32,174 nucleotides of DNA from positions 1 through 32,174 of the IMG/VR virus record IMGVR_UViG_3300030098_005255. One strand, 5' to 3'. A program made the position numbers and the translations under genes. This document shows positions 1-32,174 of this stretch, one piece after another (within the stretch, counting starts at the first letter, position 1; every line of letters starts with the position of its first letter). Under the pieces are notes generated by a model. It made no database searches. It was not told the origin of the DNA and saw nothing but the letters and a program-made list of their open reading frames with translations. The stretch is from a virus.

Positions 1-1325
1 TGAAATCTGTTTATAAAAAAATACCTTAAAGCATCACAGCCATGATCACTTATACCATCTTTGAGTGGTGCTTCCTTCAATTCTTTTCCATCTTTTGTTT
101 CTGGATATCTATAAGACTCAATATCTTCAATTATACCTGGACATTTTTCGCTTATATGTAATCTTCTAGTTCCATCAGCAGATAAAATAAAGTTTCTAAC
201 ATGAGATATTCCTGAATTTATATTGACACTTGCCTTATCTCTAACAGAATATACTCTGTGACCTGTCATTTGATAAAATATTTCAGCTTCTCCCATACCT
301 ACTGATGCTTGTACTTGGTAACCTGCAGGATCTCCAAATACCCTAACTAATCTATAATTTTTTGCTTTAATTGCATTCACTAAATCTAAAGTTCTCATAT
401 TAGTTTTATGAGTTATCTCATCTATTAAATAAATATGTTCTAGTCCGTCTGCCCCCTTTGCAACTTGAAAAAATAAAGCACAAGGCATTCTATAACCAAA
501 GTCAACACTTAAAAAAGTTGGCAAATTATAATTATAATGATACTCTCCAACATTATCATGTCTTGTAAAATCTCCATATATCCTACCTGACAATGAAGTA
601 AATTCAGCTTTATATTCTTGGTCATAAACTTCTTTAGACAATGTTTGCCTAGCTTCTTGTAAGTCAGGATCATCTTCACCATTTGGAAAAGCAAAAGTAT
701 TATGCCAAGAAGGTGAATTAAAAGAATACCATCCTGGTTCTGTTTTACCTCTTAAATAAAGTTCGTAAAAAGTTCCATAACCATCAGGGGTAGAGATAAA
801 AATGGCTCTACCCTTTTTATCTGAAAGGGTGGGTCGTACATACATTTCCCAGATTCTCTTTAAATTTGGTATTTTACTTGCTTCATCAAGAATAACTAAA
901 TCACAACCCTCTCCTATTAGTCCAGATGGGTGTTCTGCACTTTTTCCACATACAATAGATTGACCTCCTGCCCAATCAAACTTCAAGATCTGCTCTTTAT
1001 GGGAATAATGAGATGGCTTGTAACCTTTTTTCACGACTAATTCATCATATACTATTCTAAATATTTTTTCTGATGTGTTATAACTAGGTGCTACTATCCA
1101 AACTACTTTATTAGGTTGTGTGACAACAACTTCAGCTTCTCTTGCAGCAGAATAAGATTTTCCAAATCTTCTACCACAACAGCCTACAATAAACCTAGCA
1201 CCACTAGGATTATGCTCATAATGGTATTCGCCCTTCGGTGGATTGTGTAGGAGCATTTGCCCAGGGTGTGGATTGTATTCTACAAAATCAAACCATTGCT
1301 GTTTATATTGTTTTAAGTTATCCAC
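1..1325 (-). CDS. terL: Terminase large subunit, main part (runs off the left contig end)
   Basis: ATPase/nuclease motor that packages DNA through the portal. Translating the minus strand shows a Walker A-type CGRRFGKS near the N-terminus, a Walker B-type LVILDEASK, and a C-terminal nuclease region with acidic residues in SVDFGY, VFGDPAGYQ and DHGCDALRYF. The frame stays open to base 1. The last residues and the TGA lie at 32039-32174, because the contig ends overlap, giving about 453 residues in all. The most upstream start after an in-frame TAA is GTG at 1325, with no clear Shine-Dalgarno, so the start is uncertain. It heads a minus-strand operon; the portal start overlaps its stop. Family assignment is firm. 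Confidence 0.93.
   Translation of the reverse strand, partial: MDNLKQYKQQWFDFVEYNPHPGQMLLHNPPKGEYHYEHNPSGARFIVGCCGRRFGKSYSAAREAEVVVTQPNKVVWIVAPSYNTSEKIFRIVYDELVVKKGYKPSHYSHKEQILKFDWAGGQSIVCGKSAEHPSGLIGEGCDLVILDEASKIPNLKRIWEMYVRPTLSDKKGRAIFISTPDGYGTFYELYLRGKTEPGWYSFNSPSWHNTFAFPNGEDDPDLQEARQTLSKEVYDQEYKAEFTSLSGRIYGDFTRHDNVGEYHYNYNLPTFLSVDFGYRMPCALFFQVAKGADGLEHIYLIDEITHKTNMRTLDLVNAIKAKNYRLVRVFGDPAGYQVQASVGMGEAEIFYQMTGHRVYSVRDKASVNINSGISHVRNFILSADGTRRLHISEKCPGIIEDIESYRYPETKDGKELKEAPLKDGISDHGCDALRYFFINRF
2..99. repeat. Left copy of 98-bp terminal direct repeat (circular contig)
   Basis: Bases 2-99 are identical to 32077-32174. Both copies lie inside terL, and reading across them restores one continuous terL frame. 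The simplest explanation is a circular or circularly permuted genome whose assembly overlaps itself. A 98-bp physical terminal repeat is less likely because it would split terL. Base 1 (T) differs from the matching base 32076 (G). Confidence 0.9.
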
Positions 1326-1415
1326 AAGTTATTAACAAATATTTTGTTTTAATAGTGGTTTAATTTATAAATTATTATAATTTATTTCTAATAAATTTTA
1401 ATAAAAGGAGAGAAA
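1326..1415. promoter_or_regulatory. Divergent promoter region between terL and the structural operon
   Basis: This 90-bp, almost pure AT spacer separates the minus-strand terL operon from the plus-strand scaffold/capsid operon, so promoters for both directions should lie here. TATAAT at 1376-1381 is a good -10 candidate for the plus strand, but no convincing -35 box sits 16-18 bp upstream. A purine-rich AAAAGGAG just before 1416 is the ribosome binding site of the first plus-strand gene. The promoter role is inferred from gene layout. Confidence 0.45.
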
Positions 1416-1943
1416 ATGTCCGAAGAAATGAAGTCAGTTCCGACTCAAGAAGCCCAAGATACTGTGGCAAAGAATGACCAAAGTCCTAGTTCAGATGATG
1501 GTTTATTGCAAGAACTTATGAAGTATAAATCTCAAAGAAATGAGTTAAGGGATGAATTAGCTTCATATAAAGCAGATGAAGAAAAAAGAAGAACTAAAAA
1601 GTTGGAAGAAGAAGGTAAGTATCAAGAAATCATAACAGAGAAAACATCAACTATTGAACAGTTGCAAACACAATTAGATGCTCAATCTAATATAGTAAGC
1701 ACTTATAAACAAAATTTAGTTAATGGTTTGGCTACTGATGATGAAAGAAAAGAATATCTTTCAACAAAAAGTGTTGACTTTTTAGAAGAGTTGACAAAAG
1801 AAAAACTTGCTATGCAACCAGATCCTACAGCTAATCCTAAAGAGTCTTTAGGTGCTGTTAGAAATGTATTGAATAATAAAAATTATGCAGATATGACACA
1901 GGCTGAACGGAAAAAGTGGCACGAGCAAACATTTAAACCATAA
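1416..1943 (+). CDS. Putative capsid scaffolding protein
   Basis: A 175-residue acidic, lysine- and glutamate-rich protein that is predominantly helical. A long coiled-coil-like segment spans roughly residues 28-95, and there is no hydrophobic core typical of an enzyme. It has a strong ribosome binding site (AAAAGGAG) and lies immediately upstream of the major capsid gene, the usual place for a scaffold. The short C-terminal tail (AERKKWHEQTFKP) is charged, as in scaffolds whose end binds the coat protein. No prohead protease gene was recognised nearby. Function rests on position and composition, not on a family motif. Confidence 0.65.
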   Translation: MSEEMKSVPTQEAQDTVAKNDQSPSSDDGLLQELMKYKSQRNELRDELASYKADEEKRRTKKLEEEGKYQEIITEKTSTIEQLQTQLDAQSNIVSTYKQNLVNGLATDDERKEYLSTKSVDFLEELTKEKLAMQPDPTANPKESLGAVRNVLNNKNYADMTQAERKKWHEQTFKP

Positions 1944-1948
1944 AATTA

Positions 1949-1987
1949 ACCCTACTTGAAGGTCTACCAGGGCAGTTGATAGAGGGT
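1949..1987 (+). other. Small inverted repeat between scaffold and capsid genes
   Basis: ACCCT at 1949-1953 can pair with AGGGT at 1983-1987, and a short GGTCTACC hairpin lies inside. The structure sits between the scaffold stop and the capsid ribosome binding site. It could attenuate, or mark an mRNA processing point between a moderately expressed and a highly expressed gene. The stem is short, so this is weak. Confidence 0.3.
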
Positions 1988-2010
1988 AAAAATAAGAAGG
2001 AGAGTGAATT

Positions 2011-3072
2011 ATGGCTCTTACAGATCCTTTAGGTTCGAATATATTAATTGGTGGTGTCGGTGGAAGTAGTACTTTAGGTGCTAATGCTGATACTATTGGA
2101 GATCAGTTTGTTCCAGAAGTTTGGGGTCAAGCTGTTTTAGATTCTTTTAATAAAAACACAGTTATGGCAAAACTTGGAACTGACTTGTCTGCTATCGCAC
2201 AGGCACAGGGTGGTGATAAAATTAATCTACCTCATGTTGGAACTCCAATTGTAAAACCTGTAACACAAAATGCAGAAGTTATTACTTTAGATGTTTCAGG
2301 TAGTGATACTGCAACTTCAACAACATTAACAATAGATCAGCATCATGTTGCTCCTATTTGGATACCAGATGCTGTAAAAGCACAGGCTACATATGATTTA
2401 TTTAGCTTATATGCAAGTCAAATGGGTTATGCTATTGCTAGAGCAATTGACAATTATGTTGCTTACTCTATAGTATCTAATCTAGAATCAGTTTTAGGTT
2501 CTGGTGATGGTATTACAAGCACAACAGCAGCTGTTGAAGTAGGCACTTCTTTTACTGAAGCTAATCTTGCATCTTTAATGGGATTAATAGTAGGTGAAAC
2601 AGGCGATACAAATGGTTGGACTTTAGTTTTATCTCCTGTAACTTATGGTGCTTTAGCTAATCTTGGTGGATCTTCATTTGACCAAGGTACAGCAAATGCT
2701 CCTTTAGGTGCTGATTTTGCTAGAACAGGTGCAGTTGGAACATTATTAGGTATGCCTGTTGTAATGTCAAACAATGCTTATATGGATGTTGCTTCAGTTT
2801 CTGCAAATGCTGAAACAGGAACAACTGCATGGACAGGTTTTGACACAGGCTCTAGTGGTGGTGATACTGCTGATGATGATCATCTAATGGGCTTTGCAAT
2901 ACATAAAGATGCTCTTTATTTTGCAATGCAAAAATCTACTGTTCAACAATCTTATCAACATACATATATGCAAGACTTAGTGTCTGCTGATGCATTATAT
3001 GGATGTGCTGTAAGAAATGCTGATTCAGCAGGTGATAGAAAAATCATCGCATTGTATGATTCTTTAGATTAA
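2011..3072 (+). CDS. Major capsid protein
   Basis: A 353-residue coat protein that forms the head shell. Its N-terminus contains an IGDQFVPEVWGQAVLDSF stretch, followed by a region on loading of DNA/ligand-like sequence (INLPHVGTPIVKPV), a pattern seen in many phage coat proteins. A GLIVGETGDTNGWTLVLSP region and a FAIHKDALYFAMQKS segment near the C-terminus resemble the core of HK97-fold coats. It has a strong AAGGAG ribosome binding site and follows the scaffold gene. The exact coat family cannot be assigned by eye. There is no long N-terminal delta domain, consistent with a separate scaffold. Confidence 0.85.
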   Translation: MALTDPLGSNILIGGVGGSSTLGANADTIGDQFVPEVWGQAVLDSFNKNTVMAKLGTDLSAIAQAQGGDKINLPHVGTPIVKPVTQNAEVITLDVSGSDTATSTTLTIDQHHVAPIWIPDAVKAQATYDLFSLYASQMGYAIARAIDNYVAYSIVSNLESVLGSGDGITSTTAAVEVGTSFTEANLASLMGLIVGETGDTNGWTLVLSPVTYGALANLGGSSFDQGTANAPLGADFARTGAVGTLLGMPVVMSNNAYMDVASVSANAETGTTAWTGFDTGSSGGDTADDDHLMGFAIHKDALYFAMQKSTVQQSYQHTYMQDLVSADALYGCAVRNADSAGDRKIIALYDSLD

Positions 3073-3132
3073 TAACATCTAAATAGTTGAGAGGGGGTAG
3101 TAATGCCCCCTCTTGCAAAAAAAAGGATTATT

Positions 3133-3315
3133 ATGTCAGATAAAACATTTATTTATAATGGTAAAAGAAAAGAAAGCTTTGGTGTAAAAAAGACTTTTGA
3201 TGTTAAAGATTTAAATGAAAAAAAATTAAATAGATTAGCAGAAAAAGGTTGGGTTGAAGTTGTAGAAAAGCCAAAGCCAAAAGCTAAATCAAAACCTAAA
3301 CCAAAGAAGAAATAA
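3133..3315 (+). CDS. Small basic protein after the capsid gene
   Basis: A 60-residue protein beginning MSDKTFIYNGKRKESF and ending in a lysine/proline-rich tail of KPKPK repeats. An in-frame ATG at 3103 behind a GAGAGGGGG tract would add ten residues (MPPLAKKRII). The start at 3133 is preferred because an AAGGA sequence lies a few bases upstream of it and the N-terminus looks more natural. The fold may resemble the short Mu gpFI-like or head-stabilising proteins that follow coat genes, but I do not recognise a family. The stop overlaps the start of the lysozyme gene (TAATGA). Function unknown; a head-associated role is inferred from position only. Confidence 0.6.
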   Translation: MSDKTFIYNGKRKESFGVKKTFDVKDLNEKKLNRLAEKGWVEVVEKPKPKAKSKPKPKKK

Positions 3316-3728
3316 TGATACCAGACTTCAAGGCTCTTATAGAAAGAATTGCAGAGCATGAAGGATTTGGTAATAATGGTAAAGTTTATAAATGCTCCGA
3401 AGGTGTAGATACTTTTGGACATGGATTTACCTACATTACAGAAGAAGAATCCTTCTATATTCTTTCTAAAAGAATCCCAAAAAAACATTTAAAATTATTA
3501 GATAGACTTGATTGGTATGCAGATTTACCTCCTAAAGTTCAAGGTGTAATTATAGAAATGACATTTCAATTAGGAACAGCAGGTATGTTAAAATTTAAAA
3601 AAATGATTGCAGCTATGAAAAATAAAGATTGGAAAACTGCATCCAATGAAATGAAAGATAGTCTATGGTATAGACAAACTAAAAATAGATGTGAGAAATT
3701 AGCATCTATTGTAGCAGAACATGGTTAA
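3315..3728 (+). CDS. Endolysin, T4-type lysozyme (GH24)
   Basis: A 137-residue muramidase that would cut peptidoglycan at lysis. It matches the T4 lysozyme family in length and order: catalytic Glu16 (AEHEG), a short beta hairpin with KVYKCSEG, then DTFGHGFT, and a C-terminal SLWYRQTKNRCEKLA segment. By alignment with T4 lysozyme (Glu11, Asp20, Thr26), the Asp20 position is Cys27 and the Thr is Thr33, with the same five-residue gap between them. There is no signal peptide, so release needs a holin. It overlaps the next gene (ATGGTTAATGG), the first of several small membrane proteins. It is placed between capsid and tail genes rather than at the genome end. Confidence 0.9.
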   Translation: MIPDFKALIERIAEHEGFGNNGKVYKCSEGVDTFGHGFTYITEEESFYILSKRIPKKHLKLLDRLDWYADLPPKVQGVIIEMTFQLGTAGMLKFKKMIAAMKNKDWKTASNEMKDSLWYRQTKNRCEKLASIVAEHG

Positions 3729-4039
3729 TGGAAGATTTTATAGGTATTGCAGAAAGATTTGGCTTACCTGTTGTAATGCTATTAGGAATGTCTTATGGTG
3801 GAATACAGCTATTCAAATGGTTAAGTGCAGACCTATTAAGGCAGATACAACAGAATGCTGAAAGAATTGAAAAGATTGTTATTGCACTTATTGACAATTC
3901 TAAAAAAGAACGTGAGCAAAATAGGGAATTACATAAAGAAAATATTGCACTCAATAAGCAACTTTTCGAAAGAATGGATTCCATTGTTGATGTTTTGGTT
4001 AAGCTATCAGGCAATGGTTTAAGGAAAAAAGATAAATGA
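3728..4039 (+). CDS. Holin-like small membrane protein (TM plus coiled coil)
   Basis: 103 residues with one transmembrane segment near the N-terminus (about residues 11-32, FGLPVVMLLGMSYGGIQLFK) followed by a long charged helix likely to form a coiled coil. This architecture is like BhlA/UviB-type phage holins. The gene starts at the stop of the endolysin and overlaps the next membrane protein. The beginning (..I.ERFGLPV) resembles that of the 99-residue protein at 4881 (..I.ELGFPV), suggesting the two are related. A holin role is likely but could belong to any of the neighbouring membrane proteins. Confidence 0.6.
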   Translation: MEDFIGIAERFGLPVVMLLGMSYGGIQLFKWLSADLLRQIQQNAERIEKIVIALIDNSKKEREQNRELHKENIALNKQLFERMDSIVDVLVKLSGNGLRKKDK

Positions 4040-4476
4040 GCCAGGATATAGATAAAATAAAACAGCAAAGAGCAAGGGATATTCGCATAATGCGAGATAA
4101 AGCTGCTGTTAATATTGCTAAATGGGCATTGCCTACCATTATACTACTTTTTGCAGGTTTAGTTGGTTCTATTGTATATATTGAAGATATGTCTGCAATC
4201 GCAATTATATCTGCAGCTACATCATCTACATCAATGGCTTTAATATCAATTTTAAATACAATGACAGGACACAAGGACAAGGAAGATCCGATTGTATCTA
4301 TTATTAAAGGCTATTCTGACCAAAATGCTGCTTTAATTGAATTAGTTATAAAAGAAAAGTCAAAATCACAATCTATTAGGCTTGGTGATAAAGAAGTAAG
4401 TTTAACTGAAGGCTCTACTAATATTCACGTTTCTGACGATGATGTAGTATGGGGTAAGGATAAACCAAAAAAATGA
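4036..4476 (+). CDS. Small membrane protein with two TM helices
   Basis: 146 residues. A basic N-terminal helix (QQRARDIRIMRDK) leads into two hydrophobic segments, about residues 30-49 and 52-73, separated by a short acidic turn (YIEDMS). A soluble, mostly polar C-terminal half ends in KDKPKK. The hairpin of two helices fits a class II holin or an antiholin, though the long tail is unusual. Its start overlaps the upstream gene by four bases (ATGA), and its stop overlaps the next small gene. I do not recognise a family; membership in the lysis cassette is inferred from position and membrane topology. Confidence 0.6.
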   Translation: MSQDIDKIKQQRARDIRIMRDKAAVNIAKWALPTIILLFAGLVGSIVYIEDMSAIAIISAATSSTSMALISILNTMTGHKDKEDPIVSIIKGYSDQNAALIELVIKEKSKSQSIRLGDKEVSLTEGSTNIHVSDDDVVWGKDKPKK

Positions 4477-4595
4477 AAAAATGCTATAAATGTAATATTG
4501 AAATAGATGAAGAAGATTTTATGTGTTGCAATTGTATAGATAGCACAGATGGCAGGAGTCAGCATTTTTGGAATATAAAAGAAGAAGATGAATAA
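4473..4595 (+). CDS. 40-residue zinc-ribbon-like protein
   Basis: A short gene that overlaps both neighbours (ATGA with the upstream stop; its end overlaps the start at 4588). The product begins MKKCYKCNIEIDEED and has a second cysteine group CCNC, giving a CxxC...CCxC pattern that could bind one zinc ion. This is typical of tiny phage zinc-ribbon proteins of unknown role. The tight overlaps on both sides are the main evidence that it is translated. No function can be given. Confidence 0.6.
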   Translation: MKKCYKCNIEIDEEDFMCCNCIDSTDGRSQHFWNIKEEDE

Positions 4596-4884
4596 TAGAA
4601 TAAGTGATAAAACAAGTTTAAATATTAGTTTGCCTATGATTATACAAATTGTAGGCTTTTTGTCAGCTATGATTTGGGGATATAGTCAATTAACAACTAG
4701 GATAGCATTTGTAGAAAACCAATCAGAAAGAAATGGTCAATACATAGATGAGATGAAATCTTTACAAGATGCACCAATACCATCTGATGTAAGACAAGAT
4801 GAATTAATAAGAGTAATGGATGCAAGAATAAGTGGTATGGAAGATGATTTAGAATACTTTAAAAGGAAAATGTATAACAAATGA
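4588..4884 (+). CDS. Small membrane protein (TM plus coiled coil), lysis cassette
   Basis: 98 residues with a polar start (MNNRISDKTS), one transmembrane segment at about residues 14-32 (LPMIIQIVGFLSAMIWGYS), and then a charged helical tail (SGMEDDLEYFKRKMYNK at the end). The layout is an N-terminal anchor with a periplasm- or cytoplasm-facing helix. That fits either a holin-like protein or an Rz-type i-spanin, whose tail would need to cross the periplasm. The gene overlaps the zinc-ribbon gene before it and the next membrane gene after it (ATGAGT). Role within lysis is undetermined. Confidence 0.55.
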   Translation: MNNRISDKTSLNISLPMIIQIVGFLSAMIWGYSQLTTRIAFVENQSERNGQYIDEMKSLQDAPIPSDVRQDELIRVMDARISGMEDDLEYFKRKMYNK

Positions 4885-5180
4885 GTCAAGAGATAGTTAC
4901 TTTAATACAAGAATTAGGTTTTCCTGTTGCTATTGCAGTAGCATCAATGGGAATGTTAGCTTGGGTAGTAAAATATATATTAAAAGATAAAGTAGAGGAC
5001 ACTTTAATTCGTTTTGATTCTCGACATGACCACCTGTTAAAAGAAATAAAAGAAATTAAAAGAGAAATGCACTTAAGATTTGATCAGGAAAGAGATGATA
5101 CTGAGAAATTGAAAAAATGGGTAAGCGATGGACGCTCTGATAATAAAATAATAATAGATTTTATATTGAAAGGAAAATAA
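4881..5180 (+). CDS. Holin-like small membrane protein, possible paralogue of the 3728 gene
   Basis: 99 residues with one transmembrane segment at about residues 13-34 (GFPVAIAVASMGMLAWVVKY), followed by a highly charged helix (HLLKEIKEIKREMHLRFD). The start MSQEIVTLIQELGFPV is similar in layout to the start of the protein at 3728 (IAERFGLPV), and the whole resembles BhlA/UviB-type holins. Two related holin-like proteins in one cassette could be a holin and an antiholin. It overlaps the upstream gene by four bases and is followed closely by the next small gene. Confidence 0.55.
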   Translation: MSQEIVTLIQELGFPVAIAVASMGMLAWVVKYILKDKVEDTLIRFDSRHDHLLKEIKEIKREMHLRFDQERDDTEKLKKWVSDGRSDNKIIIDFILKGK

Positions 5181-5183
5181 TAG

Positions 5184-5384
5184 ATGAAAGCATTAATAGA
5201 TGCAATAAAAAAAATGGCTATTAATATGGTGATAGGTCAATTAGAGCAAAATAAGAAGGAATTAGCCACTAAAATAGCTTCAAAGGTAGATATACCCTTT
5301 GTGAAAGAATCTGACGAAATAGCACTAGCAGAGGGCGTTTTATCGGCAGTTAAAGATGTAATTGAGGATATGGGTAAAAAATGA
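5184..5384 (+). CDS. Small helical protein in the lysis cassette
   Basis: 66 residues, mostly amphipathic helix, with a short KVDIPFVKESDEIALAEGV segment in the middle and no clear transmembrane stretch. It follows the previous stop by three bases and overlaps the next start by four (ATGATT). I do not recognise the family. It may interact with the membrane proteins around it. Evidence for translation is the tight packing and the absence of any other frame. Confidence 0.5.
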   Translation: MKALIDAIKKMAINMVIGQLEQNKKELATKIASKVDIPFVKESDEIALAEGVLSAVKDVIEDMGKK

Positions 5385-5632
5385 TTCATCAATTTGCTCC
5401 TGTTATATTAAAAATTATATTGCCTAAAGTGTCTGATCACTTATGCAAGGTGTTTAAATTGGATAAAGTTCTGCAATATGTAGAGCAGCCAAATGAATTA
5501 GATAAGCAAGTAGAAGATATGAAGATTAAAATTGAAGCATTGGAAAAAATAGTGATTGATTTAGGTAAAGACTCACATCCTATGCAACCATTTGATGATA
5601 GAATTACAGCATTGGAGAAAAAAGTTGGCTGA
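5381..5632 (+). CDS. Small coiled-coil protein in the lysis cassette
   Basis: 83 residues. A moderately hydrophobic N-terminal helix (IHQFAPVILKIILPKVSDHL) could lie on or in the membrane. A heptad-like segment (VEDMKIKIEALEKIVIDLG) and a second short helix (DDRITALEKKVG) form the rest. Its end overlaps the TTG start of the tail-fibre-like gene downstream, so the two are probably coupled. No known family recognised; grouped with the lysis cassette by position. Confidence 0.5.
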   Translation: MIHQFAPVILKIILPKVSDHLCKVFKLDKVLQYVEQPNELDKQVEDMKIKIEALEKIVIDLGKDSHPMQPFDDRITALEKKVG

Positions 5633-6896
5633 TACACTTCATATATTAGATGACTTGCAATTAGATGAAAACTTACGTTTAGTTCAAATAGGTGATGTGC
5701 TTTCACCTCTTGAATTATCTAAAACAGATATAAGGGCAACAGGTGACTTAGAGGTTGTAGGAGATTTAAAGGTTGCAGGTAATATTATAGGAGAGGTTAC
5801 AGATTTAACTTTTGGTGATATAGTAGTTGATTCTATAACGTGCATTAGTGGTGATTTAGATATATCAGCAACTGCAGGTGATATAACCTTAACTCCAACA
5901 GGTGCAGATGTTAAACTAAATACAAATGCAGGTGTTACTATGGTTCAGTTTGCAGTAACTTCAGGATATATGTCTTTATTTGATGCTACAAATCAAGCTG
6001 ATTCAGCTACCTTATATGTAACAACAAATGGTGCTACAGGCTTATCTACTACTGATGCTGATGCTGCTTTAGCACATTTAACCTTAGATGCAGATGGTGA
6101 TATTATTCTTGATGCACATTCAGGTATAATTCATTTTAGAGATGCAGGTGATACTGATGATGCTTTTAAGATAACAGTAGTAGGTGGAACAGGTGCTACT
6201 ACTTTAGAAACTATAAGTGATGCTGCTGATGGTCATTTAACACTTGATTCTGATGGTGAATTAAACTTAGATGCAGGACTAACAGATGATGATTTTTCAG
6301 GAATTTTATTAAAACAATCAGGGACAACATTTGGCTCTTTATCAGCACATCACGGTGCATCAATTTTCCTGTTAGCAGAAAATGCAGGTGCAAGTCTGGT
6401 TGATTACTTTAAGATAAAGTGTGAAGCAAATGGTGCTTCAACTATTGAAACTGTGGATGATGCTGGTGCTGATGCTCATTTAAGTGTTGTTGCAGATGGA
6501 CACGTTGAATTTGATGGTTGTGGAGTAGGTTTTGACTTAGTCACACCTACATATAATGCTAGTGATACAGATGTTAGTTTTATAACAGGAAATAAGCAGT
6601 TCGTTACCTTTGGTAGTGGTAATATAACAGATTTAAACTTAATATTTCCTAAAACATCAGGGAATTTTACTTTATTATTAAAGCAAGATGGAACAGGGAG
6701 TAGAACAGTTACTAATTATAAAGTGTGGGATGTAGTTAATTCAGATGCAGCAAGTGGAAGTGCAACAGTTAAATTTGCAGGTGGTAGCAATCCAACTTTA
6801 ACAACAGATGCTAATCACGTTGATATTATTTCATTTTTTTATGATGCAGACAATCAAATTGCTTATGGTGTAGCAAGTTTGGACTTTCAGTTCTAA
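5625..6896 (+). CDS. Tail-fibre-like or decoration protein with beta-repeat pattern
   Basis: About 423 residues from a TTG start, chosen because GGAG lies seven bases upstream; an in-frame ATG at 5592 would add eleven residues but has no such site. After a short helical start, the protein contains many short hydrophobic/Asp-Gly strands (GDLEVVGDLKVAGNI, GDLDISATAGDITL, LTLDSDGELNLDAG) that look like a beta-helix or beta-prism stalk. The end (VDIISFFYDADNQIAYGVAS) is a compact terminal domain often seen in marine phage fibres. It probably forms part of a receptor-binding fibre or head decoration. Exact role unproven. Confidence 0.6.
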   Translation: MADTLHILDDLQLDENLRLVQIGDVLSPLELSKTDIRATGDLEVVGDLKVAGNIIGEVTDLTFGDIVVDSITCISGDLDISATAGDITLTPTGADVKLNTNAGVTMVQFAVTSGYMSLFDATNQADSATLYVTTNGATGLSTTDADAALAHLTLDADGDIILDAHSGIIHFRDAGDTDDAFKITVVGGTGATTLETISDAADGHLTLDSDGELNLDAGLTDDDFSGILLKQSGTTFGSLSAHHGASIFLLAENAGASLVDYFKIKCEANGASTIETVDDAGADAHLSVVADGHVEFDGCGVGFDLVTPTYNASDTDVSFITGNKQFVTFGSGNITDLNLIFPKTSGNFTLLLKQDGTGSRTVTNYKVWDVVNSDAASGSATVKFAGGSNPTLTTDANHVDIISFFYDADNQIAYGVASLDFQF

Positions 6897-7447
6897 TGGC
6901 ATTTAAAGACAATACATTAACCTTTAGTGATACAAAAATAATAGATAGTTCTACAGATATAGAAGTTATGATGAATTGGGAAGCACCAATTATGCAAAAG
7001 AGTGCAGAATATATCTGTCAAAGCAAAGGAGATATTTTAGAAATAGGATTTGGAATGGGTATATGTTCAGATTACATACAAGCACAAGGTGTTAATTCTC
7101 ACACAATAGTAGAGATACATCCACAAATAATATCAAGATTAAATACTTGGGCAAGTGGTAAAACTAATGTAACTATTATAGAAGGTGATTGGAATAATGT
7201 TAATGGCTTATCTACTTATGATGGAATATTTTTAGATACATTTGCAGATGAAAATTGGAATAATTTTAAATCATTTATAGCATCTAAAGGAAAGTCAAAT
7301 GCAAAAGTAACTTATTGGAATAATTATTCAGAGGAAAGAAACGAACATAATTTTGACAATATTAGTTTTGAACAAATATCTGTAAGTCCTGATAGTAATT
7401 TATATTTTAATGAAACTACTTATTATATACCAAAGGTGGTAGCATAA
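6896..7447 (+). CDS. SAM-dependent methyltransferase, GAMT/RMT2-like
   Basis: 183 residues with the full core of the guanidinoacetate/arginine-type class I methyltransferases. A WEAPIM helix (about residues 28-33) precedes motif I DILEIGFGMGI (46-56) for SAM binding, then HTIVEIHP (69-76) with the acidic residue that usually holds the ribose, IIEGDWN (94-100) and YDGIFLDTF (108-116). It overlaps the fibre gene before it and the structural gene after it by one base each, so it is co-expressed with virion proteins. Substrate unknown: a guanidino group on a small molecule or an arginine of a virion or host protein is the obvious candidate. Confidence 0.8.
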   Translation: MAFKDNTLTFSDTKIIDSSTDIEVMMNWEAPIMQKSAEYICQSKGDILEIGFGMGICSDYIQAQGVNSHTIVEIHPQIISRLNTWASGKTNVTIIEGDWNNVNGLSTYDGIFLDTFADENWNNFKSFIASKGKSNAKVTYWNNYSEERNEHNFDNISFEQISVSPDSNLYFNETTYYIPKVVA

Positions 7448-8166
7448 TGCCTAATATCTATGTAACTGCAGGGTCTGATGGTTATGTTCAGCTTGTCAAT
7501 AATACAAGTTGGGCAGCCTGTAGAAGTGCAACAGTAGGTGGTAATGCTACTTTTTCAACAGGTAGTGTTAGTGGTATAAGTGCTGCTCATAGAGCGCAAC
7601 GAGCTTCAGGTAGGGGTGGTGGAACATCTTATGTTATATCAAGGACATTTTGGAGTTTTGATACATCAGGAATTAGTGTAGCACCATCAAGTGCTACTTT
7701 TAAAATATATGGCTTTAGTACATCATCATCAGATGTAATTGCACTAAAGTCTGATTATATGTTTCACGATGGAGAAGAAACAACAGGAGGAAGTGTTTTA
7801 GATTATAGCTCTATAACAAATGGTGAAACTCCTCTTGGAAATTCAGATGGCTCAGGTGCAGGAACATTTGCATCAACTTCAGTTGTAGAGTATTCAAGTG
7901 AGGTATCTACTTGGAGTACAAGTGGATACAATGATTTTACATTAAATTCTGATGCTTTAAGTGATATGGCTTCACTTGATACATTTAAAATTGCAGTAGT
8001 GAATTATGATTATGATTATTTAGATATAGAACCTTCAGGTTTATTTACAAGTGGAGTATATCTATCAAGTTATACAGGAACAAGTAGAGATTCATATATA
8101 GATTATACAGCAGGAACTGCAACAGCAGTAACACATAATGCAAACTTTTTTGGGAGTAATTTTTAA
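7447..8166 (+). CDS. Putative virion structural protein, Ser/Thr/Gly-rich
   Basis: 239 residues, rich in Ser, Thr, Gly, Tyr and beta-prone segments, without recognisable enzymatic motifs. The region SRTFWSFDTSGISVAPSSA resembles the carbohydrate-binding or jelly-roll-like decoration domains found in marine phage tail proteins, but this is a loose impression. It starts at the stop of the methyltransferase and its end overlaps a 51-residue coiled-coil gene. It is likely a fibre, fibre tip or head decoration, and a possible substrate of the adjacent methyltransferase. Confidence 0.5.
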   Translation: MPNIYVTAGSDGYVQLVNNTSWAACRSATVGGNATFSTGSVSGISAAHRAQRASGRGGGTSYVISRTFWSFDTSGISVAPSSATFKIYGFSTSSSDVIALKSDYMFHDGEETTGGSVLDYSSITNGETPLGNSDGSGAGTFASTSVVEYSSEVSTWSTSGYNDFTLNSDALSDMASLDTFKIAVVNYDYDYLDIEPSGLFTSGVYLSSYTGTSRDSYIDYTAGTATAVTHNANFFGSNF

Positions 8167-8321
8167 TGGAAAAAACAGCAATAAAACAAAAAGAAAATGG
8201 AGTAGTTAAAAAACAAACACTTGATGAGAAAATTGCAGAATGTAAAACAAGGATTGAGCAAATAAAAGAAATATATCATCAAGAAATTGGAAAACTAAAA
8301 GCATTTGAGGAGATGAAATAA
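8166..8321 (+). CDS. 51-residue coiled-coil protein
   Basis: A short gene joined to both neighbours by one-base stop/start overlaps (TAATG). The product is almost entirely charged helix (KQTLDEKIAECKTRIEQIKE) with heptad-like spacing and one cysteine. It could be a trimerising segment, a chaperone for the fibre proteins or a small virion component. No family recognised; the precise overlaps are the main evidence. Confidence 0.55.
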   Translation: MEKTAIKQKENGVVKKQTLDEKIAECKTRIEQIKEIYHQEIGKLKAFEEMK

Positions 8322-9139
8322 TGCCTACATTTCAAGGCAATCCATTTAGTAATTTTTTTAAAAGAATACTACAGATAAATCAAAGTAGCAATACAGGAGT
8401 AGATGCTACTACAAGGAATTTACAAACAGGTGATGGTGTTAATACAGCAGTATCGCTAAGTGATGATGTGTTAAAGGTTCAGCCACAAAATGATGATACA
8501 ACTGGAACATTCGTAGTTGCTAATCAAGCAGGTAATAGTATATTATCTGTTGATACAACTAATTCTAAAGTATTAACAGGTGCTTCACAGTATGCACTAA
8601 ATACACAATATGTTCATTTTGGAGTTACAAATGTTTCTTCATCAGGATATGGTGTAGATACTTGGTATGCCGTTCCATTTGTAACAAATTATGAGATTAG
8701 TTCAGGTGCAACTTTAACTATGGGAACAGCTAATACTTCATCATTTGGAGATACTAACCCTGCATCATCATTAACAATATCTACAACTGCACATCAAGCA
8801 TTACAACATTATTGGTATGTTCCTGATAATATAACAGTAGATGCAGTTCATTGGCTACATAGTGCAGATGCTGCTACAGGAGATGTAACAAAGGCATCAG
8901 TTATGGCTTATGATATAGACACAGATAATGGTTCTACAGGTGGGGATTTATCAAATGGAACACTTATAGCAAGTAGTTCAAATATTACAAATGCAGGTTA
9001 TGAGCAAATATATTATAATTCAATGTCTATAAGTTCGTCAAATATTAATGCAGGTAAATTAGTTTTATTTTGTTTTGCATCAGATACAAACAATTCTGAT
9101 TTTACAATATCAGCAACAATTAAATATCATTTAAGGTAA
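8321..9139 (+). CDS. Putative virion structural protein
   Basis: 272 residues. The N-terminal part (MPTFQGNPFSNFFKRILQINQ, then NTGVDATTRNLQTGDG) looks like the attachment region of marine phage fibre or decoration proteins, followed by an AVSLSDDVLKVQPQNDDTTG strand-rich part and a C-terminal beta domain (YWYVPDNITVDAVHWL). No enzymatic motif is visible. It belongs to the same tightly packed run of virion genes as its neighbours. A fibre or head-decoration role is inferred. Confidence 0.5.
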   Translation: MPTFQGNPFSNFFKRILQINQSSNTGVDATTRNLQTGDGVNTAVSLSDDVLKVQPQNDDTTGTFVVANQAGNSILSVDTTNSKVLTGASQYALNTQYVHFGVTNVSSSGYGVDTWYAVPFVTNYEISSGATLTMGTANTSSFGDTNPASSLTISTTAHQALQHYWYVPDNITVDAVHWLHSADAATGDVTKASVMAYDIDTDNGSTGGDLSNGTLIASSSNITNAGYEQIYYNSMSISSSNINAGKLVLFCFASDTNNSDFTISATIKYHLR

Positions 9140-9148
9140 GGGGATAAA

Positions 9149-10834
9149 ATGGCAACATACAAAAAAAGAGCAGGAACAAATTTAACAGCATCAATAAATG
9201 TTAATTATGATGGTAAAGAAATAATCAAAAACTTGCAAAGAGAGTATCAAGAATCTTCAGTTCTTAAAAAAACTATATCTGCTGTAGATGTAGGTGTCCA
9301 GATAATTAACTTTGATACAGATAGTTCATTTCCTGCAGGTTCATTTAAGGATTGTAAATTTTTACTTTTATGTAATGAGGGTGATGTAACAGCAGAATTA
9401 TATTACTATATGACAGAATGGTCACACGCGTCTCCTGATACAGTAGGCAATGATGGTCAAAAAATACACTTTTTATTACATCCTAATGAATATATTATAC
9501 TACCCAATTTAAGTTATATAGATTTTGGAACAATTGCAAACTCTGCAGGTAATGGTGCAACTTTAGACAATGCTGTTCCTGATGCCAATTTATATGTAGA
9601 TACAGGTGTAAATCTTGATGGTGCATTGGAAGATAGTGAAACTGCATTACAAGTAGCAGATATAGCACCATTTGAAGTAGGTGATTTAGTTCAAGTTGGT
9701 ATAAATGCTACAACAGCTACAAGAATAGAGGTAATGGAAGTAACCTCGATAACAATAGATGATAGTGGTGATGATCAAGATGGTGCAGGAACATTAGTGG
9801 TAACAAGAGCATTATTTGGAACATCTAAAGCAGACAAAGATAGTCAAACAGATAGTACTAATGGTGCAGTAAGTGGTGCTAATGTTCATTTTCCAATATT
9901 TAATGAATATTATGACCACGATAGAAGATTGCATGGAAGTTCACAGCTTGTTCAAACAGATGGCAAAGGAAGATGGAAATCAAGAAATTTCTTTGGTAAG
10001 GGCAGAAGTCTTGCTGCCAATGATGCAGCACAAGGCTTAGTTCAAGGTTCTGTTGCTATTAAGTTTTATGAAAGTGCATACCAAGAAATTAGTTTTGGTG
10101 GAACAGCAACTAACATAATGATTACAGGTTCAACTTCTTCAAAATTGGCAACCTCCACAACGATGGCTTTTAATTTAACAATAGATGATTCAAGTGCTGC
10201 TACTATTAGTTTTACTACTGATTCAAGTAATGTTAATTTTGGTGGAACTAATGGAGTTATTAATAAAATACAAACTGCTATAAATACAGCAACACAAACT
10301 ACAGGCAATGCTTTATATGGGATGTCTTGTACAGTATCAATAGTAAATGGAAGATTAAGATTTACTTCTAATAGTCACTTAGCACCTCACGATGGAACAA
10401 ATGGTTCTAAAATATTACTAGAAGATGCAGGTAGTGGAACAAACTTATTTAGTGGTAGTGCAGGTATATTCCCTGATGATGCAGTAATTAATGCACCTGT
10501 TGAAGCAAAGCTGCCTGATGATACAATAATTGATACTAATTCAGGTGCTACATATCCTAATATAGATGCCTTTATGTATGACAATGGTCAAGGTAAGCTA
10601 ATATATCAAGGTAATGAAGTTGGAACTGTAGTATATAAAACAGGTGCAATAGAATGGACTATTCCATCACTACCTAATGCACAATTTGTAATAAATGCTG
10701 CTTATGACTCTGCTTTCTCAGGTGGTATAAAAGCATCAACAGTAAATGGCAAGGACAATGCTATTGCAAACATATTTGGTAGAAGTACGAATGATAAAAT
10801 AACAACAACTATAGGTGCTTACGTCTTTAGTTAA
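9149..10834 (+). CDS. Large putative virion structural protein
   Basis: 561 residues, the second largest structural candidate. It opens with a basic stretch (MATYKKRAGTNLTASINVNYDG), then a compact domain with receptor- or particle-binding flavour, a VGDLVQVGINATTATRIEVMEV strand-rich part, a Ser/Thr/Gly-rich middle with ITGSTSSKLATSTTM, and a final domain containing VYKTGAIEWTIPSLPNA. The gene has its own AAGGGGAT ribosome binding site. No catalytic motif was recognised. Position between fibre-like genes and head-tail joining genes suggests a head fibre, tail spike or large decoration protein. Confidence 0.5.
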   Translation: MATYKKRAGTNLTASINVNYDGKEIIKNLQREYQESSVLKKTISAVDVGVQIINFDTDSSFPAGSFKDCKFLLLCNEGDVTAELYYYMTEWSHASPDTVGNDGQKIHFLLHPNEYIILPNLSYIDFGTIANSAGNGATLDNAVPDANLYVDTGVNLDGALEDSETALQVADIAPFEVGDLVQVGINATTATRIEVMEVTSITIDDSGDDQDGAGTLVVTRALFGTSKADKDSQTDSTNGAVSGANVHFPIFNEYYDHDRRLHGSSQLVQTDGKGRWKSRNFFGKGRSLAANDAAQGLVQGSVAIKFYESAYQEISFGGTATNIMITGSTSSKLATSTTMAFNLTIDDSSAATISFTTDSSNVNFGGTNGVINKIQTAINTATQTTGNALYGMSCTVSIVNGRLRFTSNSHLAPHDGTNGSKILLEDAGSGTNLFSGSAGIFPDDAVINAPVEAKLPDDTIIDTNSGATYPNIDAFMYDNGQGKLIYQGNEVGTVVYKTGAIEWTIPSLPNAQFVINAAYDSAFSGGIKASTVNGKDNAIANIFGRSTNDKITTTIGAYVFS

Positions 10835-10845
10835 AGGAGAAAATT

Positions 10846-10920
10846 ATGCCTAAAGGAAAAGGAACATACGGAAAAAAAGTAGGAAGACCTAAAAAGAAAA
10901 TGACAAGGAAAAAACGCTGA
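10846..10920 (+). CDS. 24-residue Lys/Arg-rich peptide
   Basis: A tiny gene with a strong AAAGGAG ribosome binding site. The product, MPKGKGTYGKKVGRPKKKM plus five more residues (TRKKR), is nearly all Lys, Arg and Gly. Similar MPKGKGTYG..VGRP peptides occur in marine phages (recalled, not searched). It ends one base before the next gene, which encodes another basic protein. A role in DNA condensation or coat-DNA contact is possible but not shown. Confidence 0.65.
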   Translation: MPKGKGTYGKKVGRPKKKMTRKKR

Positions 10921-10921
10921 A

Positions 10922-11179
10922 ATGGCTAAATATCAAGGCAGATCAGTTAGATTAAATAAGCCAAGTCGGATTACAAAAGGTCAGGCAGGATATGGTCGTA
11001 AAAAGTTTAAGGTTTTTGTAAAAGATGGCTCAAAAGTAAAAAAGGTTATGTTTGGTGATCCTAATATGAAAATTAGGAAATCTAATCCAACAGCAAGAGC
11101 ATCATTTAGGGCAAGGCACAAGTGTGCAACTGCTAAAGATAAGACAACAGCAAGATATTGGTCTTGCAAAAAATGGTAG
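10922..11179 (+). CDS. Small basic protein with FGDPNM / FRARH / YWSCKKW signature
   Basis: 85 residues, strongly basic. The motifs KKFKVFVKDGSKVKKVMFGDPNM, here split as KVFVKDG and VMFGDPNM, and FRARHKCATAKDKTTARYW place it with short proteins, often seen fused or free in marine T4-like and other phages, that carry FGDPNM and a C-terminal ARYWSCK. Two cysteines, in HKC and WSCKKW, could bind metal or form a bond. Function unknown in the family as I know it; a head or core-associated role is common speculation. It is tightly linked to the 24-residue peptide before it. Confidence 0.65.
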   Translation: MAKYQGRSVRLNKPSRITKGQAGYGRKKFKVFVKDGSKVKKVMFGDPNMKIRKSNPTARASFRARHKCATAKDKTTARYWSCKKW

Positions 11180-11188
11180 GAGGTATTA

Positions 11189-12154
11189 ATGGCTGTAACT
11201 AGCACTATAGAGTATTGCACAGATAGGGATCTCCAGGATGTTTATCCTCATATAGCTGAATATGATTTAAAAAGAAGGCTATATAATTGGCAAACAACAG
11301 GAACATCACATTTGTATCTTGTTAGAAATTCAGGATTGGTTACACTTTTATTTGCAGATGGAGAGGACTTGGGTGATGCAGAGGCAAATAGTGGTGTAGT
11401 TGATGCTAATGGTGAATGGTATTATGATTCAAATTTGGATACAGTTTATTATTATGATAGTGCAACAGCACCAAATGCAAGAGTTATGGAAGCAGGAGAT
11501 GATTGGGCTACTATAAAAACAAGATTTAGAAGAAAAGCATCAAGATTAATTGAATCACATTTAGATAATAGAATGTCTAGAGAGGTTATGAAAGATAGAG
11601 AAGGCAATTATCCAGAAATAATTGTTCATGCTACAGCCTTGCAAACAGTTATATTATTATTAAAATCACATGATCCTAATAATGAAATCATAGAACCATT
11701 TAAAAGCGAATTAGACGAAATAATTGATGGCTTAAAGAGTGGATCTATTGTTTTACCACATTCAGTTACATCTGATTCATCAAAAGGTGTTATAAGGGAA
11801 GTTTCAGTAAATGGAGGATCTGACCTTCGACCTGTAGAATTAAAAGGTAATTACAATGTTCCTGGGTATGATCTTATAAAATTAAAAGTAATTACAGGTG
11901 GGGTTATAGGAACATCTACTTATTCGGTATGGGTGAAAGATAGTGACACATTAAAAAATGAACAAGTTATAACAGAAGAGAAGATAACAGGCGATTATGA
12001 CCATGTAACATCAGGTTTATATATTAGATTTAGTGGTGATGATGTTTCTTCTGCTGTAACTAATGCAAACGATGAATATGAAATAGAAGTGCATTCTTCA
12101 TCAATAGATGCAGATATGTCTTCTATAGGCTCAGTAACTATGACGAGGAGATAA
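11189..12154 (+). CDS. Head-tail connector-like (gp6-type) protein with extra C-terminal domain
   Basis: 321 residues with a strong AGGAGG ribosome binding site. A short N-terminal part (TDRDLQDVYPHIAEYDLKRR) is followed by a beta-rich insert and then a helical bundle of about residues 107-180 (FRRKASRLIESHLDNRM, HATALQTVILLLKSHDP) that resembles the connector proteins forming the ring under the portal. A C-terminal beta domain (about residues 195-321) contains a VWVKDSDTLKNEQ segment of unknown role. Its place just before the tail terminator and tail tube genes supports the connector assignment; the C-terminal domain is an unusual addition. Confidence 0.65.
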   Translation: MAVTSTIEYCTDRDLQDVYPHIAEYDLKRRLYNWQTTGTSHLYLVRNSGLVTLLFADGEDLGDAEANSGVVDANGEWYYDSNLDTVYYYDSATAPNARVMEAGDDWATIKTRFRRKASRLIESHLDNRMSREVMKDREGNYPEIIVHATALQTVILLLKSHDPNNEIIEPFKSELDEIIDGLKSGSIVLPHSVTSDSSKGVIREVSVNGGSDLRPVELKGNYNVPGYDLIKLKVITGGVIGTSTYSVWVKDSDTLKNEQVITEEKITGDYDHVTSGLYIRFSGDDVSSAVTNANDEYEIEVHSSSIDADMSSIGSVTMTRR

Positions 12155-12612
12155 TGGCTATATCTTACGACAACATATTTTATGATTATTGTTTAGACCC
12201 ATTAAGGGATATTTTTATATCTGAATATAAATATGGAAAAATATATATTGCTCCAGAGATTATGCACAAAGATCCATTTAGTATTCGTATTTGGGGATTA
12301 GAATCAGAAACAACAGAGTATTTATCTTCTGCTTGGCAGCAACAGTATAATGTTGAAATAGCTTTGTATGAGATGGAAAAAAAGCCAGGAGAAGCATTTT
12401 ATAAGCAATTTTATAATGATGCAGAAAGAATTTATCAATTACTTTTTAACAATAAATCAAAAAGCACAACTATAGATTCTTCTACATATACATGGATTGA
12501 TGGTGTGTGCGAAGGTTTTGTGGTAAATGAATTTGTAGGAGAGGAAGAGGAAATAGAAGGATTAAATACAGCTAAATTTGTATTTAATTGCAAAATTATG
12601 AGAGAAAATTAA
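12154..12612 (+). CDS. Putative tail terminator / head-tail joining protein
   Basis: 152 residues. The start MAISYDNIFYDYCLDPLRDIF, here read as a helix leading into a mixed alpha/beta fold, and the segment YNVEIALYEMEKKPGEAFY match the layout of tail terminator proteins such as those between the connector and major tail genes of siphophages. It overlaps the connector gene by one base and precedes the tail tube gene. Identification rests on order and size rather than on motifs. Confidence 0.55.
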   Translation: MAISYDNIFYDYCLDPLRDIFISEYKYGKIYIAPEIMHKDPFSIRIWGLESETTEYLSSAWQQQYNVEIALYEMEKKPGEAFYKQFYNDAERIYQLLFNNKSKSTTIDSSTYTWIDGVCEGFVVNEFVGEEEEIEGLNTAKFVFNCKIMREN

Positions 12613-12630
12613 TAAATTAAGAGGTATTGT

Positions 12631-12807
12631 ATGGCTAAAAAAACAACAATAAAATATAAGGCTACTGACCCTGAAAGGTTTGCTTCTATGTATAATAATT
12701 CATTTCCAGAATATGACAATTTAAGCAAAGGCAAGTCAGTATCTCTTAATAAAAGTAATAAAAAAGTTAAGAGTTGGTTAAATAATAATATTATAACAAA
12801 GGAGTAA
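12631..12807 (+). CDS. 58-residue basic protein upstream of the tail tube gene
   Basis: A short gene with a GAGG ribosome binding site. Product starts MAKKTTIKYKATDPERFAS and is Lys/Asn/Ser-rich, ending WLNNNIITKE. No motif is recognised. Its stop lies three bases before the major tail protein start, and the last codons contain that gene's AAAGGAG site, so it is likely translated with it. Confidence 0.55.
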   Translation: MAKKTTIKYKATDPERFASMYNNSFPEYDNLSKGKSVSLNKSNKKVKSWLNNNIITKE

Positions 12808-12810
12808 ATT

Positions 12811-13836
12811 ATGGCACAAGCATATTCAGGAAGAGAGTTTAGCTGTATTGTTGGCATAGCCGATAACAATGCAAGTTCTTCAGCAGGGGCTATAGGGGCA
12901 GTAACACAGGATGCAAATGCTGTTGCTGATAGCAAAGTTTTAATGAGAGTTGATTCACCTGTTAACATGATAGACTATTCAGCAGCATATCAAAGATCAG
13001 AAGTTGCAAGGTCTGGTAGTCGAACATTGAGAACAGAAGATATAATAAATCACTATGGTTCAGGTGTATGGACATGGGATTTTGATTGGGTAGTAGACAA
13101 TGAGAAGGGTATCCAAAATTTATTACATTTAATGCATCCACTTCATGGAGATACAATAACAACTGCTATTAACTATGATGACACAATATCTCCTGCAAAC
13201 TATGCACATGCTGATACTACTGATGAGGATAAATGTGCATTTATAATAATACAAAACCCTTTATCTACAAGGGATCATTATATGCATAGTGCAATATTGC
13301 AAAATTTAACACTTTCTATGGATGCAGGAACAGATGGTGGAAGATTAAGGGCATCAGGACAATTTATGTCAGGATATAAGCCAATAATTGAAGAAAATAC
13401 TGTTTCAGCAGATACATCTGCTTCTGACTATTCTAAAGGATTGTTTGATTGCACTACATCTACTGTAGGTGGAGATGCAGCAGTAGTTAGATCTTTTTCT
13501 TTAACTATATCTAATCCTGCTAGTAGAGTTGGGTATCAAGGATCATCAGGGGAAACTGATGGATATGTAAGATCAGGTGCTTTTTCTATCACAGGATCAA
13601 TGACAATGAAAGCAGACTCATTACAACAAATTAATGAAGATACATTTTGGAAAGCAAATGCAGAATGTGCTATTGCTTTAGGGGATGGATCAAGTATTGA
13701 TTTTAGTATTCCAACTGCTTTGGTTTCAAATGTTTCATATGATATGGCTGAAGAAGGAGTATTTCAAACTGTAGACTTTACAGCTACAAGTAGTGAGGAT
13801 GGTGGTGGTAATTTAGCTGTTATAAAGCTTACTTAA
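12811..13836 (+). CDS. Major tail (tube) protein
   Basis: 341 residues, strongly expressed by its AAAGGAG site. The composition (Ser/Thr/Gly/Asp, alternating beta strands) fits a tail tube subunit. Segments such as SRTLRTEDIINHYGSGVWTW, with paired strands ILQNLTLSMDAGTDG, RASGQFMSGYKP and a late FSITGSMTMKADSLQQI, follow the pattern of tube proteins that form stacked beta-sandwich rings. It lies between the tail terminator and the chaperone, the standard siphophage order. No sheath gene follows, so the tail is non-contractile. Confidence 0.75.
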   Translation: MAQAYSGREFSCIVGIADNNASSSAGAIGAVTQDANAVADSKVLMRVDSPVNMIDYSAAYQRSEVARSGSRTLRTEDIINHYGSGVWTWDFDWVVDNEKGIQNLLHLMHPLHGDTITTAINYDDTISPANYAHADTTDEDKCAFIIIQNPLSTRDHYMHSAILQNLTLSMDAGTDGGRLRASGQFMSGYKPIIEENTVSADTSASDYSKGLFDCTTSTVGGDAAVVRSFSLTISNPASRVGYQGSSGETDGYVRSGAFSITGSMTMKADSLQQINEDTFWKANAECAIALGDGSSIDFSIPTALVSNVSYDMAEEGVFQTVDFTATSSEDGGGNLAVIKLT

Positions 13837-13853
13837 TATAAAGGGTTAAAAGC

Positions 13854-14171
13854 ATGACCGAAAAAACACTCTCAACAGGGAAAAAAGTTGTTATTCGTAA
13901 ACTTTCTCGTGTTGAAATAAGAAACATAAAAGATCTTGGGAGTCAGAGATTATATCCAGATGGCTCAATGGGGTATCATGGTTTAAATAAAGTTCAAGAT
14001 GCATGGATAGATAAGGGATGTGGTGGTCTTGGCGATTGGGTTGCAAAAAATGGTGAGGTTGTTCCAGATGATATAATAATGCAACTTGATGACAAAGAAC
14101 AACATGAACTTGCTGAATTAATTAAGGAATCACAGATTGTAAACCCCACCAATCCCTCGTCCTCGGATTAA
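13854..14171 (+). CDS. Tail assembly chaperone, short form (gpG-like)
   Basis: 105 residues from ATG, ending NPTNPSSSD-stop. It lies between the major tail protein and the tape measure, the position of lambda gpG, and is acidic and helical in its C-terminal half (LDDKEQHELAELIKES). Codons GTA AAC CCC at 14139-14147 form an in-frame A AAC CCC slippery heptamer near the end, and a long open frame continues in -1. The short form is the normal product; a fraction of ribosomes should produce the longer G-T fusion listed next. It binds the tape measure during tail assembly. Confidence 0.8.
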   Translation: MTEKTLSTGKKVVIRKLSRVEIRNIKDLGSQRLYPDGSMGYHGLNKVQDAWIDKGCGGLGDWVAKNGEVVPDDIIMQLDDKEQHELAELIKESQIVNPTNPSSSD

Positions 14172-14593
14172 ATGTATTAATAGATAGAGAGTGCGAGGGT
14201 TGTAATTGGCATGAATTTCCTTATACATTTCGAAGTATATTAAGTGGGGAAATAAATAAGTCAATCACAATTAACAAAATTGATGATATATGGGCATATA
14301 TAAAAAAACTTAAAGAGGAGTCCGATGACAAAATAAAGAAAGGGAGTACGTTCACTACATTAAATAATATATATGAGCAACTTCCTTTTTTTTGTTGTGT
14401 TAATAATATAATAAATGCAAACAGCCAAGAAGATATATCAATGTATGTGTATTGCAATGAAACAAATACACCACCATACCCTGGTAGCTATAATGAAACA
14501 CCTTCAGTATGGATTGATAAATATTATATTATTAAACACGCACTCGCTATTAGAGAGAGAAAATTAACGGAGAAAATGAAAAATGACCGATAA
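13854..14593 (+). CDS. Tail assembly chaperone frameshift fusion (gpGT-like)
   Basis: Joining frame 0 up to the A AAC CCC heptamer (14141-14147) with the -1 frame gives about 246 residues. The -1 frame is open from 14126 to the TAA at 14591-14593 and has no good start codon near its beginning, so it needs the shift to be made. The T part contains CEGCNWHEFPYTF and, further on, an acidic-basic helical region, ending KLTEKMKNDR. It overlaps the tape measure start at 14583 by eleven bases. In lambda the GT fusion contacts the tail tube protein while G coats the tape measure; the same role is inferred here. Confidence 0.82.
14141..14199 (+). promoter_or_regulatory. -1 programmed ribosomal frameshift signal
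   Basis: The heptamer A AAC CCC (14141-14147) obeys the X XXY YYZ rule in the reading frame of the chaperone. A six-base spacer is followed by CCCTCG (14154-14159), which can pair perfectly with CGAGGG (14194-14199) across a 34-base loop. Slippery site, spacer and stem have the usual geometry. The shift efficiency cannot be judged from sequence. Confidence 0.8.
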
Positions 14594-16157
14594 CCAATTA
14601 AAAATTAAACTCCTAGTAGAGAATAGAAAAGCTAATGCACAATTAAAGCAGACGGCATCGAATGTAAAAGATGTAGGCGACAAGGCTAAAAAGTCAGAAG
14701 GCGATTTAAGTAGGATGCGAGTTGCAACAGCAGGGCTTCGTAGAAGTATGGGTGCTTTAAGAAATAATTTATTATTAGTTTCATTTGCATTTGGTGGTGT
14801 AGGAGCAGCATTGGCTAAATCAGTAAGACTGTATGGTGAGCAAGAGAAAGCAGAAAAACAGTTAGAAACTGCTCTTGGCAGAACATCTTCAGCTTTATTA
14901 GCACAAGCATCTGCATTGCAACAAGTAACAACATTTGGTGATGAAAATATAATTCAAGCACAAGCACTTATAGCAGCATTTACCGATGATGAAGAAGCCA
15001 TTAAAAAGGCAACTGAAGCCACGTTAGATTTAGCAGCTGCTAAAGGTATGGATTTGTTTTCGGCTGCTGATCTTGTTGCTAAAACATTAGGATCTTCTAC
15101 TAATGCTATGTCAAGATATGGAATTGAGGTAACAGGTGCTGTAGGGTCAACTGAAAGATTAAATACTTTAACAGAAAATATAGCTGAAACATTTGGTGGA
15201 CAAGCAACTGCACAAGCAAAAACAATGGCAGGAGCAATAACCCAGGCAGGAAATGCAGCAGGAGATGCTTCTGAAGCAATAGGTAATTTATTGGCAGATT
15301 CAGTAACAAAAGTATCTTTATCATTTAAGAGTGCTGCTGAAAATGCTACTTTATTTTTTGACAGTTTAGCAACTGCAGATGAAGATGGAAAAAATGTTTC
15401 TTTAACTGCTGAAAGGAATGCAAAACTTTTTAATTTTTTTGCTGATGCTATTGACAATGTTACAGAAAAACTAGGATCACTTGCAATAAGTTCTAGTTAT
15501 TTTAGAAAATTACAAGAAGATATATTAAATAATGCTGTTTCAACAGAAAGTGCTTTTGCAGACATGGAAGCTGCAATGCAACCTCTTATAGTATCAGAGA
15601 TAAAAAGAACAGATGTAAGTAAAGATTATTTAACTGAAATTAAAAAACAAGAGCCAGTTTTAACGAGTGCTTCTATAGCTTCAGCTAAATTAACTAAAAA
15701 AGAACTAGAGGGTTATGCAAAAACAACAGGTTCAGCAAGAGATGCAATGGCTGCTGTTGTTAAGGCTGAATATATGGAGGGAGTTGCAGGATTAATATCT
15801 TCTATATTAAGAAACTTTCCTTTTCCATTAAGTGCTATATTAGCAGCAGGGGCAGGAGGAATTGCATCATCAATATTTGATAGAAATTTAGCAGCCCATG
15901 TGCCACAATTTGCAGAAGGTGGTGATTTTGTTACTAATGGTAGGCAGTTAATCATGGTTGGGGATAATCCAAGTGGGAAAGAAAGGGTACAAATTACTCC
16001 TCTTGGTGGCGATCCTGCACCAAATGCACCATCAGCAGGTGTAACTGTAAATGTATCAGGTAATGTATTATCACAAGATTTTGTAGAAGGTGAACTTGCA
16101 GAAAACATAAAAGAAGCAATAAGAAGGGGAACAGACTTTGGCATTGCAACTTCCTAA
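14583..16157 (+). CDS. Tape measure protein
   Basis: 524 residues, short for the family, so the tail should be short for a siphovirus. The N-terminal part is a long charged helix (NRKANAQLKQTASNVKDVG), followed by a hydrophobic segment at about residues 58-80 (RNNLLLVSFAFGGVGAALAK). The central part has the Ala-rich pattern of tape measures (ATLDLAAAKGMDLFSAADLV, KTMAGAITQAGNAAGDASEA), with a second hydrophobic segment at about residues 399-425. The C-terminal AEGGDFVTNGRQLIMVGDNPS is a motif widely seen at tape measure ends. Position after the chaperone confirms it. The start overlaps the T frame and its end overlaps the next gene. Confidence 0.88.
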   Translation: MTDNQLKIKLLVENRKANAQLKQTASNVKDVGDKAKKSEGDLSRMRVATAGLRRSMGALRNNLLLVSFAFGGVGAALAKSVRLYGEQEKAEKQLETALGRTSSALLAQASALQQVTTFGDENIIQAQALIAAFTDDEEAIKKATEATLDLAAAKGMDLFSAADLVAKTLGSSTNAMSRYGIEVTGAVGSTERLNTLTENIAETFGGQATAQAKTMAGAITQAGNAAGDASEAIGNLLADSVTKVSLSFKSAAENATLFFDSLATADEDGKNVSLTAERNAKLFNFFADAIDNVTEKLGSLAISSSYFRKLQEDILNNAVSTESAFADMEAAMQPLIVSEIKRTDVSKDYLTEIKKQEPVLTSASIASAKLTKKELEGYAKTTGSARDAMAAVVKAEYMEGVAGLISSILRNFPFPLSAILAAGAGGIASSIFDRNLAAHVPQFAEGGDFVTNGRQLIMVGDNPSGKERVQITPLGGDPAPNAPSAGVTVNVSGNVLSQDFVEGELAENIKEAIRRGTDFGIATS

Positions 16158-19100
16158 CGAGTTTAGAAAAGATTTAGGTAGAAATACTAATTTATTTCCT
16201 ATTGTAGAAATAGGTGATATTTATATATCAACTAATGCTTACAGCTTAAATGGCAAGTTTTATAAACCATTATTATTAAATATTCCATCACTAAAAGAGT
16301 CTATTGATTTAGAAAAAAGAAACTATAAAATTAGTTCTATTAATTTAGATATAACTAATTATGAGTATGAAGGGCAAAGATTTTCAGAACTTGTTACAGG
16401 TTCACTTATAAATACTGAAGTCAATATATACTATGTTTCACAATCTAATGTTCCATTTCAGATTTACAAAGGCATAGTTAGAAGGTATGAGCATACAGAT
16501 GAAAAGGTTAAAATTATAGTAGAGGATAGTAGTCAGAAATCACTACATCAAGATTTGCCTATAAATAAAATGCCTACAACCCTTGATGTTCCTGAAAAAT
16601 ATAGAAATAAACCTATTCCAATGGTGTTTGGCGAGGTTGATAAAAGTCCAATGTATTTTCAAGAAAATTATACATCTTTAATTGGTGATGTTTATGATGT
16701 TGGATTTAATTCTTTAGGTCTTAATAATATTGAATTTAACAATAGTAATTTCACTATAAATACAAGCCCATTGTATATGTACACAGGTGACAATTATGTA
16801 AATGTTCAACAGTATGATGCTGACAACATAAAACAATTTAGTGAAATTGGCAGTAGAATTGTATTTAATTCAGCTAATTCCCACGTTCTTAAAGGTTCTC
16901 TAATTAATAGTGGAACAGGGATACCTGAAATAGAGCAAGAAAATTATTTATATTCTGTAGATAGTTCTAAAGCCTATCAAGTTTCTTTGTCTAATACTTT
17001 AGAAGATTCTCAACTTAATAATGATGATTTTGATATACCTTATGGTTCTTTAGGTAAAATTTCAGATGGAAGCTATTTAGATAATATTGTTAATTGGAGT
17101 TCTGATAGGAACTATACTTTTTTGAGTTCAGTTTATGAAACTATAACAGAAAGTAATGATATAATATTGTTTTATAATGCTCCAAATTCAGGAAACCTTG
17201 CAATAGATTTTAGGACTATTCTAGTCTACAATGATAATCAGACCATTAAAACAGAATTGTTATTATTAAAATTAAATTTTAATTGTGTGCCAAATTATGA
17301 TTACCTAGAAAGCAAAAGTCCTGCAAAAATTTTTGGAATGAAAATTAACAATACAGATATTTCATTTAATTTACCAAGTTTTAGTGAAAATTCACATAGT
17401 GAAACCCATTTTCCTATACAAAGTAATCCAAAGGATGGTCAAAGTGCAGACTTTATACAAGGCACTTCAGATGATTATTTCATCTATGATAAGTTTGGAG
17501 AAAGACCAAATTCTTTATATAATGACGTTTTAAAGCATATTTTTAGCTTTAAGTCTATGGAAAATGAAAGCTATGGATACAATTCAAATGCAGCAATTCA
17601 AATTAATATAAGTTCTTCTATTGATTTAAGCAGTAATAGTGTTTCAAGTACTTTAGATTTAAGTGGTAGCAACATACAAGAAATAGATATATATAGATAT
17701 GTAAATCCTACTAAAATATTTGAACAGGAATATTATGGCTATTTAAGAGGAAGGGCATATAGGGAAGAACAGTATGAAGATGAAAATGATGATATTGAAA
17801 TTATTTACAAACGACCAAACTCTAATAGTTGTATAAATCACATATTAACACAAGAACTTGGTGTTTCTAATATAATACAACCTGAAGATAATACTTATGA
17901 AGATTGGATATATGATTTTACAGTTGTAGATACTATTAACAGTAAAAAATTAATAGAAAATATTGGCTCTGCTTCTCCTATGATACCAAGATTTGATTAT
18001 AATGGTAATTTTAAATTTGATGTAATACCTAAAGAGGGTGGTGTTGCAGATCACACTATAGAAGAAGATAATATTATTTCATTTTCTTATTCAAGAACAA
18101 AACCTGAAGATATATATACTAAGATAGAATTTAAATATAATTGGGATTATGCAAGAGAAGAATTTAGTAAAGAAATACAGCCTATAACAGTAGATGAGGT
18201 ATTAGACTTAAACACAGAGCAGAATCAACAATTTTTTGATTATTATGGAATTAAAACCGACCATAGTGAAAGCACTTTAATAATAGATGATGACAGGGGT
18301 AAATATATAAGACACGATTTAACTGCTGAAAGATTTGCTTCCTGGTTATTATCTTGGCATTGCAATCAACATTTAAAAATGAAAGTTCAACTGCCTTTGT
18401 CTGCAGGATTAGAAATAGAAATTGGTGATTTAGTTAAATTTGATAGTGTTATAGGTGGTATTAAACCTTATAATATTGACTATGCAAAAACAAATCCTCT
18501 TAATGGGCAAACTTGTTATCCTAGATTTATGGTTGTTAATACAAATAAAACATTAGATAGTGTTTCATTAGAATTAATACAAATGCACCAAATGTTATAT
18601 GCAGGTCAAGAAATTATAGAAGGATGTATGGATACTACTGCTGTTAATTATAATCAAGATGCCAACTATCCTGTTCCATCTATGTGTGTATTTTCAGGTG
18701 ATTTAAATCCACCATCTATATCTACAATAGAATATGATTATATACCTTATAACGATACTGTAATTAATCAAGAAGTAGATAAAACAAATTTTGATGATTC
18801 TGATTATAGTATAAATAGCTTAAAAATAAACTTTCAAAGTATTTTACAGGGTGGTGTTCATCAATTAATAAATGATGCTAGTATAGAATTATCTTGCGAT
18901 AATCCAAAAATAACAACAGAAGATTTATCTGGACTTCAGCCAATTATAGAAACAAATGAATCAACAGGATTATCAAAAATAACATTTATAAATGATTCTA
19001 CTAAATTATTTTCATATTCAGATAAACAAGATGGAGATGAGTTTACAGTTAATGTAAAAATTAATTTTACTACAAATTTTGAGAACCAACATTCTCCCCC

Positions 19101-19359
19101 ATTTGTTATTAATTTTATTTTTAATGACACAGTTAATGAATATATGCTTGGAGATATGGATGGTACAGGTGGATTAAATGTTGTTGATGTAGTTCAAATG
19201 ATGAATTTAGTTCTTTCACAATTAGGAAACGAGGAAAGTCTTGCACAATACCCACAAGCAGATATGAATGGTGATGGAGGTCTAAATATTTTAGATGTTG
19301 TTACTCTTGTAACTACAATAATGGGTGATGACATTATAGACACAGGGATACAGGAGTAA
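16138..19359 (+). CDS. Large tail-tip protein with GCxD motif and dockerin-like C-terminus
   Basis: 1073 residues from a TTG start with AGGGGA upstream, overlapping the tape measure end. The N-terminal third (VEIGDIYISTNAYSLNGKFY; KYRNKPIPMVFGEVDKS) resembles siphophage tail-hub proteins that follow the tape measure. The region to about residue 820 contains strand-rich hub-like sequence ending near FMVVNTNKTLDSVSLELIQM. Then EGCMDTTAVNYNQDANYPVP (about 827-846) matches the GC.D..A.NYN..A motif of secreted marine bacterial proteins, followed by a beta domain and, from about residue 1005, two dockerin-like calcium repeats: GDMDGTGGLNVVDVVQMMN and ADMNGDGGLNILDVVTLVT. The additions probably act at the tail tip, in adhesion or calcium-dependent assembly. 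Confidence 0.75.
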   Translation: MALQLPNEFRKDLGRNTNLFPIVEIGDIYISTNAYSLNGKFYKPLLLNIPSLKESIDLEKRNYKISSINLDITNYEYEGQRFSELVTGSLINTEVNIYYVSQSNVPFQIYKGIVRRYEHTDEKVKIIVEDSSQKSLHQDLPINKMPTTLDVPEKYRNKPIPMVFGEVDKSPMYFQENYTSLIGDVYDVGFNSLGLNNIEFNNSNFTINTSPLYMYTGDNYVNVQQYDADNIKQFSEIGSRIVFNSANSHVLKGSLINSGTGIPEIEQENYLYSVDSSKAYQVSLSNTLEDSQLNNDDFDIPYGSLGKISDGSYLDNIVNWSSDRNYTFLSSVYETITESNDIILFYNAPNSGNLAIDFRTILVYNDNQTIKTELLLLKLNFNCVPNYDYLESKSPAKIFGMKINNTDISFNLPSFSENSHSETHFPIQSNPKDGQSADFIQGTSDDYFIYDKFGERPNSLYNDVLKHIFSFKSMENESYGYNSNAAIQINISSSIDLSSNSVSSTLDLSGSNIQEIDIYRYVNPTKIFEQEYYGYLRGRAYREEQYEDENDDIEIIYKRPNSNSCINHILTQELGVSNIIQPEDNTYEDWIYDFTVVDTINSKKLIENIGSASPMIPRFDYNGNFKFDVIPKEGGVADHTIEEDNIISFSYSRTKPEDIYTKIEFKYNWDYAREEFSKEIQPITVDEVLDLNTEQNQQFFDYYGIKTDHSESTLIIDDDRGKYIRHDLTAERFASWLLSWHCNQHLKMKVQLPLSAGLEIEIGDLVKFDSVIGGIKPYNIDYAKTNPLNGQTCYPRFMVVNTNKTLDSVSLELIQMHQMLYAGQEIIEGCMDTTAVNYNQDANYPVPSMCVFSGDLNPPSISTIEYDYIPYNDTVINQEVDKTNFDDSDYSINSLKINFQSILQGGVHQLINDASIELSCDNPKITTEDLSGLQPIIETNESTGLSKITFINDSTKLFSYSDKQDGDEFTVNVKINFTTNFENQHSPPFVINFIFNDTVNEYMLGDMDGTGGLNVVDVVQMMNLVLSQLGNEESLAQYPQADMNGDGGLNILDVVTLVTTIMGDDIIDTGIQE

Positions 19360-19361
19360 TA

Positions 19362-19952
19362 ATGGCTACTTTACTATATGGAAATGGAGACGTTGAAATA
19401 CAAGGCACTAATATAAGAGGAGTTCAAATAGCCTATAAAGGTGCTATTACTATAGATAAAGAATGTGGAGATGAGTTTAGCATAGCAGCCAATAAAAATA
19501 CTATAATTGTATTTCCATTAGGTCAAGGTAGTTTAGATAGATTATTTTCCTATGAGGGTGATTTAAAAATAACATCAGTTATTGCAGTAGATAATAATGC
19601 TGAAAAAGTGCCAACAACAATTAAAAGAGTCATGGACTTCCCTGAACTTATGGGTAAAGCTGAAGATATTACTATAAATAGCGAGGATTTAAGTGCAGGG
19701 TATGTAAAGGGTAGCAAACCACAAAAAACAGCCGTAAAACAGCAATATATAGAGAATTTAAATACAAATAGAATTGATAGTGATTTATATACAAAAGATG
19801 GCAAAAGATATGAAGGTGAATTTCATATTAATCCATCAACTAATATTATTAAGACAGGTGCTAAAGAAACCTTAAATTCTAAAGTAATAGTAAGGAAAAA
19901 CTTTAGAAAAAAAGAAAAACCAACAAGAATTGTTAGAAGGAGTAAATATTAA
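19362..19952 (+). CDS. Tail-associated protein with YEGEFHINP motif
   Basis: 196 residues with an AGGAG site two bases after the tail-tip gene. It begins with a beta domain (MATLLYGNGDVEIQGTNIRG), has a short helix in the middle (TIKRVMDFPELMGKAEDI), and near the end a KDGKRYEGEFHINPSTN segment followed by TGAKETLNSK. Variants of G..Y.G..HIHP....TGA.H occur in many marine phage virion proteins as I recall them. The C-terminus is very basic (RKNFRKKEKPTRIVRRSKY). Probably a tail-tip or fibre-attachment component. Confidence 0.55.
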   Translation: MATLLYGNGDVEIQGTNIRGVQIAYKGAITIDKECGDEFSIAANKNTIIVFPLGQGSLDRLFSYEGDLKITSVIAVDNNAEKVPTTIKRVMDFPELMGKAEDITINSEDLSAGYVKGSKPQKTAVKQQYIENLNTNRIDSDLYTKDGKRYEGEFHINPSTNIIKTGAKETLNSKVIVRKNFRKKEKPTRIVRRSKY

Positions 19953-20857
19953 TGGCATATCAGAACGTAAAAACACCAAGAATATACCTAAATATACCTG
20001 AATATTTAGCATCAACAGGTGTAGAAATAGATCCGATTTTAAGAACATTGCCTGTAAGTAAAACAAATTCTTTAAGTTTTATAACTAATAATCCAAGAAC
20101 ACAGCAGTTAAATACTAATATAACTGATGATTTTATTTCAGATAATAACTATGTTGCAGTATTAAATCATTCTTTAGAAGATATAAATTTTGAAATTAAT
20201 TCAGATGATAATTATATATCAGGAACAGAAATTGTAAATCCTTTAGATGGTAGTTCCCTAAAGGGTTTTAGTGTAATGGATTTTTCTTCAAATATAGTTA
20301 AAAATGTTTGGTTTAACAGAGGTGAAGCACCTTTTACTGATCCACAAAGCATAGATATAGGCTCTATTATGTGTGGATTTTATTATGATTTTCCACATTC
20401 TCCTGATCTTAATTTGACTTTAACGTATTCTTATGGAGGTGTAAAAGAAATTACTACAAGAGGTGGTTCAACTTTAACAAATAGTTTTTATACAAAACCA
20501 CCTTACAGTTTTGAAATTGGAGATGTAGAAACACAGTTAGCAAAGTCAGGTAGAAGAATTTGGGATTTAAGTTTTAGTTTTTTATCATCGGAAAAAGTAT
20601 TTCCTGATAATGCAGGTTTATCTAATGAAAATCCTGATAGCACAAATTTAACATTATTGCAAGATAATACTTTACAAAGAGCAATACACTTAACAAATGG
20701 TGGGCAAATTCCATTTTTATTTCAAAGTGATAATTCAATTACAGAGAATTTTCAAAATCAACTTGCTATATGTAAATTTGACATGAACTCATTTCAGTTT
20801 AATCAAACGGCTTTTAATAAATATACTGTAAAATTAAAAATACGAGAAGTCTGGTAA
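19952..20857 (+). CDS. Putative distal tail / tail-tip protein, last gene of the late operon
   Basis: 301 residues with an AAGGAG site inside the end of the previous gene; stop and start overlap by one base. Beta-rich and Asn/Ser/Thr-rich throughout (NNYVAVLNHSLEDINFEINS, RRIWDLSFSFLSSEKVFPD), with a closing TVKLKIREVW. The segment around NGGQIPFLFQSDNS resembles the end domains of some tail-tip proteins in marine siphophages. No enzyme motif. It is followed by a 15-bp-stem structure that probably ends the late transcript. Confidence 0.5.
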   Translation: MAYQNVKTPRIYLNIPEYLASTGVEIDPILRTLPVSKTNSLSFITNNPRTQQLNTNITDDFISDNNYVAVLNHSLEDINFEINSDDNYISGTEIVNPLDGSSLKGFSVMDFSSNIVKNVWFNRGEAPFTDPQSIDIGSIMCGFYYDFPHSPDLNLTLTYSYGGVKEITTRGGSTLTNSFYTKPPYSFEIGDVETQLAKSGRRIWDLSFSFLSSEKVFPDNAGLSNENPDSTNLTLLQDNTLQRAIHLTNGGQIPFLFQSDNSITENFQNQLAICKFDMNSFQFNQTAFNKYTVKLKIREVW

Positions 20858-20859
20858 TT

Positions 20860-20927
20860 TAACCCCTGGTAGTGTTTTCCTAGAGTGTGGGTGTGCATTC
20901 GGGTCGTGCTGTCATTACTAGGGGTTA
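20860..20927 (+). other. Long closing-stem RNA structure after the late operon
   Basis: Bases 20860-20874 pair with 20913-20927 in a 15-bp stem (two G-U pairs) closing a 38-base interior that contains TTCGGGTCGTGC. It lies two bases after the last late gene and before the early region, but no run of T follows directly, so a simple intrinsic terminator is not convincing. It could be an mRNA 3' end, a processing site or a small structured RNA. Confidence 0.55.
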
Positions 20928-21008
20928 CTTTTATTATAAAAATAATTTAAATTACTTGTGTGTTATTTCTAAATGTTTTAAATTAAGTATCATTAAAAAA
21001 GGGAACTA

Positions 21009-21206
21009 ATGACTTATAAAATCACATTAAAAAAACAAATTAAATGTAAATATTGCAATGGTCTTGGATATCACAACTTTGACCATCAGAAGTCAGATAA
21101 AGATATAACTGTAGAGTATTATTGCACAAAATGTGATGGAAGTGGCAAGACATGGAAAAATGTCAGTATGCCTTTAAGTTCCTTGAAGTCATTATTAAAT
21201 AAATAA
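21009..21206 (+). CDS. DnaJ-type zinc-finger small protein
   Basis: 65 residues with GGGAACTA upstream. Two zinc-knuckle groups, CKYCNGLGYH and CTKCDGSGKTW, follow the CxxCxGxG pattern of the DnaJ cysteine-rich domain, with the two halves separated by about 18 residues. Only one pair of CxxC groups is present, so one zinc ion is expected. Such free-standing mini DnaJ fingers are frequent in phages, of unknown role. First gene of the early or middle region, just after the structured spacer. Confidence 0.7.
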   Translation: MTYKITLKKQIKCKYCNGLGYHNFDHQKSDKDITVEYYCTKCDGSGKTWKNVSMPLSSLKSLLNK

Positions 21207-21221
21207 AAGGGGGTTTTATAG

Positions 21222-21338
21222 GTGGGATATTACGATAGTGGTATGCATAATGCTAGATTATTACAGGCACTTGCTTATGATCGAAGAAAAAAAGAATTAT
21301 TAGAAAAAAAGGAAAAAGAAAATGGCAGAAAAAAGTAA
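21222..21338 (+). CDS. 38-residue protein with Arg/Lys/Glu-rich helix
   Basis: A GTG-start gene with AAAAGGGGG about eight bases upstream. Product begins MGYYDSGMHNARLLQALAYD and ends in a charged helix (KEKENGRKK). Its stop overlaps the start of the next gene by 17 bases in another frame. No family recognised. Ribosome binding site and overlap argue that it is real. Confidence 0.45.
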   Translation: MGYYDSGMHNARLLQALAYDRRKKELLEKKEKENGRKK

Positions 21339-21510
21339 AATAATATTAAGAAATGATGTAAAGTTAAATTTTGGATTGCCTATTGGGCTGCATAGTGAAT
21401 TTGAAGAGTTGTTTGTTATTGAAAAAAGAAAGAGGGGTGGAAAGCTTTTAAAAAAAGAATTTATCCAGGAAATAATTAAAAAAGGGATTAGACAATGGCA
21501 CAATCAGTAA
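21322..21510 (+). CDS. Small basic protein, possible ribbon-helix-helix regulator
   Basis: 62 residues. The pattern KLNFGLPIGLHSEFEELFV then KLLKKEFIQEIIKKGIRQW, a short strand followed by two helices, could be a ribbon-helix-helix DNA-binding fold, but no diagnostic motif is present. AAAGGAAAAAG lies upstream. It overlaps the nuclease gene by 16 bases, so the two are likely coupled. Might be a regulator or nuclease partner; uncertain. Confidence 0.5.
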   Translation: MAEKSKIILRNDVKLNFGLPIGLHSEFEELFVIEKRKRGGKLLKKEFIQEIIKKGIRQWHNQ

Positions 21511-22358
21511 CAAAAAAACAGATTGAAAAGGCATCATATCCTGATCCTGATCAATTAATAACCTCTAAAATACCTATTTCTCGCATAGATGCACCAAAAG
21601 GTAGGTATTACTATCAAAGAGATGTGGAAGTTGAAAATAGAGTATATAATGCTTCTTCTACTACTATTTTATCTAACACATTAACTAAAGGTATTGGTTT
21701 TGATATGTGGCTTGGTAATTCTTTATCGTATCGTCATGCTATGGATTATGCACGAGATAGGGCATTTCTTGGAACACAGACCCATGCTATGATAATGTGG
21801 CTTATATGGGGATTAAAAGTAGATACAAGTAATGGTTTTTATAATGAAGATACAGGTCAAATAGAAAATGTGACAGATGAAGTTAAATTAAGACTCCAGG
21901 GTTTTATAGATTTTTACCAAACATATTTTCCAGAGCCTATTGCTACAGAGATTTGTTTATATACTGATGAATTAGATGAGGATGGGGAAGTATTATTTCC
22001 ATGGGCAGGAACGGCAGATCAGATATTAAAAATGCCTGATGGTAAGATTCATCTTGTAGATATAAAAACAGGTAAGGAATACCCAAAAGATCACGAACTA
22101 CAATTAACATCTTATAAATTATTATGGGATCATATATATGGAGATGAGCATGGAAAAATTGATAAATTGGCTTGTTTGTATTTAAATTCCAAGGGTAAAT
22201 ATAAGTTAAAAGAATATAAGTTTGTGCCTTACAATTGGTATAATGTGTATGAAAATTTTGAGTATATGGTTCGTGATGGCAGAGGATCTATGCCAAAAAT
22301 AGTAGAAAAAACTGAATTGCCTATAATATATAGTTTAAAAGGAGAAGAAAATGAGTGA
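21495..22358 (+). CDS. PD-(D/E)XK exonuclease, RecB/Cas4-like
   Basis: 287 residues. The family's motif order is visible: GTQTHAM with His97, Glu152 in ATEICLY, Asp175 in AGTADQIL, then VDIKTGK with Asp189 and Lys191, and finally a QLTSYKLLW helix (QxxxY-like). This is the active site of RecB-type and lambda-exonuclease-like nucleases that act on DNA ends with divalent metal. Adjacent to an SSB-like gene, it probably serves recombination or replication of phage DNA, perhaps end resection. No recombinase (Erf, RecT or Sak) was recognised nearby. The end overlaps the SSB-like gene by eight bases. Confidence 0.8.
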   Translation: MAQSVTKKQIEKASYPDPDQLITSKIPISRIDAPKGRYYYQRDVEVENRVYNASSTTILSNTLTKGIGFDMWLGNSLSYRHAMDYARDRAFLGTQTHAMIMWLIWGLKVDTSNGFYNEDTGQIENVTDEVKLRLQGFIDFYQTYFPEPIATEICLYTDELDEDGEVLFPWAGTADQILKMPDGKIHLVDIKTGKEYPKDHELQLTSYKLLWDHIYGDEHGKIDKLACLYLNSKGKYKLKEYKFVPYNWYNVYENFEYMVRDGRGSMPKIVEKTELPIIYSLKGEENE

Positions 22359-22830
22359 TTATATAAAGTTCGTTGATAATAAAAGTGAAACTGTAACTTT
22401 GCTTTTTGATGAGCCTTTAGAAGGTACTAATCAATTTGGAAAAAAACAATATACCTATGGTATTAAAGAATTAATATCAGGTGAAGAAAAGTTTTCTGCA
22501 ACAGAAAAGTTGCATGAGAAGATCCAGGGATTAGGTGCATCTAAAGGTGACACATTGACTATAGAAAAAGTAAAAGATGCTGATATTAATAAGGGTTTTG
22601 CTTTTTTTAAAGTAGAAATGGCTGATAATCCTGCAAAAAAAGATTCTGCACCAACACAATCTAAGCCTTTGCATGATTCTGTTAAGAAGTTTGAAAAACA
22701 ATTTGAACCTAAAGAAGACAAAATGGCTATGCATGAATTGTCTATGAGGATTGAAAAGTTGGAAAAAATTGTTGCAGCATTGTGGGAAAAATCTCAAAAT
22801 GAAAAAAAAGGTGATGATTTACCATTTTAA
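22351..22830 (+). CDS. Single-stranded DNA-binding protein-like
   Basis: 159 residues with AAAGGAG upstream. The N-terminal 90 residues (TVTLLFDEPLEGTNQFGKKQ, TLTIEKVKDADINKGFAFFK) have OB-fold-like strands. A flexible Lys/Pro/Asp-rich region and a coiled helix (RIEKLEKIVAALWEK) follow, and the protein ends with GDDLPF, an acidic tip with terminal Phe like the DDIPF end of bacterial SSB that recruits repair and replication proteins. Partner of the exonuclease in the gene before it. The OB fold assignment is by pattern, the C-terminal tip is clear. Confidence 0.72.
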   Translation: MSDYIKFVDNKSETVTLLFDEPLEGTNQFGKKQYTYGIKELISGEEKFSATEKLHEKIQGLGASKGDTLTIEKVKDADINKGFAFFKVEMADNPAKKDSAPTQSKPLHDSVKKFEKQFEPKEDKMAMHELSMRIEKLEKIVAALWEKSQNEKKGDDLPF

Positions 22831-22837
22831 ATAAAAT

Positions 22838-22911
22838 GTGGGGGGGCAAGTTCCCTTTCAGGAGTTTACATCCCATGAGGGTGTTTTTAGCCTGTTTCTT
22901 CGCCCCCCTAC
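22838..22911 (+). other. Structured RNA element with G7/C6 closing stem
   Basis: Bases 22838-22847 pair with 22902-22911 in a 10-bp stem made mostly of G-C pairs, striking in an AT-rich genome. Inside, ACATCC (22868-22873) pairs with GGGTGT (22879-22884) around a five-base loop, and TTCC/GGAG can form a further small hairpin. The structure lies between the SSB-like stop and the ATG at 22921, and the next gene has no Shine-Dalgarno in the nine remaining bases. It may be a translation control element, terminator or processing site. Confidence 0.55.
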
Positions 22912-22920
22912 TCTAATATT

Positions 22921-23247
22921 ATGATAGAAAAAATTAAAAATAAAGAATTTATAGTAAGAGAGATTTTAACTAAATATCCTAAAGCTAGGGATAATGATTC
23001 ATTGTTACTTGCCCATGTATGGGTGTATCAATGTGGTGGAAGAGTCCAGGCTGAAAGCATATCTATGTGGGATTTTATATTAGATTTTACAAAGAAAAAT
23101 TTTGCAGAAGTATCTGGTATAACTAGATGCAGAAGAAAACTCCAGGAAAACAATCCTGAACTTCGTGGAGAGTTATATGAAAAAAGACATAAGATGAAAG
23201 AATCTGTTAAAGAAGAACTTAAAAATTTTACAGGGAGATTATTCTAA
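22921..23247 (+). CDS. Conserved-looking phage protein of unknown function (ELRGE..E.R)
   Basis: 108 residues. The pattern KYPKARDNDSLLLAHVWVYQ, SMWDFILDF and RCRRKLQENNPELRGELYEKR is one I recall from many small phage proteins of early regions, where a helical, basic module follows a short acidic start; no function is known to me. No ribosome binding site is seen between the G-rich RNA stem and the ATG. The stop overlaps the start of a 31-residue membrane protein. A DNA- or nucleoprotein-related role is only suggested by position. Confidence 0.6.
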   Translation: MIEKIKNKEFIVREILTKYPKARDNDSLLLAHVWVYQCGGRVQAESISMWDFILDFTKKNFAEVSGITRCRRKLQENNPELRGELYEKRHKMKESVKEELKNFTGRLF

Positions 23248-23342
23248 TGCATTGGATGGCTTATATAGTAATAGGTATGTGGATAGGAGTTTTTTTCGGT
23301 ATAATAATAGTTGGTTTATTTCAAAAGGAAAACAAAGATTAA
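23247..23342 (+). CDS. 31-residue single-helix membrane protein
   Basis: Starts within the stop of the previous gene (TAATG). The product MHWMAYIVIGMWIGVFFGII, followed by a short charged tail ending KENKD, is essentially one transmembrane segment. Its stop codon (23340-23342) lies inside the 5' arm of the next RNA stem, so ribosomes ending here would disturb that structure. Function unknown. Confidence 0.55.
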   Translation: MHWMAYIVIGMWIGVFFGIIIVGLFQKENKD

Positions 23343-23419
23343 GCAGGGTCGCTCCTTAATGAAGCCTTATGACCTTGATGATAGGTACGAGTCCGTACAT
23401 CGTATAGCACCCTGCTTAA
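23339..23419 (+). other. Structured RNA domain 1 of the methyltransferase leader
   Basis: TTAAGCAGGGT (23339-23349) is a perfect 11-bp match to ACCCTGCTTAA (23409-23419), closing a 59-base interior. Inside, GTAC pairs with GTAC around GAGTCC, extended by GAT/ATC. The interior has a T-loop-like TACGAGTCC but not a tRNA fold. Overlaps the stop codon of the 31-residue gene. Part of a larger folded leader that reaches the methyltransferase start. Confidence 0.6.
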
Positions 23420-23421
23420 AA

Positions 23422-23523
23422 ATTTTTCACAGTTACAGTTCAGGAATCCCCCACTAGGATGGCAAGTTGCTGTAACAGAGAGGTGAAAAATGAGATAGGG
23501 GGAAAGTCGGATTTTCCCCCTAT
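23422..23523 (+). promoter_or_regulatory. Leader domain 2: nested stem, possible pseudoknot, mini-ORF and terminal hairpin
   Basis: A 9-bp stem (23422-23430 with 23483-23491) and a stacked 7-bp stem (23432-23438 with 23470-23476) enclose a 31-base loop with CCCCC at 23448-23452. GGGGG at 23498-23502 can pair either with that loop (pseudoknot) or with CCCCC at 23516-23520 as part of an 11-bp hairpin (23495-23505 with 23513-23523). The two are mutually exclusive. The best Shine-Dalgarno in the leader (GAGG, 23480-23483) serves a two-codon ORF, ATG AGA TAG, at 23490-23498. The layout looks like regulated translation or attenuation of the methyltransferase. Confidence 0.55.
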
Positions 23524-24631
23524 TAAAATGCTTGATTTATTTAGTGGGATAGGTGGTTTTCATTTAGGATTAGAACAAGCAGGATTTAAATTTGATTGGG
23601 TTGGTTTTTCAGATATAGATAAATATGCAAATAAACAATATAAAAAGAGGTTTCCAAATGCAACAGAACTCGGAGATATTACCAATGTTCAGCCAGAAAG
23701 AGATTTGCCAAGTAACATTGAAATCCTTTGTGGAGGATTCCCATGTCAAGCTTTCTCAATTGCTGGAAAAAGGAAGGGATTCGATGATATCAGAGGAACT
23801 TTATTTTTTGAAATCGCACGGATTCTACGACATTTCAGAGATGTTGGCAAACCAATCCCATACTTTATACTCGAAAATGTTAAAGGCTTACTTAACCACG
23901 AAGATGGACGAACATTTGCTACTATATACGGAGTTCTTGCCGACCTTGATTATACCATTGAGTGCCAATTACTTAATACTAGGTGGTTTTTACCCCAAAA
24001 TAGAGAGCGAATATACATTGTCGGACGTTTTAGAGGAGAAAGTCGACCAAAAATATTTCCTATCGCAGAAATCGGTTACAAGGCTGATGAATTACAAGGA
24101 CAATATACAAATACCCTTAAAGCAAGATACGAAGCAATCGGAGATGGCTCGTACATTGTTGAGGGTGAACAGTATGCACAAGAAGGACTCAAACAAATCG
24201 GAACAATAGGTGAAGATTCAGAAGCTACAAGAGTGTATGATCCAAGTGGATGTGCGAGGACTATTAAGAATGGTGGTGGCATGGGTGCGAAAACAGGGTT
24301 ATATCAAGTTAAAGAAGCTACAAAAAAAGGTTATGCAGTAGCAGAGGAAGGTGATTCTATAAATTTATCTGTACCTGATTCTAAAACTAGAAGAGGTAGG
24401 GTTGGAAAAAAAGCTGCACAAACAATAGATACAGGGATGCAACAATATACAATACAAAATGGGATTAGAAGATTAACACCCATAGAATGTGAAAGGTTAC
24501 AGGGTTTTCCAGATGGATGGACAGAAGGACAATCAGATAGTCAGAGATATAAACAATTAGGGAATGCAGTTAGTGTTCCTGTAGTTAAGGCAATATCAGA
24601 AAGGTTAAAAAAAATATGGGTAAAAAAATAA
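23459..24631 (+). CDS. dcm: DNA (cytosine-5) methyltransferase
   Basis: Transfers methyl from SAM to C5 of cytosine in DNA. All main motifs are present in order (numbering from ATG 23459): motif I DLFSGIGGFHLGLEQAG, motif IV GGFPCQAFS with catalytic Cys96, motif VI FILENVKG with Glu139, motif VIII QNRERIYIVG, a target-recognition region of about residues 200-330, and the closing LTPIECERLQGFPDGWT with QLGNAVSVPV. Start uncertain: ATG 23459 adds 23 unusual residues encoded within a folded leader; ATG 23528 (MLDLFSGIGG) gives a typical N-terminus of 367 residues. Neither has a good ribosome binding site. No cognate restriction enzyme is seen, so it probably protects phage DNA. Codons around 23700-24250 look less AT-driven than neighbours (CGA, ATC). 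Confidence 0.92.
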   Translation: MASCCNREVKNEIGGKSDFPPIKMLDLFSGIGGFHLGLEQAGFKFDWVGFSDIDKYANKQYKKRFPNATELGDITNVQPERDLPSNIEILCGGFPCQAFSIAGKRKGFDDIRGTLFFEIARILRHFRDVGKPIPYFILENVKGLLNHEDGRTFATIYGVLADLDYTIECQLLNTRWFLPQNRERIYIVGRFRGESRPKIFPIAEIGYKADELQGQYTNTLKARYEAIGDGSYIVEGEQYAQEGLKQIGTIGEDSEATRVYDPSGCARTIKNGGGMGAKTGLYQVKEATKKGYAVAEEGDSINLSVPDSKTRRGRVGKKAAQTIDTGMQQYTIQNGIRRLTPIECERLQGFPDGWTEGQSDSQRYKQLGNAVSVPVVKAISERLKKIWVKK

Positions 24632-24822
24632 TAGCAATTAAAATAATAGTAGATGCAGACTCTGGAGAAGTAGATGGAGTTGAAACAACAAAAAGATTTG
24701 CAGAAGAGGGTGCTTTATTTAGGATGGACGTAATTAAAGATACTATTATTGCTTTAGACAATATTTATGATTATGAAAAAAACAAATTTTTTAATGAAAA
24801 CAATCAAACAGGGATAGCATGA
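24616..24822 (+). CDS. 68-residue acidic protein
   Basis: Starts inside the last codons of the methyltransferase (16-base overlap). Product MGKKIIAIKIIVDADSGEVD, then a helix IALDNIYDYEKNKFFNENN, is acidic and looks like a small alpha/beta fold. The overlap with the gene before and the ATGA overlap with the next gene support translation. No family recognised. Confidence 0.5.
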   Translation: MGKKIIAIKIIVDADSGEVDGVETTKRFAEEGALFRMDVIKDTIIALDNIYDYEKNKFFNENNQTGIA

Positions 24823-24944
24823 AAGAAAAATTAAGTGAGTGCTGCAAAGCAAGATTATATAATTATGACAAAAATTGGGATGATGGTGTTTGTATAGAAT
24901 GTGATGAGCATAGTCCTGCAATTAAAGAAAAGGAAACTGTATGA
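24819..24944 (+). CDS. 41-residue protein with CC...CxxC cysteines
   Basis: Overlaps its upstream neighbour by four bases (ATGA) and its downstream neighbour likewise. The product has SECCKARLYNYDKNWDDGVC, then IECDEHSP: a CC and a CxxC pair about 18 residues apart, likely a zinc site. Similar minimal zinc-ribbon proteins are common in phages; role unknown. Confidence 0.55.
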   Translation: MKEKLSECCKARLYNYDKNWDDGVCIECDEHSPAIKEKETV

Positions 24945-25093
24945 AAAGATATACATATTTTATTATAGGTTTTATGACAGCCATATTTTTTATGGTATTT
25001 ATGGCTAGTTGTACGTCAACTTTAGAAGCAGAAGGTTGGTCTGGATGTGGGGATTCAGAATTTAACCCTTGTTATATGAAAATTGTTGAGTAA
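24941..25093 (+). CDS. 50-residue predicted lipoprotein
   Basis: The product begins with a basic KR pair, a hydrophobic stretch (FIIGFMTAIFFMVF) and a lipobox-like MASC at residues 21-24, followed by a short Thr/Ser/acidic segment and two more cysteines (GCGDSEFNPC). This is what a signal-peptidase-II substrate looks like: after processing about 27 residues would remain anchored to a membrane. Coupled by ATGA to the zinc-site gene before it. Possible roles: superinfection exclusion (as for T5 Llp) or an outer-membrane spanin partner; the distance from the lysis genes favours the first. Not shown. Confidence 0.6.
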   Translation: MKRYTYFIIGFMTAIFFMVFMASCTSTLEAEGWSGCGDSEFNPCYMKIVE

Positions 25094-25122
25094 AGCCACA
25101 ACTATAGGATAGGAATATTAAA

Positions 25123-25263
25123 ATGGGTAGAATATCAGAATTTTTTGACTATATTAGTAGAAAAGATAAACTAGATGAAAATGAATATACTTCTTTGACT
25201 ATTAATGAAAAGATAAAAAAAGCAAGAAAAGAATACTTAAAACAAAAAAGGGGAACAAAATGA
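25123..25263 (+). CDS. 46-residue basic helical protein
   Basis: AGGATAGGAAT lies upstream. Product MGRISEFFDYISRKDKLDEN, then a Lys-rich helix ending KQKRGTK. Its stop overlaps the start of the replication-initiator gene by four bases (ATGA), indicating coupling. No family recognised. Confidence 0.5.
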   Translation: MGRISEFFDYISRKDKLDENEYTSLTINEKIKKARKEYLKQKRGTK

Positions 25264-26132
25264 AAGATGCATATTATTTTAGTCACGACTCAAATGCCAG
25301 GAATGATCAAAGGCTAATGAAATTACGAATGAAGTACGGAGCAGAGGGTTATGGTATATACTTTATGATTATTGAAATACTGCGAGATACTGAAAATTAT
25401 ACATTACATATTAGCGATGTTGAAAGTATTTGTTTTGATATTAGATCTGAAGTTGATAAAATTTCTGATGTATTAAAAAACTATAATTTATTTGAGTTTA
25501 ATGGTGATTTTTTCCATTCTAGATCATTATCTAGGAGAATGGAGAAGCTTGATAATATTAAAAAGAAAAGACGAGAGTCTGGCAAACTAGGTGGCAAAGC
25601 AAAAGCAAGTGCTAAGCAAGTGCTAGAAAGTGAAGTAGCATTTGCAAAGCAAGTAAAGCAAAGTAAAGTAAAGAAAAGTAAAGTAAAGCAAAGTAAAGAA
25701 AATATAATAAATGATAGAACTGAAGGATTCAAAAAACAAGTTTTTGAATTTCAATCACAATATGATTTAGAAATGTTAGAAGAATTTATACTTTATTGGA
25801 CAGAACCTAATAAAAGCATGACTAAGCTTAAATACGAAATGGAGAAGACTTGGGATACAGGTCGGAGATTATCGAGGTGGGCTAATAATACTAAGGGATC
25901 TGCCACTTCAAGTAATCAATCACCATCACAAAAATTTAAACAGAATGGGTCATTAGATGAAGAAATATCTGGAAGACATAAAAACTTGGCTGAACAATCT
26001 AAACGATTTAAAAAATACATGGATGAAGCAAAAAAAGGAGCAGCAAGTCCTGCAGAGATTGGACAGATCCTTGGAAATACGTTTAAAAACCTTAAATCTA
26101 AAACAACACCAGAGGTGGAGAGAGATGGATAA
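25260..26132 (+). CDS. Replication initiator-like protein (Lin1244/Lin1753 N-terminal domain)
   Basis: 290 residues. YYFSHDSNARNDQRLMKLRM and KYGAEGYGIYFMIIEILRD (residues 5-43) are the signature of the Lin1244/Lin1753-type N-terminal domain seen in phage and prophage DnaD-like replication proteins, a winged-helix fold. A Lys/Gln/Ser repeat region follows (about residues 115-147, KVKQSKVKKSKVK-like) encoded by iteron-like DNA, then a DnaD-like helical region (YDLEMLEEFILYWTEPNKS) and a basic tail. It likely marks the origin and recruits the host helicase, since no phage helicase or polymerase was found. The RuvC-type gene starts within its last codons. Confidence 0.72.
   Translation: MKDAYYFSHDSNARNDQRLMKLRMKYGAEGYGIYFMIIEILRDTENYTLHISDVESICFDIRSEVDKISDVLKNYNLFEFNGDFFHSRSLSRRMEKLDNIKKKRRESGKLGGKAKASAKQVLESEVAFAKQVKQSKVKKSKVKQSKENIINDRTEGFKKQVFEFQSQYDLEMLEEFILYWTEPNKSMTKLKYEMEKTWDTGRRLSRWANNTKGSATSSNQSPSQKFKQNGSLDEEISGRHKNLAEQSKRFKKYMDEAKKGAASPAEIGQILGNTFKNLKSKTTPEVERDG
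25603..25700. repeat. Iteron-like tandem repeats inside the initiator gene (candidate origin)
   Basis: Two tandem 11-bp AAGCAAGTGCT units (25603-25613, 25614-25624), then five near-perfect 10-bp units of AAGTAAAGNA type (25651-25700). The 18-mer AAGTAAAGCAAAGTAAAG occurs twice exactly, at 25651-25668 and 25681-25698. Placement within an initiator gene recalls lambda-type origins in gene O. The repeat also encodes a Lys/Ser/Gln linker, so selection on protein alone is possible. Confidence 0.5.
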
Positions 26133-26580
26133 TAGGATCTACATAGGAATAGATCCAGGTAAGAATGGTGGTATTGGGGTTATTTACAATGATGTTCAAT
26201 ATTGTCGTAAATGCCCCTCTACTGTCACAGATATGTCTGAAGAAATTAAAGTTGTGATGCAAATTGCTCCAGATATCCAAAAATATGCTATAATTGAATC
26301 AGTTCATTCTATGCCTAAACAGGGAGTAAAATCAGTATTCACATTTGGTAAGGGATATGGACAATGGTTAGGAATTTTAGCAGCACATGAGATACCATAT
26401 ACCCAGGTATCCCCACAGAAATGGATGAAACATTACAATCCATTACCTAAAGATAAAAAAGAACGAAAGAACCAACTAAAACATTTAGCACAACAGAGGT
26501 TTCCTAATTTAAATATAACATTAGCAACGGCTGATGCTATGTTACTCGCAAATTTTCTAAAAGAAACACGAACATTATAA
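26125..26580 (+). CDS. RuvC-type Holliday junction resolvase
   Basis: 151 residues, starting at ATG 26125 behind GAGGTGGAG and overlapping the initiator gene by eight bases. The RNase H-like core shows IGIDPGKNGGIG (Asp10), IIESVHSMP (Glu58) and a late LATADAMLLA (Asp137), the acidic residues that bind metal. The middle KSVFTFGKGYGQWLGILAA and VSPQKWMKHY are typical of phage RuvC-like resolvases. It resolves recombination or replication intermediates before packaging. Only one Asp is obvious in the last motif, where cellular RuvC has two. Confidence 0.82.
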   Translation: MDNRIYIGIDPGKNGGIGVIYNDVQYCRKCPSTVTDMSEEIKVVMQIAPDIQKYAIIESVHSMPKQGVKSVFTFGKGYGQWLGILAAHEIPYTQVSPQKWMKHYNPLPKDKKERKNQLKHLAQQRFPNLNITLATADAMLLANFLKETRTL

Positions 26581-26603
26581 AATAATTTTGTAAAAAAGTT
26601 CAA

Positions 26604-26660
26604 AACTACGAGGGCAAAATATTAAAATGCCTGGAACTACGAGCAAAAAATATTAGAATG
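26604..26660. repeat. Two 26-bp direct repeats
   Basis: Both copies begin AACTACGAG and end in AATATTA(A/G)AATG. They differ at four of 26 positions and are spaced with a 31-bp period, close to three helical turns. This is the usual look of paired sites for a dimeric DNA-binding protein, here between the resolvase stop and the promoter. Confidence 0.6.
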
Positions 26661-26822
26661 GGGTGTCCATGTCACATTTTTGACCCCTTTCGACGAATTT
26701 CCGACGTAAAAAATCAATAAAAAAAATCATAATTATTTAAAATATTTATAAAAAAAAATAGCTTTAAAAAGCTATAAAAAAAACTTTACATAATATAAAA
26801 TAAAAAAAATTATTTTTTCCTA

Positions 26823-26850
26823 TTGACATTATAAAAAAAACTATTATATT
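26823..26850 (+). promoter_or_regulatory. Sigma70-like promoter for the GP88 operon
   Basis: TTGACA at 26823-26828 and TATATT at 26845-26850 are separated by 16 bases. The -35 box is consensus and the -10 box differs at two positions. Located about 50 bases upstream of the first gene of the 26900-28141 operon. Confidence 0.65.
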
Positions 26851-26899
26851 TGTTTTAATTAGTAGTATAAATCAATAATTAAAAAAAAGGGAATAAAAA

Positions 26900-27049
26900 A
26901 TGAAGTCATTTAGAATAACTATTATAATTGATAGAGAATATGACGAGACATCAATAGAAGATATGGAACGAGATGCTCAAACAATAATACATGAAGATTG
27001 CGAAGATAATTGTCTTTATATTGAAGATATAGAAGTGGTAGAAAAGTAA
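26900..27049 (+). CDS. 49-residue acidic protein
   Basis: First gene after the promoter, with AAAGGGAAT upstream. Product MKSFRITIIIDREYDETSIE, then a strongly acidic second half (HEDCEDNCLYIEDIEVVEK). A beta-alpha start and acidic surface could suit a DNA mimic or small regulator, but there is no known motif. Leads the operon that carries the GP88 gene. Confidence 0.5.
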   Translation: MKSFRITIIIDREYDETSIEDMERDAQTIIHEDCEDNCLYIEDIEVVEK

Positions 27050-27092
27050 TAAAAATATATTTAAACAATAATAAAAAAGGGAGACTTAAACA

Positions 27093-27887
27093 ATGATTAA
27101 AGTAAATAAATATGATTATAAAAAATACTATAAAGGGAAAAATTTACTGTCTATTAATCAAGATAGCAAAACAAGTAAAGGGACAAAAAAAGGATATTTA
27201 ACAGGGATCTTATATTTAGCCCCTTATAAAATATCAGGTAAAAATATGTGCCCTAAAGCATCTAAAGGATGTTCTCAAGCTTGTTTATATACAGCAGGAA
27301 GAGGAAAATTTACAAACGTCCAGGAAGCAAGAATAAAAAAAACACATTATTTTTTAGAAGACAGAGAGAACTTTATGCTAGATCTTTATAAAAGCATAAT
27401 AAAACTAATTAAAAAAGCTGATAAATTAAATTTACAGCCTGTAGTAAGATTGAATGGAACATCGGATTTAAGATTCGAAAATATAAGGTTTAATTATAAC
27501 GGAAAACATAAAACAATCTTCCAAGCTTTTAAAAATGTTCAATTTTATGATTATACTAAATACGAATTATCATCTGGGAGATGGGATAATTTACCTTCTA
27601 ATTATGATTTAACTTTCTCATTAGCTGAAGACAATTATTTTGAAGCATATGAATTATTACTAGCAGGTAAAAGAATAGCAGCCGTATACCGTGATAATTT
27701 ACCATCTAAACAAATATTCCAGGGTAAAGATCTATCTTTACAATTTCCTGTTATTAATGCTGATGAAACTGATTTAAGATTTAAAGATGGGCAAGGTATC
27801 ATATGTGGGTTAATAGCTAAAGGGGATGCTAAAAAAGATGAAACTGGTTTTGTGTTAGATAGTAATGTAATAAAAATAAATAACTAA
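27093..27887 (+). CDS. GP88-family protein with cysteine motif
   Basis: 264 residues with AAGGGAGAC upstream. The N-terminal KGYLTGILYLAPYKISGKNM, then MCPKASKGCSQACLYTAGRG with Cys53, Cys60 and Cys64, followed by VQEARIKKTHYFLED, is the hallmark of the gene product 88 family known from mycobacteriophages and other phages. The conserved cysteines suggest metal or iron-sulfur binding. The family has no established function as far as I know. A C-terminal RFKDGQGIICGLIAKG segment is also typical. It sits in a separately promoted small operon, so it may be made at a different time than its neighbours. Confidence 0.78.
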   Translation: MIKVNKYDYKKYYKGKNLLSINQDSKTSKGTKKGYLTGILYLAPYKISGKNMCPKASKGCSQACLYTAGRGKFTNVQEARIKKTHYFLEDRENFMLDLYKSIIKLIKKADKLNLQPVVRLNGTSDLRFENIRFNYNGKHKTIFQAFKNVQFYDYTKYELSSGRWDNLPSNYDLTFSLAEDNYFEAYELLLAGKRIAAVYRDNLPSKQIFQGKDLSLQFPVINADETDLRFKDGQGIICGLIAKGDAKKDETGFVLDSNVIKINN

Positions 27888-27901
27888 AAAAAGGGATAAC
27901 A

Positions 27902-28042
27902 ATGAGTAAAATAAAAAACATAGATAATTGGCTAGATAGTCATTTAGAAATTGAAATAATAGGTTTTAATACTAAAAAAAAGAATAGTATTAAAAAAGAA
28001 ATAAAAAAACAAATAATAACAGACTTAAAAAAAAGGGGGTAA
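27902..28042 (+). CDS. 46-residue Lys/Ile-rich protein
   Basis: Follows the GP88 gene with AAAGGGAT upstream. Product MSKIKNIDNWLDSHLEIEII, then a Lys-rich helix ending DLKKRG. No motif. The regular AAAAAGGG ribosome binding sites of this operon support translation. Confidence 0.5.
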   Translation: MSKIKNIDNWLDSHLEIEIIGFNTKKKNSIKKEIKKQIITDLKKRG

Positions 28043-28045
28043 CAT

Positions 28046-28141
28046 ATGGAAGTTTTAACACCAATAATTTTAATAGCTTTATTTATAGCTTTAAAATTGT
28101 TTGGTATGTTTTTACTTGGAGAGCTATTTAATAAAAAGTAA
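28046..28141 (+). CDS. 31-residue single-helix membrane protein
   Basis: AAAGGGGGT lies upstream. The product MEVLTPIILIALFIALKLFG and then MFLLGELFNKK is one transmembrane helix with a short basic end. Last gene before the terminator. Small hydrophobic proteins like this occur in many phages; role unknown. Confidence 0.5.
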   Translation: MEVLTPIILIALFIALKLFGMFLLGELFNKK

Positions 28142-28162
28142 TACTAAGTAACAAACAAAATA

Positions 28163-28198
28163 AAAAGGGATCTAATTTATTTTAGATCCTTTTTTTTA
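28163..28198 (+). terminator. Rho-independent terminator after the GP88 operon
   Basis: GGATCTAA (28168-28175) pairs with TTAGATCC (28182-28189) around a six-base loop, extended by A/T pairs, and a run of eight T follows. Classic intrinsic terminator on the plus strand. Confidence 0.88.
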
Positions 28199-28722
28199 TC
28201 CCTTAATATCTTATCTTATATAAATAATTATAATAGTTAATAAGCTTTAATATATAGCTTAATAACAAGCTTAATTAATAAATCTAATACATAACACTAC
28301 AAAACAATAATATAACTTTAGAACGTGCAATATAAAACAATCTAATATAAAATATATATAGAAGTATATGTAATTATAATAACTATTTGGTTTAAGTGGG
28401 ATATTTCACATGCAAACAAGCTTAATTAAATGTATTTAAAAAAGCTTGGATTCAATGCACAGTTTAAAAAATACTATTAAAAAAATAGCACAAAATACCT
28501 TTAATTTCTGATAATTGATATTATGTAAAGTTAATTTCAAGCATAAAATTATTGAATTTCAAACAACAATTTTTTATATGGGGATGGGGGGAAATAGATA
28601 CCCTCTTTCGGAGGTCACCAAAAGAGAATTTTTCAATTATAAGTGTCTACTTTGCCCAAAATAAAACCATGCACTTAAAATACCATGCACTTTTAAATTA
28701 AATTTGTTTATAAATTAAGTGT
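28199..28722. other. 524-bp AT-rich non-coding region before terS
   Basis: No convincing gene on either strand. It contains four AAGCTT sites at 28242, 28267, 28418 and 28442 (pairs 25 and 24 bp apart), two exact 15-mer copies of AACAAGCTTAATTAA (28264-28278, 28415-28429), an isolated G-rich tract near 28579-28591 followed by a small hairpin, and two tandem ACCATGCACTT motifs with a 15-bp period (28667-28677, 28682-28692). Possible contents: an origin, operators, or part of the packaging site. Confidence 0.5.
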
Positions 28723-29287
28723 ATGAAAAAAGAGTTAATTAAAGATCCAATAAAGCATAAGTGGTTGCCTGTAATAGAACTTCATGTCCAGGACTTAAAC
28801 TTATCTTGGTTAGAGATATCAAGACAGACAGATATTAGTTATAATACAATTAGGTCTTGGTGTAAACGTCCTGAGTTCATGGAAGCTTGTTATCAGAGGT
28901 ATATGGAGTTACATGGTGATAAGGCTTTATATGTTATAGAAGCTTTATATAATGAGTGTTTACAGGGCAATGTGAGGGCAATAGAGTTATTCCTTAAACA
29001 TACAGGTAAGTATACAGAGAAGAAAGTGCATGAAATTAGTCCTAGTGAAGCATTTATGCAATCTGTTAGGGGTAAAGAGATAGCTAGTGCAGATATTGAG
29101 GATGGTGAGATAGTTCAAGATCCTGTTAATCAATTAATGAATAAAGTGCATGAAATGCCAGAGCCTAAACCTTTTAAGAAACCTAAAGTGCATCCTAGTG
29201 TTAAAGATGATAAGAGGAAGATTGCTATAGCTACAGGAACGTATAAAGCATATAAGGTGGATAAGGAAAAAAGGAATGCACTTTTAA
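28667..29287. repeat. Cluster of AAAGTGCATG / CATGCACTT motifs in and before terS
   Basis: ACCATGCACTT occurs twice upstream of terS (28667, 28682). Within terS the reverse form AAAGTGCATGAAAT occurs at 29023-29036 and 29143-29156, AAAGTGCAT at 29185-29193, and ATGCACTTTTAA at 29276-29287 (identical to 28685-28696). Such clustering in and near a small-terminase gene is typical of pac sites that TerS binds. Elsewhere I saw the 7-base core only sporadically. Confidence 0.5.
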
Positions 29288-29430
29288 GGTTAAAAAGAAG
29301 GGCTAAAAAAGTAGGTTTAGCTTCAATGGGCAATGGAAGACCTTCTAAAACTGAAAAAGCTAAATGGATTGAGGAGTTATTGAGATTGGAGAAAGAAAAA
29401 GGTATTAAATCTAAGCCGATTTCTCTCTGA
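28723..29430 (+). CDS. terS: Terminase small subunit
   Basis: 235 residues. The N-terminal HTH (LNLSWLEISRQTDISYNTIR and then SWCKRPEFMEACYQ, about residues 26-61) is like the phBC6A51-type homeodomain or HTH of small terminases, followed by an oligomerisation-like helical region (YVIEALYNECLQGNVRAIEL) and a basic, linker-rich C-terminus with RLKRRAKKVG. It recognises packaging sites and passes DNA to TerL. No Shine-Dalgarno is visible before the ATG. The gene ends 20 bases inside the convergent minor head gene, and terL lies about 2.6 kb further on, on the opposite strand. Confidence 0.75.
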   Translation: MKKELIKDPIKHKWLPVIELHVQDLNLSWLEISRQTDISYNTIRSWCKRPEFMEACYQRYMELHGDKALYVIEALYNECLQGNVRAIELFLKHTGKYTEKKVHEISPSEAFMQSVRGKEIASADIEDGEIVQDPVNQLMNKVHEMPEPKPFKKPKVHPSVKDDKRKIAIATGTYKAYKVDKEKRNALLRLKRRAKKVGLASMGNGRPSKTEKAKWIEELLRLEKEKGIKSKPISL

Positions 29431-29968
29431 TACCTGAATTTGTTGGTACTTCTATATTGTTAGATATTTCTCCTGTGGGGTCTAATACACAATAGCAGTA
29501 TTGTTTACATAATGACCACCCTGCTCCTGGAAGACCTTTATCTGCATGATATTCGAATGTTCCTGTATCTCCAGATCTTGATACACAATCTTCACATATT
29601 CTATGTCCTGATACAGTTACCCATGTAAATTCTTGTTGATCTAACTGATACTGTTGGTATTGACCTAGCCTAGAAGATTGATTTATACCTTCAATAAGTG
29701 CTGCTTTTATTGAGTTGTTTAATTGATTAAATAAGGGTTTACCTTTTCTTAAATCTGCTTTTATAGCCATTTCTGCCATATCATCTGTCATACCATTAGC
29801 AATCATAGTATTTATTTGTTGTTGTATTTCTAATTCAAATATATCTGCTTGAATTGCAGCCTTTTCTATTATAGCTAATAATAAGATTTCTTGTTCTGGT
29901 GTTAAATCATCTAGTTTTTCTAGTATTTCCTGGAAGTCTTCACCAAATATATCTATTAATTCTGCCAT
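29411..29968 (-). CDS. Minor head / head morphogenesis protein (SPP1 gp7 / Mu F-like C-terminus)
   Basis: 185 residues, shorter than the family usually is. A helical N-terminus (EEILEKLDDLT-like) leads to WVTVSGHRICEDCVSRSG (about residues 116-133), and GLPGAGWSLCKQYCYCVLDP closes the domain (about 145-164). The Cys pattern CxxC...CxxxCxC and the order match the conserved end of SPP1 gp7 and Mu gpF-type proteins, which act inside the procapsid near the portal. It is the last gene of the minus-strand packaging/portal operon, convergent with terS. Confidence 0.72.
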   Translation of the reverse strand: MAELIDIFGEDFQEILEKLDDLTPEQEILLLAIIEKAAIQADIFELEIQQQINTMIANGMTDDMAEMAIKADLRKGKPLFNQLNNSIKAALIEGINQSSRLGQYQQYQLDQQEFTWVTVSGHRICEDCVSRSGDTGTFEYHADKGLPGAGWSLCKQYCYCVLDPTGEISNNIEVPTNSGIREKSA

Positions 29969-30525
29969 TATTTAAACTCTTTCATTCTAGTTTTCATAGC
30001 TTCATCCCAATATTGTGCTAAAGTCTTTAATTTTTTCCACTCAGACCCACCTACTAAAAATTTAGATGAAATACCAAACCAATTTCTTTGTTTTACATTT
30101 TTATTAGGAATCATTGAGTCTTTAGATGTTTTAAATCCTTGGTTATTCATTGCACCATAATTAACACCTCTTCTACTCCTAGTTCCACTAGATTTTTTCC
30201 CATCTACCTCTATATTCCATCTAGCTTTAGATTTTACATTGCTTTTAATCCAAAATGTTAATTTTTGTGCAGTAGCAGGTAGTTTTTTTATTGACTTTCG
30301 TAACCTACCTGACCTAACTAAAGGTCTTTTATGTGGATGTCCATCATGAGTGCTTTTATGTGTGAAATCCCCTCCTGGATCAAACCTATTTCCCTCTATA
30401 TCTATACCTTTATCTAAACCTTCTACTATAGATTGTGCCATCTTGCTACCATACTGATTTAACCACAATGCAGTAGCTTCAGTTTTAACTAGTTTTTTTA
30501 AATCAAAATTACGAGTTACTTTCAT
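29968..30525 (-). CDS. Virion morphogenesis / tail-completion protein (Mu gpG / P2 gpS-like)
   Basis: 185 residues. The order RPLVRSGRLRKSI (about residues 67-79), WNIEVDGKKSSGTRSRRGV, YGAMNNQGFKT and RNWFGISSKFL follows the pattern GrLr.si...YA.ihqfG......i.aR.flG of the phage virion morphogenesis family. These proteins close the head-tail joint or complete the tail. The gene overlaps the next gene by one base and the previous by 17, in the portal operon. Confidence 0.72.
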   Translation of the reverse strand: MKVTRNFDLKKLVKTEATALWLNQYGSKMAQSIVEGLDKGIDIEGNRFDPGGDFTHKSTHDGHPHKRPLVRSGRLRKSIKKLPATAQKLTFWIKSNVKSKARWNIEVDGKKSSGTRSRRGVNYGAMNNQGFKTSKDSMIPNKNVKQRNWFGISSKFLVGGSEWKKLKTLAQYWDEAMKTRMKEFK

Positions 30526-30757
30526 TAGTCACCTTTTCTGCAAAATCTTTTCCTATACCAAATGCTTTAACAAATTTTAGCAAATGCTTACCAAATGCTA
30601 TTTCAAACTCATTAAGAAAAAATTGTTTTATTTCAGTTATGCTTAAATTTTGGTCAAATTGTGAAATTTCGTATTCTATATCATTCAGATCCTTGAGGTC
30701 TAGCACGAAGTCTTTCAAATATTGATCCTTGTCTTTCTGGTTGTTCTTCTCTGCCAT
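30509..30757 (-). CDS. Small protein between portal and morphogenesis genes
   Basis: Up to 82 residues from ATG 30757, which lies inside the portal gene by 77 bases. A TTG at 30718 with AAGGA seven bases upstream is an alternative giving 69 residues. The C-terminal part (FFLNEFEIAFGKHLLKFVKAFG) is helical and slightly hydrophobic. No family recognised. It may be a portal-associated adaptor. Its end overlaps the start of the next gene. Confidence 0.5.
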   Translation of the reverse strand: MAEKNNQKDKDQYLKDFVLDLKDLNDIEYEISQFDQNLSITEIKQFFLNEFEIAFGKHLLKFVKAFGIGKDFAEKVTNESNS

Positions 30758-32042
30758 TGATTTCCCTATTTGCGATTAATTCTGCATCTGCCTGTATATC
30801 AGATAAATCTTTGTTATATTTTTGCAATAATTTTGCCCTAGTAGTAAGATTATTGTCCAATAACCATGTATTCCAAGAAATTTCATCAGGAATATTCATT
30901 GGATATTCGGGTTCATTAAAATCAACTCCAAAGTTGAATGGCAGATTGAACCCATTTGCTAGGGCAATTGTTCTTTCTAAATCATATATTTCTCTTTCGT
31001 AATGAGCAAATAACTCTAAATCATCTTGATAATCCTCAAATCTTTCTAAATCTTTAATTTTAAGGGCTATTCCAGAACTTGGACGATCTTTATTAGTTTC
31101 AGAAAAACTTATTTGTAAATGATTGTTTTGTGCCACTAGTTCTAACATTGCTCTAGCTAATTTAAGTGCATCAGATATGTTAACACTAGGTGACAATATT
31201 GATAAATCAGTTCCTTCAGGCATTACAATAATTTCATCAGAACCTGCTCTTTGTATGTTTTCATCAGAATATAATCCTGTAGCAACATATTGACCAAACA
31301 TTTGAAATCTCATCCCTAAATTCATTTCTGTAAATAAAATATTCACCATTTCGTTAACAGATATAATATCGTGGGCAGGATAACAGAAAAAATTATCTAT
31401 TTGATGATCCTTATGTAAAAAAACGAAAGGCAAACGACCATAATTATGAGGTTCTTCGCTAACAATATGCATATTCTCAGTATATATTCTTTTAACTTTG
31501 TCATCCCAATAACAGTACATTTCTTGAGGTGCTTTACTTGCATCATCAACAGGCAATAACATAGGATAAATAATTGCAATAGCCTTTAAAGGATTTTCTG
31601 GATCTGTTATTGTGTCAAATTTATAGAAAGGTGTATAATCAAAATATTGCATACCATTACTATTTTCTTTCCATGTGACTTGCACAGCTATTGTTCCAAC
31701 TAAACGAGTCATTTTTTCTATATGCTTTATTTTAAAATCTTTAAATCTTGTTAATGATGCATATTCTTCATTTTTTTCTTCTAATGTCCTAGATGCTCCA
31801 AGAGTATATATTCTTGACATTCTATCTATCATTCTTTTAGTAACATTATAAGATGTAATAGGAACTTCTCTAAAAGCAGATGCTTTAAATTTATCAGTTA
31901 TATATTGTGCAGTATTATCTCCCTGGTAATAATCTAATAGCTTATCTATAAATCTATATCTTGACCTTAAATTATAAAATTTTAAATCTTTAATTGATTG
32001 CTCTATTAAATTATTTGCATATTCTTGTAAATTATACATCAT
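30681..32042 (-). CDS. Portal protein
   Basis: 453 residues. Recognised by portal features: a helical start with repeated aromatics (YRFIDKLLDYYQGDN), NVTKRMIDRMSRIYTLGA, then a middle with PFVFLHKDHQIDNFF, a FQMFGQYVATGLYSDENI region, SPSVNISDALKLARAMLELV, and a SSGIALKIKDLERFEDYQDD helix. These last segments are like the stem and crown-side helices of portal rings. The portal is the dodecamer through which TerL pumps DNA. It directly follows terL with an ATGA overlap and precedes two morphogenesis genes. The ATG at 32042 is chosen; the next codon is also ATG. Confidence 0.88.
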   Translation of the reverse strand: MMYNLQEYANNLIEQSIKDLKFYNLRSRYRFIDKLLDYYQGDNTAQYITDKFKASAFREVPITSYNVTKRMIDRMSRIYTLGASRTLEEKNEEYASLTRFKDFKIKHIEKMTRLVGTIAVQVTWKENSNGMQYFDYTPFYKFDTITDPENPLKAIAIIYPMLLPVDDASKAPQEMYCYWDDKVKRIYTENMHIVSEEPHNYGRLPFVFLHKDHQIDNFFCYPAHDIISVNEMVNILFTEMNLGMRFQMFGQYVATGLYSDENIQRAGSDEIIVMPEGTDLSILSPSVNISDALKLARAMLELVAQNNHLQISFSETNKDRPSSGIALKIKDLERFEDYQDDLELFAHYEREIYDLERTIALANGFNLPFNFGVDFNEPEYPMNIPDEISWNTWLLDNNLTTRAKLLQKYNKDLSDIQADAELIANREINGREEQPERQGSIFERLRARPQGSE

Positions 32043-32174
32043 CTTTTATGTGTCCTTATTTTAGAATTTTTAATTGGAAATCTGTTTATAAAAAAATACC
32101 TTAAAGCATCACAGCCATGATCACTTATACCATCTTTGAGTGGTGCTTCCTTCAATTCTTTTCCATCTTTTGTT
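32039..32174 (-). CDS. terL: Terminase large subunit, C-terminal end (continues at the left contig end)
   Basis: Same reading frame as the 1-1325 piece: in the shared repeat the minus strand encodes KDGISDHGCDALRYFFINRF, and the unique bases add PIKNSKIRTHKR before TGA at 32039-32041. The stop overlaps the portal ATG. Needed to complete terL when the contig is circularised. Confidence 0.9.
   Translation of the reverse strand, partial: TKDGKELKEAPLKDGISDHGCDALRYFFINRFPIKNSKIRTHKR
32077..32174. repeat. Right copy of 98-bp terminal direct repeat
   Basis: Identical to 2-99. The upstream base differs (G at 32076, T at 1). See the left copy. Confidence 0.9.

Follow-up and report, generated by a model that had tools for sequence, protein, structure and literature searches.

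A structured leader ahead of a phage C5 cytosine methyltransferase gene as a candidate split ribosome-binding site

The leader of the C5 cytosine DNA methyltransferase gene of this phage probably acts in translation, and we tentatively interpret it as a split ribosome-binding site, in which a predicted hairpin would be looped out between a strong but distant Shine–Dalgarno sequence (SD) and the start codon. The best reading of the leader is that it is lineage-specific and that a second stem masks part of its split site. We give this interpretation somewhat less than an even chance, and it is the most likely of those considered; a coupled two-codon minigene and a role in RNA stability come next, while a ligand switch is unlikely. 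The distant SD and the looped-out hairpin explain the anatomy of the leader more simply than a ligand switch or attenuation would.

The methyltransferase gene and the folding of its leader

The window, i.e., the whole 32,174-base virus record analysed here, has a 98-nt direct repeat at its termini, which makes it likely that the phage sequence is complete and circularly closed. Proteins of the head, portal, terminase, and tail were identified in it. Viral relatives of the other proteins of the region were sought and none were found, and a search of bacterial genomes with the major head protein, aimed at the host, gave no match. The features discussed below are the following.

23339–23419, + strand: element C, with an 11-bp closing stem (23339–23349/23409–23419) and an inner hairpin inside
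23422–23491, + strand: element D, nested outer and inner stems, predicted pairing probabilities 0.83–0.94
23422–23430/23483–23491, + strand: outer stem of D, 9 bp, UUUUUCAC
23432–23439/23469–23476, + strand: inner stem of D, 8 bp
23448–23452, + strand: CCCCC run near the apex of D that can pair with the G-run of hairpin H, a weak competitor
23480–23485, + strand: strong SD GAGGUG, −10.1 kcal/mol with the anti-SD CACCUC
23490–23498, + strand: two-codon ORF AUG AGA UAG, directly behind GAGGUG at 4-nt spacing
23494–23524, + strand: hairpin H, 14 bp, loop CGG, −18.8 kcal/mol
23528–24631, + strand: C5 cytosine DNA methyltransferase (PF00145, E 5e-78; motifs FSGIGG, GGFPCQ, ENV, and QNRERI)

The relatives of the methyltransferase align from residue 1 or 2 of the protein starting at 23528, and this ATG, considered plausible in an earlier sequence-only reading, is therefore the likely start. 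An in-frame ATG also exists at 23459, but the 23-residue N-terminal extension it would add is present in no relative and was rejected. In at least 21 of the relatives the gene and the upstream frame share exactly 4 nt, which suggests translational coupling. One related phage (L004) encodes two different C5 methyltransferases (944–1939 and 2995–4554) and shares the small membrane and lipoprotein-like genes in a changed order, which points to modular shuffling. In L004 another gene comes right after the small membrane gene, with no leader between them.

Element C begins where the small membrane-protein ORF ends, on the ORF's stop codon. Its 11-bp stem had been described in the sequence-only reading, as had a nested 9+7-bp stem, of which the nesting and the 9-bp outer stem stand while the inner one is 8 bp, and a terminal hairpin given as 11 bp that in fact has 14. 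The same reading found no SD at either start, which is true at local spacing (−4.3 kcal/mol at 23459 and −3.3 kcal/mol at 23528) but misses GAGGUG. The pair probability of H is predicted to be near 1, and in folding predictions for growing transcripts, D is the earlier structure, with H taking over after its 3′ arm is made.

Compared with shuffled sequences, the 190-nt leader has a z of −4.2, with none of 200 shuffles folding equally well, and it ranks fourth among 11,964 windows of 190 nt from the phage and related phages, where terminator-like and post-head-gene hairpins are among the highest-ranking windows. The 90-nt windows of the leader reach just the first to second percentile or so, and the signal therefore stems from three good elements in succession. 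It is this run that is remarkable, the 11-bp stem by itself being unremarkable in 32 kb (about 0.7 expected by our own estimate). By these folding predictions, the leader structure is real.

Homologs of the leader were sought with exact patterns in viral contigs, with blastn in phage records, and in 49 related records, in each case with no result; the methyltransferase relatives occur without such a leader, and those in bacterial genomes showed no leader-like DNA. A 20-nt exact match in a coding gene of unrelated contigs was dropped, since chance alone should yield about nine such near-matches across the entire leader (own estimate). As a single leader sequence is known, it allows neither a covariation test nor a covariance model. 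The absence of the leader from all relatives, and of a sequence homolog from anything searched, would fit a recently inserted or decaying stretch with functionless folds. Such a chance or relic origin is distinctly unlikely in view of the extreme folding rank, the GC content of 43% in a genome of 32% GC, and the orderly arrangement of SD, hairpin, and AUG.

Several other structured sites were noted. Among the 37 genes of the window, the two most structured leaders are those of the methyltransferase, which has the most structured 100-nt leader of all, and of gene 22921, both without a local SD. The latter gene is preceded by a 75-nt stem-closed structure at 22838–22912 (−34 kcal/mol, z about −3.5), which holds a 13-codon ORF (MRVFLACFFAPLL) with its own SD; the end of this ORF lies 4 nt upstream of gene 22921. 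Having a structured start that lacks a local SD but has one farther upstream could be characteristic of this operon, although two cases are not enough to tell. A similar GC stem precedes a small gene in a related phage (L148, 16036–16105, − strand). A 15-bp closing stem lies at 20860–20924 (z −4.2), right after the stop codon of gene 19952–20857. Just 3′ of the major head gene, a strong G-run/C-run hairpin (3072–3125) contains the ATG assigned to ORF 3103; it recurs in eight related phages (L150, L153, L154, L156, L158, L160, L161, and L162) with different stem sequences. In 26600–28720, a possible replication or promoter region, long stretches are AT-rich and sparsely coding; there is a strong hairpin with a T-run near 28165–28200, and the word ACTACGAG occurs repeatedly, near 26606 and 26637.

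Spacing and energetics of the proposed initiation site

GAGGUG sits between the candidate starts 23459 and 23528 and outscores nearly all SDs in this phage, which uses SDs at most starts. On linear RNA it is 42 nt from the methyltransferase AUG, a distance at which it would be unusable. With the predicted H folded in between and looped out, 8 nt before and 3 nt after the hairpin remain, giving an SD–AUG spacing of 11 nt at which a 30S subunit could bind both elements together. Half of the SD is covered by the 3′ arm of the outer stem of D, and this pairing probably dampens initiation; how often D opens could be set by a protein, by translation of the upstream ORF, or by temperature. The calculated cost of opening the SD, the spacer, and the methyltransferase AUG with H intact is 5.1 kcal/mol, and that of clearing the 30S footprint at the two-codon ORF is 26.4 kcal/mol, both for 37 °C and with proteins absent.

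The rarity of the arrangement was assessed in the window and the retrieved loci, over 9,743 ATGs that each open a frame of 60 aa or more. A hairpin of at least 9 bp ends within 8 nt of the ATG in 81 of them, and only the methyltransferase ATG combines an SD of −8 or below with a hairpin of −10 or below at no more than 8 nt. The cut-offs were picked after the case had been seen, and the uniqueness is therefore support and not proof. One other of the 40 most stable hairpins listed has such an SD, but there the hairpin is weak and the ATG internal.

The split site is thus favored by the strength of the distant SD, the 11-nt spacing shared with gene 25 of phage T4, the low opening cost, the outcome of the scan, the most structured leader in a phage that uses SDs, and the start at 23528. 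Against it stand the lack of a homologous leader and hence of covariation, the ideal 4-nt spacing of GAGGUG to the AUG of the two-codon ORF, and an 11-nt gap at the long end of the useful range. Many relatives are apparently coupled without any SD, and the gene may not need one; the post hoc cut-offs of the scan and the assumptions behind the energies count on the same side.

Alternative explanations

The two-codon ORF offers another use for the same SD. Ribosomes would start at 23490, end at 23498 and thereby open the 5′ arm of H, and some would reinitiate at 23528, 29 nt downstream, or else protect the mRNA. The SD stands at 4-nt spacing from this start (−10.1 kcal/mol), and such ORFs are rare: the + strand of the window has just one further SD-preceded two-codon ORF, which lies inside a gene. 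The neighboring SD-less gene 22921 likewise has a structured leader with a short ORF ending just before it, and in the axe-txe operon a two-codon minigene 15 nt before txe raises its translation (PMC8708949). The axe-txe minigene is the closest match for the two-codon ORF, as both consist of an SD-led AUG-NNN-stop shortly upstream of a gene start. It differs in the shorter distance to the next start (15 nt there, 29 nt here), and in the present case a stable hairpin overlaps the minigene stop and the downstream gene lacks a local SD. Initiation at 23490 must, however, unfold H and part of D at a cost of about 26 kcal/mol, and 29 nt is a long gap for reinitiation without a local SD. We consider such a coupled minigene unlikely.

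A combination of the two ideas can also be envisaged: the two-codon ORF and the distant start would share one SD, the choice between them would fall to H, and access would be controlled by D, possibly with the methyltransferase bound to it, so that an RNA fork would tune the modification of the phage DNA. Such a composite switch, which would be unlike the T4 cases, is highly unlikely.

The folds could instead serve RNA stability, processing, or operon boundaries, with C shielding the upstream message at its 3′ end or being a processing site, and with the methyltransferase weakly translated and lacking dedicated control. The position of C on the upstream stop codon is consistent with this, as are the other structures just after stop codons in the same phage (20860–20924 and 22838–22912) and the recurrence across relatives of the hairpin 3′ of the major head gene. 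This explanation leaves unaccounted for both the strong SD and the location of H 3 nt before the AUG, and the + strand lacks a U-tract; we regard it as rather unlikely.

Finally, the leader had been proposed to be a cis-acting switch or attenuator that might sense SAM or the methyltransferase, with two exclusive states arising from the competition of two CCCCC runs for one GGGGG. A cis-acting leader affecting methyltransferase translation is plausible, and the competing pairing is possible, with 6 bp and a duplex energy of −13.3 kcal/mol. H, with its 14 bp, is far stronger, and the nested alternative is about 20 kcal/mol worse, such that a second state would hold only transiently at best and is unlikely at equilibrium. 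The failure to match known riboswitches is borne out by Rfam 15, in which no family was found at gathering thresholds and the best relaxed match was a spurious microRNA (E 0.24); sensing of SAM, or of any metabolite, has no support. No stem on the + strand is directly followed by a U-tract, terminator-like sites being confined to the − strand, and transcription attenuation is therefore unsupported. Searches of the sequence for tRNA and tmRNA gave nothing, and hammerhead and twister ribozymes, considered by eye, were dropped because core residues and Rfam matches are missing. A riboswitch or autoregulatory site for SAM, SAH, or the methyltransferase, toggling between hairpin and pseudoknot, would make use of the complementary C-run in the loop of D and of the masking of half of the SD, and the PF00145 gene product does use SAM. 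With the weak alternative pairing, no Rfam match, and no conserved aptamer in any relative, it is very improbable.

Relation to known split sites and significance

The closest mechanistic match to the proposed split site is found in T4 genes 25 and 38, for which, as far as we have found, split ribosome-binding sites are mainly documented. Folding shortens the spacing from 27 to 11 nt in gene 25 and from 22 to 5 nt in gene 38 (PMC3014915; original sources are references 108 and 109 therein). The methyltransferase leader resembles them in having an SD too distant from the AUG, a hairpin in between, and a lineage-limited occurrence, and it shares with gene 25 the same folded spacing. The gene and the phage are different, the linear gap is 42 nt rather than 22–27 nt, a second stem covers part of the SD, the same SD also belongs to a two-codon ORF, and the present case is known from sequence and prediction. 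In addition, the gene 25 arrangement is conserved in close T-even phages, whereas no second leader was found here. The T4 gene e and I-TevI leaders, whose structures hide the initiation regions (PMC3014915), are similar in that the initiation region is partly paired; the difference is that the masking here costs no more than some 5 kcal/mol and comes with no known alternative promoter.

If the split site is real, it would provide one way for a phage to meter its DNA methyltransferase. A clear case in a phage unrelated to T4 would also suggest that starts of this type are wrongly annotated by gene finders as lacking an SD, and it would supply a simple rule for finding further split sites.
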